Shown piece after piece: positions 1 to 64,000 of a stretch of 64,000 bases of DNA (the first letter of the stretch is position 1; each line of letters starts with the position of its first letter). This DNA is from Alkaliphilus serpentinus (GTDB lineage Bacteria > Bacillota > Clostridia > Peptostreptococcales > Natronincolaceae), in contig NZ_WBZB01000024.1 of NCBI RefSeq assembly GCF_009017255.1, forward strand, positions 62,001 to 126,000. The letters run 5' to 3'. Both the position numbers and the translations under genes were made by a program. The notes under the pieces were generated by a model, which was not told where the DNA came from, made no database searches, and was given only the letters and a program-made list of their open reading frames with translations.

Positions 1-1
1 A

Positions 2-631
2 TTAAGAAATCCTCTTACTTCTATTAAAGCTTTTGTAGACCTTATACCCCAAAAGCTTGATGACAATATATTTCGTGAGAAGCTAATGGAAATAGTACCC
101 CAAGAAATACAAAGATTAGATGGCTTAGTTAAGATGCTATTAGACTACTCGAAGCCTAAAGCTTCTAAACCCCAGGTTGTATTATTTAATAATATAGTTG
201 ATGAGATATTGGGACTATTCATTCTTAAGTTAAAAAATATGGATATAAAGGTAATTAACAATTCCTCTCCACTGAGTATTTGGGTAGACAAATCACAGAT
301 TAAGCAGGTTTTAATAAACATCATATTAAATGCCATAGATGCCATGAACCAAGGGGGGACAATTATAATAGACGGTTATCAAAAGGAAGACAACATATAT
401 ATTATCATTACAGACGATGGTCATGGTATATCTGAAGATGTAATTGAAAAGGTTTTTGATCCTTTCTTTACCCTTAAAAAGCATGGATATGGAATTGGTC
501 TAGCCATTAGCCATCAGCTTGTAAAGGAAAATGGCGGGGATATAAGTATTACTAGCACAATAGGTCAAGGAACACAAGTAGTCATCACATTACCACATGC
601 TTCTAATAGAGGGGGAAAAACGCATGAATAA
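2..631 (+). CDS. Sensor histidine kinase, C-terminal part (cut by window edge)
   Basis: The reading frame is open from the left edge, so this is the 3' end of a larger kinase. The visible part opens with LRNPLTSIKAF, the conserved stretch just after the phospho-acceptor His of HisKA domains; that His lies outside the window. The ATP-binding HATPase domain follows, with an N-box (NIILNAIDAM), a G1 box (DDGHGI) and GYGIGLAI plus the closing G.GT. It should autophosphorylate and pass phosphate to the regulator encoded next: its stop codon overlaps that gene's ATG by 8 bases, indicating translational coupling. The sensor domain is not visible, so the signal is unknown. An NtrB/AtoS-like kinase is likely given the partner. 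Confidence 0.93.
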   Translation, partial: LRNPLTSIKAFVDLIPQKLDDNIFREKLMEIVPQEIQRLDGLVKMLLDYSKPKASKPQVVLFNNIVDEILGLFILKLKNMDIKVINNSSPLSIWVDKSQIKQVLINIILNAIDAMNQGGTIIIDGYQKEDNIYIIITDDGHGISEDVIEKVFDPFFTLKKHGYGIGLAISHQLVKENGGDISITSTIGQGTQVVITLPHASNRGGKTHE

Positions 632-1976
632 CATTTTAATAATAGATGATGAGCCGTCCATACTAACTGCATTAGAATTTGCACTAGAAGACAGCTACAA
701 TGTATATAGCTCGCTAAATGTTACTGAGGCCCTTCAAATACTAAAAACTAAAAATATTGACATTGTACTGCTAGATCAATATCTCGGTGAATATACAGGG
801 ATAGAGGTTTTACAAACTATAAAGACTGAGTACCCAGGGGTCTTAGTAATAGCCATGACTGCCTACGGCAGTATAGAAGCTTCTGTAGAGGCTATAAAGA
901 GAGGAGCTTATTATTACATAACAAAGCCATTAGATATAAATGGACTTAAAATATTAATAAATAAAGCCCTTGATTATCAAAATCTAACGAATCATATTGA
1001 AAGCTTAACTAGGCAGATAATTGAAAAAGACGAAGTTTCAAAGATGATAGCTACTAGTAAGGCAATGAACGAAGTTTTTAAGATCATTGATAGAGTCAAG
1101 GATCTAGATATAAATGTAATGATAACTGGAGAAAGTGGAACAGGGAAAGAGTTAATAGCCAAAACCTTACACTATTCAGGAAAAAGGCGTTCAGGGCCTC
1201 TTGAAATTATTAACTGTGCTGCAATACCTAATAATTTACTTGAAAGTGAACTATTTGGATATGAAAAAGGGGCATTTACAGGCGCGACTCAAAAATATAA
1301 GGGAAAATTTGAACTAGCTCATAATGGGACCTTGTTTTTTGATGAAATAGGTGATATGGACTTAGGATTACAGGCAAAACTTTTACGGGCAATTCAAGAA
1401 AAACGTATAACCCCATTAGGTAGCGAAAAATCTTTAGATATAGATTGTAGGTTTGTGGCTGCAACCAACAAGGACTTAGCAGATGAAGTAAGGAAGGGAA
1501 AGTTTAGGGAAGATTTATATTTTAGATTAAATGTTATATCTATAAGGATGCCTCCCCTAAGGGAACGGCGAGAGGATATACCTGCCTTAGCAAGGTATTT
1601 TCAAGATAAATATTGTAAACTATTTAATAAGCAAATAACGGGTATCTCCCATAGTGCATCTGCGGTGTTAGAAAAGTATAACTATCCTGGAAATGTAAGA
1701 GAACTTGAGAATATTATTGAGAGAGCCATAGCTTTGTCAAACGGCAACCTTATTGAAGTGCAGGATTTGCCAAAGGAAGTGGTCGGTAGCTTGAATTTGA
1801 TCTCAACGGATTCTTGGATACCAATCTATATAGGTGAAAATCTAGAAGAGGTAACAAAAAAGGTAATCCTGGCCACCCTAGAGTACAATGAAAGGAATAA
1901 AAGGCGAACAGCGCAAGTCTTAGGCTTAAGTGAAAGACATCTCCATACAAAGCTAAAACAATATGATAAGGAGTAA
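624..1976 (+). CDS. NtrC-family sigma-54-dependent response regulator
   Basis: A 450-residue two-component regulator. The N-terminal receiver domain has the acidic pair Asp8-Asp9 and the probable phospho-acceptor Asp51 (LLDQYLG). A central AAA+ domain carries the Walker A motif GESGTGKE and the sigma-54 contact loop ESELFGYEKGAFTGA. A Fis-type helix-turn-helix closes the protein (RRTAQVLGLSERHLHTKL). It should activate RNA polymerase carrying sigma-54. I chose the ATG at 624, behind a GAGGGGG ribosome site and overlapping the kinase stop, over the in-frame ATG at 597. The next operon (branched-chain amino-acid ABC transporter) has a sigma-54-like promoter, so that operon is the likely target. 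This target is inferred from position. Confidence 0.95.
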   Translation: MNNILIIDDEPSILTALEFALEDSYNVYSSLNVTEALQILKTKNIDIVLLDQYLGEYTGIEVLQTIKTEYPGVLVIAMTAYGSIEASVEAIKRGAYYYITKPLDINGLKILINKALDYQNLTNHIESLTRQIIEKDEVSKMIATSKAMNEVFKIIDRVKDLDINVMITGESGTGKELIAKTLHYSGKRRSGPLEIINCAAIPNNLLESELFGYEKGAFTGATQKYKGKFELAHNGTLFFDEIGDMDLGLQAKLLRAIQEKRITPLGSEKSLDIDCRFVAATNKDLADEVRKGKFREDLYFRLNVISIRMPPLRERREDIPALARYFQDKYCKLFNKQITGISHSASAVLEKYNYPGNVRELENIIERAIALSNGNLIEVQDLPKEVVGSLNLISTDSWIPIYIGENLEEVTKKVILATLEYNERNKRRTAQVLGLSERHLHTKLKQYDKE

Positions 1977-2030
1977 AACACTGAAATTATTTCATACACT
2001 GAAATAATTTCAGTGTTTTTTATTTTTTGT
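1977..2030 (+). terminator. Rho-independent terminator with embedded twin palindromes
   Basis: A perfect 18-bp stem (1977-1994 with 2000-2017), 5-nt loop, then a T-rich tail, directly after the regulator stop codon. Each arm contains a 13-bp palindrome of the form TGAAAT-N-ATTTCA (1982-1994 and 2000-2012), centred 18 bp apart. The same DNA could therefore also serve as paired activator sites about 150 bp upstream of the predicted liv start site. Confidence 0.9.
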
Positions 2031-2120
2031 TTAAAGAATCAATTAAAATAGAATCGCTATGAAACTTATAGAAGCCTTGGAAAAACAGGATTTAAAAAAT
2101 TTCTTTTTATTTTATAAAGC

Positions 2121-2137
2121 TTGGCATGAAACTTGGA
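2121..2137 (+). promoter_or_regulatory. Candidate sigma-54 (-24/-12) promoter of the liv operon
   Basis: TTGGCATG, four bases, TTGGA matches the sigma-54 consensus TGGCACG-N4-TTGCW, with GG at -24 and the correct 10-nt spacing; the -12 element reads GG instead of GC. It lies about 120 bp before livJ and just downstream of a gene for an NtrC-type activator. Transcription would start near 2148. Inference from motif and context. Confidence 0.5.
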
Positions 2138-2256
2138 ATACTGTTAATCACGGAAATAAATATTGTAGGAGGTGTCAATCCACATATAATTGCTAATTTT
2201 CAAAGCTTAAGCTTTCAACTGAGGGAAAACGTTTACAAAAACAGGGAGGTTATAAA

Positions 2257-3390
2257 ATGAAAAAGATTATTGTAATAGCTATCATGATGGCTTTATTAGT
2301 TACTCTAGTAACAGGATGCAGTGCTACATCATCAAGTGAATCATCAGAGATATACATAGCAAGTGCTAACCCAATGACTGGAGACTCAGCTCAATTTGGA
2401 GACATGAAGGTTAAGGCAATAGAGCTTGCATTAGAGGAAGTTAATAAAAATGGAGGAATTGATGGAAAACAAGTAAAATTACTTGTTGGTGATGATACTG
2501 GAAACCCAAAGGAAGCACCAAACGTAGCCCAGAAGTTCTCTTCTGATAAAAAAGTTCTTGCTGTTATAGGCCACTGGAATAGTTCATGTACCTTAGCTGC
2601 AAGAGGAATATATGAGAGTGCAGGAATACCGGTTATAACCGATTCAGTTAACAAGGCTATAACTGATGGTACAACACCCCATATATTTAGAATATCCTTA
2701 ACCGATACAACACAAGCTCAACATCTAGCAAAATATGCCTATGAAGTAATGGGCAAAAGAAAAGCAGCTATATTATTTACTGCAAATGATTTTGGAACAG
2801 GACTAAAGGAAGATTTTACAGCTACCTTTACGGAACTAGGTGGAGAGATCGTTGCTACAGAGACATATTTTGAAGGACAATCTAAAGACTTTAGCCCGCA
2901 GCTTACAAAAATAAAATCTAAGAACCCTGATCTAATATTTATACCTGGATATTATGTTGAAACAGCATTAATAGCTCAACAAGCCCAATCTTCAGGGATA
3001 GATGTGCCAATGCTAGGAACTGATGGTATAAGCTCTGAAGAACTTGTAAAACTAGGAGGAGATGCAGTTGAAGGAATTAAATTTGCAGGCTTCTTCCATC
3101 CTGAAGTAGAGTATCCAGGTACAAAGGAATTTGTTGAGGCATTCAGAGTAAAGTATAATAAAGAACCAGACACATATGCGGCCTTAGCTTATGACTCAGC
3201 CAAACTATTGCTAGAAGCCATGTCACAAGGCGGTGCTACTAGAGAAGGCATTAAGAAATACCTAGATAATGTCAAGGACTTCCCGGGAGTTGCAGGACCA
3301 ATTGCCTTTGAAGGTAATGATGTTACTAGAGGTATTATTATACTAACTGTTAAGGATGGTAAAATAGTACCAGCCGACATACAGCCATAA
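2257..3390 (+). CDS. livJ: Branched-chain amino-acid ABC transporter, substrate-binding lipoprotein
   Basis: A 377-residue extracytoplasmic solute-binding protein of the Leu/Ile/Val-binding (Peripla_BP_6) family. The N-terminus is a lipoprotein signal with a lipobox ending at Cys21 (LVTGC), so the mature protein is membrane-anchored outside the cell. The body shows family blocks such as ANPMTGDSAQFG at the start and PDTYAALAYDSAKLL near the end. It captures branched-chain or related amino acids and delivers them to LivHM. A GGGAGG ribosome site precedes the ATG. It is the first gene of livJ-H-M-G-F and lies behind the sigma-54-like promoter. The exact ligand (Leu/Ile/Val, amide or urea) cannot be read from sequence. 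Confidence 0.93.
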   Translation: MKKIIVIAIMMALLVTLVTGCSATSSSESSEIYIASANPMTGDSAQFGDMKVKAIELALEEVNKNGGIDGKQVKLLVGDDTGNPKEAPNVAQKFSSDKKVLAVIGHWNSSCTLAARGIYESAGIPVITDSVNKAITDGTTPHIFRISLTDTTQAQHLAKYAYEVMGKRKAAILFTANDFGTGLKEDFTATFTELGGEIVATETYFEGQSKDFSPQLTKIKSKNPDLIFIPGYYVETALIAQQAQSSGIDVPMLGTDGISSEELVKLGGDAVEGIKFAGFFHPEVEYPGTKEFVEAFRVKYNKEPDTYAALAYDSAKLLLEAMSQGGATREGIKKYLDNVKDFPGVAGPIAFEGNDVTRGIIILTVKDGKIVPADIQP

Positions 3391-3406
3391 AAGCATAAGC
3401 TTAAAT

Positions 3407-3427
3407 AGAGGGGATTTTATCCCCTCT
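3407..3427 (+). other. Intercistronic stem-loop between livJ and livH
   Basis: A 7-bp GC-rich stem AGAGGGG/CCCCTCT with a 7-nt loop and no following T-run. Such hairpins after the binding-protein gene commonly stabilise the upstream message or reduce read-through, giving excess binding protein. That role is inferred. Confidence 0.6.
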
Positions 3428-3483
3428 AATCATATAATGATCGCCTATAAAGTTATACAAATATGAAAGAGGGTGTTATAGAT

Positions 3484-4356
3484 ATGTTTATGGAGCAGCT
3501 AAGCAATGGTATAGCTTTAGGTAGTATTTATGCCCTTACTGCAATAGGATTTACAATGGTATATGGAATAATTAGGCTCATAAACTTTGTTCATGGAGAT
3601 ATTTACATGATGGGAGCTTTTTTTGCTCTTACGGGACTAACTGTTTTAGGGTTACCCCTGATTCCATCCTTTTTGTTGGGGATGATAGGAGCTTCAATAG
3701 TAGGAGTTTTGCTTGCTAAATTTGCATACAGTCCAGTTTTTAAGGCTCCTAGAATTAATCTTTTGCTTTGTGCCATTGGTGCGGCAATTTTTCTAGAGAA
3801 CTTTGCAATGTTGGTTTGGGGTCCAGAAACCCAATCCTTCCCAACTCTGATTGAGAATAAAACCTATAGTATATTTGGCTTTAAAGCAACAACCCTTCAG
3901 TTAATCATACTAGGCGTTTCTATAGCTCTGGTGTTAATACTAACTTATATCGTTAAGTATACCAAGCTTGGTAGAGCTATGAGATGTACCTCCCAAGATA
4001 TGGAGGCAGCCAAACTAATGGGAATCAATACCAACAGAGTTGTTTATTTTACATTTATGATAGGGTCATCCCTAGGAGCAGCTGCGGGTGTTTTGGTAGG
4101 GATGTACTATAAGGCAGCCTATCCCATGATGGGATTTACAGCTGGACTTAAGGCCTTTGTTTCAGCAGTAATTGGCGGAATAGGGAACATACCTGGAGCA
4201 ATGCTAGGTGGACTTATAATGGGGGTATCTGAAAGTTTAGGAGCAGCATACATTTCATCCGGTTATAGAGATGCAATTGCTTTTATAATATTGATATTCA
4301 TACTTCTTGTAAAGCCATCAGGCATTTTAGGTAAATCAGTAAAAGAGAAGGTCTAA
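3484..4356 (+). CDS. livH: Branched-chain amino-acid ABC transporter permease LivH
   Basis: A membrane permease of 290 residues with about eight hydrophobic segments and the LivH opening QLSNGIALGSIYALTAIGFTM. It should pair with LivM as the transmembrane channel of the importer. The reading frame opens at 3463, but the ATG at 3484 is preferred: GAGGG lies about 10 nt upstream and family members begin with a short M..QLxNG leader. livM starts 15 bases after its stop. The cytoplasmic EAA-like loop (YTKLGRAMRCTSQDMEAAKLMGI), which docks onto the ATPase subunits, is present. Confidence 0.93.
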   Translation: MFMEQLSNGIALGSIYALTAIGFTMVYGIIRLINFVHGDIYMMGAFFALTGLTVLGLPLIPSFLLGMIGASIVGVLLAKFAYSPVFKAPRINLLLCAIGAAIFLENFAMLVWGPETQSFPTLIENKTYSIFGFKATTLQLIILGVSIALVLILTYIVKYTKLGRAMRCTSQDMEAAKLMGINTNRVVYFTFMIGSSLGAAAGVLVGMYYKAAYPMMGFTAGLKAFVSAVIGGIGNIPGAMLGGLIMGVSESLGAAYISSGYRDAIAFIILIFILLVKPSGILGKSVKEKV

Positions 4357-4371
4357 AGGAGTGAGATAAGA

Positions 4372-5481
4372 ATGGCTAACCTATCTAGAGTATTATTCAA
4401 TCTTGTTCTAGCTACTGCTATACTATTTGGTTTGATAAAGATTTTATCCAAAGCCTTCGACTTCGTAGCTAGATATATATCCAGTATAGACAAGAAAACA
4501 AAAAGATTTATTAATATTGGAATAGCCTTAATGGTGGCAATATGGCCCATTGTGTTTATAAACCAGCCCTATGTACTAAGAACCAGCATTATAGTCTTAT
4601 TATATATAGTTCTTGCCTTAAGCTTAAACATTGTATTGGGTTTTGCAGGACAACTATCAATAGGCCACTCAGCCTTTTATGCAATAGGTGCATATGTAAC
4701 AGCATTACTTACTGTTAACTTTCAAATTTCATTTTGGATAGCCCTACCTACCAGTGCATTAATAGCTGCACTCTTTGGACTACTCCTAGGAATTCCTACC
4801 CTTAGATTAAAGGGAGATTATTTAGCAATAACAACCATTGGCTTTGGAGAAATATTAAGGCTGGTACTAATTAACTGGACTAATTTAACAAGGGGTCCGG
4901 CAGGTATACCAGGTATACCCTTTCCCAAAATCTTTGGATTTATGATAAACACTAATTTAAGATACTACTATTTGATTCTTGTATTAGTTATGTTCACTAT
5001 TTTTGTATCCTATCGCCTATTAAATTCAAGATTAGGTAGAGGGCTAATAGCAGTAAGGGATGATGAGATAGCAGCAGAGGCAATGGGAATAAAATCCACA
5101 TATCTAAAGATATTAGCTTTTGTTTTAGGAGCAGCCTTTGCAGGTATAGCTGGCAGCTTCTTTGCTACATATATCCATTATGTTAATCCCGACAATTTTA
5201 ATTACATGGAGTCAGTATTAATATTATGTATGGTTGTTCTAGGTGGAGTTGGTAGTATACCTGGAGTTATATTGGGAGCTACAGTATTAACTATAATACC
5301 AGAGGCCCTTAGGGACATAGCTACTTATAGATATGCAATTTATGGTATATTGCTGATACTAATGATGATCATAAGACCACAGGGAATGCTTAGTATGGCA
5401 AGCTTAAAGGGAGGTGCAAAAAGTGAGAATTCTGGAAACAAAAAACGTAACAAAGGCCTTCGGGGGCTTAGTGGCAGTTAA
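4372..5481 (+). CDS. livM: Branched-chain amino-acid ABC transporter permease LivM
   Basis: A 369-residue integral membrane protein. The family core is visible: SLNIVLGFAGQLSIGHSAF, then LRLKGDYLAITTIGFGEI, and the docking loop GRGLIAVRDDEIAAEAMGI. It has about 70 extra N-terminal residues before the conserved core, as in several LivM proteins. An AAAGGAG site precedes the ATG. Its last 20 or so codons overlap the start of livG in another frame, so the C-terminal tail rich in Lys/Arg/Gly is probably a by-product of the overlap. It forms the channel with LivH. Confidence 0.93.
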   Translation: MANLSRVLFNLVLATAILFGLIKILSKAFDFVARYISSIDKKTKRFINIGIALMVAIWPIVFINQPYVLRTSIIVLLYIVLALSLNIVLGFAGQLSIGHSAFYAIGAYVTALLTVNFQISFWIALPTSALIAALFGLLLGIPTLRLKGDYLAITTIGFGEILRLVLINWTNLTRGPAGIPGIPFPKIFGFMINTNLRYYYLILVLVMFTIFVSYRLLNSRLGRGLIAVRDDEIAAEAMGIKSTYLKILAFVLGAAFAGIAGSFFATYIHYVNPDNFNYMESVLILCMVVLGGVGSIPGVILGATVLTIIPEALRDIATYRYAIYGILLILMMIIRPQGMLSMASLKGGAKSENSGNKKRNKGLRGLSGS

Positions 5482-6190
5482 TGATGTGGACTTTCACATA
5501 GAAGAAGGAGAAATTGTCAGCTTAATTGGGCCAAATGGTGCTGGAAAAACAACTTTTTTCAACTTAATAACAGGCATATATGAGCCAACAAAAGGAGAAA
5601 TTAAGTTTTTAGATCAGTTTCTTAAAAAATCAAAACCCTATGAAATAACGAAGTTAGGTATCGGAAGAACCTTTCAAAATATTAGACTATTCAGTAGTAT
5701 GACAGTACTTGAAAATGTAATGGCTGGTCAATACTGTAGAACAAAGGCAGACCTATTTAGTGCTATTTTTAAGCTACCTAACGCAAGGAAAGAAGAAGAT
5801 AGGGTTATGGAAAAATCCTTAGAAATATTGGACTTTTTGGACTTAAAGAAAATTAAGGATGAAATAGCAGTAAGTCTTCCCTATGGTTATCAAAGAAGGG
5901 TGGAAATAGCAAGGGCTCTAGCTACTGAGCCTAAATTACTGTTACTTGATGAGCCTGCAGCGGGTATGAATACAGGTGAAAAGAAGGAGATGCAGGGAAT
6001 CATTAGAAAGATTAGGGACAAAGGCTTTACCATTTTAGTTATAGAGCATGATATGAAGCTGGTAATGGGGATATCAGATAGAATAGTAGTTTTAGATTAT
6101 GGTAATAAAATAGCAGAGGGTCTTCCACAAGAAATTCAGCATAATGAAAGGGTAATAGAAGCTTACCTTGGAAAAGGAGGGGCAGCCTAG
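5423..6190 (+). CDS. livG: Branched-chain amino-acid ABC transporter ATPase LivG
   Basis: A 255-residue ABC ATPase with Walker A GPNGAGKTT, Q-loop region GIGRTFQNIRLF, signature-like SLPYGYQRRVEIARAL, Walker B LLLLDEPAAGMN and switch His (VIEHDM). The signature reads LPYGYQRR rather than LSGGQ, as is normal for LivG. The frame is open from a GTG at 5414, but the GTG at 5423 lies 8 nt behind GGGAGG and gives the usual N-terminus. It overlaps livM by 59 bases, suggesting coupled translation. It powers import together with LivF. Confidence 0.94.
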   Translation: MRILETKNVTKAFGGLVAVNDVDFHIEEGEIVSLIGPNGAGKTTFFNLITGIYEPTKGEIKFLDQFLKKSKPYEITKLGIGRTFQNIRLFSSMTVLENVMAGQYCRTKADLFSAIFKLPNARKEEDRVMEKSLEILDFLDLKKIKDEIAVSLPYGYQRRVEIARALATEPKLLLLDEPAAGMNTGEKKEMQGIIRKIRDKGFTILVIEHDMKLVMGISDRIVVLDYGNKIAEGLPQEIQHNERVIEAYLGKGGAA

Positions 6191-6191
6191 T

Positions 6192-6899
6192 ATGTTACAT
6201 GTTAAAGAGCTAGACGTCTACTATGGAGGTATTCATGCCCTAAGGGGAATATCCTTTGACATTGAAGAAGGTAAAATAGTAACATTGATTGGTGGTAATG
6301 GTGCAGGGAAAACAACTACATTAAGAACTATATCTGGTCTGGTAACACCAAAGGAAGGTACTATAAAATTCAAGAATCAAAACCTGTTAAAGATTCCATC
6401 TGAAAAAATAGTAGGACAAGGGGTGGTTCAAGTACCCGAAGGAAGAAGGATTTTTGTAGAACTAAATGTTGAAGAAAATCTCATGATGGGTGCTTACTTA
6501 AGAAGAGATAAGCAAGTAATTGATGAAGATTTAGAATATGTATATAAAATATTTCCAAGACTAAAGGAAAGGCGTAGACAAATGGGGGGAACCCTAAGTG
6601 GTGGTGAGCAGCAAATGCTAGCTATAGGTAGAGCTATAATGTCTAAGCCAAGGCTACTCATGCTTGATGAACCCTCCATGGGGTTAGCACCCATTATTGT
6701 GGAGGAGATATTTGAATGTATTAAGTATTTAAACGATAATGGGTTAACCGTATTACTGGTAGAACAAAATGCTAATATAGCCCTTCAGTTGGCCGATGTG
6801 GGCTATGTAATTGAAACAGGAGAGATCGCTTTTTCAGGGGAAGCAAAATCATTATTGAAGGATGATAGAGTGCGAAAGGCGTATTTAGGAGAAGAGTAA
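6192..6899 (+). CDS. livF: Branched-chain amino-acid ABC transporter ATPase LivF
   Basis: A 235-residue ABC ATPase: Walker A GGNGAGKTT, the family block VPEGRRIF, signature LSGGEQQML, Walker B LLMLDEPSMGLAP and VEQNA switch region. The LivF hallmark YGGIHALRGISF is at the N-terminus. The ATG at 6192 follows AAAGGAGGGG and the livG stop by one base; an upstream in-frame TTG at 6168 lacks support. Last gene of the liv operon, followed by a terminator. Confidence 0.94.
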   Translation: MLHVKELDVYYGGIHALRGISFDIEEGKIVTLIGGNGAGKTTTLRTISGLVTPKEGTIKFKNQNLLKIPSEKIVGQGVVQVPEGRRIFVELNVEENLMMGAYLRRDKQVIDEDLEYVYKIFPRLKERRRQMGGTLSGGEQQMLAIGRAIMSKPRLLMLDEPSMGLAPIIVEEIFECIKYLNDNGLTVLLVEQNANIALQLADVGYVIETGEIAFSGEAKSLLKDDRVRKAYLGEE

Positions 6900-6941
6900 A
6901 ACAAAAGGCTTCGAGTCCCTCAGAGCCCGCCAGTGATATCA

Positions 6942-6981
6942 AGACTTTCAGAGAATAAATAATTCTTTGGAGGTCTTTTTT
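6942..6981 (+). terminator. Terminator of the liv operon
   Basis: A 15-bp stem with several G-U pairs (AGACTTTCAGAGAAT with ATTCTTTGGAGGTCT), a 5-nt loop and a run of T. Confidence 0.75.
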
Positions 6982-7168
6982 GCTACAACCATAAATAAGA
7001 GAAGGGATTTTTTTGTCGAATATTCAAGAAAATAATTTTTTGCAGGCAGGAATATTAGGGCTGTTTGTGGAAAAAGGTAGTTTAGATTCAAATCATATAA
7101 AATTGAAATTATTAGATAACTTTTACATGTTAGAAAAATATTACAAGAATAGTGGGGGAACAGTCATT

Positions 7169-9247
7169 ATGAAAAATCTAAGAATGAGTAAAAAGCTTAT
7201 TGTAATGTTTGTTGTAACTGGTTTAATACCCATGCTGGTTTTGAGCTTTTTCTTACAGGGTAGGACAGCTGAAGAAATCAGTAATGGAATATTAAGCGAA
7301 AACAGCTTGTACTTTGCTTTAAAAGGAGAGGAGATTTCGAATTATTATAGTCAACGGGCTGAAGATGGTTTGGTTTTGAGTAGTGTTCCTGATGTATATG
7401 AAGGACTAGGAATAGTTGCTGAACAAGGACTACAATCTATAGAATGGAAAAAACATGCCCTGAGCTTAAATAAATTATTAAATACCAGTGTTAAGGAATA
7501 TGGATTTTTAGATATATATGTAACAGATCAAAAAGGTAATGTAATAATAGCCTCCGAGTATAAGTTTTCTTTAGAAGGCAAGAACCTATCTGAGAATGAA
7601 TATATACAAAAGGGATTATCCGGGGTTCAAAATTGGTCCCCAATTTCCTATTCAGAGTACATTAAAGATAATACAATTACTCTATCAACACCAGTTTATG
7701 AGAATGGCAAATCGGGTACTGTAGTTGGTACATTAAATATTTTATTACATCAGGATGTAATGGATCAAATTGTACATACGGGAATTGAAAGGGTAGGAGA
7801 GAGTGGAAATAGTTATCTAATAAATGAAGAGGGCTTACTACTTACTAATACAAAACAAGGAGATTATGTAGAAAATGCTGCATTGGAAATAGTAATTGAC
7901 ACAGAAGCTACAAAAATGTTATCCGATGCTTTAATTAAGCAAGATTATGAATTTGAGTTTACTGATACCTATATAAATTATTCCGGTAATAAAGTTTTAG
8001 GAAGTGCTGGAATTGTTAAAATGGGTGATACCTATGCTGCATTAATTATTGAGGTAGATGAGACTGAAGCATTGAGCACACTTGATAATATGAAAAACAT
8101 CATTTTCATAATGGTTGGAATTGCAGGAGTGCTTGGACTTCTTAGCGCAATATATTTTGCCACTACAATTAGTAAACCAATAAAAGCTGTAGTAGAACAA
8201 TCAAAAGTAATTGCTAACTTAGATATTAGTAATGATATACCAGAAAAATTAGTAAATAGAAAAGATGAGATAGGAGACTTGTCTAAGGCACTAAAATCAA
8301 TTGTTGGTAGCCTTAAGGTTATTGTCAGCGAGATCAGAGTATCTTCAGAACAGGTAGCAGCATCCTCGGAGGAGTTAACAGCTACCACCCAACAGTCTTC
8401 TATGGCTACAGAAGAAGTAGCTAGAACAGTAGAGGAGATTGCAAGGGGTGCTTCAGATCAAGCAAGAAATACCGAGGAAGGATCCTTAAAGGCTGTTCAA
8501 TTGGGAGAAACTATTGAAAAGGATCAGAGTTACATAAAGAACCTTACTAAGTCATCCCAAAGGGTTAGTGACGTTGTTTCTGAGGGGTTAATTGAAATCG
8601 AGAATCTCACCAGAATTTCAGAGGAAAGTAATAGAGAAACTAAGAAGGTCCACGATGGAATTATTAAAACCAATGAAAGTGCTAATAAAATTGGAGAAGC
8701 AAGTAGTGTTATAGCCTCTATTGCAGAACAAACCAATCTATTGGCATTAAATGCAGCAATTGAAGCTGCAAGAGCAGGTGAAGCAGGCAGAGGATTTGCA
8801 GTGGTAGCAGAAGAAATAAGGAAATTAGCTGAGCAATCTACCTCATCCACACAAACAATTGATGAAGTTGTTCAAGAATTACAAAGCAACTCAAATGCTG
8901 CGGTTAATATTATGGAAAAGGTAGCAGTAATATTAAACAAGCAAACTGAAAGTGTTAATGTGAGCAAAACAAAATATTTAACCATTAGTGAAGCAATAAT
9001 GGAAGCACAAAGAGCGGTAGAAGATTTGAACATGTCAGGGAAAGAAATGGAAAAGGTGAAGGAGGAAATTCTAGATACATTGCAAAATCTTGCTGCTATC
9101 GCTGAAGAAAATTCTGCCTCAACCCAAGAGGTATCAGCATCCATGGAAGAGCAAGCTGCTGCTATTGAAGAAATATCTAGCTCAAGTGAAACCTTATCTG
9201 AACTAGCTCAGAATATGCAGTCCATAATTATGAAATTTAAAATATAG
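7169..9247 (+). CDS. Methyl-accepting chemotaxis protein, Cache-type sensor
   Basis: A transmembrane chemoreceptor of 692 residues. One membrane helix lies near residues 8-28 and a second near 357-380, enclosing an extracytoplasmic region of about 330 residues that resembles a double-Cache sensor ([46 protein letters not shown]). A HAMP linker and a long coiled-coil signalling domain follow, with the conserved tip [16 protein letters not shown]. It should sense a small ligand and control CheA. The ATG at 7169 has GTGGGGGA upstream and gives a normal N-terminus; an in-frame TTG at 7013 would add 52 unusual residues and is rejected. Ligand unknown; the adjacent amino-acid importer is only circumstantial. 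Confidence 0.92.
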
Positions 9248-9306
9248 AATAATATTTAACCTAAATTATATTATTTTGTTTATAAACAATATAAAGAAGA
9301 TATTTA

Positions 9307-9342
9307 AAAGGATAGGCTTTCATATTGAAGGCCTATCTTTTA
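9307..9342 (+). terminator. Terminator after the chemoreceptor gene
   Basis: Stem GATAGGC/GCCTATC (9311-9317 with 9331-9337) extended by A/T pairs, then TTTTATT. It could work on both strands. Confidence 0.75.
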
Positions 9343-9355
9343 TTCTAGAGGAACC

Positions 9356-9390
9356 AAAAAGCTGCTTGGTAGCTAACCAACAGCTTTTGC
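9356..9390 (-). terminator. Terminator of the csbD-like gene
   Basis: Imperfect stem GCTG/CAGC plus TTGGT/ACCAA around an AGCT loop, followed on the minus strand by a T-run. It lies just beyond the csbD-like stop codon. Confidence 0.65.
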
Positions 9391-9404
9391 TGACAATAAG
9401 AAAA

Positions 9405-9602
9405 TTAAGCTTTTTTAAGAAACTCTGCGACTTCAGATTCAGCTTCTTCCTTCGTTACTCCATATAACTCTTGAAGCTTTCCAATTAATACATCGTAGTT
9501 TCCGTCAATCTCCATGATTACATCATCATCTAGCTTTCCCCAGGTCTCTTTGATTGTACCCTTGAGCTGATTCCATTTTCCCTTGAATACATTCTTAACC
9601 AT
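9405..9602 (-). CDS. CsbD family stress protein
   Basis: A 65-residue hydrophilic protein matching the CsbD/YjbJ family: KGKWNQLKGTIKETWGKLDD followed by GKLQELYGVTKEEAESEV. CsbD proteins are abundant in stressed or stationary cells; their biochemical role is not known. The start is the ATG whose complement ends at 9602, behind AAGGAGGAG; a longer open frame upstream has no family similarity. A GTTTTT, 13 nt, GGGTAT motif upstream looks like a general-stress sigma-B promoter, in keeping with the Bacillus csbD regulon. Confidence 0.88.
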   Translation of the reverse strand: MVKNVFKGKWNQLKGTIKETWGKLDDDVIMEIDGNYDVLIGKLQELYGVTKEEAESEVAEFLKKA

Positions 9603-9640
9603 AACTTGTTTCTCCTCCTTTGTGATTTTATATAAAATAT

Positions 9641-9665
9641 ATACCCTAAAGGAACCAAAAAAAAC
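9641..9665 (-). promoter_or_regulatory. Sigma-B-like promoter of the csbD-like gene
   Basis: On the minus strand GTTTTT (9665-9660), 13 nt, GGGTAT (9646-9641). The Bacillus sigma-B consensus is GTTTAA-N13-15-GGGTAT. Start would be near 9634, about 30 nt before the ATG. No sigma-B gene is in this window. Confidence 0.45.
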
Positions 9666-9902
9666 AGGATTGATTTTGGAACTGCTTTGCACATTAATCT
9701 TGAGCAATGATACTGTATTAGCAATAAGTAGAAGCTCAGTGACTACATCTTTAATAACTCATAAATAGATCAGTGGGTAAGGATTTTACACAGAGTTAAC
9801 CAGACTCTGGTACTAGTTTTTGTTTGAGAGGTCTATTAGGATGGTATATTTAAAAAGCATCATCAAACATCAACTAATTTTAAAGAGAGTGGGGTTTTCA
9901 AA
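9663..9902. other. Intergenic region between divergent csbD-like and chemoreceptor genes
   Basis: About 240 bases that hold no gene. GTGGGG at 9889-9894 is the likely ribosome site for the TTG start at 9903. A short imperfect dyad (CCAGACTCTGG) lies near 9801; I assign it no function. Confidence 0.5.
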
Positions 9903-11585
9903 TTGTCAATTCTTAAAAAACTAATAGGTTCATTTTTGGTAATAGTGCTTATTATGTTAACTATTTTAACGGTAACCGCTATGAACAGCAACAGGATTGA
10001 GAAGCTTAACAATACCATCATTGTTGCTAAAGATGATATAAGCTTTCTAATTGAAAAGGAAGTAGATCACTTGAGGTGGCTAAACAATATTAGCCTAATG
10101 TTTATCACTGGAGAGATTCCAGAGACTGTAGACCATACCCAATGTAATCTAGGTGAATGGTATTATTCCTATGAGGCACAAGATTATAATAGAGAGGCTT
10201 ATCTTGCATTAGAGGAACCCCACATTAAAGCTCATGAAAGCGGTCATGAGTTAATAAATCTCTTTAAGGCAAATAGAACTAAGGAAGCAGAAGCAATTTT
10301 TAAAAGGGATACCATTCCTGCAGTAGAGCAGGTGCAATATTTCCTAAAGGAGCTACAAAAGGCTCAAGCGAGCAAAACGGTAATACTTCAAAAGGAAATC
10401 GAAAATCTTCAAAATGCAGCTCAAATAATTAATTTTGGCCTGATTATTTCAGCTATCATCAGTGTTATAATCATTGCTATGATCCTTAATAGAAAAATTG
10501 GTATTCCTATATCAAATTTGTCAAAGACTATAGAAAAATTTTCACAATATGATCTTTCGGTGGATAGTCAAGAGGCCACAAGGTATATGAAAAATAAAGA
10601 TGAATTAGGTACTATATCTAGGGCTTTAGGAGTTATGCAAAAGAACCTAGTTACATTAATAAAGGATATAGCTGACTCTGCTCAAAGGTTGGCAGCATCT
10701 TCTGAAGAACTGACAGCTACCACTCAGCAATCATCTGTTGCAGCTGATGAAATGGCAACAACAATTGATGAGGTAGCTAAGAGCTCAAATCACCAAGCGA
10801 TGGAGACAGAAAATGGAGCGATGAAAACCCACGAGCTTAGTAGAATTATTGAAGAGGATATTCAGGATATGTTTAGACTGCAACAGGCGGTGGACAATCT
10901 AAACCAACATAAGGATGAGGGCTTAGATATTGTCAAAAGCTTAACTGATATAGTGAAAGAAAGTAGCTCGTCAATTGGAACCATTTATGAAACAACCATT
11001 GCTACGGATTCAAGTGCTTTAAAAATAAGTGAGGCTAGCAAATTAATAGAAAGCATTGCTGGGCAAACAAATCTTTTGGCGTTAAATGCAGCAATTGAGG
11101 CTGCACGGGCAGGTGAGGCTGGTAAGGGCTTTGCTGTTGTGGCAGAGGAAATTAGAAAGCTGGCTGAGCAATCTACCAACTCAGCCAAGGAAATTGACAT
11201 AATGCTGGTAGACCTACAGGGCAACTCAAAGAAATCTGTTGATATCATGGAAAAGGTAATGGAGGTAATGAAGCTTCAAACCCTTCGTGTGGACGACACA
11301 GAAAGAAAGTTTAGCAATATAGCCGACGAAGTATTAAGGGTTAGCGCAACTGTAGATAAATCTTTATCCTCAGTAAACAACATGAACGAAATAAGAAATC
11401 AGTTAGCCATTCTTATGGAAAGCTTATCGGCTATAGCACAGCAAAATGCTGCTGGTACCCAACAGGCTTCAGCAGCCATCGAGGAACAATCTGCATCAAT
11501 GGAGGAAATAGCAAGCTCAGCGGAGCTGCTGTCGACTCTTGCATCAGAAATGCAGCAGGGTGTTTTACAGTTTAAGCTAACATAA
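9903..11585 (+). CDS. Methyl-accepting chemotaxis protein with extracytoplasmic CZB-like zinc domain
   Basis: A 560-residue chemoreceptor starting at TTG behind GTGGGG. Helix 1 is residues 9-27 and helix 2 about 175-195. Between them is a small domain with the CZB zinc-binding pattern: His56 and Trp59 (HLRW), Cys81 (CNLGEWYY), His107 and His111 (PHIKAH). In CZB domains three His and one Cys hold zinc. HAMP and the signalling coiled coil follow, with tip [16 protein letters not shown]. Best-studied CZB domains (TlpD, DgcZ) are cytoplasmic; here the two flanking membrane helices place it outside the membrane. It may sense zinc or an oxidant such as hypochlorous acid. Family call is strong, ligand is inferred. 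Confidence 0.88.
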
Positions 11586-11842
11586 GAAGAGCTCTACCAT
11601 TAGATGAATAACAGATAATAATAATTCAAAAAACTTTTTAAGTTAAAGAGGAATTGCAAGCTTTAAATAGAAAGTACAGATTATAAAAGCAAATATGAAA
11701 CGAAGTCCTATCTATTAATGAGTACTACCTTAACTAAGTGGAAATAGGCATATCCTATCCATATTATATCAGCACTGACGATTACCTTTATAGAAATAGT
11801 ATGGGGAAGTAAAAAAAGGTGAGGATGAATTGGGGGATTAAG

Positions 11843-13079
11843 ATGTATGATAGAATTGCCTTTATAGCTCCATATGAAGATTTAAAAAAAATTGCAGAAG
11901 AAGTAATGGGGGAAAAGGGTATATATTTAGATACCTATGTAGGTGACTTGCAGCTAGGTGTGGATAGCGCAATTAAAGCCAAGAAGGATGGTAAAAAAAT
12001 CGTCATAAGCAGAGGGGGAACTGCAAAGGTCATACAGGAACAGGTAGACATCCCTGTAGTAGAAATTAAGGTAACTGGCTATGATCTTCTTCGGGTTCTA
12101 AATAAATATAAATACACACAAAAAAAAGTCGCTGTTATTGGATATGACAATGTAATTAGTGGAGCAAGGGTTATAGCTAATATACTAGGATTTACGGTAG
12201 AATATTTTCCAGTAGATGTTGAGCATGAGGTTGTTGAAAAGGTACAGTTAGCCTATGACATAGGTATAGATGTTATTATTGGCGATACTGTATCTGTTAG
12301 AACAGCCTATAGTATGGGGATGGAATACGAGTTGATCAAATCTGGCAAAGAAGCCTTTATAAATGCTTATGAAGAAGCCCAAAAGCTATATGAAGCTATT
12401 GAAAAGGAAAGTGAGAAAAAGCAGAGATATAAAACCATCGTTAATTTTATTGAGGAAGGGATTATAGCAGTAAATAAAAATGAAGAGGTTATTCTATATA
12501 ATCCAGTTGCTGAAAAAATATTTGAAATACCTAGAGAAAAGGTGATGTATAAGAAAGCCTCCGATGTTATACCCAATACAAGAATACCCAATGTATTGAA
12601 ATCTGGCAAGTCTGAGCTGGGTTATATTCAGCATACTGGAAAATCTGTAATAGCTACTAATAGAGTTCCAATTATTGTTGAGGGTGAGGTGAGGGGAGTT
12701 GTTGTCACCTTTCAAGACATAACAAGGATACAAGAGGTAGAGCAAAGAATACGTAAAGAGCTGCATAAGAAGGGCTTGACTGCCAAACGAACCTTTGATC
12801 ATATAATAGGTGAGAGTAAAATTATTAAGAAAGCCATTGAATTATCTAAGAAATATGCTGAAACAGACTCTACTATTTTATTGTGTGGTGAAAGTGGAAC
12901 TGGAAAGGAAGTATTTGCTCAAGCCATTCATAACTATAGCCGAAGAAGGAACAACCCCTTTGTGGCCATAAATTGTGCTGCTATACCAGGGAACCTTTGG
13001 AAAGGCGTGGCTTGGTACTGCAAATGAAGAAAGCATGATGCAAGCAATAAAGCTGGCTCTAAAGCTTACTGCTAAATAG
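11843..13079 (+). pseudogene. PrpR-type sigma-54 activator truncated by a deletion and joined to a PdxA-like gene tail
   Basis: The protein has a PrpR-type N-terminal sensor domain (residues 1-190), a PAS domain (about 200-310) and the start of the sigma-54 AAA+ domain with Walker A GESGTGKE. After CAAIPGNL the family similarity stops and the frame ends at 13027, some 230 residues too early: no GAFTGA loop, no DNA-binding domain. In another frame, 13002-13079 reads KAWLGTANEESMMQAIKLAL, then LTAK and a stop, resembling the C-terminus of PdxA/PdxA2 dehydrogenases, which often sit beside such activators. I infer a deletion of several kilobases with its junction near 12995-13001. The ATG at 11843 follows GGGGG; the open frame begins at 11819. 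The stub cannot activate transcription. Confidence 0.75.
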
Positions 13080-13085
13080 ATAAAA

Positions 13086-13119
13086 GGGACAGGTTATTGA
13101 TTAGCAATAAACCTGTCCC
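13086..13119. terminator. Bidirectional terminator between convergent genes
   Basis: Stem GGGACAGGTTATTG with CAATAAACCTGTCCC around a short loop. A T-rich flank follows on each strand, so it can end both the decayed activator locus (+) and the c-di-GMP enzyme gene (-). Confidence 0.85.
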
Positions 13120-13135
13120 ACAATTTTATGAATAA

Positions 13136-15811
13136 TTACTTCTCATAATCTGAGAAAATCTCTATAAATCTATTTGCAACCAATGGATCAAATTGACTTC
13201 CTGCACATCTCTTAATTTCTTCAAGGGCTTCTTGGTGGGAAATGGCCTTGTTATAAACTCTAGCATGGGTCATTACATCATAGGCATCAACCACTGAAAT
13301 GATCCGAGATAAAAGGGGAATCTCATCACCCTTTAAGCCATGGGGATAACCAGTGCCATCCCATCTTTCATGATGGAATAGTATGTATTTAGCTATATGA
13401 ACCAACTCAGGAGAGGTTTCAGCTATTCTATAGCCGATCTCTGAGTGTCTTTTCATTTTCTCCCAATCATCCGGTGACAGCCTTCCAGGGTTCTGGAGAA
13501 TTGTATCTGATATGGCGATCTTACCTATATCATGTAGGATGGCTAGCAAGCTTAATTCGTTCAGCTTATCATTATCAAGCTGTAGACCTTCACCTAGCTT
13601 AATACTCATTGCCTTCATTCGTTGAGTGTGCTCTTCTGTTTCATGACTATGCTCATGTAAGGATTGTTGGAGGGAGTTGATAATATGACTCCTAGTGCTT
13701 TTACTCTCAATTAGCTTGTTTCTATACATCTGTTCCTCTGCTTCTTTAATAATATCAGTCATAGATTGATTTGTGTGGGTTTTCACAGCATAACCTAAAG
13801 AAATGCTAATGCTAATGGGTGTATCGGTTGATTTCTGACTAAGAGAGTATATCCTTTGACAAACTTCCTTGGTGGCTTCTTTGTCTGTATTAGGTAGAAG
13901 GATTGCAAATTCATCTCCTCCCCATCTACACACAATTTCCTCTCTGCGACAGGCTTGTTGCATAATTTCTGCAGTTTTGGTTAGAATTTTATCACCTACA
14001 AGATGACCAAAAACATCATTTGTTAGCTTTAGTCCATTAACATCCCCAATGATAATAGAAAGGGGGTACTTTCTTTGGGTATCCAGTCTTTTCAATTCCT
14101 CTTCAAAAAAAGCTCTATTATATAAACCCGTAAGATTGTCATGATAGCTTAGAAAATTTACCCTTGCTTCTGCCACTTTCCTTTCAGTTATGTCTGTGTA
14201 GATACCATGTAAACCAATGATTTTACCATCAACAATGGTAGGGCCTCCTCGAATACATACATCAACTAGGGCTCCATCCTTTCTTCTTCTTTTGGTGTCA
14301 ATTTCCAACTGATTGTTCTCTAAAACCAAGTTATTAATCATTCTACACTCTTCTTTATATTTTTCACTTACAATTAAATCATCAATATTTCTTCCAATGG
14401 ATTCCTCGGAAGTATAACCAAATAAATCAGTAAATTTCCTATTGATCTCCTGAATTTCGAAATTCAAATCGAGACGAACAACAGCATCCGGGGAATACTT
14501 AAAGTGGGATTCTAAAATCTTTTGCTGTTCCTTAATTTTTTCCTCCGCATCCTTCATGGCCCTTACATCTGTATAAACTCCATAGCCTCCAACAATTTTA
14601 TTATTAATCAGAACTGGGAGGCCTCTGACAAAGACCTTTATGGGATTTCCATTTTTATCATATCTTACAGTATCTTGAAACTGATGATCACCCTCTGCTA
14701 ATCCAGCAAAAGTAAGATGACCATTTTTATTTTCAGGGAAGTCTATGACATTATTAATATTTTGCCCCTTTATTTCTTCAAAGGAATAATCAAATAGTTT
14801 TAAAAACTGAGAATTAGCCCCAACAATTATCTCATTTTTATCAAAATGGACAATGGCATCTGGCGAGTTATTAAACAAGCATTCAAAGAGTCTTTTTTGA
14901 TATAAGAGAGCCTCTTGGTATTTTTTTTCTTGAGTTACATTTCTATGGGTGCCAACCATCCTAATGGCACGGCCACTTGCTGACCTTAGAATGGCTTTAC
15001 CCCTTTCCTGAATCCATATATAATTTCCATTTTTATGACGAATTCTATACTCAACTACATAAGAGGGGATTTGGTCATTAACGTACTTGTTGAGCTCAGC
15101 CTCTACCCACTGCCTATCCTCAGGATGAACAAAATTAATCCAATCTTCATAGGAATCCCTTATTTCATCTTCCCTAAATCCTCTCATGGCTTTATATTGC
15201 TTAGAACGATAAAAGCTATTGGTTTCAATATTCCAATCCCATACACCATCTCCGCTACCTTCTAAGGCAAAAACCCATCGGGCTTCACTCTCCAATAGAG
15301 CAGCCTCTTTCTCCTTTAGCTGATTATAATTATCTCTTAACTTCTTTTGGCTAGCAGATAATTGTCTAAGGGTGGCCTCTAATTCAGCATTCAACCTTTG
15401 AAGTGCCTCATCCTTTTCCTTAAACCTTGCTTCCTTTTCCTTTAAGGCAGTAATATCACTGATGAAGCCTTCGAGACACAGCTCCTTACCCTCTGTATCC
15501 CTTTTAATTTGCATATTCAGGAGGGCAGTTTTTATACTACCATCCCTACAATAGTATTGGATTTCGTAGTTTATTAGCTTCTCTTCAGTTCTAATTTGCT
15601 GCACAAGCTTATCTCTATCATGATTTTTAGTATACAGCTGATTTCCTATATTATCAATAGTGTCTATAAGGTCTTGAGGGGAGGGGTATTTTAATATTGA
15701 AGAAAAGGCTTTATTAACATATAAAAACTTTCCATCGATGGTGCTTCGGAAAACTCCCATGAGGGCATCATCAAATATTTCTAAAGGGTGGGCATTGTAA
15801 TTATTTGTCAT
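13136..15811 (-). CDS. Multi-PAS GGDEF / HD-GYP c-di-GMP turnover protein
   Basis: An 891-residue soluble signalling enzyme with no membrane helices. Four PAS/PAC sensor repeats (e.g. GNYIWIQERGKAILR; GKIIGLHGIYTDITERK) and a short coiled coil near residues 140-180 lead into a diguanylate cyclase domain with an intact RWGGDEFAI motif near residue 630. An HD-GYP phosphodiesterase domain follows, with HDIGK and HHERWDGTGYP. It could therefore both make and break c-di-GMP, one activity perhaps set by PAS ligands. The start ATG at 15811 lies 6 nt behind GGAGGTG; an upstream TTG at 15826 is less likely. It may act with the neighbouring chemoreceptors in motility control (inference). Confidence 0.93.
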   Translation of the reverse strand: MTNNYNAHPLEIFDDALMGVFRSTIDGKFLYVNKAFSSILKYPSPQDLIDTIDNIGNQLYTKNHDRDKLVQQIRTEEKLINYEIQYYCRDGSIKTALLNMQIKRDTEGKELCLEGFISDITALKEKEARFKEKDEALQRLNAELEATLRQLSASQKKLRDNYNQLKEKEAALLESEARWVFALEGSGDGVWDWNIETNSFYRSKQYKAMRGFREDEIRDSYEDWINFVHPEDRQWVEAELNKYVNDQIPSYVVEYRIRHKNGNYIWIQERGKAILRSASGRAIRMVGTHRNVTQEKKYQEALLYQKRLFECLFNNSPDAIVHFDKNEIIVGANSQFLKLFDYSFEEIKGQNINNVIDFPENKNGHLTFAGLAEGDHQFQDTVRYDKNGNPIKVFVRGLPVLINNKIVGGYGVYTDVRAMKDAEEKIKEQQKILESHFKYSPDAVVRLDLNFEIQEINRKFTDLFGYTSEESIGRNIDDLIVSEKYKEECRMINNLVLENNQLEIDTKRRRKDGALVDVCIRGGPTIVDGKIIGLHGIYTDITERKVAEARVNFLSYHDNLTGLYNRAFFEEELKRLDTQRKYPLSIIIGDVNGLKLTNDVFGHLVGDKILTKTAEIMQQACRREEIVCRWGGDEFAILLPNTDKEATKEVCQRIYSLSQKSTDTPISISISLGYAVKTHTNQSMTDIIKEAEEQMYRNKLIESKSTRSHIINSLQQSLHEHSHETEEHTQRMKAMSIKLGEGLQLDNDKLNELSLLAILHDIGKIAISDTILQNPGRLSPDDWEKMKRHSEIGYRIAETSPELVHIAKYILFHHERWDGTGYPHGLKGDEIPLLSRIISVVDAYDVMTHARVYNKAISHQEALEEIKRCAGSQFDPLVANRFIEIFSDYEK

Positions 15812-16177
15812 TATTAGCACCTCCAAGCTAGTTTTTTTTCTTAATTCTACATAAATCTTATAAAAACCTTTTATTAACCTATAAAATCTTGAATATTACT
15901 AATCTCCAGCAGTTGAAATTTAATCTTACTTGTAGAAATTTTTAACCTAAGTTTGTATATGTTAAACATTTTTTATGTATAATTATATAATAATATTAAA
16001 CTAAAATTTGAGCATGGCATAAGCTTTTTATCATGGTATACTATGGTAAATATAAAGGGCTAGAGATCAACTCTAGCCCAAAGTGCCTTGCCTGGAGATT
16101 CATTTCTTAACTACGGAAATAATCACTGTATTAATTATGAAATATCTGTAAAAATAATAAAATCATAGCAAATCATG
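15812..16177. other. Divergent intergenic region with a GC-rich hairpin
   Basis: A non-coding stretch between divergent genes. A perfect hairpin GGGCTAGAG/CTCTAGCCC with a 5-nt loop sits at 16057-16079; on the minus strand it is followed by TTTATATTT, so it could be a terminator or attenuator in the leader of the c-di-GMP enzyme gene. I found no match to the c-di-GMP riboswitch core. Confidence 0.55.
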
Positions 16178-16204
16178 GAACAAACTTAAAAGGATTACGT
16201 CTAA
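16178..16204 (+). promoter_or_regulatory. ECF-type sigma promoter
   Basis: GGAACA (16178-16183), 15 nt, CGTCTA (16199-16204), the form expected for an extracytoplasmic-function sigma factor. The same two hexamers with the same spacing occur before the surface protein at 47.7 kb (47631-47657). The start site would be about 40 nt before the ATG at 16249. Confidence 0.65.
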
Positions 16205-16248
16205 CATGTAAATAGAATAACTATGTTAAAAAAAGAGGAGGAAGGGTT

Positions 16249-18216
16249 ATGAAATTTAAAATTGCTTTGATCGCTGTTGTAACTTTAATCATCATGGCAA
16301 TGACAGCCTTCGTCGGAGAGTCTACTTTAACTGGAAGAATTGTAGGAACCACTATGACAAAGCTTCCAAAGGTGAAGAACGAAGCTCATTTACTGAATCT
16401 ACTAAAGGACTACGAAAAAAGAAATCAAGTGAACTATGGATTATTCACTGACAGTGCAGTTAAGGATACTGCAACAGAGGAAGCCGTGGAGTATGAGGCA
16501 CCAATGTCGGTAGAACCAACAGCATCGGGTTCAGATGACTTTTCTGAAACTAATATTCAGGTTGCCGGTGTTGACGAAGGGGATATTATTAAAACCGATG
16601 GAGAATATATTTATCATCTTAAGGATTATCAATTAAGGGTTTATAAGGCATATCCTGCAGAAGAGTTAAAGCTTATTAAAACCATTGAGCTAGAGGATAG
16701 TTTCCGTTTTATTGAAGCATACCTTCATGAGGAACAGCTAATTGTGATCGGAAGCAAAGAGGTAAATATGAAGGAAGAGGATTATGGGGAAGTAAAACAA
16801 GATGCAAAAATATCTAAGCCCCTACCCCCCCACCATATCTATAAAGACTTCACCAAGGTGGTAGTGATAGATAGAAAGTCTAAAGACTTCAATATTTTAA
16901 AGGAATTTGAAATTGAAGGCAACTATTTTTCATCTCGTAAGGTAAAGGATAACCTTTATATGGTAAGCAATAAGAGTATGTATACCTATAAGCCTATAAC
17001 TAGGATGACCCTCTTCGGTAGGTATGAATATGAAGAAAAGCTTGTTGTGGAAACACCTTGTTATAAAACAGATGATTCGCAGTTAGAGAGTATTCCTGTT
17101 GAGGATATATCCTATTTTCCTAGTTTTTCCTCACCCGAATATATGACGGTTTCTACCATTGATTTAGGGGATTTAACTAGGGAGCCACATCTAGAAACCT
17201 ATATAGGTGCAAGTAATAGCATCTATGTATCAACAGAGAATTTATATATTGCCAATACTCAATATCAAGAAGCAACCTTTGGCGATAGAGATGGTATAAA
17301 TGAATCCATTACTGAAATCCATAAAATTAAACTGGAGGATGGAAAAACCTCCTACTCTGGTAGTGGAACAGTTAAGGGGAGAATTCTCAATCAATTTTCC
17401 ATGGACGAAAAAGGGGGCTACTTTAGAATTGCCACAACCACTGGAGAAATTTGGAGAAGTGATGAATTCACCTCTAAGAATCATCTCTTTGTCCTTGATG
17501 ATAAATTAAAGGTAGTGGGAAGGGTTGAAGACATTGCCCCCACCGAGAGGATCTACTCCATGAGATTTATGGGAGATAAAGCCTATATGGTGACCTTTAG
17601 GGAGACGGACCCCTTCTATGTTATTGATCTTAAAGAGCCAACTGACCCCAAAATATTGGGCTACTTAAAGATTCCAGGCTATTCAAATTATTTACATCCC
17701 TATGATGAGAATCATATTATAGGCTTTGGGAAAGAGGTTCACGAAACAAAACAGGGCTTTGTAGAGGCTGGAATGAAAATTGCTGTATTTGATGTAAGTG
17801 ATGTAGCAAATCCAATAGAAAAGTTTAAAGTAGAAATCGGAGGTAGGGGAACCTATTCAGAACTCCTTCATAATCATAAGGCTTTACTATTTGATAAGGG
17901 TAGAAACCTATTGGCCTTCCCAGTGACAGTATACAGTCAAGAAGAATCTGAGGATAACTTCTGGGTTGGAAATTTCGAGTTTCAAGGAGCCTATGTTTAT
18001 AATCTTGATATGGAAAGTGGTTTTACCCTAAGGGGACAAATTAGTCACCTATCTAAGGAGGATTACATGAAGGCAGGAAGCTACTACCATCATGGTGATA
18101 AGACCCTTGAAAGAATCGTAAGAATAGATAATGTTCTTTATACAGTTTCTGGTGGAATGGTTAAAGCCACCAGCCTTGAGGATATGTCTGAAATTAAGGC
18201 AATACATGCATATTAA
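16249..18216 (+). CDS. Secreted or membrane-anchored beta-propeller domain protein
   Basis: A 655-residue protein with an N-terminal hydrophobic segment (residues 4-22) acting as signal or anchor, then a C-terminal beta-propeller family domain (PF09826 type). The family hallmark NIQVAGVDEGDIIKTDGEY is at about residues 104-122. Repeated blade-like strands follow (YIYHLKDYQLRVYKA, KAYMVTFRETDPFYVIDL). Function is unknown; family members are extracytoplasmic and often lie near ECF sigma/anti-sigma genes. The upstream ECF-type promoter fits an envelope-stress role. RBS GAGGAGGAAGGG. A terminator follows. Single-gene unit. Confidence 0.82.
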   Translation: MKFKIALIAVVTLIIMAMTAFVGESTLTGRIVGTTMTKLPKVKNEAHLLNLLKDYEKRNQVNYGLFTDSAVKDTATEEAVEYEAPMSVEPTASGSDDFSETNIQVAGVDEGDIIKTDGEYIYHLKDYQLRVYKAYPAEELKLIKTIELEDSFRFIEAYLHEEQLIVIGSKEVNMKEEDYGEVKQDAKISKPLPPHHIYKDFTKVVVIDRKSKDFNILKEFEIEGNYFSSRKVKDNLYMVSNKSMYTYKPITRMTLFGRYEYEEKLVVETPCYKTDDSQLESIPVEDISYFPSFSSPEYMTVSTIDLGDLTREPHLETYIGASNSIYVSTENLYIANTQYQEATFGDRDGINESITEIHKIKLEDGKTSYSGSGTVKGRILNQFSMDEKGGYFRIATTTGEIWRSDEFTSKNHLFVLDDKLKVVGRVEDIAPTERIYSMRFMGDKAYMVTFRETDPFYVIDLKEPTDPKILGYLKIPGYSNYLHPYDENHIIGFGKEVHETKQGFVEAGMKIAVFDVSDVANPIEKFKVEIGGRGTYSELLHNHKALLFDKGRNLLAFPVTVYSQEESEDNFWVGNFEFQGAYVYNLDMESGFTLRGQISHLSKEDYMKAGSYYHHGDKTLERIVRIDNVLYTVSGGMVKATSLEDMSEIKAIHAY

Positions 18217-18242
18217 GTTTAAACTAATTTTATAATTGAGGG

Positions 18243-18271
18243 AACAGGCTCTAAATTAGGGTCTGTTTTTT
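18243..18271 (+). terminator. Terminator of the beta-propeller gene
   Basis: Stem AACAGGCTCTA with TTAGGGTCTGTT (with G-U pairs), then a run of T. Confidence 0.7.
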
Positions 18272-18423
18272 AATGTAGCTTCATATCATCACATTATTAT
18301 GCTTCCGCTAGAATAGAGAGTAAGAGGATGATATAATAATTAATAGATCATTAAATGACTTACACCATCAGTAGGTTGTAGAGATCTAATTATCTGGATG
18401 GAAATGACTAAAAGGAGAAAAAC

Positions 18424-19413
18424 ATGAATAAAATTAAAGAATTATTACCAGGATATTCACTTTCATTGGGGATTGCTTTAATATCGTGGCACTTAGGAAA
18501 AACCTTTACAATTATTGGAGGACCAGTTTTTGCGATCCTGATTGGTATGCTAATAGCACTGATAATTAAGCTTCCTAGTTTCTTAAAGGTGGGTATAAAA
18601 TTTTCCGCGAAGAAGATGCTACAATATGCCATAATTCTTCTAGGTTTTCAGATGAACTTATTTAATGTAATAAAAATGGGTGGACAATCATTAATTATGA
18701 TGATCTTTACAATTTCTTCGGTATTTGCCATAGCCATAATAGTTTCAAGGGCTTTAAGGGTTGAGAAAAAAATAGCTACCTTAGTTGGAGTAGGGACGGC
18801 TATCTGCGGTGGATCTGCCATTGCCGCTACAGCTCCAGTAATTATGGCTGACGAAGAGGATGTGGCTTCTTCGATATCTACAATCTTTCTTTTCAATATT
18901 ATAGCAGTTTTCATTTTTCCACCCTTAGGTAGAATATTGGGTATGAATGATACAACCTTTGGAATATGGAGTGGATTGGCCATTAATGATACCTCGTCGG
19001 TTGTGGCAGCGGCTCAGGTTTGGAGCCCTGAAGCCTTGCGGATAGCAACAATTGTAAAGCTGACTCGAACCTTGATGATTCTACCAATTACTTTGTTTTT
19101 AGGTGTTTACACAGCAAAAAACAGTTCCACAAGATCGAATATTAGCCTTGTAAGTATACTGCCCTGGTTTATTTTTGGATTTTTGTCAACATCTGTTATT
19201 GCAACCACCAATTTATTATCTGTAGAAGCTACTAAAATCTTAGTTGATTTAGGGAAGCTCTTTATCATTACAGCCATGGCAGCCATAGGGTTGAGCACAA
19301 ACCTGAAACAACTAATGACCAATGGTATAAAGCCTATCATATTAGGCTTCTGCGGTAGTTTAACAGTTGCAATAGTAGCCTTTGTTTTAATCAGAATATT
19401 AAATTTTTCATAG
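18424..19413 (+). CDS. YeiH/UPF0324 family putative sulfate exporter
   Basis: A 329-residue polytopic membrane protein with about ten helices, matching the UPF0324 (YeiH, conserved hypothetical 698) family. Diagnostic segments are GVGTAICGGSAIAATAPVI, GLAINDTSSVVAAA and AAIGLSTNL. Family members are annotated as putative sulfate exporters and some are tied to taurine/sulfonate use; substrate evidence is thin. AAAGGAG ribosome site before the ATG. No gene for organosulfur metabolism lies beside it, so the context adds little. Confidence 0.85.
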   Translation: MNKIKELLPGYSLSLGIALISWHLGKTFTIIGGPVFAILIGMLIALIIKLPSFLKVGIKFSAKKMLQYAIILLGFQMNLFNVIKMGGQSLIMMIFTISSVFAIAIIVSRALRVEKKIATLVGVGTAICGGSAIAATAPVIMADEEDVASSISTIFLFNIIAVFIFPPLGRILGMNDTTFGIWSGLAINDTSSVVAAAQVWSPEALRIATIVKLTRTLMILPITLFLGVYTAKNSSTRSNISLVSILPWFIFGFLSTSVIATTNLLSVEATKILVDLGKLFIITAMAAIGLSTNLKQLMTNGIKPIILGFCGSLTVAIVAFVLIRILNFS

Positions 19414-19511
19414 AAGACTAGCCATAGATCTTTTAGCTGATTAATGAAGGTATTTAGCCCCAAAATCACAATGTATTGATGATAGATTATAAAAAACATT
19501 TAGTAAATTAG

Positions 19512-19532
19512 GGAAGGGCTTTATACCCTTCC
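19512..19532 (+). terminator. Stem-loop after the YeiH-type gene
   Basis: Perfect 7-bp stem GGAAGGG/CCCTTCC with a 7-nt loop. The following T-run is weak, so termination efficiency is uncertain. Confidence 0.5.
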
Positions 19533-19689
19533 TATAAGTTTGAAAAAATATTATCTAATTTTGCATTTTTCAATAATCACATGTATAATACAAATAGCTA
19601 TTTCTATAATAATAATCAATAGGTTAAAATAACATAGGGATAAGTAGATATAGAAATAAATTTTTGCTTTATTGAGGAGGGTAATTCAC

Positions 19690-20541
19690 ATGGCGATGAT
19701 TTTAAAGGGAAAGCCGGTTGTTGAGGCTTTAAAGGAAGATTTAAGAAGAGAAATTAGTAGTATAAGGGAGGAGGGCATTGTTCCAACCTTAGGAATTATA
19801 AGGGTGGGGAATAGACCTGATGATGTGGCATATGAAAATAGTGTTATTAAGAATTGCAAATCAGTAGATTTACATACAGAGGTATTCGATGTAGGCGTAG
19901 ATATCACTATGGAGGACTTTACAGCAGTTGTAAAGGATGTAAATGCTAATGCTAATATTCATGGTATTCTTATGTTCAGGCCTTTGCCCAGCCATTTGGA
20001 TATCAATGCAATTAAACACCTGATTGATCCGCAAAAGGATATTGACTGCATGAATCCTATGAGTCTTGCAAAGGTTTTTGAAGGATGTAAGGATGGATTT
20101 GCCCCATGTACCCCTAAGGCTGTAATAGAGATGTTGAAGTTTAACGATATTCCCTTAAGAGGAGGGAATGTTGTAATTATTAATAGCAGTTTAGTGGTAG
20201 GTAGGCCCCTTGGAATGATGATGATAGACAATAAAGCTACAATAACCATTTGTCATTCTGCCACAAAGAATCTACCAGAGGTTGCATCAAGGGCTGATAT
20301 TGTGATAACAGCTGTTGGTAGAAGACGTATGTTTGATGAAAGCTACTTTAACAAGGATGCTGTTGTTATAGATGTTGGAATCAATGATGATGGTGAAGGT
20401 GGAATCTGTGGTGATGTTGATTACCATAAGGTTCAGGAAAAGGTAAAGGCAATTACACCGGTTCCTGGCGGAGTTGGAACCGTTACCACTGCTATTTTAA
20501 TGAAGCATGTTGTAGAGGCATGCAAGCTTCAGAAGGCGTAG
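19690..20541 (+). CDS. folD: FolD-type methylene-THF dehydrogenase/cyclohydrolase, divergent active site
   Basis: A 283-residue protein with the two FolD domains: an N-terminal catalytic domain and a C-terminal Rossmann domain (VIINSSLVVGRPLGMMM; TPVPGGVGTVTTAIL). FolD interconverts methylene-, methenyl- and formyl-tetrahydrofolate. The active site is unusual: Tyr48 is kept (AYENSVIK), but the position of E. coli catalytic Lys54 is Val52, and the VQLPLP loop holding Gln98 reads MFRPLP. The KDID aspartate is kept. I recall similar sequences from other Clostridia, so it is probably a functional clade, perhaps biased to one activity. The ATG at 19690 follows GAGGAGGG; an upstream ATG at 19672 lacks support. 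Confidence 0.85.
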   Translation: MAMILKGKPVVEALKEDLRREISSIREEGIVPTLGIIRVGNRPDDVAYENSVIKNCKSVDLHTEVFDVGVDITMEDFTAVVKDVNANANIHGILMFRPLPSHLDINAIKHLIDPQKDIDCMNPMSLAKVFEGCKDGFAPCTPKAVIEMLKFNDIPLRGGNVVIINSSLVVGRPLGMMMIDNKATITICHSATKNLPEVASRADIVITAVGRRRMFDESYFNKDAVVIDVGINDDGEGGICGDVDYHKVQEKVKAITPVPGGVGTVTTAILMKHVVEACKLQKA

Positions 20542-20653
20542 AATCGTAGTGAAAAATTAAAAATGAAAAGTGATAGGAAAAATGGAAAAACACTTGTTCG
20601 ATTGGTAAAAATTTGATATACTATTTTTACCAAAAGAAGAAGGGAGTAATAAA

Positions 20654-20875
20654 ATGGCAGAGATTAAGTTTGATATTAAAGAAGAGCTTGGAGTATTATC
20701 TGAATCCTCAAAGGGATGGAAAAAGGAATTAAACCTAATCAGCTGGAACGACCGAGAGGCTAAATATGATATTAGAGACTGGGACACTGACCATAAAAAA
20801 ATGGGTAAGGGTGTAACCCTTTCAAAGGACGAGTTAAAGGCCTTAAAGGAATTGCTTAATCGTATAGAATTGTAA
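20654..20875 (+). CDS. YdbC family protein (PC4-like fold)
   Basis: A 73-residue protein matching the YdbC family: an N-terminal IKEELGVLSE strand block, then GWKKELNLISWN, YDIRDWD and a C-terminal helix KGVTLSKDELKALKELL. YdbC of Lactococcus has a PC4-like fold that binds single-stranded nucleic acid, so a role in transcription or DNA metabolism is possible. RBS AGAAGGGAG. It has its own AT-rich upstream region (a TTGATATACTATTTTTACC stretch) and a hairpin directly after it. Confidence 0.85.
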   Translation: MAEIKFDIKEELGVLSESSKGWKKELNLISWNDREAKYDIRDWDTDHKKMGKGVTLSKDELKALKELLNRIEL

Positions 20876-20882
20876 TAAATCC

Positions 20883-20915
20883 CTAGGGAAAGATCACCAA
20901 AAGGTGATCTTCCTA
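20883..20915 (+). terminator. Hairpin after the YdbC gene, first copy of a repeated stem-loop
   Basis: Stem AAGATCACC-AAAA-GGTGATCTT (20890-20911), extended by outer CTAGG/CCTAG pairs. The same core recurs at 21068-21089. It likely ends the YdbC transcript, though a T-run is lacking here. Confidence 0.6.
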
Positions 20916-21037
20916 GACTGATGAAAAACTATCATCTGCTTTGTTGTTGCAAAAAGTCAGCACTCTTACGTATTTCTGTATACGCTGCAATCGCTGACTT
21001 TTCTTATGCCTCCCATCTGCCAGCTTTTGATCAGTCT
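20915..21037. mobile_element. MITE-like structured element (123 bp)
   Basis: Ends are inverted copies of AGACTGAT followed by G/C and AAAA (20915-20927 and 21025-21037). Inside is a second inverted pair, AAAAGTCAGC/GCTGACTTTT, enclosing a small hairpin with CGTAT/ATACG arms. There is no credible coding frame. It lies between two copies of the same AAGATCACC hairpin. The whole could be a miniature transposable element or a structured RNA. Confidence 0.45.
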
Positions 21038-21065
21038 TAATCTTGAATACTTTGTCTTCAATCTG

Positions 21066-21098
21066 GGAAGATCACCAAAAGGTGATCTTCCTTTTATT
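21066..21098 (+). terminator. Second copy of the repeated stem-loop, with T-run
   Basis: GGAAGATCACC-AAAA-GGTGATCTTCC followed by TTTTATTC, a good intrinsic terminator. The 20-base core is identical to that at 20890-20911. Confidence 0.8.
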
Positions 21099-21232
21099 CA
21101 ATCTTTAAGAAACCAACTTTTGAAGTATTTTCTTTTGAATAATTTTAAGTTGCCGCTAAATTACAACAAACTTCGAAGTAGATATTATATAAAATAATAT
21201 CAAATAATAAGAGTTTAGTGGGAGGTGTCAAT

Positions 21233-22171
21233 ATGTTTAAGAGGATTTTTCTGCTATTAGCTATATCCATTCTTTTGATGGATTATAGCACAACTGTAGT
21301 GTACGGAAAGGTGGATAAAGATAATAGGTATTTTTTTAGAACAAAAGAAGATTATTCGAACTATGTGGAGTGGGCTAAGGAAGCCGTGGATATCTTAATT
21401 AAAGAAAGTATTATTTCAGAGGAGGAGGCCTTAAGCTTTGCCTCACAATCAAAAATTAAGAGGGCAGAATTTACAAAGCTCATTGTTGAGCTTTTGGACC
21501 TTCCTTCAATAGAAACAGATATGAGGTTTACTGATGTATCAGAGGATGATAAAGATTATATTTCAATAATGAAGGCTGTTGCAGCAGGCATCGTAAAGGG
21601 CAGGGGAGACAAGTTTTATCCTGATGATGAAATAACTAGGGAAGAAATGGCAGTTATTTTGGTAAGGGCTTTGAAGTTCAAAAAGGTTAAATACCCTCTA
21701 GAATCAGTAATTTCCTTTAAAGATTATGAGGAGATCTCCCATTGGGCACGGGAATCCGTTGAAATATCTCTTAAGTACGGATTACTCCAAGGCGTGGGAA
21801 ATAATGAGTTTCAACCAAAGGAATATACATCGAGGGCCCAGGCGGCAATGGTTGCCAGCAGATTTTTATCCCTCATAAGAGATGCTAAGGAGGTAGTTGA
21901 AGTGGAGGATCCTAGTATCAGTGTAGATATTAAAACTACTGAAGATGAGGTTATAGTAACCTTATGTTGGGGCGAAAAGCCAAACACGGGCTATAAGATT
22001 CATATCTATGATGCAACCATTGATGAAGGAGTAATTACCATAGTGTATGAAACCTTCTACCCCGATCCCCACATGTTTTACAATCAAGTAATTACATATC
22101 CCAAAAGTACAAAAACAATTATGGTTGATAACCCAATGTCTAATTATGGCTATAATCTGGTTAAAAAATAG
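21233..22171 (+). CDS. SLH-domain surface protein with PrcB-like C-terminal domain
   Basis: A 312-residue exported protein. Signal peptide at residues 1-25 (IFLLLAISILLM). Three S-layer homology modules follow (around 36-85, 88-145, 150-205; e.g. VAAGIVKGRGDKFYPDDEIT, YGLLQGVGNNEFQPKE), which should tether it to cell-wall polysaccharide. The last 90 residues resemble the PrcB C-terminal domain (WGEKPNTGYKIHI ... QVITYPKSTKT), first described in a treponemal protease complex and thought to mediate protein contacts. ATG chosen behind GGGAGGTG. Function beyond wall attachment is unknown. Confidence 0.85.
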   Translation: MFKRIFLLLAISILLMDYSTTVVYGKVDKDNRYFFRTKEDYSNYVEWAKEAVDILIKESIISEEEALSFASQSKIKRAEFTKLIVELLDLPSIETDMRFTDVSEDDKDYISIMKAVAAGIVKGRGDKFYPDDEITREEMAVILVRALKFKKVKYPLESVISFKDYEEISHWARESVEISLKYGLLQGVGNNEFQPKEYTSRAQAAMVASRFLSLIRDAKEVVEVEDPSISVDIKTTEDEVIVTLCWGEKPNTGYKIHIYDATIDEGVITIVYETFYPDPHMFYNQVITYPKSTKTIMVDNPMSNYGYNLVKK

Positions 22172-22253
22172 CAATATTCAGAAACGTAGGAAGGATGATT
22201 TAGCTATATATTAATTAATGATATAATGATACTAAAGCTTAGGAGGTGATTTG

Positions 22254-22553
22254 ATGGCAATTGTAGAACTAACTATCGTGCCCTTAGGAACAGGAAGCAC
22301 CAGTATCAGTAACTACGTGGCTGATTGTCATAAAATTCTTATGATGGAGAAGGAATTAAAATATCAGCTTACTCCAATGGGAACTATTATCGAAGGGGAT
22401 TTAAACAGGATTTTAGAAACAATTAAAAAAATGCATGAGATTCCCTTTAAAAAGGGAGCAATGAGGGTTTCAACATCTATTAAAATTGATGATAGAAGAG
22501 ATCAGGAAGGTTCAATGCAACAAAAACTTCAATCGGTTGAAGCAAAATTATAA
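22254..22553 (+). CDS. MTH1187/YqgV-type thiamine-binding protein
   Basis: A 99-residue protein of the DUF77 (MTH1187/YkoF-like) family: VELTIVPLGTGSTSISNYVA at the N-terminus, LTPMGTIIEGDLNRIL in the middle. The family forms ferredoxin-like oligomers and binds thiamine or related compounds; the role is unclear. AGGAGGTGAT ribosome site. No thiamine genes or TPP riboswitch are nearby, so a metabolic link cannot be drawn from context. Confidence 0.87.
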   Translation: MAIVELTIVPLGTGSTSISNYVADCHKILMMEKELKYQLTPMGTIIEGDLNRILETIKKMHEIPFKKGAMRVSTSIKIDDRRDQEGSMQQKLQSVEAKL

Positions 22554-22558
22554 GATAA

Positions 22559-22582
22559 AGGGCTGATTTCTCAGCCCTATTT
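22559..22582. terminator. Terminator between convergent genes
   Basis: Stem AGGGCTGA-TTTC-TCAGCCCT followed by ATTTCTATT. It ends the thiamine-binding gene and adjoins the stop of the minus-strand ABC permease. Confidence 0.75.
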
Positions 22583-24616
22583 CTATTCCTCAAAGTAAGC
22601 CTTAATAAACTCTGGAACATGCTTTTGATCGAAGCTTCCATAGGTGATTCGGTTGTCATTTTCATCATAGAAGGCTACTACATATATTGGGAAATTATCA
22701 TAACCCCAATGATTGGAATAATTCTGAAGGGCGGAGTCAATTTCGGCCTTATCGGAGGTTTCAAACTGCTTATTTTCCCTTAGGGAGGTGGCGATTTTTT
22801 TTGCTTCTTCATAGGAATTGGCTATGTCCACAGCTATAAAGGCTACATCCTTTGGTAATAACCGGGCCTCTTCTAAATAACCCTTTTCAAATAACCATGC
22901 ATCAATGCTATCAAAGGATTTCCGCCATGTTACATTAATACCATCATAGTATTCCTGGGTGGCTTTATCATAGATTTTGCTTTCTGCCCTGATGCTATCA
23001 TCCTCTGTTCCCTTTTGCTTAAGGAGTAAATCCACACTTCCCCAGATCCTAGAGTCGTTTAACTCCTCATAGGTGGCGTTGATGATTTCATCCTTAAGAA
23101 GCTGTAGCAACTCATCTATTTCATTTAAATCATATATAACTAAATCCTTAGCTATCTCATAGGATCTAAAGGTGATTTTTTCAACATCTTTTGCTTCGAC
23201 ATTTAATACATCATAGGCCATCTTCTTATATTCAATAGAACTGTTAACGGCTTCTATCTTATCCTGATAGGGAGACAAATCTATACCTTCATAGCTTCTT
23301 GTAATCTCATCGCCGTTTTCCAATTGATAAACAAAGTATAAATCTCCTCTATTCCTTCCATAGGTTCTCTGATTATACTTAACATCTCTTTTATTCATTA
23401 TAATCTCCTCATGGACTTCCCTTATTAATTCAATGTTCTCATCTTCATAGAAATTCGGATCTTCTCTGTGTTGATAGGAGTAGAAATTAGATGCAAAATA
23501 AACACCTTTGATTTCTTCTATTGGGGGTAGTTTTTTCTCATAACCTGTAAGATCTACATTAATACCTAATAAGCCGATAGCAACCACTGCTCCATAAATT
23601 CCATAGGATATGAAAGTTTTTTTGCTAAATATCCTAAAGGATTTTTGGAGGATACCTTCTGCTATAAAATATCCTAAGAAGGAGGCTATCAGATATCCAA
23701 ACACAACCCAAGGAATACTTTTCTCAAACCTAGCAAAATACAAGCCAGCTGTCAGCATACAAGAGAAGGCAACACCATATTTAAAGAAATAGCCAAGATT
23801 TTTATAGACAATAGGTTGCATGTTGTTTTCAAGTCTTCTTCTTTGGTATAAGTAACTCCCCAGGATATATAAGATTGCTGAAAATATGATATATCCAATA
23901 AGGCTTTTGCCAGAAATGGAATTTAAGTTCAGGATTCTATAAAGGGGTGATATTGCCATAAAGAAACCATCTTTATTCCCTAGATGAAACCTAAAGCTAT
24001 ATCCATACAGAAACATCTGAAGATTATATGCTGCTAAAGATAGTAGCCCCATTGGCAGGAATAGTACAATGTAGGTTATTACTCCCTGAACCAAGGTGAT
24101 TCCAGTTACTGTACCAACGAAAACAGCACTCATAAACATAACAGTGTTCATAACCATTGTAATAGCTGCCCATAGTAGAATATCCCTTAGGCTTAAATAG
24201 GAATGAAGGTTACTCACAATTTGAACTATCCATGTAAATAAACCGGTAACAATAACGGGTACTGTTAAAAAGCTTATACCTACTAGAATGTGACTTGTAA
24301 AGAGAGTTCGCCTTCTTATGGGAAGACTGTGGAACATATCCGAGGGATTTTTTCTTTGTAGATAGCTAAACAGTATTAAAGCAAGTAGTACTGGTACAGT
24401 CATTATAAGTACCTGCTGTGTTCCATCGCCACCAAAGTTCAAAATCCCAAATATATGGCTGTGGGGATAAGAATCCTTAAGGTGGGGAATCCTTGAAATT
24501 AGCTGTAATGGTACTACAAAGAATAAGATTACTGTATATAGAATTGGAAACCAATAAAGGGTCTTTAGGTCATTTCTTATAATTCCTTTATTTAATAATG
24601 ATGTTTTCAATGGCAT
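22583..24616 (-). CDS. ABC-2 type transporter permease with C-terminal soluble domain
   Basis: A 677-residue membrane protein. Residues 1-350 hold about ten hydrophobic segments of an ABC-2 permease (WFPILYTVILFFVVPLQLI; FHSLPIRRRTLFTSHILVG). The remaining 320 residues form a hydrophilic domain of the DUF6449 type, predicted extracytoplasmic, ending in DENDNRITYGSFDQKHVPEF. It overlaps the ATPase gene by 29 bases and belongs to a GntR-ATPase-permease operon similar in plan to ytr-type loci, which respond to cell-wall-active agents. The exported substrate is unknown. Confidence 0.82.
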   Translation of the reverse strand: MPLKTSLLNKGIIRNDLKTLYWFPILYTVILFFVVPLQLISRIPHLKDSYPHSHIFGILNFGGDGTQQVLIMTVPVLLALILFSYLQRKNPSDMFHSLPIRRRTLFTSHILVGISFLTVPVIVTGLFTWIVQIVSNLHSYLSLRDILLWAAITMVMNTVMFMSAVFVGTVTGITLVQGVITYIVLFLPMGLLSLAAYNLQMFLYGYSFRFHLGNKDGFFMAISPLYRILNLNSISGKSLIGYIIFSAILYILGSYLYQRRRLENNMQPIVYKNLGYFFKYGVAFSCMLTAGLYFARFEKSIPWVVFGYLIASFLGYFIAEGILQKSFRIFSKKTFISYGIYGAVVAIGLLGINVDLTGYEKKLPPIEEIKGVYFASNFYSYQHREDPNFYEDENIELIREVHEEIIMNKRDVKYNQRTYGRNRGDLYFVYQLENGDEITRSYEGIDLSPYQDKIEAVNSSIEYKKMAYDVLNVEAKDVEKITFRSYEIAKDLVIYDLNEIDELLQLLKDEIINATYEELNDSRIWGSVDLLLKQKGTEDDSIRAESKIYDKATQEYYDGINVTWRKSFDSIDAWLFEKGYLEEARLLPKDVAFIAVDIANSYEEAKKIATSLRENKQFETSDKAEIDSALQNYSNHWGYDNFPIYVVAFYDENDNRITYGSFDQKHVPEFIKAYFEE

Positions 24617-25490
24617 AGCCTACATCCCCCATTTCGTATATGAATATTTCTTCTAAGGTCAATGGCAAAATGTCTAATAGCACCGGATCAAATTCAGCAA
24701 AGTACTTGGTTACAGCATTCTTATCTCCCCTTGCGATAAATAGGTAGACGCTACCACGTTTTTCCTTATACAATAAATTCATGCTATTAAAGACCTCTTC
24801 TGATAATGGGCTTCTAAAGGCCACTTGAATTTTATGAATATCCCTTTTTAAATCATCCATATCCTTTTCTAGAACGATAGCCCCTTCATGTAATATTCCT
24901 ATATGATCACAAAAATCCTCAAGCTCCCGTAGGTTATGGGAGGATACGATGATTGTAAGTTGATGATCTGCTACATCTTGAATTAACAAGTTTTTTACCT
25001 TTTGTCTCATGACAGAATCCAAGCCATCGAGGGGTTCGTCAAGAATTAATACCTTAGGCATGGTAGAAAGGGCTAGCCAAATTGCAACCTGTCGCTGCAT
25101 ACCTTTAGATAACTTCATGATTTTTTTGTTGGGATCTAAATTGAATACCCGTTGAAGGGTAATATATCTTTCCTGGTTCCATGTTGTGTAGATACTTTTA
25201 TAAAATTCTGCCATGTCCTTTAATGTATAGCCAGCAAAAAAATATAGGGAGTCTGGTATGAATAAAACCCTTTCCTTAAGGGCTGGATTTTCAAAAACTC
25301 TTTCTCCAAAGATGGATACTTCCCCTGAATCCTCTTTATAGATTCCTGCCAGTGTTTTAAGTAAGGTGGTTTTACCAGCTCCATTTGATCCCAATAAACC
25401 ATAAATGGATCCTTCTTCAACTACAACATTCACACCCTTTAAGGCTTCTATATCATCAAAATCCTTTGTCAGGTTTTTTGCTTCAATCAT
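24588..25490 (-). CDS. ABC transporter ATPase (YtrB-like)
   Basis: A 300-residue ABC ATPase: Walker A GSNGAGKTT, signature-like KLSKGMQRQVAIWLAL, Walker B VLILDEPLDGLD and switch His in SSHNLREL. The SKGMQRQ signature is typical of ABC-2 drug/peptide exporters. The start ATG at 25490 overlaps the GntR stop by 8 bases and follows GGAGGTGAC; the longer frame from 25523 duplicates regulator sequence. It powers the permease encoded downstream. Confidence 0.9.
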   Translation of the reverse strand: MIEAKNLTKDFDDIEALKGVNVVVEEGSIYGLLGSNGAGKTTLLKTLAGIYKEDSGEVSIFGERVFENPALKERVLFIPDSLYFFAGYTLKDMAEFYKSIYTTWNQERYITLQRVFNLDPNKKIMKLSKGMQRQVAIWLALSTMPKVLILDEPLDGLDSVMRQKVKNLLIQDVADHQLTIIVSSHNLRELEDFCDHIGILHEGAIVLEKDMDDLKRDIHKIQVAFRSPLSEEVFNSMNLLYKEKRGSVYLFIARGDKNAVTKYFAEFDPVLLDILPLTLEEIFIYEMGDVGYAIENIIIK

Positions 25491-25872
25491 GACCTTTGTC
25501 ACCTCCAACAATCTCTTCAGCATTTGATATCAGCTGTAAAATTTCCTCTCTAGACATCCCTAGATACATAGCCTCAGATAGGATTTTCATTAATTCCTTC
25601 TTAAGGGTTTCCTTCTTCTCTTGATGTTTACTCTGTATTATTGAAGCCACAAAATTCCCCTTTCCCTGTATAGTATAAATAAAACCTTCTCTTTCTAATT
25701 CTCTATAGGCCTTTTGAATGGTATTCGGATTAATTGTCAGCTGCTGAGCCAAGGCTCTAACGGAGGGTAGCTGCTCATCAGGCTTTAGTACTTCGCTGAT
25801 GATCAATTGCTTCATTTTTTCAATTAATTGCTCATAAATAGGTAGACGACTTCTTAAGTCTAGTTCAAACAT
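25483..25872 (-). CDS. GntR/YtrA-family transcriptional regulator
   Basis: A 129-residue repressor-like protein. The N-terminal winged helix is classic GntR (YEQLIEKMKQLIISEVLKP; LPSVRALAQQLTINPNTIQ; REGFIYTIQGKGNFVA). The short C-terminal region with two helices is that of the YtrA subfamily, which lacks a large ligand domain. It heads the GntR-ATPase-permease operon and most likely autoregulates it through the perfect dyad 30 nt upstream. AAGGAGG ribosome site. Confidence 0.92.
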   Translation of the reverse strand: MFELDLRSRLPIYEQLIEKMKQLIISEVLKPDEQLPSVRALAQQLTINPNTIQKAYRELEREGFIYTIQGKGNFVASIIQSKHQEKKETLKKELMKILSEAMYLGMSREEILQLISNAEEIVGGDKGHD

Positions 25873-25901
25873 TCACTTCCTCCTTTCTGTGCTTCGTGTA
25901 T

Positions 25902-25930
25902 TAACTGTATTATTATATGTAATACAGTTA
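25902..25930 (-). promoter_or_regulatory. Operator-like inverted repeat upstream of the GntR gene
   Basis: Perfect 11-bp arms TAACTGTATTA / TAATACAGTTA with a 7-nt AT spacer, overlapping the region where the minus-strand promoter should lie. It is a probable binding site for the GntR/YtrA-type regulator. Confidence 0.65.
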
Positions 25931-25990
25931 TAGTATATATCTTTAATTTATTTTTGTAAAGAAAAAAATTAGTAACAAATGAAGTTTGGG

Positions 25991-26178
25991 GGTATAAAAG
26001 AAAAGGGAATAGGTTATAAGGAATAGGGAATAGGTGTAAATGAAAGAGATTATAGATGAGAGATTATAGATGACAGATTAAAGATTATAGATGAGAGATT
26101 ATAGATAGAAACATTGAAATTTGTTAACAAATTTCTACATCAATTCAACATTCAACATCTAACATTTAACATTTAATT
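25991..26178. repeat. Composite intergenic repeat, copy 1
   Basis: Three modules: direct repeats of an AGATTATAGATGAG-like unit (26046-26107), a perfect 20-bp palindrome GAAATTTGTTAACAAATTTC (26116-26135), and ATTCAAC-type heptamers (26143-26174). The modules and their order match the copy at 62.4 kb read on the other strand. It lies just upstream of the 54-residue protein gene. Confidence 0.8.
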
Positions 26179-26196
26179 TATGAAGGGAGATATATC

Positions 26197-26361
26197 ATGA
26201 AGGATAAACCTAAAAAACTCTGCAAGTTGGTCAAAAAGGACTTCCTTAAGGATGATTTAAAGGAATATGTAAAGCTGGTAAATAAGCCCCAATATATTTG
26301 TGATAAGTGTGGTAGGGTGGCCAATGATAAAAAGAACTTATGTAGCACTGAAGAAATTTAG
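26197..26361 (+). CDS. Small four-cysteine protein of unknown function
   Basis: A 54-residue basic protein that I know only as a conserved hypothetical type in Clostridia. It has Cys9, a CDKCGRVANDKKNLC cluster (Cys35, Cys38, Cys49) and a Lys-rich N-terminus, suggesting a small zinc ribbon that might bind nucleic acid. The ATG lies 7 nt behind GGGAGA. A strong hairpin overlaps its stop codon. The supporting evidence is the ribosome site, the Cys pattern and the terminator. Confidence 0.7.
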   Translation: MKDKPKKLCKLVKKDFLKDDLKEYVKLVNKPQYICDKCGRVANDKKNLCSTEEI

Positions 26362-26383
26362 CCCAGCAGGCATGCTGGGCTTT
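26361..26383. terminator. Terminator between convergent genes
   Basis: Stem GCCCAGCA-GGCA-TGCTGGGC followed by TTTGG on the plus strand. It separates the small Cys protein gene from the minus-strand response regulator gene. Confidence 0.75.
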
Positions 26384-26398
26384 GGTCATTAAATTTTA

Positions 26399-27043
26399 TT
26401 ATACGATATCCTTTTGATTGGCATATACTGCAGCCTTTGTTCGATCGTCAACCTCAAGCTTGGCTAGGATATTACTGACGTGGGTCTTAACAGTTTTTAT
26501 TCCAATAAACAATTCCTGACTGATTTCTGTATTGGTTTTACCAAGGCCCACTAATTTTAAAACCTCAAGCTCCCTTTGGGTTAAAAGTTCATGTTTGGGA
26601 GGCTTTTTATGTATTCTATTAAGTAGCATATTGGTGACCTCGCTCTCCATAACGGGTTTATTGTCAGAGGCCTTCCTGATGGCATCAAGGACTTCATTGG
26701 CTGAGGAGGTTTTAAGTAAATAGCTAAAGGCTCCTGCTTCTAATGCAGCAAATACCTTATCATCATCTATGAAACTGGTTAAAACGATGATTTTAACAGT
26801 CTTACCTAATTTATTAAACTCATCAAGGATTTCCTTAGTTGCAGTTATCCCGTCCATTTCTTCCATAACCAAGTCCATTAGAATAACCTGAGGCAATAGG
26901 TTTATTGCAGCTTCAATTGCTTTTTTACCGTTATTTGCTTCTCCCACCAATTCAATGTCATCCACCGTTGACAAATAGGCCCCTAAGCCCATTCTCACCA
27001 TTTCGTGATCATCTACGATTAAAACTTTTATTTTATCAGCCAT
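26399..27043 (-). CDS. liaR: LiaR/VraR-like NarL-family response regulator
   Basis: A 214-residue regulator. The receiver domain has VDDHEMVRMGL at the start and the phospho-acceptor Asp in ILMDLVMEEMDG. The LuxR-type helix-turn-helix is LTQRELEVLKLVGLGKTNTE with IKTVKTHVSNILAKL. It is the partner of the LiaS-like kinase upstream; together with the LiaF-like protein this is a LiaFSR-type system, which in Firmicutes answers envelope stress such as lipid II-binding antibiotics. It is separated from the kinase gene by about 150 bases that hold a repeat element, so the operon is not tightly packed here. Confidence 0.87.
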   Translation of the reverse strand: MADKIKVLIVDDHEMVRMGLGAYLSTVDDIELVGEANNGKKAIEAAINLLPQVILMDLVMEEMDGITATKEILDEFNKLGKTVKIIVLTSFIDDDKVFAALEAGAFSYLLKTSSANEVLDAIRKASDNKPVMESEVTNMLLNRIHKKPPKHELLTQRELEVLKLVGLGKTNTEISQELFIGIKTVKTHVSNILAKLEVDDRTKAAVYANQKDIV

Positions 27044-27078
27044 CCTTTAATCCCACTCCCTTCATTAATTCAATAAAT

Positions 27079-27207
27079 AAATTATAATGTTGAATGTTGA
27101 ATGTTGAATTGTTGAAGAAATTTTTCTGTAGAAAATTTCTTTAGAAAACTTGAATGCTTTTAGGTTTTTTTAAAATTTTCAACTTTCAACTTTCAATTTT
27201 CAATTTT
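27079..27207. repeat. Composite intergenic repeat, copy 2 (inside the lia operon)
   Basis: Heptamers AATGTTG x3 (27086-27106), then a 10-bp-arm hairpin AAGAAATTTT/AAAATTTCTT (27115-27141), then TTTCAAC/TTTTCAA repeats (27172-27206). The last array runs into the 3' end of the kinase gene, supplying its final codons and stop. Confidence 0.8.
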
Positions 27208-28296
27208 ATATGTCCCCTCTATATCAATAGGCACTCTAATCTCAATTCTCGTTCCCTTTCCAGGGTATGATAGAATTTCTATTCTTCCTCCAATCTCCGT
27301 TACCCGTTCCTGCATGGTAGATACACCATAGGAGGTTTTTTTATCCTGTGAAAGACTAAAACCCACACCATTGTCTTCGATAAATAATAATAGCAGATTG
27401 TTTCTGATAAATAGTTTAACCTTGATAAGGCTAGCCTTTGAATGTCTAAGGGCATTAGAGAGGGCTTCTTGAAGAACTCTAAAGAGGTGATCTTCAACAC
27501 CTTGTGATAGCTTGGCAACCTCATCAATATTCCATTTAATATCAATATTTTTGTTCTTTTCTTTAAGCTCCCTTAACAAAGCGGTTACCCCTTCGTTAAG
27601 GGGTGTACCATTTAGTCTTACGGGTCTAAGGTGCATCAGTAGTGCCCTTAGCTCCTGTTGGGCTAGGTTAACCATTTTTTCTACATTATCAAAATGTTTT
27701 CTTGCTTCCTGTGGATTCTTTTCGATAATGTTTTTGATGGCTCCCATGGTTATTGAGATGGCAAATAACTGCTGACTTATGGAGTCATGAAGTTCTCTTG
27801 CAATTTTCTTTCTTTCCCCTAAAGACGCAGCAGCCTCTGCATTTAATAGGATTTTCTTGTTTTCATTAACCAGCCTTTGGAGGGATTCTACCTGCCTTTG
27901 AATTTGATCAGCTGTGAGGTTATATTGATGATTTAATCGATTAAAGTCATAATAATCATCAAGACCTAAACGAAGGTCAATCCTACCTCTGCTAAGGGAT
28001 TCTAAGGCCTCCTCCAGATTAGACAAGGAGTTTTTTATTTTATAGGAAAAGGGGATTCCAATAATCATTACTGGTATAAAGGAGGCAGCTATCATGGAAG
28101 TAATGAGTATATGAAAATTGTTAAGGACATAGCTATTTAGTAGAGACATTTGGCCCCAATTCACGATAGATAATGATGTGTAAATAAAAAGGGTTGTTAA
28201 AGTAATTCCCAATATTGAGGATAAATAGATTTTTGTTAGAATCTCCCATCTTAATCCCTTTTTACTTCTGTTAGATGTGAAGAGTTTTAGATTCAT
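27193..28296 (-). CDS. liaS: LiaS/VraS-like sensor histidine kinase
   Basis: A 367-residue kinase with two membrane helices (about 25-48 and 54-78), a HAMP-like linker, the HisKA_3 box ERKKIARELHDSISQQLFAI holding the phosphorylated His, and a HATPase domain ending GKGTRIEIRVP. The very short extracellular loop is typical of intramembrane-sensing LiaS/VraS kinases. Its ATG lies one base after the liaF stop. Its C-terminus (YKIEN and stop) is encoded by the AAAATTG repeat array, so the original end may have been replaced. Confidence 0.88.
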   Translation of the reverse strand: MNLKLFTSNRSKKGLRWEILTKIYLSSILGITLTTLFIYTSLSIVNWGQMSLLNSYVLNNFHILITSMIAASFIPVMIIGIPFSYKIKNSLSNLEEALESLSRGRIDLRLGLDDYYDFNRLNHQYNLTADQIQRQVESLQRLVNENKKILLNAEAAASLGERKKIARELHDSISQQLFAISITMGAIKNIIEKNPQEARKHFDNVEKMVNLAQQELRALLMHLRPVRLNGTPLNEGVTALLRELKEKNKNIDIKWNIDEVAKLSQGVEDHLFRVLQEALSNALRHSKASLIKVKLFIRNNLLLLFIEDNGVGFSLSQDKKTSYGVSTMQERVTEIGGRIEILSYPGKGTRIEIRVPIDIEGTYKIEN

Positions 28297-28297
28297 A

Positions 28298-29089
28298 TTA
28301 ACACACCTTCTCTAGCTCAATTTCTCCGATCTTCAAGGATAAATATAAAATAAGCTTCTTATCAGCCTCGTCATAAAATTCACTTCTATAGGTAACAGTT
28401 CTAGGGTTAACTGCATGGTCATTTCCAAAAATGCTAATGTTGCCCAAACTCAAATTAGCCACCACGTTTATGGCCATATCACTGGGTATTTCAACTGTTA
28501 TACTTCCAATATGACCTGTTATCTGCATATTGGTTTCTCCTTCCTTTAGAAAGGCCTTTGATAAATCTATTGTAGTCTCCCCAATACCAACATGATAGTT
28601 GGTATCTTCTAGTACCCAAGGTTCATTTCCTATATCAAGGGAGCCTATGGATATATGACGCTTCCCTTCACTAAAACCATTGGGATTATGTTTATAATTA
28701 TCCTTAGCCTTATGCTTTCCATCGTATTTAATATCATTAATATATACAAAGGAATGAGAGGTAAAGAAGGATAGGCCTATATAGATTAAAACAAAGGGCC
28801 AAAATACCTGCCAAAAGCTAATGGTCCTTCCAAACATATCTAGTCGATTGCCTGTTAATATTAGGCCTCCTGCAATTAAAAACAATGGAAATACTAAGTC
28901 AGTTAATCTAAAACCATATTTTCTAGAGGTTATTTTATTTATTATTGAGGATAAGCCCCATATAACAAATATTAATGGCCAGTAGGTATATACTATCTCC
29001 CCCATATCATAGGCCATGATACCAGCATTGGATAACAAAAACAATACTCCTAAAGCAACTAACAAGATTCCCCAAAAGTTTTTTTTCAT
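28298..29089 (-). CDS. liaF: LiaF-like membrane protein
   Basis: A 263-residue protein. Four hydrophobic segments fill the first 125 residues (FWGILLVALGVLFLLSNAG, YWPLIFVIWGLSSII and two more), followed by a soluble domain of the LiaF / cell-wall-active antibiotic response type (IGIGETTIDLSKAFLKEGE has a near-match here as VGIGETTIDLSKAF; ITGHIGSITVEIPSDMAI). In Bacillus LiaF restrains LiaRS. First gene of liaF-liaS-liaR here. RBS AGGAGGAG. Confidence 0.85.
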   Translation of the reverse strand: MKKNFWGILLVALGVLFLLSNAGIMAYDMGEIVYTYWPLIFVIWGLSSIINKITSRKYGFRLTDLVFPLFLIAGGLILTGNRLDMFGRTISFWQVFWPFVLIYIGLSFFTSHSFVYINDIKYDGKHKAKDNYKHNPNGFSEGKRHISIGSLDIGNEPWVLEDTNYHVGIGETTIDLSKAFLKEGETNMQITGHIGSITVEIPSDMAINVVANLSLGNISIFGNDHAVNPRTVTYRSEFYDEADKKLILYLSLKIGEIELEKVC

Positions 29090-29190
29090 GATATCTCCTC
29101 CTAAATAAATATATAATAATTCCTTTAATTTCTTTTATTAATTAAATTATATATGAAGAATATGGTGAAAGAAACATGCTATAGATGGTT

Positions 29191-29204
29191 TTTATATCCG
29201 TCTA
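29191..29204. promoter_or_regulatory. Short palindrome in the liaF / symporter divergent region
   Basis: CCGTCT-AG-AGACGG, a perfect dyad about 100 bp from liaF and 180 bp from the symporter gene. It could be an operator for the Lia regulator; evidence is only symmetry and position. Confidence 0.3.
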
Positions 29205-29378
29205 GAGACGGAGAAGGCTATGTAGATAGGGCAATGATAAAGGTGATAGTAATAAAGAGAATAGCTACAGCATAGCATTATTATATAATTTATCCTTTGT
29301 TAAATCAAAATGATCTATAACATAAATACTAATGATGTAAAAAATAGAATAAAGTCATTGTTGAAGGGAGGAGTTTGA

Positions 29379-30605
29379 ATGAAACTGACAACCAAGATAT
29401 TAATAGGACTAGTTGCGGGTATCGTTGTAGGTTTATTGCTGGGAGGAGCTCCAGAAATTGCATCTAAGTTTATTGCTCCCTTTGGGACACTCTTTTTAAA
29501 TCTAATCAAGATGATCATTGTTCCTTTGGTATTCTCTTCATTGGTTATAGGGGCAGCCTCTATGGGGGATATCAAGAAAGTCGGTAGGGTAGGGGGTAAA
29601 ACAGTTGCCTTCTATTTAGTAACTACAGCAGTTGCTGTAACGATAGGTATCATATTAGCTAATATCATTTCTCCAGGCGATGGACTGACCCTATTGGAAG
29701 ATGCTACCATAGAAGCCAAGGAAGCGCCACCCTTGGTGGATACATTACTGGGAATTGTACCCAATAATCCATTGAAAAGCTTAGTGGATGGTAACATGCT
29801 ACAAATTATCGTTTTTGCCCTTTTCATAGGTATAGGAATCACAGCCTTGGGGGAAAAGGGAAAGCCTCTATTTAATGTTATTGATGGCCTTGCAGAGGTT
29901 ATGTATAAGCTAACAGCTTTTGTTATGAGCCTCGCACCCTATGGTGTATTTGCATTAATTGTGCCAGTAGTGGCAGTAAATGGACCATCGGTATTATTAC
30001 CATTGGCTAAGGTAATAATCGCTGTGTATTTAGGCGTAATACTACATAGCTTAATCGTTTATTCAAGTATTGTAAAGATTTTCGCCAAAATGAATCCCCT
30101 AAAATTCTTTAAAGGCATCTCTCCTGCTGCTACAGTTGCCTTTAGTACAGCCAGTAGTGCAGGAACACTACCAGTAACAATAAAGTCAACAAAGGAAAAC
30201 CTAGGAGTATCCAATTCCATAGCCAGCTTTGTCCTTCCATTGGGGGCAACCATTAATATGGATGGAACTGCTTTATATCAAGGGGTATGTGCTCTATTTG
30301 TGGCTCAAATTTATGGTCTTGACTTATCCCTAGGACAGCAACTAACCATCGTACTAACGGCAACCCTGGCATCAATAGGAACAGCTGGAGTGCCCGGCGC
30401 AGGGTTCATCATGCTAACTATGGTATTAACCTCTGTTGGGCTACCTCTTGAAGGCTCAGCCCTTATAGCAGGGATTGATAGAATCTTAGATATGGCTAGA
30501 ACATCGGTAAATGTGGTGGGGGATGCAGCGGTAGCAGTTGCGGTGGCTGCCACAGAAAATGAACTTATGGATGTGGAGGAAGGTAAGGTAGCTGAAAATC
30601 AGTAG
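29379..30605 (+). CDS. Dicarboxylate/amino acid:cation symporter (GltP/GltT type)
   Basis: A 408-residue membrane protein of the DAACS family. The re-entrant loop signature STASSAGTLPVTI, the ion/substrate motif NMDGTALYQGV and the C-terminal loop IGTAGVPGAGFIML are present, and DRILDMARTSVNVVGD carries the Arg and Asp that bind substrate carboxylates. It should co-transport glutamate, aspartate or a C4-dicarboxylate with sodium or protons. The next gene over is a broken Asp/Glu racemase, which makes an acidic amino acid the likelier substrate. RBS GGGAGGAG. Confidence 0.92.
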   Translation: MKLTTKILIGLVAGIVVGLLLGGAPEIASKFIAPFGTLFLNLIKMIIVPLVFSSLVIGAASMGDIKKVGRVGGKTVAFYLVTTAVAVTIGIILANIISPGDGLTLLEDATIEAKEAPPLVDTLLGIVPNNPLKSLVDGNMLQIIVFALFIGIGITALGEKGKPLFNVIDGLAEVMYKLTAFVMSLAPYGVFALIVPVVAVNGPSVLLPLAKVIIAVYLGVILHSLIVYSSIVKIFAKMNPLKFFKGISPAATVAFSTASSAGTLPVTIKSTKENLGVSNSIASFVLPLGATINMDGTALYQGVCALFVAQIYGLDLSLGQQLTIVLTATLASIGTAGVPGAGFIMLTMVLTSVGLPLEGSALIAGIDRILDMARTSVNVVGDAAVAVAVAATENELMDVEEGKVAENQ

Positions 30606-30609
30606 AGAG

Positions 30610-30631
30610 AGCCCGGGAAACCGGGCTTTTC
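30610..30631 (+). terminator. Terminator of the symporter gene
   Basis: Stem AGCCCGG-GAAA-CCGGGCT followed by TTTTC; the GAAA tetraloop makes it very stable. Confidence 0.9.
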
Positions 30632-30732
30632 ATGCTATTGAACGGAATATTAATTAACACAGATTATTTAAATATTGAGTATTATTTTTATCAAAACTGT
30701 TTTCTAACGGGTTTGCAGGCTTTTCCTAGAGT

Positions 30733-30911
30733 GAAATTTTCCGCAGGAAATTTATTCATTAATTCAACATTCAACATTTAACATTCAACATTAAAATTAA
30801 GGTAGCTAAATAAGTGACTAACACCTATCAGAGATTAGGTTATCTATTATCTTCATCTTCATCCTGCATTCATAATTCTTAATTCTACATTCTTCATTCT
30901 TAATTTATTTG
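30733..30911. repeat. Composite intergenic repeat, copy 3
   Basis: A GAAATTTTCC-GCA-GGAAATTT hairpin (30734-30754), ATTCAAC-type heptamers (30762-30792), and a second array of ATTCTTAATTCTACATTC-type units (30868-30908). It fills most of the 320-base gap before the racemase gene; nothing else is recognised in the gap. Confidence 0.75.
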
Positions 30912-30925
30912 TATGGAGGTGTTTT

Positions 30926-31634
30926 ATGTACAAAACAGTAGGGATTATTGGTGGCATGGGTCCGGAGGCAACCCTTTATTTATTCCAAAGAATCATAAAG
31001 CTTACAAAGGCTTCCTGTGATCAAGAGCATATTCCAATCATAATTGATAATAATACTAAGATAACTGATAGAACTGATTTCCTGTTAGGGAAGGGAATTT
31101 CTCCATCTGCTGAAATTGTAAAATCCGCAAATAGACTTAAGGCTATGGGGGCTGAGATTATTGCTATGGCTTGTAATACTGCCCATTGCTTTTGCAGTGA
31201 GATAGTAAACATGGATATCTCTTTTATTAATATGATACAAATTACAGCAGATTACATATTAAACAAATATGGAAGGGAAGTAAAGGTTGGATTATTGGCA
31301 ACTAAAGGAGTATATATTTCGGGTATATATAATGAAGCATGTAAAGAATATTCAATAGAGATTGTTGAGCCAGAGGAAGGAAATATTCAAGTTCTTATGG
31401 ATATTTATTTATGATATTAAAAGGGGTATTATAGAAGATAACAAAGAAAAAATGTTTAGTATTTTGAGGGAGTTTAAGGAAAAGGGGATTAGAATAGTAA
31501 TATTAGGCTGTACTGAGCTGCCTCTACTATTCCAAAGAAGTTATAATGATGAGAAAGTTAAAAGTCTTGGGCAAAAATATATTGATACAACAGAGTTGCT
31601 GGCAAAGGCTATTATAAAAGAAGCGAAGAAATAA
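30926..31634 (+). pseudogene. Aspartate/glutamate racemase, frameshifted
   Basis: Two overlapping frames join into one racemase. The first (30926-31414) holds the N-terminal half with GGMGPEAT and the first catalytic Cys (MACNTAH). The second holds the other half with the second catalytic Cys (LGCTELPLL). The break is at about 31401-31412, where TTTATTTA contains a 4-base tandem duplication; removing one TTTA restores MDIYDIKRGIIEDNK. Aspartate racemases interconvert L- and D-Asp (or Glu) by two cysteines. As written, no full enzyme is made. A TTTA copy-number switch or a sequencing error could also explain it. RBS GGAGGTG. Confidence 0.85.
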
Positions 31635-31636
31635 AT

Positions 31637-31703
31637 ACTAAAGTTGAATGTTAGATGTTGAATGTTGAATGTTGAATTGTTGTGTCTTCGATAAATCGAA
31701 GGA
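31637..31703. repeat. Composite intergenic repeat, copy 4
   Basis: TTGAATG-type heptamers (31641-31682) and a short hairpin CTTCGAT-AA-ATCGAAG (31686-31701), directly after the racemase stop. The hairpin differs in sequence from the GAAATTT type of other copies. Confidence 0.65.
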
Positions 31704-31795
31704 TATATAGTAATACAAAAGATGAAAAGAGAGATCTTCATATATTTCTACAAATTTTACAAATTTTCAATTAGACATAAATTTTCAGTTATGCC

Positions 31796-31824
31796 TTGAC
31801 ACCTGCCTACCTGAGGGGTATAAT
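31796..31824 (+). promoter_or_regulatory. Sigma-A promoter of ileS
   Basis: TTGACA (31796-31801), 17 nt, TATAAT (31819-31824): both hexamers perfect. It drives the T-box leader. Confidence 0.92.
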
Positions 31825-31831
31825 CTAATTT

Positions 31832-32090
31832 AATAATGTAAAATAAAAATGGCAAAGAAGAGGACAGTAGTATAATAGCTGGATTGAAAGAGACATAATC
31901 AATAGCTGAAAGATTATGATGAAGGTATTATATGAAGATCACCTCAGAGCTGGAATTTCGAATAAAAAGTAGAAATTTTCGCAGGCATGCGTTACATGTT
32001 TTTGAGTGGCAGAAGAGTTGCTTCTTCTGCAATTAGGGTGGTACCGCGATATTTCGTCCCTGAGTCTTTGACTCAGGGATTTTTTAATTT
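31832..32090 (+). promoter_or_regulatory. T-box riboswitch (isoleucine) upstream of ileS
   Basis: The leader contains the T-box core AGGGTGGTACCGCG (32035-32048) and, directly after, an intrinsic terminator TCCCTGAGT-CTTTG-ACTCAGGGA plus T-run (32057-32086). A probable specifier ATC (Ile) is at 31938-31940 in the 3' side of stem I. Uncharged tRNA-Ile should bind and favour the antiterminator, raising IleS synthesis when isoleucine is short. The specifier position is read by eye. Confidence 0.93.
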
Positions 32091-32118
32091 ATAAAAACAT
32101 ATGAAAGGACTGAGAAAA

Positions 32119-35100
32119 GTGGAAAAGTATAAAGAATTATCTTCATTGCCGGTTTCCAAAAGGGAAGGCTTGATGTCTGACCATTGGGATAAACATAAGG
32201 TTTTGGAAAAAAGCATTGACAACAGGAAAGACCAAAAATCCTTTGTATTTTTTGAAGGCCCACCAACAGCCAATGGTATGCCGGGTATACACCATGTTAT
32301 TTCAAGAACCTTAAAGGACTCTGTATGTAGATATAAGGCTATGACAGGACATCAGGTTAAGAGGAAGGCCGGATGGGACACCCATGGTCTACCTGTTGAA
32401 ATTGAGGTTGAGAAGAAGTTAAAGCTTTCCAGTAAGCAGGAAATTGATGATTATGGTATTGCCAACTTCAATGAAAAATGTAGAGAATCGGTTTTCTCCT
32501 ATGAAAAACCCTGGAGGGAAATGACTAGGAGAATGGGTTATACGATAGATTTAGATAATCCATATATTACCTTAGACAATGATTATATTGAGTCTATTTG
32601 GTGGATTCTAAATAAATTCTTTAAGGAAGGCTATATCTATGAAGGACACAAAATATTACCCTACTGTCCAAGATGTGGAACAGGTTTAGCTTCCCATGAA
32701 GTTTCCCAAGGTTATAAAGAGATTAAATCCAATACCGTAATTGTTCCAATGAAAAGGAAGGATGCCGACGAGTATTTCCTAGTATGGACCACTACACCCT
32801 GGACCTTAGCCTCCAACGTAGCCTTAGCTGTTCATCCAGAGGTGGATTACTTAAAGGTTATGCATCAGGATAAGGTATATTATGTAGCAGAAAAGCTAGC
32901 CAATAAAGTTATTGGTGAAGACTATGAAGTTCTAGAAAAGCTTAAGGGCAGTGAATTGGAGCACATAGAGTATGAGCAGCTAATGCCCTTTGTAAAGCCT
33001 GATAAAAAAGCCTTTTTTGTAACTGTAGCAGATTATGTTACAACCGATGATGGTACAGGAATCGTTCATATTGCTCCAGCCTTTGGTGAAGATGATTATC
33101 AGGTTGGAAGACGTTATGATTTACCGGTTTTACAGCCAGTAGATGAAAGTGGAAAATACACCACTACTCCTTGGGAAGGTCGCTTCGTAATGGATTGCGA
33201 TGTAGACATCATTAAGTGGCTACATGGAGAAGGAAAGCTATTTAAAAAAGAAAAGATGGAGCATAACTATCCCCATTGCTGGAGATGCTCAACGCCATTA
33301 TTATATTACGGAAAGCCCAGTTGGTATATAGAAGTAACCAAAATGAAGGACCAACTCATTCAGAACAACAACTCCGTAAACTGGTTCCCAGACTATGTTG
33401 GAGAAAAACGTTTTGGCAACTGGCTAGAGAATGTAAATGATTGGGCCCTATCTAGAAATAGATATTGGGGAACACCCCTAAACGTTTGGAGATGTGATTG
33501 TGGTCATTTAACCTCAGTAGGCTCTAGAAGGGAGCTTGTTGAGAGGGCTGTAGAAAACATTGATGAAACCGTTGAGCTTCATAGACCCTATGTAGATGAT
33601 GTTCACCTAAAATGTGAGAAGTGTGAAGGAAGCATGACAAGGGTTACAGAGGTTATTGACTGTTGGTTTGATAGTGGAGCAATGCCCTTTGCGCAACATC
33701 ATTATCCCTTTGAGAATAAAGAGAATTTTGATGAACTATTCCCGGCAGATTTTATCTGTGAAGGAATCGATCAAACCAGGGGATGGTTCTACTCCTTGCT
33801 GGTTATTTCAACCTTTATAAAGGGGGTAGCACCTTATAAAAATGTTCTGGTTAATGACCTAATCCTAGATAAAGATGGAAGAAAAATGTCTAAATCTAAG
33901 GGAAACACAGTGGACCCCTTTAAACTCTTCGACGATTATGGAGCAGACGTTTTAAGATGGTATCTACTTTATGTTTCTCCAGCTTGGACACCAACTCGTT
34001 TTGATATTGAAGGTCTTAAAGAGGTGCAAAGCAAGTTCTTCTCAACAATACAAAATGTTTATACCTTCTTTGCAATGTATGCCAATACCGACAATATTAA
34101 TGCTAAGGATTTCTTTGTAGAGCACCATAAACGTCCTGAGTTGGATAGATGGATTATATCGAAATTTAATAGTCTTCTTCAAGGTGTTGAAGGGGATATG
34201 AAGGTATTCGACCTTACAAAGGCGGTTAGAAAGATCCAAGAATTTGTTAATGAAGACCTTTCAAACTGGTATATCAGAAGGGCAAGAAGACGATTCTGGG
34301 CAACTGAGCTTACTGAAGATAAAAAGGCAGTTTATAATACTACCTATGAAATTTTAGTCGGAGTTAGTAAGCTTGTAGCACCCTTCGCTCCCTTCTTATC
34401 AGATGAACTTTATCAGAACTTAACAGGGGAGTTGACAGTGCATCTTGCCGATTACCCTGAAATAAACACCAGCTTAATAGATAAGGGTGTTGAAGAAAGA
34501 ATGGACCTTGTAAGGGATCTTGTAGGCTTAGGTAGAGCAGCGAGAAACCAGGCTAAAATTAAGGTTCGTCAACCGATACAAAAAATCCTGGTGGATGGAA
34601 AATATGAAGACTTAATAGCGGATTTAGTACCATTAATCCAAGAGGAGTTAAATGTTAAGGAAATTGTTTTTGAAAAGGATTTAAAGGAATATATGGATGT
34701 TAGCCTAAAGCCCAACTTCCGTGTAGCTGGATCAATCCTAGGTTCTAAAATTAAGCTTCTTGGAAAGGCCCTTGGAGAGCTAGACCCATCTGAAACAGCA
34801 GCAAAGCTAGAAGCTGGAGAAACCGTAAAGATTAACCTTGAAGGGGAAGAGGTTGAAGTTATTAAGGATTATGTATTAATAGCCATCTCTGCTAAGGAGG
34901 GCTTTACCGTTGAAACGGAGAATAATCTCTTTGTAATCCTAGATACAACCCTAACCAAGGAATTAATCGATGAAGGCTATGCTAGAGAATTTATCTCAAA
35001 GGTACAGCAACTCAGAAAGAACAATGATTATGAGGTAACCGACAACATTAAGATCTTCTATGATAGCGATGATGAAATAGCTGATGCTGTTAAGCTTCAT

Positions 35101-35217
35101 GAGGAATACATTAAGCAAGAAACCTTGGCTCTTGAGATTATAAGAGTATCTGATGCTTCGCTGGAAAAACAAAACCTAAATGATCATGATACTGGAATTA
35201 AGGTAGAAAGAATATAA
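32119..35217 (+). CDS. ileS: Isoleucyl-tRNA synthetase, type 2 (eukaryote-like)
   Basis: A 1032-residue class I synthetase that joins Ile to tRNA-Ile. The HIGH-box region reads PTANGMPGIHHV (residues 49-60), the form of type 2 enzymes rather than the PYANGDIHIGH form of type 1. KMSKS is present near residue 590, the editing domain region includes TTTPWTLASN, and the length also fits type 2. Type 2 enzymes are usually insensitive to mupirocin. I prefer the GTG at 32119, 9 nt behind AAAGGA, over the ATG at 32101, which has no ribosome site after the terminator. It is controlled by the T-box. Confidence 0.95.
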   Translation: MEKYKELSSLPVSKREGLMSDHWDKHKVLEKSIDNRKDQKSFVFFEGPPTANGMPGIHHVISRTLKDSVCRYKAMTGHQVKRKAGWDTHGLPVEIEVEKKLKLSSKQEIDDYGIANFNEKCRESVFSYEKPWREMTRRMGYTIDLDNPYITLDNDYIESIWWILNKFFKEGYIYEGHKILPYCPRCGTGLASHEVSQGYKEIKSNTVIVPMKRKDADEYFLVWTTTPWTLASNVALAVHPEVDYLKVMHQDKVYYVAEKLANKVIGEDYEVLEKLKGSELEHIEYEQLMPFVKPDKKAFFVTVADYVTTDDGTGIVHIAPAFGEDDYQVGRRYDLPVLQPVDESGKYTTTPWEGRFVMDCDVDIIKWLHGEGKLFKKEKMEHNYPHCWRCSTPLLYYGKPSWYIEVTKMKDQLIQNNNSVNWFPDYVGEKRFGNWLENVNDWALSRNRYWGTPLNVWRCDCGHLTSVGSRRELVERAVENIDETVELHRPYVDDVHLKCEKCEGSMTRVTEVIDCWFDSGAMPFAQHHYPFENKENFDELFPADFICEGIDQTRGWFYSLLVISTFIKGVAPYKNVLVNDLILDKDGRKMSKSKGNTVDPFKLFDDYGADVLRWYLLYVSPAWTPTRFDIEGLKEVQSKFFSTIQNVYTFFAMYANTDNINAKDFFVEHHKRPELDRWIISKFNSLLQGVEGDMKVFDLTKAVRKIQEFVNEDLSNWYIRRARRRFWATELTEDKKAVYNTTYEILVGVSKLVAPFAPFLSDELYQNLTGELTVHLADYPEINTSLIDKGVEERMDLVRDLVGLGRAARNQAKIKVRQPIQKILVDGKYEDLIADLVPLIQEELNVKEIVFEKDLKEYMDVSLKPNFRVAGSILGSKIKLLGKALGELDPSETAAKLEAGETVKINLEGEEVEVIKDYVLIAISAKEGFTVETENNLFVILDTTLTKELIDEGYAREFISKVQQLRKNNDYEVTDNIKIFYDSDDEIADAVKLHEEYIKQETLALEIIRVSDASLEKQNLNDHDTGIKVERI

Positions 35218-35225
35218 GCTAACTA

Positions 35226-35250
35226 AAAGGGCACCCATTTGGGTGCCTTA
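35226..35250. terminator. Bidirectional terminator between ileS and the nitroreductase gene
   Basis: Stem GGCACCC-ATTT-GGGTGCC with A-rich left and T-rich right flanks; it serves both convergent genes and overlaps the nitroreductase stop codon. Confidence 0.85.
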
Positions 35251-35985
35251 TTTCATCTGAAATCCTTGGTTGGTTAAATATTCCCTCATATGGGGGCGAA
35301 GCTCCCCCTCCATTTTCTCTGCCATTTGGTGGGACCAGGTTATCTGAAGCTTACCCCCAGTCCTTTTTATATAATAGCTTTTTACAACTTCATCGTAGGT
35401 CCTTAAGATATCACTATTAACTAAAGGCTTATATTCATCCATCATATAGATCATTTTCTTTGGCAGCCTTGGTTTCACCTCTGGCTGCTGAGCTGGGTAC
35501 CCTAAGCACATCCCAAAGATGGGGAAGGCATGGGGAGGTATTTTTAATAAGTCACTAATTTCTTGTGGGTTATTTCTTATTCCCCCTATATATACTCCAC
35601 CTAATCCCCTTGACTCTGCAGCAATTAATAGATTTTGTGCTGCTAGGCTTACATCTACAGCAGCTAGAAGAAAGGTTTCGGTATAACCCATTTTCATACT
35701 TTTGGAATGAAGCTTTAAAGCCTCGTGGATATGATTTAAGTCACCACAGAAAACAAAAAAAAGTGGGGCCTCCTCTATGTAGGGTTGATTACCAGAAAGT
35801 CTAGCGATTTCCCTTCTTTTGTTAGAATCATTAACCCGTATGATACTATAGGCCTGCATAAAGCTTGATGTGGGAGCAGCTTGGGCAGCTTCTATTAAGT
35901 CTAAAACTAAGCCTTCTGCTATAGGTCTATCTTGAAATTTTCTTATAGATTTGTGATTTTTTATAAGGGATAGTACATCCGTCAT
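35248..35985 (-). CDS. NADPH-dependent nitroreductase / flavin reductase (NfsA/FRP type)
   Basis: A 245-residue flavoenzyme of the nitroreductase fold. The FMN-binding N-terminus KNHKSIRKFQDRPI and AAQAAPTSSFMQAYS, the RGLGGVYIGGIRN block and MCLGYPAQQPEVKPRLP are those of the NfsA/Frp group, which uses NADPH and FMN to reduce nitro compounds, quinones or flavin. Physiological substrate unknown. RBS AGGAGGAG. Divergent from the carbinolamine dehydratase gene. Confidence 0.9.
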   Translation of the reverse strand: MTDVLSLIKNHKSIRKFQDRPIAEGLVLDLIEAAQAAPTSSFMQAYSIIRVNDSNKRREIARLSGNQPYIEEAPLFFVFCGDLNHIHEALKLHSKSMKMGYTETFLLAAVDVSLAAQNLLIAAESRGLGGVYIGGIRNNPQEISDLLKIPPHAFPIFGMCLGYPAQQPEVKPRLPKKMIYMMDEYKPLVNSDILRTYDEVVKSYYIKRTGGKLQITWSHQMAEKMEGELRPHMREYLTNQGFQMK

Positions 35986-36076
35986 TTAATCTCCTCCTAT
36001 ATTTAGTTATTATAATGAATTTTACCCATTATTGTGGGTATTAATTAACTATATTAGTAGAAGGGAGGAAATTATT

Positions 36077-36403
36077 ATGAATTTAGCTGAAAAAAAGTGT
36101 ATTCCTTGTAGTATAGGTACTCCTCCTATGGATGCATCTGAGGTAATGGAATATATGAAGGAGCTATCTAAGGATTGGATGGTAGTGGATATTCATCATA
36201 TCGAAAGAACGTTTAAATTTAAGAATTTTAAAGAGGCCCTTGAATTTACTAATAAGGTTGGAGCCTTGGCAGAGGAAGAGGGCCACCATCCTGACATTCA
36301 TCTTTCATGGGGAAGAGTAAAGCTGATCATCTATACCCATAAAATAGATGGTTTGAGTGAGGCTGACTTTGTCTTAGCTGCAAAGGTGGAAAAATTGTTA
36401 TAG
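36077..36403 (+). CDS. Pterin-4a-carbinolamine dehydratase family protein
   Basis: A 108-residue protein with the PCD/DCoH signature EEEGHHPDIHLSWGRVKLII followed by THKIDGLSEADFVLAAKV. PCD enzymes recycle tetrahydrobiopterin after aromatic amino-acid hydroxylation; in bacteria without such hydroxylases they may serve molybdopterin or folate chemistry. An N-terminal CIPC pair (Cys7, Cys10) precedes the fold. The ATG at 36077 follows GGGAGG; the frame is open from 36032. Confidence 0.88.
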   Translation: MNLAEKKCIPCSIGTPPMDASEVMEYMKELSKDWMVVDIHHIERTFKFKNFKEALEFTNKVGALAEEEGHHPDIHLSWGRVKLIIYTHKIDGLSEADFVLAAKVEKLL

Positions 36404-36416
36404 TAGAAAAAGTAAA

Positions 36417-36446
36417 AGAACTAGCAACCGTGAGGCTAGTTCTTTG
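36417..36446. terminator. Bidirectional terminator
   Basis: Stem AGAACTAGC/GCTAGTTCT with a 9-nt loop, followed by TTG on plus and TTTTACTTTTTC on minus. It separates convergent genes. Confidence 0.8.
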
Positions 36447-36466
36447 TCATGTCAACTTTAAGTTAA

Positions 36467-37723
36467 TTAAGCTTTAATACTTTTTTCTTCAACAATTTCT
36501 CCAGACTTTATACTGGGTGACTTTGTCTTTATCCTAAAGATGCATAATAGAGCTAATGCAAAGGATGCTGACCCAATAAAGAACATCACCTTATAGCCTA
36601 AGAGATCAACAAAAAATCCAAAAATCAAGGGGCCTGTTATGGCTGCCAATGAGGAAAAGAAATAATAAAGACCTGTATAGGTGCCAATCTTTTCACTGGT
36701 GGTGGCCTCTACAACCATAGGGTAGGAGTTAATATTAATACAAGCCCAACAGAAGCCACCTGTTCCAAACAATATCATCATAATAACATTATAGGGGATA
36801 TTGGCTATAGTCGTAGTGGCTCTAACCAAGCCTAATAGGGCAAATACTGTCATTAAGCCTATAATACCTACTTTTATTGTTCTAACCTTACCAAACTTTG
36901 TTGCTACAAAGCCACTGGGTATGGCAAATACTAAAAAAGCCCCAGCAAAGGTACTTAAAATTAAAGACCCCATTTTTTCTCCTATATCCAGAAAATAAAC
37001 ACTATAGTTACTAAAGGTGGCTTCAATCCCCTGATAGCCAACAAACCAGAAGAATATGGCCAATAATACATACATAACAGTTTTGTCCTCTGACTTCACA
37101 ATCTCCTTTATGGTTCCTGTAATATTAAGTTTATCCTCCTCTGCAGGCACCCCTACCTCCGGCTCCTTAATAGTGAAGAACAACACAGCCAATGCCATAA
37201 ACATCAAAATGGCAGTTCCAACAAAGGGAGCGTGAGGATTCCAGCTATATAAATAAGCTCCAATTGACAATACAAGTACAGAGGCTAAGCCCCCCATGAA
37301 GTTGATGATTCCATTAGCCTTACTCCTTAAGGGAGCGGGAGTAATGTCTGGCATTAAGGCCACTGTAGGAGCTCGATAAATGGACATAGAGAGATTAAAG
37401 AAAAAGAGTATAATAATTAAGGATAAGAAGCTGGTATACCTAGGTAATATAATAAATAGTATTGCAGAAATGGGTATACCAATTAACAAAAAAGGCATCC
37501 GTCGACCTACTGATGTACGGGTTCTATCACTTAAGCTGGCAAAATAGGGAATTAGTGATATAGCCAAAATGTTGTCAAAGGTCATAATAGAGTTAATCAA
37601 AAATTGACTGTTAATATAGTTCTTTAAAAAAAGCGGGATATAAAAGTTATAGAGGGGCCATACCAAACTAATACAAAAGAAGCCAAGGCCCAGGACAAAG
37701 GTCCTTCGATAGTTTAACTTCAT
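36467..37723 (-). CDS. MFS transporter (SLC45/GPH-like)
   Basis: A 418-residue permease with twelve hydrophobic segments. The loop after helix 2 reads ASLSDRTRTSVGRRMP, the signature seen in SLC45/sugar:cation symporters. The ATG at 37723 lies behind AAAGGGAG; the in-frame start at 37741 is less likely. It follows a glycerophosphodiesterase gene by 31 bases on the same strand, so the two are probably co-transcribed and the cargo may be a phosphodiester-derived compound or a sugar. The substrate is not determined by sequence. Confidence 0.82.
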   Translation of the reverse strand: MKLNYRRTFVLGLGFFCISLVWPLYNFYIPLFLKNYINSQFLINSIMTFDNILAISLIPYFASLSDRTRTSVGRRMPFLLIGIPISAILFIILPRYTSFLSLIIILFFFNLSMSIYRAPTVALMPDITPAPLRSKANGIINFMGGLASVLVLSIGAYLYSWNPHAPFVGTAILMFMALAVLFFTIKEPEVGVPAEEDKLNITGTIKEIVKSEDKTVMYVLLAIFFWFVGYQGIEATFSNYSVYFLDIGEKMGSLILSTFAGAFLVFAIPSGFVATKFGKVRTIKVGIIGLMTVFALLGLVRATTTIANIPYNVIMMILFGTGGFCWACININSYPMVVEATTSEKIGTYTGLYYFFSSLAAITGPLIFGFFVDLLGYKVMFFIGSASFALALLCIFRIKTKSPSIKSGEIVEEKSIKA

Positions 37724-37754
37724 GAATATTCTCCCTTTCACGTATATTTTGTTG

Positions 37755-38486
37755 TTATCTTTCCTTTAATATAGCCAAGCCCCTGTCAGGGTAGTTGGTG
37801 ATCACCCCAGAAATTCCACAATCAATGGCATATTTCAGATATTGAGGTTCATTGACAGTAAAGGTATTAACAAAGAGCCCCTTCTCAGCTGAAAGCTTAA
37901 CCAGCTCCGGTGTAACATTATAAAAATAGGGATGAATTCCATCGGCTCCTATATCCATTGCGTACTTCCATGGCGATACAATCCCTGCCATATAAAGGGG
38001 AGCTGTTTTCACCCGATTATAAATCCTCTTAACCTCTAATAAAGAATAATGGTTGAAGGAGGATATAATGGTGTTTTCCATTAGTCCATAATCCTCAATC
38101 ACCTTAATTACTTCCCTTTCGATATTTGGATAGAAAATTGGGCCACTTTTTAGCTCAATATTTAACAATAGATCCCTATTTCTTAATAGGTCTAGAACCT
38201 CTTGTAGGGTTGGGACTCTTTGGTTTTTAAATTTTGAACCAAACCAGCTGCCGGCGTCTAAGGCCTTTATTTCCTTGAGGGTTAAATCCCTAATAAATCC
38301 GCTACCATTGGTGGTTCTATCCACCCTTTCATCATGGCATACAATCAGTTGACCGTCGGAACTCATATGAAGATCCAGTTCTATCCCATGGGCTTTAAGG
38401 TCAAGGGCTATTTCAAAGGCCTTCATTGTATTTTCTGGAGCGTAGCCACTGGCTCCCCTGTGGGCTATGATCTTTGTGGCTTTCAA
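37755..38486 (-). CDS. Glycerophosphodiester phosphodiesterase
   Basis: A 243-residue GDPD-family enzyme with the catalytic N-terminus HRGASGYAPENT, the metal-binding ELDLHMSSDGQLIVCHD and C-terminal VNTFTVNEPQYLKYAIDCG. It should hydrolyse glycerophosphodiesters to glycerol-3-phosphate and an alcohol. No signal peptide, so it acts in the cytoplasm. It starts at TTG, 3-4 nt behind GGAGGAGAT. First gene of a two-gene unit with the MFS transporter, which may import or export a related compound. Confidence 0.92.
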   Translation of the reverse strand: MKATKIIAHRGASGYAPENTMKAFEIALDLKAHGIELDLHMSSDGQLIVCHDERVDRTTNGSGFIRDLTLKEIKALDAGSWFGSKFKNQRVPTLQEVLDLLRNRDLLLNIELKSGPIFYPNIEREVIKVIEDYGLMENTIISSFNHYSLLEVKRIYNRVKTAPLYMAGIVSPWKYAMDIGADGIHPYFYNVTPELVKLSAEKGLFVNTFTVNEPQYLKYAIDCGISGVITNYPDRGLAILKER

Positions 38487-39004
38487 TATATCTCCTCCCT
38501 TCTATTATATAAATTATTAAAATCTCTAGAAAATCCTTCTTTTGACAGATAAATTTTATGTTAATTTTCAATCATAAATTGCAATAGCAAATAAGCATTC
38601 AATAATATGCCTTTATTTTATTATTAATGATAATGAAACCAATATCAAACAATGTCTTATCTGTATTTCCAACTATTTATTGACAATTCGAAACACGCAT
38701 AACTATTGAATAAGTATTTCAGTTCTAGTATATAAGACAATGAGATGAGGCTGCTATGCCACTTTTAAGCATCAGACTAAACTGACTATTTGAAGTTATT
38801 AGATGCACTATTTCACCATGCTAGTAAATATTTATAAAGGCTAAACCATAACACTAGTCCCATAAAAAAAATCCCTCTACCATTTCATGCCTAAAAGCTG
38901 TACCCATTCAGTTGGTAGATTAAAATAAAAAATATTGCAGAAAAATATTTAAAGCATGTATATTTGGGGAATGTTAATATATAGAAATTCTTGGAGGTGT
39001 TAAT
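38487..39004. other. 518-base intergenic region with no recognised feature
   Basis: AT-rich; I see no open frame with a ribosome site, no strong hairpin and no repeat module. A possible promoter (TTGACA near 38680) and a ribosome site GGAGGTG just before 39005 are all that can be offered. The length suggests a lost gene or long leader, but there is no positive evidence. Confidence 0.4.
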
Positions 39005-39748
39005 ATGGGTAAGCTAATAGGAGTTGCAATTAGTCCCCATCCCCCCATAATTATGGAGGACATCGGTGGAGGTAGGGAAAAAGAAGCCGAAAAAACCATA
39101 AAGGGCTTAAGGGAGATTGCTGCCTTTATTGAAGCAGGTGTGAGAAATCGAGATAGCCTTTTAGATAAGCATATAAATGAAAGAAGGGATATTTACGACC
39201 TTAAAAAGAGAACAGAAAATATCTATGTGGCATTGGCAAGGGCGGCAGTAGAGGAATGGGTTCAAAAGGGTAAATATTTAGATTGGGAAGCCTTTATGGA
39301 TATCATTTTACCGAGGGAGGCCCTTGAGGATTTGGAAAAGAAACGAGCTGGGACCTTTGTCTCTATCCACAACAATGGTCATCTTCGGGGATGTATTGGA
39401 ACCACTATGGCAACCATGGAGAATCTTGCGGAGGAAATCATCCATAATGCCGTGAAGGCAGCTTCTGAAGACCCAAGATTTTACCCCGTAAGAAGTAATG
39501 AATTAGAGGATTTAGAAATAAAGGTGGATGGCTTGGGTGAAATTGAGGCTATATCAGCAATCCAAGATTTAGATGTGAAGAAATATGGTGTAGTGGTGGA
39601 AAGTAAAGGCAGAAGAGGATTGCTGTTGCCGGATCTAGAAGGGGTGGATACTCCCCAGCAGCAGGTGGATATAGCCAAGGAGAAGGCTGGGATAAGTAAA
39701 GGAGAAGAGGTCAACCTCTATCGTTTTGAGGTTATCAGGTATGAGTAG
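39005..39748 (+). CDS. AMMECR1-domain protein carrying a remnant of a Memo/LigB domain
   Basis: A 247-residue protein. Residues from about 70 on are a complete AMMECR1 domain (YVALARAAVEEWV, GTFVSIHNNGHLRGCIGT, EDPRFYPV). Residues 1-38 (MGKLIGVAISPHPPIIM then GGGREKEAEKTIKGLREIA) match the start of the Memo/LigB-like extradiol dioxygenase domain, including HPPI. In many Clostridia the two domains are fused in one protein of about 460 residues; here some 220 residues are gone while the frame stays open. It belongs to the AmmeMemoRadiSam group, whose function is unknown; the radical SAM partner is not nearby. RBS GGAGGTG. Confidence 0.85.
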   Translation: MGKLIGVAISPHPPIIMEDIGGGREKEAEKTIKGLREIAAFIEAGVRNRDSLLDKHINERRDIYDLKKRTENIYVALARAAVEEWVQKGKYLDWEAFMDIILPREALEDLEKKRAGTFVSIHNNGHLRGCIGTTMATMENLAEEIIHNAVKAASEDPRFYPVRSNELEDLEIKVDGLGEIEAISAIQDLDVKKYGVVVESKGRRGLLLPDLEGVDTPQQQVDIAKEKAGISKGEEVNLYRFEVIRYE

Positions 39749-39839
39749 TGGGACAAAAGGGTTACTGATTTAGAGAAAAATATATAGGTAAAACCAAATA
39801 AAAGACTTCATAATTAGAAGAGATAGTTGAAATATAAAA

Positions 39840-39890
39840 CCTCCTAAAGCAACATTCATTCATGTAATAATGCCTTAGGAGGGTATTTTT
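39840..39890 (+). terminator. Terminator of the AMMECR1 gene
   Basis: Stem CCTCCTAA/TTAGGAGG with an inner GC pair and long loop, followed by TATTTTT. Confidence 0.7.
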
Positions 39891-39900
39891 GAAAGGGTGT

Positions 39901-41412
39901 TTATCTACACAGGTTGTCCAAATCATTACTTAGGTCTTTAATAATTTTTGTTTCATCGGCAAGATCAATAATTCTGCTATTTTCATTTTCTATTGATGCT
40001 AGAATCTCTTGGGTAGCAGCTGCGTGTTCTTCTGATATTGCAGCAATAGATTCCAGTTTTTCCTGTACAGTGCTAAAGGTGCTTGAAATTTCTTCTATCA
40101 TAGAATCTTCCTTTTTAATCTTCATACCCATTGTACTAAAGGAATCCTTAATGGTTTCGAAACCTTGATGTACTTCCTTAACTACACCAGTACCAATTTC
40201 AACAGCACTATTACCCTCCAGGGCCCTCTCAAGGGCAATTTTGGCTTTCTCTTGGGTTCTTATAATAATATCATGAATTTCCTTAGCAGTTTTATTGCTT
40301 TCCTCTGCCAGCTTTCTAACCTCATCGGCTACAACTGCAAAGCCCTTGCCAGATTCTCCTGCCCTTGCTGCTTCAATGGCAGCATTTAAAGCTAAAAGGT
40401 TGGTTTGCTCAGCTATGTCGGTAATTCCAGATAGGAAAGAACTTATGTGACTCATACTATCCTGCAATTCAGTTACTGTTGAAAGGGAGGAGCTTACTGA
40501 GGTCCTTATTGTATTCATCTGGTGATTCATTTTGTTAATTTCCTTGGAATTTGCTGAAACAATATCGATAATGGTATCAGATATAGACTTAACCTCATTG
40601 GAAAGCTGCTTTACTTCAGCTATAGACATAGAGGCGTTGGTCATGGAGTTGGATATGGTATATACCTCAGAGGCCTCCTCTTCAACCCCCTTGGAGATTT
40701 CATTTATAGATAGGGTAATACTACTACTAGCCTCTTTAATATCCTCAATACCTTTACTGGATTTTGAGATGCTTTCATTCAGTATTACTATCCCCCCCTG
40801 GAGCTTTTTCATTGTACTATTGAGCTTGTCTAACAAGTCCCTCCCTTGCTTCTCCTTTTCTATGGCAGTTGCAATATATTCATTACCCCATTTGGTGAGG
40901 AAATAAAGGACAAGAAAAATACAGTTTAGTATAATCATTCTGGAAAGGAATTCCCTAGAGATCTCTTCGATATTTCCCATTAGATATTGGGGAAACTTAT
41001 AGTAGTAGGCTAAGATAAAAATGTTAAATATAATGGCATAATACAAGATCATTTGCTTTCTAAAATATAGTGCCACTTGACAAATACAAATACAAAAAAC
41101 CAGAAAGACCCTTGTAGAAATTGTGCCTTCACTCAAATACAATAATGACAGACCACCCCCCAAAGGAGCTAAGCATACGATAGTTCCTCCAATAGAAACC
41201 TTAATGAAATTCTTTCTCATTAGCAGATATACGATAAATGCAACGATGGTAGCCGAGGCAGTTGCACTCCCCACTTTCAGAGTATGGGTATAAGAGCCAT
41301 CTCCATTAAAATAGGCTTGGGCTGTTAGTAATAAAGAAAAGATAGCAATTAAAATAGTATTAAACCTACTAACCTTCAGAACGTCATAGTTTGCTAAACT
41401 AACCTTTGACAT
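39901..41412 (-). CDS. Polytopic methyl-accepting chemotaxis protein
   Basis: A 503-residue receptor with an unusual sensor: the first 190 residues are about six membrane helices with only short loops ([50 protein letters not shown] and others) and no extracellular domain. No HAMP is evident; a coiled coil leads straight into the signalling domain with tip [16 protein letters not shown] and [13 protein letters not shown]. It may sense a membrane state such as redox, proton force or a lipid-soluble compound (inference). The ATG has GGGGGTG upstream. No close operon partner. Confidence 0.88.
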
Positions 41413-41515
41413 AAGTACACCCCCATTTTAAATATATTGAATATTTAATCAATATATAGTTCGACATAATTTGACAAAGTCCTTTACTGAATCTAAACAA
41501 TATAATTAAGGTGAT

Positions 41516-41555
41516 AAAAAGGCTAGAAGGCAAGATGGCTTTCTGGCCTTTTTAA
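41516..41555 (-). terminator. Terminator of purL
   Basis: Hairpin with AAGGC(C)AGAA arms and a T-run on both sides, placed between the purL stop and the chemoreceptor start; on the minus strand it ends purL. Confidence 0.75.
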
Positions 41556-44500
41556 CTAACTAAAATATTCTACTCCAGATTGAAATAATTTTTGATCCTT
41601 TTCCTGAGGAATATTTTTATAAAGATATTTACCTATGCGCTCAGAGTGCCCCATTTTTCCCAGTATTCTACCATCGGGGCTTGTAATCCCTTCAACAGCA
41701 TAATAGGAGCCGTTGGGGTTATATCCTATATCGTAGGTAGCTTTGCCTGATGGGTCAACATATTGAGTTGCTATTTGACCATTATCAATCAACTTCTGCA
41801 TCTCTATTTCATTTGCTACAAACCGACCCTCGCCATGGGATACAGGTATTCCGTGGATATCCCCTACCTTCACATTGCTAAGCCATGGGGACAAATTAGA
41901 GGCTATTCTGGTATCGGTTATGCAGGATATATGCCTACCAATCTCGTTGAAGGTAAGGGTAGGGGAACCTTCATTTATTTCCCTTATTTCACCATAGGGT
42001 AGGAGACCGAGCTTTATAAGGGCTTGAAAACCATTACAAATTCCTAATATCAGGCCATTCCTTTTATTCAATAGCTCCATAACTGAAGCCGCTATTCTTG
42101 GGTTTCTAAAGACTGTGGCAATGAACTTTCCCGAACCATCGGGCTCATCACCACCACTGAAGCCCCCTGGTAGCATAATGATTTGGGATGAATCTATCCT
42201 ATTGGATAGTTCTTTTATTGAAGCTTCAATATCTCCTGAGGTAACATTTCTAAAGATAAAGGTTTCAGCCTTTCCCCCAGCCTCTTGAAAGACCTTCTTT
42301 ACATCATACTCACAATTGGTACCCGGAAAAACTGGAATAAGAACCCTAGGCTTAGCCAATCTGACAGAGGGTTTCCTTGTGGTGGTTGCATGATAGCATA
42401 AGGTTTCTATTGACCTACTAATGGATGCATGAATCTTTGTGGGGAATATATCCTCTAATGGCTCTTCCCATACCCTTTGAGCCTCCATAAGGTCTATGGC
42501 CATTTCCCCTGCCTCAATTGTAGGAGCCTTTTTAGAAGTACCTACAGTTATATAGGAGATATCTATAAAGGCTGATGGGATATCTACATCCTTAGGAACC
42601 TCCACCAACAGACTGCCATAGTCAGGAGAAAAAAGTAGATTTTTTTCTTTCTGTAAATTGATAATTTCTGATGAAAGGGATACACCAATGCCGTTGCCAA
42701 AGGCCATCTTGCTAAGGGAGGCTGCCAGTCCACCCTGGCCAATTGTGTAGGCTGAGATGATTTTTTCTTCACCAATAAGCTTAGTGATCTGATGGTAGAC
42801 CCTTTTTAATTCTTTAAATTTGGGGATTTCCTTAAAATCCCTCTCAATTGGAATAAGGAGGATGGTATTTCCACAACCCTTAAGTTCGGGGGTAATGATA
42901 TTTCTAATATCTACAGGAGTTGCTGTGAAGGCCACTAGGGTTGGAGGAACATTTAGGTCTTTAAAAGTGCCGGACATGCTGTCTTTACCTCCAATGGCTG
43001 GAATACCCAGCTCCATTTGGGCATAATGGGCTCCTAATAGAGCACTAAAGGGCTTACCCCACTTTTCTGGATTGCTACCTAGTTTCTCAAAATACTCCTG
43101 TAGACTTAAACGAGTATTTTCGTGGTTACCACCCATGGCCACCACCTTTGCTACAGCTTCAATTATGGCATAGAGTCCACCATGGAAGGGGCTCCACTTC
43201 CCAATTTTAGGATTATAACCGTAGGTCATAAGGGTTCCAGTGGTGGTGTCACCAGATTCCACTGGTAGTTTAGCCGCCATTCCCTCTGTAGGGGTTCCTT
43301 GATATTTTCCACCGAAGGGCATCAGGAGGGTGCCACTGCCTACAGTACTATCAAACCTTTCAATTAGGCCCTTTTTTGATGCAATATTTATATTCTTTAA
43401 ATTATCCAACCAATGTTGCCGAAGTCCAGTGGAGGTTTTTTGCGTCCTTTGTGAGAAATAGTTCTCTGAAATTGAAGGCTCCTTTACATAGACCTCGGTG
43501 TGCTGCTCTACACCATTAGTATTTAAGAAATCCCTAGATATATCTACAATCAGCTTATCTCTCCAGGTCATTCTCAGTCGGTTCAAGGAGGTTACCTTGG
43601 CCACTATTACAGCCTCAAGATTTTCTTCTGCTGAAAGGTTTATAAACTCTTGGGCATCTTTATTTGAAACCACCACTGCCATCCTCTCCTGAGACTCTGA
43701 AATGGCAAGCTCAGTTCCATCTAAACCCTCGTATTTTTTAGGAATGGCATCTAGGTTAATATCTAGGCCATCGGTTAATTCACCTATGGCAACGGAAACT
43801 CCACCAGCACCAAAGTCATTACATTTTTTGATTAGCCTGCTGGCATTAGGGTTTCTGAACAATCTTTGTATTTTCCTTTCTGTGGGAGGGTTTCCCTTTT
43901 GTACTTCTGCTCCGCAAGTTAAAATAGAATCCTCTGTATGTTCCACAGAGGAACCAGTTGCTCCTCCGCATCCATCTCTTCCGGTTCTGCCACCAAGGAG
44001 GATCACAACATCTCCTTCGACTGGCTTCCTTCTAACGACATTAGCCTTTGGAGCAGCACCTATAACAGCTCCAATTTCCATTCTTTTAGCAACAAAGCCT
44101 TCATCATAAATCTCTGAAACATGTCCGGTAGCTAAGCCAATTTGATTTCCATAGGAGCTGTAACCAGCTGCGGCACCTGTGGTTATTTTCCTTTGGGGAA
44201 GCTTTCCAGCTAAGGTTTCTGAAATCCCTTTTCGAGGATCTCCACTTCCGGTTACCCGCATGGCTTGATATACATACACTCTACCAGAAAGGGGATCTCT
44301 AATAGCTCCACCTAAGCAAGTGGCGGCTCCGCCAAAGGGTTCGATTTCAGTAGGATGATTATGGGTTTCATTTTTAAACATCACTAGCCAATCTTCCTTT
44401 GTGCCATTAATCTCAGCTTCAACCACAATACTACAGGCATTGATTTCGTCTGAAAGGTCTAGGTCTTTAAGCTTACCTTCCTTTTTAAGCCTTTTCATAC

Positions 44501-45344
44501 CCATAACAGCGATATCCATTAGGGTTATAGGCCGTTTTTCATCACCATAAACATATTCTCTGTCCCTTAAGTAGCTTTTGTATGCCTGATCTATTGCTTC
44601 ACCAAAATGTTTTTTTTCTATGGTAACCTTGTCAATACTGGTTAAAAAGGTGGTGTGTCTGCAATGATCCGACCAATAGGTGTCAATCACCTTCATTTCT
44701 GTAAGGGTTGGATTTCTTTTCTCTTCGTCTCTAAAATAAGACTGGCAGAATTCAAGATCTTCTATAGACATAACAAAGTCCATTTTTTCCTTATAAGTAG
44801 TTAACTGGTGAGGCTTTAACTCTATAAAGCCTTCAAGGGTAGATACATCATCAGGCTGCTTTATATGAACCTTTATGCTTTGGGGCTTCTCCAGTGGGGC
44901 TTCTCTAGAATCTACAGGATTGATACAATAGCCCTTTATTCTATTTATTTCGTCATAGCTAATGTCCCCATATAGTACTATAACCTGGCTGGTTTGAAGG
45001 GTAGGAGCTTCCCCTTGGGTCAGAATCTGTATGCATTGGGCTGCTGAATCAGCCCGTTGATCATATTGACCAGGCAGATATTCCATAGCAAAGGCCTGGG
45101 TGCCTTCTTCAATTTCTAGGTTTTCGTCATAAACAAAGTCGATGGTTGCCTCGGAAAATATTGTAGATCTAGCCTGCTGGTATACTTCCTGGGATATCCC
45201 AGCTATATCGTAACAATTTATGAGTCGTAGTTTCGCTAGATTCTTTATTTTAAGATGTTTTTTTAAATCGAAAAATAGGTGTTGAGCTTCTACATCATAG
45301 CCAGGCTTCTTCTCTACATAAATTCTTCTTACTGTATTCTCCAT
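41556..45344 (-). CDS. purL: Phosphoribosylformylglycinamidine synthase, single-chain
   Basis: A 1262-residue enzyme that turns FGAR, glutamine and ATP into FGAM, step 4 of purine synthesis. It is the large form with all parts in one chain: N-terminal PurS-like region, two AIRS-like synthetase halves (FKNETHNHPTEIEPFGGAATC; IGGKDSMSGTF), and a C-terminal glutaminase with PGTNCEYD, nucleophile Cys in GICNGFQ and SHGEGRF His. Many Firmicutes use separate PurS/Q/L; clostridia commonly have this long form. The ATG at 45344 follows GGAG; the frame is open from 45359. The gene stands alone, without other pur genes nearby. Confidence 0.96.
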   Translation of the reverse strand: MENTVRRIYVEKKPGYDVEAQHLFFDLKKHLKIKNLAKLRLINCYDIAGISQEVYQQARSTIFSEATIDFVYDENLEIEEGTQAFAMEYLPGQYDQRADSAAQCIQILTQGEAPTLQTSQVIVLYGDISYDEINRIKGYCINPVDSREAPLEKPQSIKVHIKQPDDVSTLEGFIELKPHQLTTYKEKMDFVMSIEDLEFCQSYFRDEEKRNPTLTEMKVIDTYWSDHCRHTTFLTSIDKVTIEKKHFGEAIDQAYKSYLRDREYVYGDEKRPITLMDIAVMGMKRLKKEGKLKDLDLSDEINACSIVVEAEINGTKEDWLVMFKNETHNHPTEIEPFGGAATCLGGAIRDPLSGRVYVYQAMRVTGSGDPRKGISETLAGKLPQRKITTGAAAGYSSYGNQIGLATGHVSEIYDEGFVAKRMEIGAVIGAAPKANVVRRKPVEGDVVILLGGRTGRDGCGGATGSSVEHTEDSILTCGAEVQKGNPPTERKIQRLFRNPNASRLIKKCNDFGAGGVSVAIGELTDGLDINLDAIPKKYEGLDGTELAISESQERMAVVVSNKDAQEFINLSAEENLEAVIVAKVTSLNRLRMTWRDKLIVDISRDFLNTNGVEQHTEVYVKEPSISENYFSQRTQKTSTGLRQHWLDNLKNINIASKKGLIERFDSTVGSGTLLMPFGGKYQGTPTEGMAAKLPVESGDTTTGTLMTYGYNPKIGKWSPFHGGLYAIIEAVAKVVAMGGNHENTRLSLQEYFEKLGSNPEKWGKPFSALLGAHYAQMELGIPAIGGKDSMSGTFKDLNVPPTLVAFTATPVDIRNIITPELKGCGNTILLIPIERDFKEIPKFKELKRVYHQITKLIGEEKIISAYTIGQGGLAASLSKMAFGNGIGVSLSSEIINLQKEKNLLFSPDYGSLLVEVPKDVDIPSAFIDISYITVGTSKKAPTIEAGEMAIDLMEAQRVWEEPLEDIFPTKIHASISRSIETLCYHATTTRKPSVRLAKPRVLIPVFPGTNCEYDVKKVFQEAGGKAETFIFRNVTSGDIEASIKELSNRIDSSQIIMLPGGFSGGDEPDGSGKFIATVFRNPRIAASVMELLNKRNGLILGICNGFQALIKLGLLPYGEIREINEGSPTLTFNEIGRHISCITDTRIASNLSPWLSNVKVGDIHGIPVSHGEGRFVANEIEMQKLIDNGQIATQYVDPSGKATYDIGYNPNGSYYAVEGITSPDGRILGKMGHSERIGKYLYKNIPQEKDQKLFQSGVEYFS

Positions 45345-45400
45345 ATTTATCAACTCCATTAATATTTTCTCCGTTGCCTTTACAAGGTCAGTTTAACACA

Positions 45401-45435
45401 TTATAATTAATTAATGAAATTAATGTTAATTATAA
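45401..45435. promoter_or_regulatory. Inverted repeat between purL and the LysR gene
   Basis: Outer arms TTATAATTAA/TTAATTATAA around an inner ATTAAT-GAA-ATTAAT dyad (45409-45423), in the divergent control region. It is a candidate LysR-type operator, though AT-rich DNA makes such symmetry less telling. Confidence 0.4.
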
Positions 45436-45457
45436 ATAACATAAGGAGTGATTATAA

Positions 45458-46348
45458 ATGGATATACGCTTTGAGCTATATAAAACCTTTTACTATGTAG
45501 CTAAGGAATTGAGTTTTTCAAAGGCAGCCGAAGCTTTATTTATATCCCAGTCTGCCGTTAGTCAAGCTATAAAAGCCCTAGAAGAGGCCCTTGATTGCAA
45601 ACTCTTTAATCGTCATACAAAGAGGGTTAAGTTAACCAAGGAGGGAAAGGTGCTATTTAACCATGTGGAGCAGGCCTTAAATTTTCTTAAAAGAGGTGAA
45701 GACAGCATATCCTCCATGAAGGATTTAACCCAAGGAGAGCTTTGGATTGGTGCCAGCGACACCATATGTAAGTACTACCTTATACCCCATTTAGAAAAAT
45801 TTCATAAACTTTATCCTGGTATAAAAATTAAAATTACCAGTAGAACCTCGCCGGTTTGCATGGACCTTTTAATAAAGGGCAATATAGATTTAGCGGTGGT
45901 AAATATCCCGGAAGGCTTTGTAGATAAGAACCTGAAAATCCATGGGGTAAAAAATATCCAGGATAAGTTTATTGTTGGTAAAAAGTATCGAGCCCTAGCT
46001 CAACGGGAGTTAACTTTGAGGGAGTTATCGCAATATCCAATACTGATGCTTGAAAAAAACTCTACCACCAGGAAGTTTTTTAACGACTATTTACTGAATA
46101 ATGATGTAAAGCTGGAGCCTGAAATTGAGTTAAGCAGCATTGAGCTAATGGTGGAGCTAACGAAAATTGGTTTGGGAGTATCCTTTGCGGTGGAAGAGGT
46201 AGTAAGGGAGGACCTTATTAATGAAGAATTATATGAAATAAAGGTTAAAGAGGCTATTCCCAGTAGGTCTATGGCGATCCTTACCAATGTAACCATACCT
46301 GATTCCCATGCTGCTACTAAGTTTATTGAGGTAATAGAGGCTAATTAA
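45458..46348 (+). CDS. LysR family transcriptional regulator
   Basis: A 296-residue regulator. N-terminal winged helix (TFYYVAKELSFSKAAEALFI, SQSAVSQAIKALEEALDCKLF) and a C-terminal periplasmic-binding-like effector domain with GELWIGASDTICKYYLIPHL. It is divergent from purL with 113 bases between, the usual layout for a LysR regulator and its target, so control of purL is possible but unproven. RBS AAGGAG. The effector cannot be named. Confidence 0.92.
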   Translation: MDIRFELYKTFYYVAKELSFSKAAEALFISQSAVSQAIKALEEALDCKLFNRHTKRVKLTKEGKVLFNHVEQALNFLKRGEDSISSMKDLTQGELWIGASDTICKYYLIPHLEKFHKLYPGIKIKITSRTSPVCMDLLIKGNIDLAVVNIPEGFVDKNLKIHGVKNIQDKFIVGKKYRALAQRELTLRELSQYPILMLEKNSTTRKFFNDYLLNNDVKLEPEIELSSIELMVELTKIGLGVSFAVEEVVREDLINEELYEIKVKEAIPSRSMAILTNVTIPDSHAATKFIEVIEAN

Positions 46349-46480
46349 TAATAAGACTAAACCCCAATCTAAAAATCCTTGCAAAGTTAATAAGGAAGGT
46401 AATAGTAGTCAGAATATTGACAAAATAACTTCGATATAATAAAATTATTACTTAATCAATGTGAAATGAGGTGTTGGAAT

Positions 46481-47470
46481 ATGAAGTTCAATATAAAGGA
46501 TGTTGCTAAAAAGGCAGGGGTTTCAATATCTACAGTATCCAGAGTGGTTAATGAAAGCAAGGTGGTAAAGTCAGAAACCCAACAAAGGGTTATGGATGCC
46601 ATCAGAGAGCTGGGGTATAAGCCCAATGCCATTGCTAGGAGTTTAAAAATAAAGAACACTAAAACTATTGGCATTATGATTCCTGACATCTCAAATCAGT
46701 TTTTCCCAGAGGTGGTAAGGGGAGTAGAAGATATAGCCAATATGTATAAATATAATATCTTCCTATGCAATACCGATAGAGACAGAGATAAAGAGCTACA
46801 ATATTTTGATGCTCTAGAAGAAAAGCAAGTGGATGGTATTGTTTTAATGGGTAATGAGGTAGCAGAGGATTTGTATACTAAAATTAAATTAACCAATATC
46901 CCCGTCGTACTTATAGGAGCAGATTATATAGATGTACCTTCGGTTTCTATCGATCATGTGAAGGCCGGTAAGGCAATGGTTAAGTACTTAATAAAAAAGG
47001 GGCACAAGCATATTGGCTTACTCACTGGTAAGGTCACTGATCCAGCCTACGGAGTTGCCAGACTTGAAGGCTATAAAATGGCATTAGAGGAAGATGGAAT
47101 TGAATTTAAAGAGGAATTGGTTATTGAAGGGGACCTCCGCTATAAGAGTGGTTATGAGGGGGCTAAAATGCTTTTAGATTTAAAAGAACCTCCAACGGCA
47201 ATTTTTGCTGCAACAGATGAGATGGCAATTGGTGTTTTAAGAGCAGCTCAGGAAATGGGAATCAAGATACCAGAAGAGTTAGCAATTGTAGGCTTTGACA
47301 ATCTTGATATATCAGAAAAGCTATTTCCATCCCTAACAACGGTAGCACAACCTATGTATGAGCTGGGAGCCATAGGGATGAGGGTCCTTACGAAGATATT
47401 AAATGATGATGCCTTAGAATCAGATAAAATTATATTGAATTACAGTATTATAGAACGGGAAACCAGCTAA
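46481..47470 (+). CDS. LacI family transcriptional regulator
   Basis: A 329-residue regulator with the LacI helix-turn-helix and hinge (FNIKDVAKKAGVSISTVSRV; YKPNAIARSLKIKNTKTIG) and a ribose-binding-like effector domain (IPDISNQFFPEVVRGVED; AIFAATDEMAIGVLRA). It resembles CcpA-like regulators in domain plan, but the corepressor-binding residues were not checked. The ATG at 46481 follows GAGGTG. It forms a single-gene unit with its own terminator, so the targets lie elsewhere. Confidence 0.92.
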   Translation: MKFNIKDVAKKAGVSISTVSRVVNESKVVKSETQQRVMDAIRELGYKPNAIARSLKIKNTKTIGIMIPDISNQFFPEVVRGVEDIANMYKYNIFLCNTDRDRDKELQYFDALEEKQVDGIVLMGNEVAEDLYTKIKLTNIPVVLIGADYIDVPSVSIDHVKAGKAMVKYLIKKGHKHIGLLTGKVTDPAYGVARLEGYKMALEEDGIEFKEELVIEGDLRYKSGYEGAKMLLDLKEPPTAIFAATDEMAIGVLRAAQEMGIKIPEELAIVGFDNLDISEKLFPSLTTVAQPMYELGAIGMRVLTKILNDDALESDKIILNYSIIERETS

Positions 47471-47477
47471 ATAGAAT

Positions 47478-47510
47478 CCCCTTTCCTAAAATAATGGAAA
47501 GGGGTTTTTT
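47478..47510 (+). terminator. Terminator of the LacI-type gene
   Basis: Stem CCCCTTTCC/GGAAAGGGG with a 9-nt loop and six T. Confidence 0.92.
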
Positions 47511-47630
47511 ATAATAATTTTTTGCATATTTAATCCGGATGATGGGTAATTGATAGAATATGATACTTAAATACTGATAGATTATCTCATAAAAAAATCT
47601 ACCAAAACTTTAAAATTTGCTTTGATTAAT

Positions 47631-47657
47631 GGAACATTTTAATCAGGACTACGTCTA
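47631..47657 (+). promoter_or_regulatory. ECF-type sigma promoter, second copy
   Basis: GGAACA (47631-47636), 15 nt, CGTCTA (47652-47657): the same hexamers and spacing as at 16178-16204. The start site near 47664 makes the ATG at 47667 nearly leaderless and supports the GTG at 47697 as true start. Confidence 0.65.
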
Positions 47658-47696
47658 TATAGATAAATGAGTGAAAAAATGAAAGGATTGATAAAG

Positions 47697-48601
47697 GTGA
47701 AAAAGTTTTCAGTACTAATGATTTTATCCATATTAATTATATCAATTTTAGGTGGTACGGTATACGCAGATACTGACCACTGGGCTAAACCCTATGCAAA
47801 TAAGATTATAGAGCTTTATCCTGACGCAGCAGATTTTATCAATAGCATACAATTTGATAAAGCTGTAACTGAAGAAGACTTTAGGGTGATGGTGGAGCTT
47901 ATGGCACCTAATGAGGAAGAGTTTCAATTAGATAACGTAACTAGGGAAGCAGTTGTAGATGCATTAGTAAAATATTGGAGTAAGACAACCGGGGCGATTT
48001 TAGGTGATGTTGTAGTTCCGATGGTAATTGTTTTCGAGGACGAAATGGAAATTGATTTTGATTATAGAAGCAATATTATGATTGCATACTTTAAGGGTTT
48101 GGTTAAAGGTAAGGGCAATGGAAAATTTGACCCTAAGGAGAACCTAACCTACGGGGAAGCTATTACATTAATCAGTAGATATATTGATTTAATTAACGAA
48201 GAGGAAATAACTGAGAAAGAAGCATCTAAGGATTTTGAAACAAGGGCTACAGCAAATGTGGAGGAAGATGAAGTAATCTTTAATTTTAACCTTAAGAATC
48301 ACTCTGAAGAATCTAGGGAAATTCATTTCTCTTCTGGTCAACAATTTGAAATTGTTGTAACCAATGAGGAGGGTGAGGAAGTATATCGTTATTCTGATGA
48401 TAATTCTTTACAATGGCTTTACAATATAAAGAGATAGAGGCAGGAGCTGAAATGGCCTGGTCTGACACTTGGGACAAAACCGATAAAGAAGGAAATATTG
48501 TTAAGGAAGGTAAATATCAAGCAGAAATTTCCATCATTATTATGAACACAGGTGAGGTGGATACAGAGGATTTCAACACCATTATAGAGTTTGAATTGTA
48601 G
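47697..48601 (+). pseudogene. Exported SLH-like protein with BsuPI domain, frameshifted
   Basis: The first frame (to 48437) has a signal peptide (FSVLMILSILIISILGG), an SLH-like region (DHWAKPYANKIIELYPDA; AYFKGLVKGKGNGKFDPKE) and the start of a BsuPI-type proteinase-inhibitor domain (HFSSGQQFEIVVTNEEGEEV, then YRYSDDNS). The rest of that domain continues in the -1 frame: FTMALQYKEIEAGAEM, then WSDTW and GKYQAEISI, to the stop at 48601. Restoring one T in the TCTTTACA tract near 48405 rejoins them. Either a recent mutation, a sequencing error, or -1 frameshifting. GTG start, AAAGGA 9 nt upstream. Driven by an ECF-type promoter, so an envelope-stress protein. Confidence 0.78.
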
Positions 48602-48632
48602 GTATTACTTAAATTAATAGAGTTCACTGAAG

Positions 48633-48653
48633 AGCCCCTAGGGGGCTTTTTTG
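48633..48653 (+). terminator. Terminator of the BsuPI-domain gene
   Basis: AGCCCC-TAG-GGGGCT followed by a run of T. Confidence 0.88.
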
Positions 48654-48783
48654 ATTTTACTATTATAAAATTATCAGAATATTTAAGCTAGGGGGAATAA
48701 TACATCTTTATTTCCAGCTATTGTATTTATACTTGTACTAGGAGTATAATTTTATAGGTAATAAATTTGAGGAGGAAGAACAA

Positions 48784-49128
48784 ATGCATGTATTGTTTAT
48801 TGTTTTAAACAAAACTGAGTATTTGGATGACATTTTAACGGAGTTTGTAAACATTGGAGTCAAGGGAGCTACGATTTTAGATAGTCAAGGAATGGCCAGC
48901 GCCCTTGTAAATAATAATGATAAGGTCCCGATATTCGGATCTCTGCGGAGCTTTTTAGATAGCTCTAGGCCCTTCAATAAAACCATATTTACCCTTGTTG
49001 AGACGGATGAACTACTGGATGAGGCAATGAATTCGGTTAACAGGCTGGTTGGTGGCTTTAATCATAAAGGGCTAGGAATCATGTTTTCAATACCTGTAGG
49101 GAAGATTTGTGGAGTACCAAAGCAATAA
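48784..49128 (+). CDS. PII-like protein, paralogue 1 (antiporter-linked)
   Basis: A 114-residue protein with the beta-alpha-beta-beta-alpha-beta order of the GlnB/PII superfamily: strand MHVLFIVLN, helix TEYLDDILTEFVNIG, strand VKGATILDSQGM, a T-loop-like segment of about 25 residues (41-65), strand NKTIFTLVE, helix DELLDEAMNSVNRLV, strand GIMFSIPVG. PII proteins are trimers that bind nucleotides and gate transporters and enzymes. Canonical Tyr51 and the ammonium-transporter contact sequence are not seen, so it is a PII-like protein, not GlnB. An antiporter gene starts 24 bases on. RBS GGAGGAAG. It is about three-quarters identical by eye to the protein at 50494. Confidence 0.78.
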   Translation: MHVLFIVLNKTEYLDDILTEFVNIGVKGATILDSQGMASALVNNNDKVPIFGSLRSFLDSSRPFNKTIFTLVETDELLDEAMNSVNRLVGGFNHKGLGIMFSIPVGKICGVPKQ

Positions 49129-49152
49129 CAATAATTAGGAGGCGCATCATAA

Positions 49153-50361
49153 TTGGACATTCTTATTAAGATTAGTGTAGTACTTTTGGTAGGTATTTTA
49201 GGAGGCAGGTTAGCAAAGCTATTAAAATTACCAAATGTAACGGGTTATTTAATTGGGGGACTATTAATTGGACCATCCTTTTTAAAGGTAATTAATGATG
49301 GAGACATATCGAATTTTTCAATTGTTAGTGAGGTTGCATTGGCTGCAATAGCCTTTAGTATAGGTAGTGAATTTTACTATAAAGACCTTGTGAAGGTTGG
49401 AAAAAAGATCTTTATTGTCACATTCTTTCAGGCATTTTTAACGATTATTGCGGTTTTTTCTACATCCTATTTCTTATTAAACCAAAGTTTTCAACTAAGT
49501 ATACTATTGGGTGCAATAGCTGCTGCTACGGCACCAGCGGCTACAACAATGGTTATAAAGCAATATAATGCCAATGGACCATTAACAAAAACCATTTTGC
49601 CAGTGGTGGCTATAGATGATGCCATATGTGTCATGAGCTTTGGCATAGCTATGGCAGTGGTTAAAATCACCACCGGTAGTACTAATGCTTCGCTACTACA
49701 AATGCTCATTCACCCTGTAGCTGAGATATTTGGATCTTTGATAGTTGGAGTAATCATTGGAGCAATCCTGGTTTTTCTAGCCAACAAGGCAAAAAAACAG
49801 GACGAGCTTCAAACCATCGTAATAGCATTGGTTATAGCAGGGGCAGGATTAGCAAATACCCTACATCTATCACCGATATTGCTATGTATGTCAATTGGCG
49901 CAACCATAACCAATCTGATGCAAAACCCTAGAAGAGCATTTGAGGGACTTAATTACTTTACCCCGCCAGTATACCTCTTTTTCTTTACTCTAGCTGGAGC
50001 AGGGCTTCACTTAACGGTTCTATCAAAGCTAGGTTATATTGGATTGGGATATGTGCTGGCCAGAGCAGCTGGAAAAATCATTGGCTCAGCCATTGGAGCT
50101 AAGGTTGTTGATTATCCAGATGTGATCGTGAAGTATCTTGGTCTAGGATTATTACCTCAGGCTGGGGTGGCTATAGGATTGGCCATTGTGGTAAAACAAC
50201 AATTACCTGATATAGGAGGAACCCTTAGTACCATTGTTCTTGGTGGTGTCTTTGTATATGAGTTAATTGGCCCTGTTGCCGCCAAAATAGCAATAGAAAG
50301 GGCAGGAGAAATACCCAGTAGTAAGAAAACTGTCATCCCTAAACCTGCAAAAAGTGTATAA
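49153..50361 (+). CDS. CPA2-type cation:proton antiporter 1
   Basis: A 402-residue membrane protein with about twelve to thirteen helices and the Na_H_Exchanger fold of CPA2 (NapA/KefB-like): KLPNVTGYLIGGLLIGPSFL near the start, unwound-helix motif TAPAATTMVIKQY, and the paired aspartates Asp155-Asp156 (VAIDDAICV) that mark electrogenic exchangers. The second half has GLLPQAGVAIGLAI. It ends soon after the last helix: no TrkA/RCK domain. TTG start behind AGGAGGCG. Likely Na+ or K+ for H+ exchange, with the preceding PII-like protein as a candidate regulatory subunit (inference). Confidence 0.88.
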   Translation: MDILIKISVVLLVGILGGRLAKLLKLPNVTGYLIGGLLIGPSFLKVINDGDISNFSIVSEVALAAIAFSIGSEFYYKDLVKVGKKIFIVTFFQAFLTIIAVFSTSYFLLNQSFQLSILLGAIAAATAPAATTMVIKQYNANGPLTKTILPVVAIDDAICVMSFGIAMAVVKITTGSTNASLLQMLIHPVAEIFGSLIVGVIIGAILVFLANKAKKQDELQTIVIALVIAGAGLANTLHLSPILLCMSIGATITNLMQNPRRAFEGLNYFTPPVYLFFFTLAGAGLHLTVLSKLGYIGLGYVLARAAGKIIGSAIGAKVVDYPDVIVKYLGLGLLPQAGVAIGLAIVVKQQLPDIGGTLSTIVLGGVFVYELIGPVAAKIAIERAGEIPSSKKTVIPKPAKSV

Positions 50362-50378
50362 ACTAATAAGAAAATTTC

Positions 50379-50399
50379 AAGGACCTAAGGGTCCTTTTG
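50379..50399 (+). terminator. Terminator of antiporter 1
   Basis: Stem AAGGACC/GGTCCTT with a 4-nt loop, then TTGTTATTTTT. Confidence 0.75.
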
Positions 50400-50409
50400 T
50401 TATTTTTGT

Positions 50410-50442
50410 TTGACAATGTTTCATTACTATTGTAATAAAACA
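50410..50442 (+). promoter_or_regulatory. Promoter with operator-like dyad before PII-like gene 2
   Basis: TTGACA (50410-50415), 17 nt, TAATAA (50433-50438). A dyad TGTTTCATTAC / GTAATAAAACA (50417-50427 and 50432-50442, one mismatch) covers the spacer and -10, as expected for a repressor site. Confidence 0.55.
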
Positions 50443-50493
50443 TCAGTTGCATATATAATAATGTTGTAGATTAGTATAAGGGAGGTATGACAA

Positions 50494-50853
50494 ATGCATG
50501 CACTGTTTATTGTTTTAAATAGAACTGAGTACTTGGACGATATATTAACAGAGTTTGTCACGATAGGAATTAAAGGTGCTACGATACTTGATAGTCAAGG
50601 CATGGCCAGTGCCTTGGTAAATAGAAGTGAAAAGTCGCCCATTTTTGATTCTTTAAGGAGCTTCCTTTACAGCTCTAGACCCTTTAACAAAACGATTTTT
50701 ACCATTATTGAAGATGAGGAATTATTAGAGCAAGCAATGGATGCTGTAGATAAATTGGTTGGTGATTTTAATAAAAAAGGAGTTGGAATCATGTTTTCTA
50801 TTCCAATAGGGAAGGTGCGGGGTTTAAAAGAAAATCCTAATAATATCATTTAG
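50494..50853 (+). CDS. PII-like protein, paralogue 2
   Basis: A 119-residue PII-like protein, near-duplicate of the one at 48784 (shared FIVLN, TEYLDDILTEFV, KGATILDSQGMASALVN, SSRPFNKTIFT, GIMFSIP). The two differ mainly in the T-loop-like segment (residues 43-60) and C-terminus, regions that in PII proteins contact ligand and partner. It has its own promoter and terminator and no antiporter directly after it, so it may act on either neighbour. RBS GGAGGTATG. Confidence 0.78.
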   Translation: MHALFIVLNRTEYLDDILTEFVTIGIKGATILDSQGMASALVNRSEKSPIFDSLRSFLYSSRPFNKTIFTIIEDEELLEQAMDAVDKLVGDFNKKGVGIMFSIPIGKVRGLKENPNNII

Positions 50854-50872
50854 AAGTTTATAATAACCATTT

Positions 50873-50910
50873 AGAATCCTTTTATACGAAGGATTCTTTT
50901 GGTTTTTTTG
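50873..50910 (+). terminator. Terminator of PII-like gene 2
   Basis: Stem AGAATCCTT/AAGGATTCT with a 7-nt loop and TTTTGG then seven T. Confidence 0.85.
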
Positions 50911-51124
50911 AAGAATCATTCATTTAATCAAGCATGAGTTGCAATCAAAATGAATAATGTATAATAACTATTAATTACTGATAATTGCATAAAACACAGT
51001 GGAAACATTCTGATGATATAAATTTTTTGTAGAGGATAAAGGATAAACTTGTAATCTAATTGATTTTAATTGCAGATAGATCTGTTAATTTTCAGACAAT
51101 TGAATAAATTTGAACTAAGTTATG
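50911..51124. other. Intergenic stretch before PII-like gene 3
   Basis: AT-rich and non-coding. I see no gene, hairpin or repeat of note until the dyad at 51125. Confidence 0.4.
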
Positions 51125-51162
51125 CATTTTGGTTTTACCAAAATGGAATTCGATGATATAAT
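51125..51162 (+). promoter_or_regulatory. Operator-like dyad and -10 element before PII-like gene 3
   Basis: Perfect 9-bp arms CATTTTGGT/ACCAAAATG with a 3-nt centre (51125-51145) lie over the expected -35 region; TATAAT is at 51157-51162. The dyad differs from that before PII-like gene 2. Confidence 0.55.
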
Positions 51163-51196
51163 AATACATAGTTTAAAAACTGGGAGGTAAATACTC

Positions 51197-51547
51197 ATGG
51201 AATTGTTAGTGATTGTTTTAAACAAAACGGAATATCTAACGGATATTCTGGATGGTTTTGTTGAGGTAGGGATAAAGGGTGCTACTGTTATCGATAGCGC
51301 GGGAATGGGCCATTTAATAGCTGATCATGTTCCTTTCTTTGCAAAATTTGCAGATATAGAGGCAACTGAAAAAAATCACAGCAAAACCATTTTTACGGTG
51401 GTTAATTGCTGTGATGAAAGGGATAATGCAATAGAAATAATTGAAAAAACCGTTGGAGATATCAATGAACCAGATACTGTTTTCTTATTTAGTCTTCCTG
51501 TAAATATTGTGAAAGGACTTTCTGTTAAGAGGTGTGGTAAATGTTAG
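51197..51547 (+). CDS. PII-like protein, paralogue 3 (divergent)
   Basis: A 116-residue PII-like protein. It keeps the family pattern (LLVIVLNKTEYLTDIL, GIKGATVIDSAGM, SKTIFTVV, FLFSLPVNIVKGL) but its T-loop-like segment is different (HVPFFAKFADIEATEKN) and it has five cysteines, two adjacent in VVNCCDE and a C-terminal RCGKC. These might bind a metal or respond to redox. Its stop overlaps the ATG of antiporter 2 by 7 bases, so the two products are made together. RBS GGGAGG. Confidence 0.75.
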   Translation: MELLVIVLNKTEYLTDILDGFVEVGIKGATVIDSAGMGHLIADHVPFFAKFADIEATEKNHSKTIFTVVNCCDERDNAIEIIEKTVGDINEPDTVFLFSLPVNIVKGLSVKRCGKC

Positions 51548-52707
51548 GGAATTATCCATTGTTGGTAGGAGCTTTACTCCTATTGGGACTGTTAGGCGGT
51601 AAACTGGCAAAAAAAGTAAAGTTACCTTCGGTGACGGGCTACATTTTACTGGGCTTATTCATAGGCCCTTCATTTTTGAATATCGTTACTAAAGAAATGA
51701 TTAAGTCAATGGCCTTTATTAATCATTTGGCCCTTGGTATATTAGCATTATCTATCGGATCCCAGCTTCATCGATATGTTTTTTTCAAATTTGGTAAAGA
51801 CTTGTTTTTATTAGCAATTGGCGATGGGTTATTTACCTTTACCCTTGTATCAGGATTAACTTATCTTGTGGGGATGCCATTTGAATATGCAATATTATTA
51901 GGGGTTATGGCCCTAACGGTTTCACCCTCCGGGGTAATCACCATTATAAAGGAGTATGGAGCAAAGGGGAATTTTTCAAAGAACGTAATGGCCCTAGTTG
52001 CTATAGAAAACCTCAATTGTATCATCTTATTTGGTATAGTAGCTGCAGTATTACAGGGGCTGAAGAGTACTGATTCCTCTGGCTTTATGCTATTTCTTGC
52101 CCTGTTAAAAGAGTTGGGCTTAGCTCTTTTAGTTGGGAGCATTGCAGGGATGGCCAATAGTTATCTTATAAAGAAAAAACCCAATAACTCTAAATTCTTA
52201 GTATTTCTATTAGGGGTAATATTAATTAACACAGGTATTGCAGTTGAATTTGGTTTATCCTCTATATTAATCAATATGACCACTGGTGCCACTATAGCAA
52301 ATTTAATCAATAGAAAGTTTGTATTATCTTCTACATTAGAAAGAGTTGAATTACCGGTATTTGTAATATTTTTAACCCTTGCAGGGGCGAAGCTGGACAT
52401 TGCTTTGTTCGGCAGTGTAGGGATAATAGGAATTGCTTATATAGCTGGTAGACTGATAGGAAAAATTGGTGGAAGTCTAATAGCTGGAAGAATTACAACC
52501 CTGAGTGATAGCTATCGAAGAAATGTAGGCTTTGCATTAACTCCCCAAGCTGGGGTGGTAATAGGCTTAAGTATCATAGCTGAAGAAAAAATGCCTCAAT
52601 CCAATGGATTAATAACGGGTATCGTATTGACTGGTGTAATATTCTTTGAAATTGTCGGGCCCTTGTTATTAAAGAGAGCCCTTAAAAATACTGGTGAAAT
52701 CGCATAA
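51541..52707 (+). CDS. CPA2-like cation antiporter 2 with altered ion site
   Basis: A 388-residue membrane protein clearly homologous to antiporter 1 (KLPSVTGYILLGLFIGPSFL; LTPQAGVVIGLS). At the ion site, where antiporter 1 has Asp-Asp in VAIDDAICV, this one has Glu156-Asn157 in VAIENLNCI, and the TAPAAT motif reads VSPSGV. The second Asp is the essential carboxylate in CPA antiporters, so transport must differ: Glu may substitute, or it may be a uniporter or sensor. There is no cytosolic regulatory domain. Translationally coupled to PII-like protein 3. Confidence 0.82.
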   Translation: MLGNYPLLVGALLLLGLLGGKLAKKVKLPSVTGYILLGLFIGPSFLNIVTKEMIKSMAFINHLALGILALSIGSQLHRYVFFKFGKDLFLLAIGDGLFTFTLVSGLTYLVGMPFEYAILLGVMALTVSPSGVITIIKEYGAKGNFSKNVMALVAIENLNCIILFGIVAAVLQGLKSTDSSGFMLFLALLKELGLALLVGSIAGMANSYLIKKKPNNSKFLVFLLGVILINTGIAVEFGLSSILINMTTGATIANLINRKFVLSSTLERVELPVFVIFLTLAGAKLDIALFGSVGIIGIAYIAGRLIGKIGGSLIAGRITTLSDSYRRNVGFALTPQAGVVIGLSIIAEEKMPQSNGLITGIVLTGVIFFEIVGPLLLKRALKNTGEIA

Positions 52708-53031
52708 ATTTGAAAATTAACGCATGAAATGCTTTTGTTCTAACAGAAATGGAGATTTTAAAAACTATAAACATCAATATGTTGACAACAATAATATTAT
52801 TAGATAGTATTAATATGATAAGTATATCAATACTTTAAGACATCCAATTAAACTGGATGTTTTTAATTATATTTATAATTTAAATGAGGTTTAAAAAAAA
52901 TTGTTTTGTACAAAGATGAAAAGGTAAAGTATAAAATAAACCACATTCTACTTAGTAAGTATTTTTAATTAATAATATATTCATTAATTAAAACCAGATA
53001 AATGGTAAAATTAAATAGAGGAGGAGCAAGA
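52708..53031. other. Intergenic region before tig with a terminator
   Basis: Holds a stem-loop ACATCCA/TGGATGT followed by TTTT (52840-52866), which ends antiporter 2, then an AT-rich stretch where the tig-clpPX promoter must lie. I could not fix that promoter with confidence; no CtsR or CIRCE operator was seen. Confidence 0.55.
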
Positions 53032-54318
53032 ATGCAATCAGAAATACTTAAGCAAGAGGACAATAAAATAACACTAAAGCTAGTTGTAGAACCTGCTAAA
53101 TTTGAAGAAGCTATAAATAAGGCCTACAATAAGATGAGGGTAAAATTCAATATACCAGGCTTTAGAAAGGGAAAAGCCCCAAGAAAAATTATTGAAGCCC
53201 AATATGGTAGAGAAATCTTTTATGAGGAAGCAATAAACTTTTGTTTTCCAGAGGCTTATGAAGCAGCCCTTGAAGCCCACGACATTAACCCAGTAGACAG
53301 ACCAGAAATTGATATTGAGAACATTAACAAAGGGGAAGATGTGGTATTTACAGCAATTGTTGAGGTTATGCCAGAGTTCTCTGTAGACAACTACAAAGGT
53401 ATAGAAGTAGAAAAAATAGAGTATAATGTACAGGAAGAGGATTTAGAGAAAGAGTTAACAGCAATGCAGGAAAAGAATGCCAGAATGATTGCTGTTGAAG
53501 ATGCTCCTGTAAAAGATAAGGATTTTGTAATTATTGATTACAAAGGAATGATTGATGGAGTAGCCTTTGAAGGGGGAACTGCAGAAAATCAAACCTTAGT
53601 CATCGGCTCAGGTCAATTTATACCTGGCTTCGAAGATCAGCTTATAGGAGCCAAAGTTGGTGATGAGGTGGAGGTTAAGGTTACCTTCCCAGAAGAATAC
53701 CACGCTAAGGAACTGGCAGGAAAAGAAGCAGTGTTTTTAGTAAAAATTCATGAAATCAAAGAGAAGGAATTACCTGCCCTTGATGATGAATTTGCTAAGG
53801 ATGTATCGGAATTTGATACTCTAGAAGAATTAAAGGCTGATTTAAAAAACAATTTAGAAAAAAAGGCTAAGGATGGAGCAGAGAGGGATCACAGGAATAA
53901 TATAGTTGAGAAGGTTGTAAACTCAGTAGAGATTAATATTCCTGATGCTGTAGTTGAGAGACAGATAGATTCTATGCTTAGAGACTTTCAGGTGCAATTA
54001 AGCTATCAAGGTTTAAATCTAGATTATTATTATCAGATGACTTCAACTAAGGAAGAAGATCTAAAGAATCAAATGAGGGAAGATGCAATAGCTAGAGTTA
54101 AGACTCAACTAGTTATTGAGAAAATAGGTCAACAGGAAGGCATTACAGCTTCTGATGAAGAAGTAGAAGAAGAAATCTCAAAGCTGGCTACCCAGTATAA
54201 GCAAGAGGTTGATAAATTTAAAAAGGACCTTAGGGATGAAGATCTAGACTATTTCAAAGATAATATTGTTTATAGAAAAACCATAGATTTATTGGTTGAA
54301 AATTCCAAAATATCTTAG
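53032..54318 (+). CDS. tig: Trigger factor
   Basis: A 428-residue ribosome-bound chaperone and prolyl isomerase. The ribosome-docking motif FNIPGFRKGKAPRKII is at about residues 36-51, the FKBP-type domain near 150-245 (KDKDFVIIDYKGMIDGVAF; LVIGSGQFIPGFEDQL), then the helical chaperone arms. The ATG at 53032 follows GAGGAGGAG; an upstream ATG at 53002 is unlikely. It heads tig-clpP-clpX, an order widely conserved in bacteria. Confidence 0.97.
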   Translation: MQSEILKQEDNKITLKLVVEPAKFEEAINKAYNKMRVKFNIPGFRKGKAPRKIIEAQYGREIFYEEAINFCFPEAYEAALEAHDINPVDRPEIDIENINKGEDVVFTAIVEVMPEFSVDNYKGIEVEKIEYNVQEEDLEKELTAMQEKNARMIAVEDAPVKDKDFVIIDYKGMIDGVAFEGGTAENQTLVIGSGQFIPGFEDQLIGAKVGDEVEVKVTFPEEYHAKELAGKEAVFLVKIHEIKEKELPALDDEFAKDVSEFDTLEELKADLKNNLEKKAKDGAERDHRNNIVEKVVNSVEINIPDAVVERQIDSMLRDFQVQLSYQGLNLDYYYQMTSTKEEDLKNQMREDAIARVKTQLVIEKIGQQEGITASDEEVEEEISKLATQYKQEVDKFKKDLRDEDLDYFKDNIVYRKTIDLLVENSKIS

Positions 54319-54343
54319 GTAAGGATTAGGAGGGAGATAGAGT

Positions 54344-54928
54344 ATGGCTTTAGTTCCAGTTGTAGTAGAACAGACCAATCGTGGAGAAAGATCCTATGAT
54401 ATTTATTCAAGACTGCTGAAGGAAAGAATTATTTTCCTTGGTGATGAAATAAATGATTTAACTGCTAGCTTAGTTGTGGCACAGCTTATTTTCCTCGAGG
54501 CAGATGATCCTGATAAGGACATTCAAATTTATATAAATAGTCCTGGCGGATCTATAACCGCTGGTATGGCAATATATGATACAATGAATTATATAAAACC
54601 AGATGTATCTACCCTTTGTATAGGAATGGCAGCTAGTATGGGAGCCTTCCTATTGGCTGCAGGTAAGAAGGGTAAGCGCTTTGCTCTTCCAAATGCAGAA
54701 ATTATGATTCACCAACCATTGGGAGGTACCCGTGGCCAGGCAGAGGATATTAGAATTCATGCAGAAAGAATCCTTAAGATGAGAGATAACATCAATAATA
54801 TTCTAGCTGAGAGAACTGGTCAGCCCCTTGATAGAATTAAGAAAGATACTGATAGAGATTTCTTTATGGAAGCAGAAGAAGCAAAGAAATATGGAATCAT
54901 AGACGATGTAATTGCCAACAGGAAATAA
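54344..54928 (+). CDS. clpP: ATP-dependent Clp protease proteolytic subunit
   Basis: A 194-residue serine peptidase that forms the barrel of Clp proteases. The triad is visible: Ser98 ([10 protein letters not shown]), His123 (MIHQPLGG) and Asp172 (TDRDFF). Lies 25 bases after tig and 24 before clpX, and works with ClpX to degrade regulatory and damaged proteins. Confidence 0.98.
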
Positions 54929-54952
54929 TTGTGGATTGAAAGAGGTGTAAAA

Positions 54953-56218
54953 ATGTCAAGATTCGAGGATAAGAAGCAATTAAAATGCTCCTTCTGTGGA
55001 AAATCACAAGATCAGGTGAGAAGATTAATTGCAGGTCCTAACGTTTATATATGTGATGAATGCATTGAGCTATGTCAGGAGATTATACAAGAGGAGTTTG
55101 ACGAGAATGTAGATATAGACTTAATGAATTTACCCAAGCCTAAAGAAATAAAGGAAATCCTCGACCAATATGTAATAGGTCAAGAGGAGGCCAAAAAGGC
55201 TTTGGCTGTAGCTGTATATAATCATTACAAGAGGATTAACACTGACGTAAAAGGTGATGATGTAGAGCTGCAGAAAAGTAATATTGTGATGATAGGACCA
55301 ACTGGTTCAGGTAAGACATTATTGGCTCAAACCTTGGCGAGGATCCTTAATGTTCCCTTTGCTATTGCAGATGCCACCTCTCTAACTGAAGCAGGCTACG
55401 TGGGAGAGGATGTAGAAAATATACTATTAAAGCTTATACAAGCCTCTGACTATGATGTAGAGAAGGCTGAAAAGGGCATAATCTATATCGATGAGGTAGA
55501 TAAGATTGCTAGAAAATCAGAAAACCCTTCAATTACTAGAGATGTAAGTGGTGAGGGAGTACAGCAGGCCCTGTTAAAAATCCTAGAAGGTACTGTAGCA
55601 AGTGTTCCACCTCAAGGGGGTAGAAAGCATCCCCATCAAGAGTTTATTCAAATTGATACCACAAACATCCTCTTTATTTGCGGAGGAGCCTTTGACGGTG
55701 TTGAAAAGCTGATACAAAAAAGAGTTGGTAAAACCTCAATGGGCTTTGGGGCTGAAATAAAAAGTAAAGAGATTAAAGACATCGGTGATTTACTAAAGAG
55801 GATTCAGCCTGAGGATTTATTGAAATTTGGACTAATACCAGAATTTGTTGGTAGACTACCAGTAATGGTTACCCTAGATGAATTAGATGAAGGGTCCTTA
55901 ATACAAATACTGTCAGAGCCAAAGAATGCATTGTTAAAGCAATATAACAAATTATTTGAAATTGATGGTGTACAATTAGAGTTCGAAGATGGTGCCCTTC
56001 AGTTAATAGCAAAAAAGGCTATAGAGCGCAAAACTGGTGCCCGTGGATTAAGGGGTATTATGGAAAACTTAATGCTGGATATTATGTATGAGATTCCATC
56101 TGCTGATAATATAGAAAAGGTTATTATCACAATGGATGCCGTGACAAAAACAGCAGCTCCAACCATAATCTATAAGAAAACCAGAGGCAAAAAGAAAACT
56201 GAAGAAACTGCATCCTAA
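54953..56218 (+). CDS. clpX: Clp protease ATP-binding subunit ClpX
   Basis: A 421-residue AAA+ unfoldase. The N-terminal zinc domain has Cys12, Cys15, Cys34 and Cys37 (CSFC...CDEC); Walker A is GPTGSGKT; the ClpP-docking IGF-type loop appears as [11 protein letters not shown] at 54953 behind AGAGGTG rather than the TTG at 54929. It recognises and threads substrates into ClpP. Directly after the stop comes a short direct-repeat tract of AGTGAAAAATG type. Confidence 0.97.
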
Positions 56219-56258
56219 AGTGAATAATGAAAAGTGAAAAATGAGAAGTGAAAGAAAT
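56217..56258. repeat. Short direct-repeat tract after clpX
   Basis: Three degenerate units of the form AGTGAAxAATGA in a row, starting at the clpX stop codon. A similar tract follows folD (20549-20573). They resemble the simple-sequence arrays elsewhere in the window. Confidence 0.5.
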
Positions 56259-56283
56259 CAGCCTCATTACATTGTATAAGTAG

Positions 56284-56307
56284 AGAGCAGACAAATTTGT
56301 CTGCTCT
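56284..56307. terminator. Palindromic terminator between clpX and the chromate transporter genes
   Basis: A perfect palindrome with 12-base arms, AGAGCAGACAAA and its complement, followed by TAGTTTATTTT. It can act on both strands for the convergent genes. Confidence 0.8.
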
Positions 56308-56323
56308 TAGTTTATTTTGGAGA

Positions 56324-56848
56324 CTATATTGTATATACTACAATTCCCATAATACCTGATAATAGTATAATTAAAATAGGGTGAGTTCTTGTTTTATGGA
56401 TAATCACCAACACCGCAATACAGATAATAAGACTTTTGAAATCTTCTACGGAGGTTCTAAATAGAGATACACAAGCAGCTGCCATTAAACCAATAACAGC
56501 CGGCCTTAGACCGGTAAAAACTCCATTTACCACCGGTGATTTATAATACTTTAATAGAATCTGAGCTAAGGAGGTTACCAGTAGAAAGGAAACCAACACA
56601 ACTCCTATAGTGGCCACTACTGCCCCTAAAACGTCTAAATGCTTAAAGCCCACAAATGTGGCAGCATTGATGGCAATAGGGCCTGGGGACATTTGTGAGA
56701 TAGCTATGATATCTACAAATTCATAGGCTGACAACCAATTGTTTATATATACAATTTCCTGTTCAATCAAAGGTAACATTGCATACCCACCGCCGAAGCT
56801 GAAGGCCCCAATTTTCAGGAAGGCTAGAAAAAGCTTAACGTACACCAT
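56324..56848 (-). CDS. Chromate transporter family protein, subunit 2
   Basis: A 174-residue half-size CHR protein with about five helices and the family N-terminus FLKIGAFSFGGGYAMLPLIE, SQMSPGPIAINAATFVGF. Full-length ChrA has two such halves; here they are separate, overlapping genes (14 bases), so the two products likely pair in opposite orientation. Family members export chromate or related anions, though many short CHR pairs have no proven substrate. Confidence 0.9.
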   Translation of the reverse strand: MVYVKLFLAFLKIGAFSFGGGYAMLPLIEQEIVYINNWLSAYEFVDIIAISQMSPGPIAINAATFVGFKHLDVLGAVVATIGVVLVSFLLVTSLAQILLKYYKSPVVNGVFTGLRPAVIGLMAAACVSLFRTSVEDFKSLIICIAVLVIIHKTRTHPILIILLSGIMGIVVYTI

Positions 56849-57386
56849 AGTGTTTTTGCCTCCTTTTTACATAAATATAGCCAGCGGTTCCGCAGAAAAC
56901 CACCACCACTATAGGATGAATGTTTAAAAAAGTAATGGCAAAAAAGGCTGCTAATCCAATGATGATATTAAAGTTACTTCTTCTCATATTTTTCCCTAGT
57001 TTAAGGACTGAAATAAAGATCAGGGATACTATAGCTGGACGAACACCTTTAAAAAACAGTTGTATTTCCTTTATATCAGAAATTCGATTATAAAAAATAG
57101 CAATCAGGATAATAAAAACTAGAGATGGAAGAACAGTACCAATTAGGGCGATAAAAGCCCCTAAAACTCCTGCAATTTTATATCCAATAAAGGTAGAAGT
57201 ATTTACAGCAAGGGCACCAGGAAGGCTTTGACATACGACGATTAAATCTAAAAATTCCTTTTCGCTAATTAACTCAGTATTTTCTACTATTTCCTTTTGA
57301 ATGATGGGGATCATTGCATATCCACCCCCAAAAGTAAAGGCTCCAACTCGGAAAAAAATAACAAATAGCTTAAGGTAAATATTCAA
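56835..57386 (-). CDS. Chromate transporter family protein, subunit 1
   Basis: A 183-residue half-size CHR protein, homologous to its partner (FFRVGAFTFGGGYAMIPIIQ; CQSLPGALAVNTSTFIGY). First gene of the two-gene unit; AGGAGG ribosome site. Its last codons overlap the start of the second gene. Transcribed away from lonB. Confidence 0.9.
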   Translation of the reverse strand: MNIYLKLFVIFFRVGAFTFGGGYAMIPIIQKEIVENTELISEKEFLDLIVVCQSLPGALAVNTSTFIGYKIAGVLGAFIALIGTVLPSLVFIILIAIFYNRISDIKEIQLFFKGVRPAIVSLIFISVLKLGKNMRRSNFNIIIGLAAFFAITFLNIHPIVVVVFCGTAGYIYVKRRQKHYGVR

Positions 57387-57558
57387 CTATATAACCTCCT
57401 AGTTATGCAAGTACTTGTCCATGACATTATCATTATAACACATTTTTTTTACTGTGTAGGACTTCCTTTGATTACTTTTATAGGAAGTTTGGCAGCAGGA
57501 TAAAAACAAGGATGGGGCACATAATAGTATTACAGCCTCTAGAAAGGAGGAAGAAAAG

Positions 57559-59250
57559 TTGCCAAGTATTGTTTTCTTCATACAATTTTTCTTTGCTATA
57601 GTAATAGGGCTATATTTTTTGTCGTTATTAAGAAGTCAACAAGGAAGCAAATCAGCTATCGAAAAGGAATCGAAAAAGGAATTAGATAAATTGAGGAAAA
57701 TGAAGGAGAGGTCCTTAACAGTACCATTAACAGAATTCACTAGACCCTCCTCCTTCGATGAAATAATCGGTCAAGGGGATGGATTAAAGGCTCTAAGGGC
57801 AGCCCTCTGTAGTGGCAATCCACAGCATGTTATTATATATGGCCCCCCCGGTGTGGGAAAAACTGCTGCCGCTAGAGTGGTATTGGAGGAAGCTAAGAGA
57901 AGCCCTCTATCACCTTTTAACAATGAGTCAAAGTTTATAGAAATGGATGCAACTACTCTAAGATTTGATGATAGAGGAATTGCCGATCCCCTTATGGGTT
58001 CTGTACATGATCCAATTTATCAGGGAGCGGGAGCTATGGGTCAGGCTGGAATACCTCAACCAAAGTCTGGTGCAGTTACAAAGGCCCATGGGGGAATCCT
58101 GTTTTTAGATGAAATAGGAGAACTTCATCCCATAATGATGAATAAGCTTTTAAAGGTTTTAGAAGATAGGAGGGTGTTTCTTGAAAGTGCCTACTATAGC
58201 TCAGAGGATACCAATATTCCTGCCCACATCCATGAAATTTTTCAAAAGGGTTTGCCAGCAGATTTCCGTTTAGTTGCTGCCACCACTAGAGGCTCCTTTG
58301 ACATCCCTCAAGCCTTAAGGTCAAGATGTGTTGAAATCTATTTTAGACCCCTATTTCAAGAAGAGGTTGCCATTATAGCCAGAAATGTTAGCAAAAAGAG
58401 CAACTTTGAAATCGAAGATATGGCTGTAGAAGAAATTAAAAAGTATGCCACCAATGGCAGAGAAGCAGTAAATATCATACAAATATGTAGTGGTCTAGCT
58501 TTAACCAACAATAGAAGGATTATTACCCTTGCCGATGTAAATTGGGTGATTGAAAGCGGACACTACCAACCAAGACCTGAAAAAAAGATAGAAAACCAGC
58601 CTAGCATCGGCTATGTCAACGGCTTAGGAGTGTATGGTGCTAATCTCGGTATGATTATTGAAATAGAAGCATCAGCCATTGAAATTCCTCAAAAGGGAAA
58701 GGGAAGAATTATCGTTACTGGAATTGTGGATACAGAAGAAACCAGTACCACTGGAAAAACCTTAAAAAGAAGAAGCACTGCCTCCGATTCTGTAGATAAC
58801 GTGTTAACGGTGATACGCTCCTTTCTTAAAGTAGATCCTAGGGATTATGATATACATCTAAACTTTCCTGGAGGGATTCCTATAGATGGACCTTCCGCAG
58901 GGATTACTATGGTTACTGCTATATACTCTGCTATAACCAAACAGCCAGTAAACAACTTAGTAGCCATGACTGGGGAGGTATCTATTAGAGGAAAGGTAAA
59001 AGCTATAGGTGGTGTTACAGCCAAGATTGAAGCAGCAAGAAAGGCCGGCTGTAAAAAGATCATCGTCCCGTCTGAGAATTATATGGAAAAATTTAAGGAA
59101 TATGATGTTAAAATCATTCCGGTTGATCATATAGAAGAGGTAATAGAAATTGCATTAGATATTGATGATTTAGAGGGTAAAAAGCTCATATCATCTGAGG
59201 CTATAGGCCTTGTAGCAGCCATAGGAAGTGATAAAGGATGCCTAAAGTAG
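57559..59250 (+). CDS. lonB: ATP-dependent protease LonB
   Basis: A 563-residue protease of the LonB type found in spore-forming Firmicutes. An N-terminal membrane helix (residues 3-23), an AAA+ domain with Walker [10 protein letters not shown] and Walker B GGILFLDEIGEL, and a C-terminal Lon protease domain with catalytic Ser in DGPSAGITMV and Lys in KVKAIGGVTAKIEAA. It starts at TTG, 8 nt behind AAAGGAGGAAG. In Bacillus lonB is expressed in the forespore under sigma-F; that control is not evident here. Its stop codon is embedded in a perfect hairpin. Confidence 0.93.
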   Translation: MPSIVFFIQFFFAIVIGLYFLSLLRSQQGSKSAIEKESKKELDKLRKMKERSLTVPLTEFTRPSSFDEIIGQGDGLKALRAALCSGNPQHVIIYGPPGVGKTAAARVVLEEAKRSPLSPFNNESKFIEMDATTLRFDDRGIADPLMGSVHDPIYQGAGAMGQAGIPQPKSGAVTKAHGGILFLDEIGELHPIMMNKLLKVLEDRRVFLESAYYSSEDTNIPAHIHEIFQKGLPADFRLVAATTRGSFDIPQALRSRCVEIYFRPLFQEEVAIIARNVSKKSNFEIEDMAVEEIKKYATNGREAVNIIQICSGLALTNNRRIITLADVNWVIESGHYQPRPEKKIENQPSIGYVNGLGVYGANLGMIIEIEASAIEIPQKGKGRIIVTGIVDTEETSTTGKTLKRRSTASDSVDNVLTVIRSFLKVDPRDYDIHLNFPGGIPIDGPSAGITMVTAIYSAITKQPVNNLVAMTGEVSIRGKVKAIGGVTAKIEAARKAGCKKIIVPSENYMEKFKEYDVKIIPVDHIEEVIEIALDIDDLEGKKLISSEAIGLVAAIGSDKGCLK

Positions 59251-59280
59251 AATATCATTTCTCTACTTTAGGCATTACTT
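59238..59280 (+). terminator. Hairpin overlapping the lonB stop codon
   Basis: Perfect 14-bp arms ATGCCTAAAGTAGA/TCTACTTTAGGCAT (59238-59251 and 59262-59275) with a 10-nt loop. The left arm contains the last codons and stop of lonB. The T-run after it is weak. Confidence 0.7.
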
Positions 59281-59410
59281 TCTATACCCTTGATACATCA
59301 TATAAAATTAGGGTAAAATATTGTATAAAGCATAATAAATGGATATAATTATTATCGACTGCTTGTTACACCACAATAATGGTGACTGCATCAGTAAAGG
59401 AGTGAAGTAG

Positions 59411-61768
59411 ATGGAATATAAAGAAGTAGATCATGTGGAAGAGGTTGTTTTATACAACCGTGAAATTCCTTTAATTCCCCTTAGGGGATTGACGGTTTTT
59501 CCATATATGGTTTTGCATTTTGATGTGGGTAGAGAAAGATCGATTAATGCTTTAGAGGAGGCAATGGTTAATGATCAGCTGATTTTCTTAGCTTCCCAAA
59601 AGGAGGCAGAGGTTAATCTTCCAACTTCTAAGGATTTTTACCAGATTGGAACTGTGTCCAAAATAAAACAAATGCTAAAGCTTCCTGGAGATACCATTAG
59701 AGTATTGGTTGAAGGAATCAGTAGAGGTAGAATTATAAAGGTTCTAAAGGAAGAGCCCTACTTTATGGTTGAAATTGAAGAAGAGCACCATCAAGGGGAG
59801 GTGCAAAAGAATCAAGACGTAATAGCCTATATGCGCAGCGTCCTTGAGGCCTTTGAACAATACATAGAGGTAAGCAACAAAATTTCGCCTGAAGTTCTCC
59901 TTTCGGTGGCTGAAATTGAACTGCCAGGTAGGCTTGCAGATACCATTGCCGCCAATATTACCCTAAAACAGAGTCAAAAGCAGGAGATATTAGAGGCCTT
60001 TAATCCCAAAGATCGATTGGAGGTTTTGTACAAAATCCTTTTAGAAGAGATACAAATTTTAGAGATTGAACAAAAGATTAATTCTAGGGTAAAGAAGCAA
60101 ATCAATAAGGTTCAAAAGGAATACTATTTAAGGGAGCAGCTAAAGGCAATTCAAAAAGAACTAGGGGAAGATGAAGGAATAGTTGAAGAGGTTGATGATT
60201 TTAGACAGCAATTAAAGAAGCTAAAGCTGCCAAAGGAAATTAATGAAAAGGTTGATAGAGAAATCCATCGTTTGCTTAAATTAAGCCCAGCATCAGCTGA
60301 GACGGGAGTTATTCGTAATTATATCGACTGGGTGCTAAATCTCCCATGGAATAAAGAAACTAAGGACAAGCTTGATCTTAAAGAGTCTTCAGCTATCCTT
60401 GATGAGGATCACTATGGTTTGGAAAAGGTGAAGGAGAGAATTCTTGAGTACCTTGCCATTAGGCAATTGGCAAAATCCATGAAGGGTCCAATTTTATGTC
60501 TTGTGGGTCCTCCAGGGGTAGGTAAAACCTCCATAGCAAAATCCATAGCTAGGGCCCTCAATAGGAAGTTTGTAAGGATGTCTTTAGGTGGAGTAAGGGA
60601 TGAGGCAGAAATAAGGGGACACCGCCGGACCTATGTAGGAGCCATTCCGGGAAGGATTATCTCTGCTATTCGGCAGGTTGGAAGTAAAAATCCTGTTTTT
60701 CTTTTAGATGAAATTGATAAACTAGCCAGCGATTTTAGAGGGGATCCAGCAGCTGCATTGCTGGAGGTATTAGACCCCGAACAAAATAATAGCTTTACAG
60801 ACCATTTCCTAGAAGTACCCTTTAATCTATCAAAGGTTATGTTTGTAACCACCGCCAATTCTCTAGATACAATCCCAAGACCCCTTCTTGATAGAATGGA
60901 GGTTATTCGGATAGCTGGCTATACTGAAGAAGAAAAATATAATATTGCAGAAAGATATCTATTACCTAAGCAAATCAAAGAGCATGGACTAGAAGAGGAA
61001 CAGCTTAATATTTCTGAAAAGGCCATTAGAGATATCATAAACAATTATACTAGAGAATCTGGAGTTAGAAATCTAGAAAGACAAATAGCCAATGTTTGCA
61101 GGAAAACCGCCAAGAGAATCATTGAAGAAAAAATTGGTGTAGTTAAAATTAACCCCAACAATTTAAAGAAATATCTTGGTAATCCCATATATCGATATGA
61201 AATGGCAAACCTGAAGGATGAAGTAGGGATTGTAAGAGGCCTAGCCTGGACCCCAGTGGGAGGCGATACCCTTTCTATTGAAGTAACCCCAATGAAGGGA
61301 AGTGGAAAGCTGGTATTAACCGGCCAAATGGGGGATGTTATGAAGGAATCAGCAAAGGCTGGCATTAGTTATATTCGTTCTAGGGTTGAGGAGCTAAAAA
61401 TAAATGAGGACTTTCATAATGCTTTAGATATCCATATTCATATTCCTGAAGGGGCAATACCAAAGGATGGACCCTCTGCTGGAATTTCTATGGCCACGGC
61501 TGTCATTTCAGCCTTAACGAAAATACCTGTTTCCAAGGATGTGGCCATGACCGGTGAAATTACCCTTAGGGGAAGGGTTTTACCTATCGGCGGAGTGAAG
61601 GAAAAGGTATTGGCTGCCCGTAGAGCAGGGATCAAAACCGTACTATTACCCAAGGCTAACGAAAAGGATATGGAGGATATTCCTGACAATGTGAAGAGGA
61701 ATATAAAGTTTGTTCTAGTAGATCATATGGATGAGGTGCTGGAGCAGGCACTTATAAGGGGAGAGTAA
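59411..61768 (+). CDS. lon: ATP-dependent protease La
   Basis: A 785-residue LonA protease: N-terminal substrate-binding domain ([17 protein letters not shown]), coiled coil, AAA+ domain with Walker [10 protein letters not shown] and [19 protein letters not shown], and a protease domain with Ser in [12 protein letters not shown] and Lys in [14 protein letters not shown]. It degrades misfolded and short-lived regulatory proteins. RBS AAAGGAGTG. The engB ATG is two bases beyond its stop, so the pair is co-translated as in Bacillus. Confidence 0.97.
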
Positions 61769-61770
61769 AA

Positions 61771-62397
61771 ATGAAAATAAAAACTGCTGATATTGTCATC
61801 AGCGCCGTAAGTCAAAAGCAATATCCTGAAGGTATGATGCCAGAGGTGGCCATGGTGGGAAGATCAAATGTTGGAAAGTCTTCCACCATAAATACCATTC
61901 TTAATAGAAAAAAGCTTGCTCGGATAAGCTCAAGTCCTGGAAAAACCAGAACTATAAACTTTTATATTATTAATAATGAGTTTCACCTTGTGGATTTGCC
62001 CGGATATGGATATGCCAAAGTATCAAGGGATGAAAGGGCTGCATGGGGTAAGTTCATTGAGACATACCTAACAAGTAGGAAAAATTTAGTAGAAGTATTA
62101 TTATTGGTTGATATAAGGCATGAGCCCAATAATGATGATGTATTAATGTATAATTGGATTAAGCAATACGGCTTCGGCACCATAGTAGTTGCCACAAAGT
62201 CTGACAAGATTCCTAGGAGTCAATTACAAAAGCACATTAATCTGATAAGGGGAACCCTTAAAATGGATGCAGAGGATAAGGTTATACCTATATCATCCCT
62301 AAAAAAGCAAGGTATAGAGAATTTGTGGGGAGCCCTAGAGGAGTTGTTTATTGCAAAGGAATTACCTATAACAATAGAAGAAGATTCTCCACGCTAG
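61771..62397 (+). CDS. engB: Ribosome-biogenesis GTPase EngB/YsxC
   Basis: A 208-residue small GTPase needed for assembly of the large ribosomal subunit. G1 GRSNVGKSS, G3 DLPGYG, G4 TKSD and the switch region SSPGKTRTINFY are present. Starts two bases after lon. Its last six codons and stop lie inside a very long perfect hairpin. Confidence 0.96.
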   Translation: MKIKTADIVISAVSQKQYPEGMMPEVAMVGRSNVGKSSTINTILNRKKLARISSSPGKTRTINFYIINNEFHLVDLPGYGYAKVSRDERAAWGKFIETYLTSRKNLVEVLLLVDIRHEPNNDDVLMYNWIKQYGFGTIVVATKSDKIPRSQLQKHINLIRGTLKMDAEDKVIPISSLKKQGIENLWGALEELFIAKELPITIEEDSPR

Positions 62398-62415
62398 TGG
62401 AGAATCTTCTTCTAT
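62374..62415 (+). terminator. Long perfect hairpin overlapping the engB stop codon
   Basis: Perfect 18-bp arms (62374-62391 with 62398-62415) and a 6-nt loop CGCTAG that holds the stop codon. A strong operon end, although ribosomes must unfold it to finish EngB. Confidence 0.85.
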
Positions 62416-62420
62416 AATGG

Positions 62421-62524
62421 TAAATGTTGAATGTTGAATGTTGAATGTTGAATGTTGAATTTGTGAAGAAATTTGTGAGCAAATTTCTTGTAAATCTCTA
62501 ATCTCTAATCTCTAATCTTTCATT
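62421..62524. repeat. Composite intergenic repeat, copy 5
   Basis: AATGTTG x5 (62423-62457), a perfect 10-bp hairpin AAGAAATTTG-TGAG-CAAATTTCTT (62466-62489), then ATCTCTA x3 (62494-62514). It is the same three-module plan as copy 1 on the opposite strand. The third module carries the stop codon of the EamA gene. Confidence 0.85.
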
Positions 62525-63403
62525 TATATGCTTATGCTGCTTCCCAAACATCTTCTTCCAATCCATTTCAGATAAAATCATACCTGATAGAATTAAAACA
62601 CTACCCAATATCCCTTGCTTGGTTAACCTTTCCCCCAGCATTATAAAGGCAAATACAGCTGAAAAAACGGGCTCACCTGAATATATTAGGGCAGTATGGG
62701 TGGGGGATGTAAATTTTTGCATGGCATTTTGTATGATAAAGGCACCAGAGGTGGCTAATGTCGCCAGTATAAGGATGGATAACCACACATCAAAGCCCCT
62801 TGGTATTGTAGGATTTTCTATGGCAAAGGAGAAAAAGAGACTCAATACCCCTACCATAGCAATTTGAATAATAGCCATAGCGATGGAGTCCACCATTACA
62901 GTGTATTTTCCCACCGTTATAATGTGGAAGGCAAACATAAAGGCCGCAATTAGTGTTAATGTATCACCTATGTTTAAGGTTAATGACGAATTCAGGGTTA
63001 AAAAGCCTAGACCCACAATGGCCAAAATAACTCCAGCCACCGCCTCTTTATGGGGCTTCTGCTTTAAGAAAAGGGCAGAAACTATCGGTACAATAACAAC
63101 TGAAAAGCCTGTAATAAAACCAGATTTTGATGCTGTTGTATAGTTTAAACCAACTGTTTGAAAGGCATAGCCACCAAACAATATAATTCCAATAATGATT
63201 CCATACTTAAGGGTATCCTTGTTGATTGAAAGGATATTTTTATAAAATATAATGGAGGATATAAGGGCGGCTAGTATAAATCTTATGGCCAAGAAATTAT
63301 AAGTAGGAAGATAGTCTAATGCATTTTTGGTTAAAACAAAGGAGGATCCCCAAACAACTGTTACACCTAGTAGGGCCAGATCTGCCTTAAGCTGTTTTTT
63401 CAT
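62498..63403 (-). CDS. EamA/DMT-family permease
   Basis: A 301-residue transporter with ten hydrophobic segments and two EamA repeats (LLGVTVVWGSSFVLTKNALD; TSPTHTALIYSGEPVFSAVF). DMT exporters move amino acids, nucleobases or other metabolites; no substrate can be named. The ATG at 63403 lies 7 nt behind AAAGGAG; the ATG at 63409 is too close to it. The last residues (RLEIRD and stop) are encoded by ATTAGAG repeats, so its natural C-terminus has been replaced or extended. Confidence 0.88.
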   Translation of the reverse strand: MKKQLKADLALLGVTVVWGSSFVLTKNALDYLPTYNFLAIRFILAALISSIIFYKNILSINKDTLKYGIIIGIILFGGYAFQTVGLNYTTASKSGFITGFSVVIVPIVSALFLKQKPHKEAVAGVILAIVGLGFLTLNSSLTLNIGDTLTLIAAFMFAFHIITVGKYTVMVDSIAMAIIQIAMVGVLSLFFSFAIENPTIPRGFDVWLSILILATLATSGAFIIQNAMQKFTSPTHTALIYSGEPVFSAVFAFIMLGERLTKQGILGSVLILSGMILSEMDWKKMFGKQHKHINERLEIRD

Positions 63404-63449
63404 TCTCATGCTCCTTTCTAAGTCGATATCTATTATATTATAGCATACA

Positions 63450-63487
63450 AAAATTAAAAATTGAGAGTTGAAAATTGAAAATTGAAG
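63450..63487. repeat. Simple heptamer tract upstream of the EamA gene
   Basis: AAAATTG/AGAGTTG units in tandem, like the third module of copy 2 at 27.2 kb. Confidence 0.55.
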
Positions 63488-63570
63488 AAGCCAAGACGGA
63501 AGTAAAAAGGAAGAACACAACGAAACAAGGGGACTTTTTTTCTGTTTCTTTTTTTGTAGTAAAAATAAAA

Positions 63571-63594
63571 AGTGAGGAGCTAATGCTCCTCACT
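63571..63594 (-). terminator. Terminator of the rubredoxin gene
   Basis: Stem AGTGAGGAGC-TAAT-GCTCCTCACT; on the minus strand it is followed by TTTTTATTTTTAC. Confidence 0.88.
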
Positions 63595-63609
63595 TATGTA
63601 TGTATTACA

Positions 63610-63768
63610 TTATTCTTGTGGCTCGAACATATCCTTGCCAACACCACATACTGGGCAAACCCAATCCTCTGGAATATCTTCGAAGGCAGTTCCTGGTTCT
63701 ATACCGCCATCTGGATCTCCTAAATCTGGATCATAAACATAGCCACATGGTATACAAACGTATTTCAT
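63610..63768 (-). CDS. rd: Rubredoxin
   Basis: A 52-residue iron protein with the two CxxC knuckles at Cys5-Cys8 ([10 protein letters not shown]) and Cys38-Cys41 ([13 protein letters not shown]), plus [19 protein letters not shown] between them, all standard. One iron held by four Cys carries single electrons, typically to superoxide reductase, flavoproteins or peroxide-reducing rubrerythrins in anaerobes. GGGGAG ribosome site. Supports an anaerobic host. Confidence 0.97.
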
Positions 63769-63926
63769 GAAATAACTCCCCTTTCATTAATTTATGATTA
63801 TAGTATGACAAACCTATACGGAATATACCCTAGATAGAAAAACTTTAAACAAGATTTTATTTAATGTGATATAATATTTTTGGTTACGAAGGAACTTACA
63901 AAATAAATTGGAAGAAGGATGAGCAC

Positions 63927-64000
63927 TTGAAGACAACAAACATAAATCAATGGTTTCTATTGATGAAAAAACTTCCGTCACTATTCTTTGGATTACTACT
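63927..64000 (+). CDS. Start of a membrane protein (cut by window edge)
   Basis: An open frame begins at TTG 63927 behind GAAGGATGAG and runs off the window. The 24 visible codons read NINQWFLLMKKLPSLFFGLLL near the end, a polar start followed by a first membrane helix. It resembles the N-terminus of YczE/YitT-type membrane proteins, but too little is visible for a firm name. Confidence 0.5.
   Translation, partial: MKTTNINQWFLLMKKLPSLFFGLL

Follow-up and report, generated by a model that had tools for sequence, protein, structure and literature searches.

PII-like proteins encoded beside CPA antiporters in Alkaliphilus serpentinus and other Firmicutes: a recurring two-gene unit that may switch ion exchange

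The window analysed here, a stretch of 64,000 nucleotides from contig NZ_WBZB01000024.1 of Alkaliphilus serpentinus, carries three small genes for PII-like proteins (called sensors below) and two genes for CPA antiporters (Table 1). An earlier note on this DNA had described the five ORFs as interleaved on one strand, and their positions, their strand, the gap and the overlap are all correct. The gene order, thus, stands, but a single interleaved operon does not: terminator-like hairpins between the units speak against a five-gene operon and, given the hairpins that follow antiporter 1 and PII-like 2, the region is likely to be read as three transcription units, namely sensor 1 with antiporter 1, sensor 2 alone, and sensor 3 with antiporter 2. 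PII-like 2 is a stand-alone paralogue of PII-like 1, with which it shares 74% identity. The consensus scan found 10 terminator-like sites, above the mean of 3.2 for shuffled sequence; the promoter-like sites found by the same scan (18) were not above their shuffled mean (21.2).

Table 1. Genes and candidate signals of the sensor–antiporter region, in window coordinates.
Feature	Position	Strand	Remarks
PII-like 1 (P0001)	48784..49128	+	114 aa; ends 24 bp before antiporter 1
Antiporter 1 (P0002)	49153..50361	+	starts with TTG; 402 aa; TM5 has Asp-Asp, TM10 has Lys
Terminator-like hairpin, 3' of antiporter 1	50379..50396	+	
Promoter-like site, 5' of PII-like 2	50430..50459	+	consensus match alone
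PII-like 2 (P0003)	50494..50853	+	119 aa, stand-alone
Terminator-like hairpin, 3' of PII-like 2	50873..50897	+	
Promoter-like site, 5' of PII-like 3	51134..51162	+	consensus match alone
PII-like 3 (P0004)	51197..51547	+	116 aa; CGKC at the C-terminus; T-loop is shorter and contains ADHVPFF
Antiporter 2 (P0005)	51541..52707	+	388 aa; Glu-Asn replaces the TM5 Asp-Asp; 7-bp overlap with PII-like 3
Terminator-like hairpin, 3' of antiporter 2	52837..52863	+	

By score, the sensors are not canonical PII proteins, as their matches to PF00543 are weak (16.3, 20.9 and 19.5 bits for PII-like 1, 2 and 3, with a gathering cut-off of 25); across the sensor alignment A3, 38 of the 39 members match this profile at E ≤ 0.1, the best at 4.5e-9. 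The AF2 models of PII-like 1 (pLDDT 83) and PII-like 3 (pLDDT 82) are both PII folds, with the ferredoxin-like beta-alpha-beta-beta-alpha-beta order and a T-loop between strands 2 and 3; the best PDB matches of both models are PII proteins (Foldseek probability 1.00), and the model of PII-like 1 aligns to GlnB with a VIA Z of 10.7, level with other PIIs. The PII-type fold on which the earlier note had staked its proposal is, thus, borne out by the models for sensors 1 and 3, and membership of this family suggests that the sensors are trimers. A P-x-F segment is conserved in their T-loop.

The two antiporters belong to the CPA group by their PF00999 matches (E 2.8e-33 and 115.7 bits for antiporter 1, E 4.3e-25 and 88.8 bits for antiporter 2, cut-off 26.2); against the CPA2 model TIGR00932 of NCBIfam, they score 52.4 and 33.9, far under the cut-off of 238.3, so that NCBIfam does not certify the CPA2 name which the earlier note gave them. 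Both end after the membrane domain, without TrkA/RCK, just as had been claimed: no RCK domain was matched at E ≤ 1 among the eight window proteins scanned. The full-length antiporter ORFs that were measured (n = 170) are 375–420 aa long, with fewer than 40 residues past the end of the profile and no regulatory domain.

A PII-like sensor gene beside a gene for a CPA antiporter devoid of its own regulatory domain is a recurring two-gene unit in many Firmicutes. With a same-strand antiporter within 500 bp of the sensor as the criterion, and in four locus sets that overlap, we found the pair in 17/17 family instances, 78/87 instances of the phylum sample, 80/83 of the best 80 named loci and 17/20 instances of a second phylum-level group, with median gaps between the open frames of −11 to 3 bp. 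The neighbourhood survey, the other point on which the earlier proposal depended, therefore turned out in its favour both in the phylum and in the second group. Contig ends left out, sensors without a same-strand antiporter number seven of 87, two of 83 and three of 20 in the last three sets, respectively; at L085, one of the seven, the antiporter is adjacent but divergent. Either gene may come first. The converse survey covered 398 genomes, A. serpentinus included, with at most four candidates scored per genome and a profile built from the antiporters of these same loci: 52 of the 57 antiporters scoring at least 430 bits adjoin a PII-like gene, and 41 of the 46 (out of 113 above threshold) that have no neighbouring sensor score below 430 bits. 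The genome of A. serpentinus has two PF00999 genes in all, both in the window, which together with the adjacency counts rules out a chance neighbourhood.

Fusions of sensor and antiporter were rejected as support, none being found in 278 loci, and so was carriage by plasmids or phages: two records of the plasmid collection match (one of them of 2.6 Mb) at 33–37% identity, and no phage record does. Weak PII-like matches (L023, L109–L112 and L230, E 9.8e-5 to 1.8e-8) form a separate group with no antiporter neighbour within the flanks examined; such weak rows, 11 of which came from the phylum search with four retrieved, are excluded from all counts. A phylum search around L181 gave a match in 36 of 149 genomes and is not counted as independent, because these genomes share contig coordinates with the earlier phylum search. 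A single-protein scan of genome contigs yielded 57 pattern stretches, none of which was confirmed.

In relatives, a c-di-AMP riboswitch lies 28–215 bp 5' of the antiporter in 31 of 65 antiporter-first loci and in none of 10 sensor-first loci; at 42 loci, of which some were retrieved twice, it is found ahead of the antiporter domain, and a sensor gene without antiporter (L134) has its own copy 82 bp upstream. Consensus scans found a terminator in the leader of L132 and none in that of L171. A riboswitch of this type was rejected for the window, both at the Rfam gathering score and with a custom model up to E 10, and none was found at the 17 family loci. The osmotic or ionic link proposed by the earlier note, thus, is independently supported by the riboswitches before the operon in relatives, but not by any such element in the window and its own family. 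That the operon stands under a c-di-AMP riboswitch in one branch would place the module within ion and osmotic control, and gives a physiological handle on it.

Our preferred reading, to which we assign a probability of about 0.6, is that a dedicated PII-like regulator gates its own antiporter, within ion or osmotic control. Sensor and antiporter have long been inherited together: over 180 pairs their divergences are correlated (Mantel r 0.66, a value reached by none of 2000 permutations), the actual partnership gives a better fit than the exchanged one in all but one of the 17 genomes with two diverged pairs (16 of 17), and sensors with ADH or ADR accompany DN or EN antiporters in 12/14 rows and DD antiporters in 4/153. 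The idea that the T-loop follows antiporter divergence most closely was not supported, since T-loop columns do no better than the core (Mantel 0.58 vs. 0.66). Co-inheritance within an operon yields congruent trees by itself, even between proteins that have no physical contact.

The two genes might also be mere co-regulated neighbours, the sensor reading the same ionic or second-messenger state and acting elsewhere, and the operon serving joint expression only. Sensors without a partner (PII-like 2, or L134 with its riboswitch), a gene order that is not fixed and the several targets that PII proteins commonly have would all suit such neighbours; in almost every case, however, the partner is an antiporter of PF00999 that has no regulatory domain, even when it comes from a different CPA branch, and this constancy, as well as the better fit of true pairs, makes the explanation unlikely.

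In the alignment, P0002 has DD and K, and P0005 EN and K, at the CPA motif positions, position 8 being tentatively placed by our own reading against EcNhaA. Asp-Asp is present on TM5 in 153 of the 180 paired rows and Lys on TM10 in 177, as in working antiporters; position 7 of TM5 is Asn or Gly in 21, antiporter 2 included. According to PMC6181914, this position is Asp in 94% of CPAs, and the CPA2 motif has no Glu at position 5, Asp at position 7 and Lys at position 8. The letters of P0002 agree with this motif, as far as position 8 is rightly placed. Without the TM5 Asp, plain Na+/K+ exchange may not fit antiporter 2. Such substitutions would suit a reversed logic, with an antiporter-like protein that sequesters or primes the sensor (cf. 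AmtB-GlnK) and a free sensor that regulates metabolism; antiporters without the usual Asp may then be receptors, or carriers of another solute. We hold this to be improbable, as the Asp-Asp and Lys of working antiporters are kept in most rows.

Within the sensor family, the columns equivalent to those of PII were read by eye from an HMM alignment of 39 rows. The canonical contacts to the ATP phosphates and to 2-oxoglutarate/Mg, which we take to be Q39, E62, K90, R101 and R103, are not preserved: the K90 column is I/F/L/V in 39/39 rows, the E62 column Phe in 38 and Ile in one, the R101 column Gly in 36, Pro in two and Lys in one, and no Gln occurs at the Q39 column in the 37 rows with readable letters. 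The equivalents of T29 and G35 are invariant (39/39), and their conservation, along with the exchange of E62 and R101 for other conserved residues, suggests that the sensors bind some other ligand and have not given up ligand binding altogether. A trimer that senses nothing and serves the antiporter as a permanent component of its structure or assembly would agree with the near-obligate pairing and with the loss of the nucleotide-phosphate contacts, but the part of the pocket that is kept and the sensors that occur alone make it less probable still.

If a dedicated sensor does gate its antiporter, it would be a small cytoplasmic trimer with a small ligand bound in the cleft between subunits, other than Mg-ATP and 2-oxoglutarate in the PII manner. 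Its T-loop would dock on the cytoplasmic face of the antiporter, then lock or release it, the docking site most likely being the cleft that separates the gate domain from the transport domain, by analogy with SbtB on SbtA; the sensor would, thus, stand in for the RCK domain or subunit of the Kef, CpaA and KhtTU systems. Physical binding, T-loop docking, the ligand, the ion and the sign of control are what we infer. The probable role of PII-like 2 is that of an additional sensor, which would either work in trans or join PII-like 1 in mixed trimers. More tentatively, and with doubts that outweigh our confidence, one may see here a large undescribed Firmicutes class of PII-gated cation/proton antiporters, in which a trimeric sensor without the classical nucleotide contacts would control a dimeric elevator antiporter, together with a riboswitch in one branch whose architecture is unusual and predicted to be of the ON type; in the latter, the 3' tail that forms the aptamer pseudoknot would also begin the left terminator arm, so that c-di-AMP would induce, not repress, the antiporter.

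The sensor–antiporter unit looks like an undescribed way of switching ion exchange; searches of the open-licence PMC literature listed no paper on a PII-like protein paired with a CPA antiporter. If true, PII signalling would reach K+/Na+/pH balance via dimeric CPA antiporters, partner-based control would extend to antiporters without RCK domains, and the fit of a trimer on a dimer would pose a symmetry puzzle open to cryo-EM.

Several known systems resemble this unit in part. DarA/PstA is likewise a PII-like sensor of Firmicutes and binds c-di-AMP, but it belongs to a separate family (PF06153, no match at E ≤ 1 in the three window sensors), and the genome of A. serpentinus has DarA as a gene elsewhere. 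PotN of Lentilactobacillus hilgardii (7o4x), also a Firmicute PII-like protein, aligns with a VIA Z of 10.4 but shares 21% identity over the aligned part. In GlnK-AmtB, the genes for a membrane transporter and a PII protein likewise form a conserved pair, and the T-loop is the effector part of PII (PMC10710835); the ATP/2-oxoglutarate contacts are, however, replaced in the window sensor family, and the genome search gave no AmtB match and no PF00543 protein above cut-off; ordinary GlnK-type nitrogen control was rejected on these grounds. In KhtT-KhtU, CpeA-CpeB, CpaA and Kef, a CPA antiporter is under a small cytoplasmic partner or a C-terminal domain, as proposed here, and KhtT and CpeA bind c-di-AMP (PMC10117811); their regulator is RCK_C, whereas the putative one of the window is PII-like, with no RCK/TrkA fused to the antiporter or beside it.

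In SbtA-SbtB, finally, the genes for a transporter and a PII-like protein are also neighbours. The model of PII-like 1 aligns with SbtB structures at Z 9.6–9.8, and PII-like 3, like SbtB, has a C-terminal Cys pair, but SbtB has CGPxGC where P0004 ends in CGKC, and P0001 and P0003 lack the pair; the neighbours here are PF00999 antiporters in place of sbtA, and no SbtB-labelled chain is among the sensor sequence matches. The system is cyanobacterial, and its Na+/bicarbonate transporter SbtA is a trimer with inverted topology, whereas the window sensors are from Firmicutes, with other T-loops and CPA antiporters as partners. SbtA has the CPA fold (PMC9477730) and the T-loop of SbtB inserts into its inter-domain cleft (PMC8352866); since SbtA and the CPA antiporters share this fold, the docking idea is directly testable.

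The five ORFs that the earlier note had placed in the window, coding for three PII-like proteins (hereafter sensors) and two antiporters, were all recovered at exactly the same places (see the table of features), and terminator-like hairpins divide the region into three units. Both antiporters match PF00999 (116 and 89 bits for antiporters 1 and 2, respectively), and the three PII-like proteins score under the cut-off of PF00543, a profile matched at E<=0.1 by 38/39 aligned relatives. AlphaFold models of PII-like 1 and 3 (pLDDT 83 and 82) bear out the proposed PII fold; their closest PDB structures are PII proteins, with TM-scores of only about 0.55 because the sensor T-loop, predicted with low confidence as two short helices (block means 54-74), differs from that of PII. 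With a second-look aligner, GlnB reached Z 10.7 over 78 residues, level with other PII rows, against 10.4 for PotN and 9.6 to 9.8 for SbtB. The C-terminus of PII-like 3, CGKC, resembles the SbtB redox loop; close relatives of this protein carry CGEC or CGVC near the C-terminus, and others are without the motif.

A search profile built from the three small proteins matched 14/20 genomes of the family, that of the window included, and 85/398 genomes of the phylum sample at E<=1e-5, where the matches form a strong group, 90 in 76 genomes with E-values no higher than 8.2e-22, and a weak group of 11 rows with E-values from 1.8e-8 down. A different genome set, from the phylum of Erysipelothrix locus L162 (the second group), had a match in 17/149 genomes. 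A pattern scan of the contigs of 84,980 species returned 526 stretches, 510 of which encode a relative; we used the best 80 loci of these 510, titled Alkaliphilus, Anaerovirgula, Tissierella, Clostridium, Erysipelothrix, Atopostipes, and others. One record titled Desulfovibrio sp. MAG (L181) is placed by genome search in the window's phylum and is probably mislabelled.

The recurrent pairing that the earlier note expected in other genomes was seen in most instances of all four sets, a pair being a sensor whose strand also carries a PF00999-type antiporter no more than 500 bp away: 17/17 in the family outside the window's genome, 78 of all 87 strong instances outside that genome in the phylum sample (2 of the 9 misses are contig ends), 80/83 in the best 80 named loci (one of the three misses being a contig end), and 17/20 in the second group, sets that partly overlap (L132 and L024, for example, are one region) and whose counts are not to be summed. 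The median distance between partners is -11 to 3 bp, open frame to open frame; the sensor comes first in 17/17 family instances and the antiporter in 70/80 paired instances of the named loci. Conversely, the 398 genomes of the phylum sample gave 113 antiporter matches; of these, 52/57 at 430 bits or more had a sensor within 700 bp, as did 5/18 at 380-430 bits and 10/38 below 380 bits, the top bin being biased because the profile came from the antiporters of these loci, with at most four candidates scored per genome. Four genomes of the f66 family hold conserved orphan sensors (L075, L076, L079, L082) next to other gene kinds. There is also a second PII-like/membrane pair: loci L023, L109-L112, and L230 form a separate PII-like group adjoining another membrane protein, which we take to be DUF1538-like; in L023 and L230 the PII-like ORF has 224-230 aa, and L023 shows two PII-like stretches.

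That the window's three sensors are ordinary nitrogen PII proteins is unlikely, since the searched genome (completeness 99.75%) has no PF00543 match over the cut-off and no AmtB, and its one DarA gene lies elsewhere. The only PF00999 genes found in it are antiporters 1 and 2. A weak PF00543 match (15.3 bits) upstream of the window falls in an open frame of 175 aa whose product resembles a membrane protein carrying a small domain at its C-terminus, presumably DUF2179/YitT-like by eye. We took the pocket columns from the HMM alignment of 39 sensor rows, assuming the PII numbering T29, G35, G37, Q39, E62, K90, and R101. The equivalents of T29 and G35 are invariant (39/39 rows) and that of G37 is G or A in 38/39; no row of the 39 has Lys at K90 or Glu at E62, 36/39 have Gly at R101, and no Gln was found at Q39 among the 37 letters available of 39 rows. 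This pattern of kept and replaced residues suggests that the cleft is probably kept for some ligand, with the ATP/2-oxoglutarate chemistry gone.

Coordinates of the features discussed
Feature	Sequence	Positions	Remark
Sensor-antiporter region	window	48784-52707	+ strand
PII-like 3 C-terminus	window	51533-51547	+ strand
Antiporter 2	window	51541-52707	+ strand
T-box leader RF00230	window	31846-32064	136.7 bits; no other Rfam match in the window reaches gathering score
Weak PF00543 match (L272)	G000:C17 (window's own genome)	55705-55905
Riboswitch, orphan locus	L134	3794-3925
Sensor gene, orphan locus	L134	4001-4348

As noted earlier for the window, the antiporters are without a regulatory domain: 170 full-length ORFs (start codons script-chosen, some regions present twice, a few unpaired) measure 375-420 aa and therefore leave no room for one. 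The antiporters derive from more than one CPA branch, with PF00999 scores of about 240 bits for those of L071, L083, L098, and L104 and 66 for that of L040. In the alignment, antiporter 1 reads Asp-Asp on TM5 plus a Lys, whose position we placed through the EcNhaA sequence. Asn occupies the second TM5 acidic position (DN/EN) in antiporter 2 and in L010, L011, L013-L016, L018-L020, L025, L026, and L046, and, apart from one ambiguous row, the sensors beside this branch are always short-loop ones or closely similar to them; Gly takes the place of the Asn in 7 further rows. An ADH or ADR sensor accompanies 12/14 DN/EN rows (the other two being L014, with the close variant AHHVPFF, and L020, with an ambiguous neighbour), 4/153 DD rows, and 3/4 NG rows, these rows not being one-to-one. 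According to passages of PMC6181914, the Asp-Asp plus Lys set is tied to electrogenic exchange and the TM5 Asp is kept in 94% of CPAs, so antiporter 2, with its Asn, may differ in function.

Sensor and antiporter distances are correlated (r 0.68 over 176 one-to-one pairs; 0.66 on 180 pairs, with 0/2000 permutations as high). Because species history alone would yield such a correlation, real and swapped partners were compared within two-pair genomes: the real ones were better in 17/22 comparisons overall and in 16/17 genomes with diverged pairs, not all of them independent, as some are close relatives (G010, G011). In the exception, the genome of L042 and L055, sensors 78% identical adjoin antiporters only 18% identical, which looks like a swapped partner. 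These comparisons establish that specific pairs have long been linked; they do not establish contact.

A c-di-AMP riboswitch (RF00379) was found by Rfam scan in 43/134 loci, several being one region fetched twice (2/20, 2/18, 6/18, 0/20, 8/18, 15/20, and 10/20 in seven batches), and our own model, built from 19 of these loci, matched 6/94 and 32/80 loci. It shares the strand of the antiporter in 42 loci, with its end 28-215 bp upstream of the antiporter domain; among the named loci (order classed for 78 of 80), it occurs in 31/65 antiporter-first, 0/10 sensor-first, and 1/3 without an antiporter. The riboswitch of L134 stops 82 bp short of a sensor gene that has no antiporter, and FeoA/FeoB-looking genes (names by eye) lie nearby. 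It was detected neither in the window, with Rfam or with our model, nor in the 17 loci of the family, so that the putative c-di-AMP link of the window's pairs is by kinship only. The window's genome has three such riboswitches elsewhere, before an acetyltransferase-like gene and two cell-wall-hydrolase-like genes (names by eye).

In 36/42 leaders (41 antiporter leaders and L134), a terminator hairpin starts within the model-bounded aptamer 3' tail; by a stricter earlier script, 34/42 have a hairpin with a T-run. The sequence CCAAG of this tail is complementary to CTTGG, a loop of the aptamer, and the pairing is kept in 95.6% of cells on 19 leaders, with two-sided changes at 2/5 pairs. The covariation score of the whole named structure, chosen on the same sequences, exceeds all 500 shuffles; its further pair types are not above shuffles (500/500 as high). 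As the terminator starts in the pairing tail, the bound aptamer would compete with it, and the riboswitch before the antiporters is predicted to be an ON switch, a lead because in most leaders the terminator shares no more than about three bases with the pseudoknot strand. The three riboswitches of the window's genome differ: one is followed by a hairpin at a distance of 75 nt, another by a weak hairpin at 63 nt, and the third by none.

We found no PII-like/CPA antiporter system reported in the open-licence literature searched. PII control of transporters is already known, and so is the regulation of CPA antiporters by separate small proteins; of the two combined, with the spread and the riboswitch seen here, that literature appears to hold no description. 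Excerpts of PMC9337991 argue for a competition of aptamer and terminator in a Na+ riboswitch that is an ON switch, whereas the c-di-AMP riboswitch described there has another layout and is an OFF switch. An ON switch would make sense for K+ export at high c-di-AMP, as with KhtTU (in part of PMC10117811). SbtA, the target of PII-like SbtB, has a CPA antiporter fold of inverted topology (an excerpt of PMC9477730), and the SbtB T-loop is inserted in the cleft between the SbtA gate and core domains (an excerpt of PMC8352866); by analogy, the sensor would dock on its antiporter as SbtB does on SbtA, with its T-loop in the gate/core cleft.
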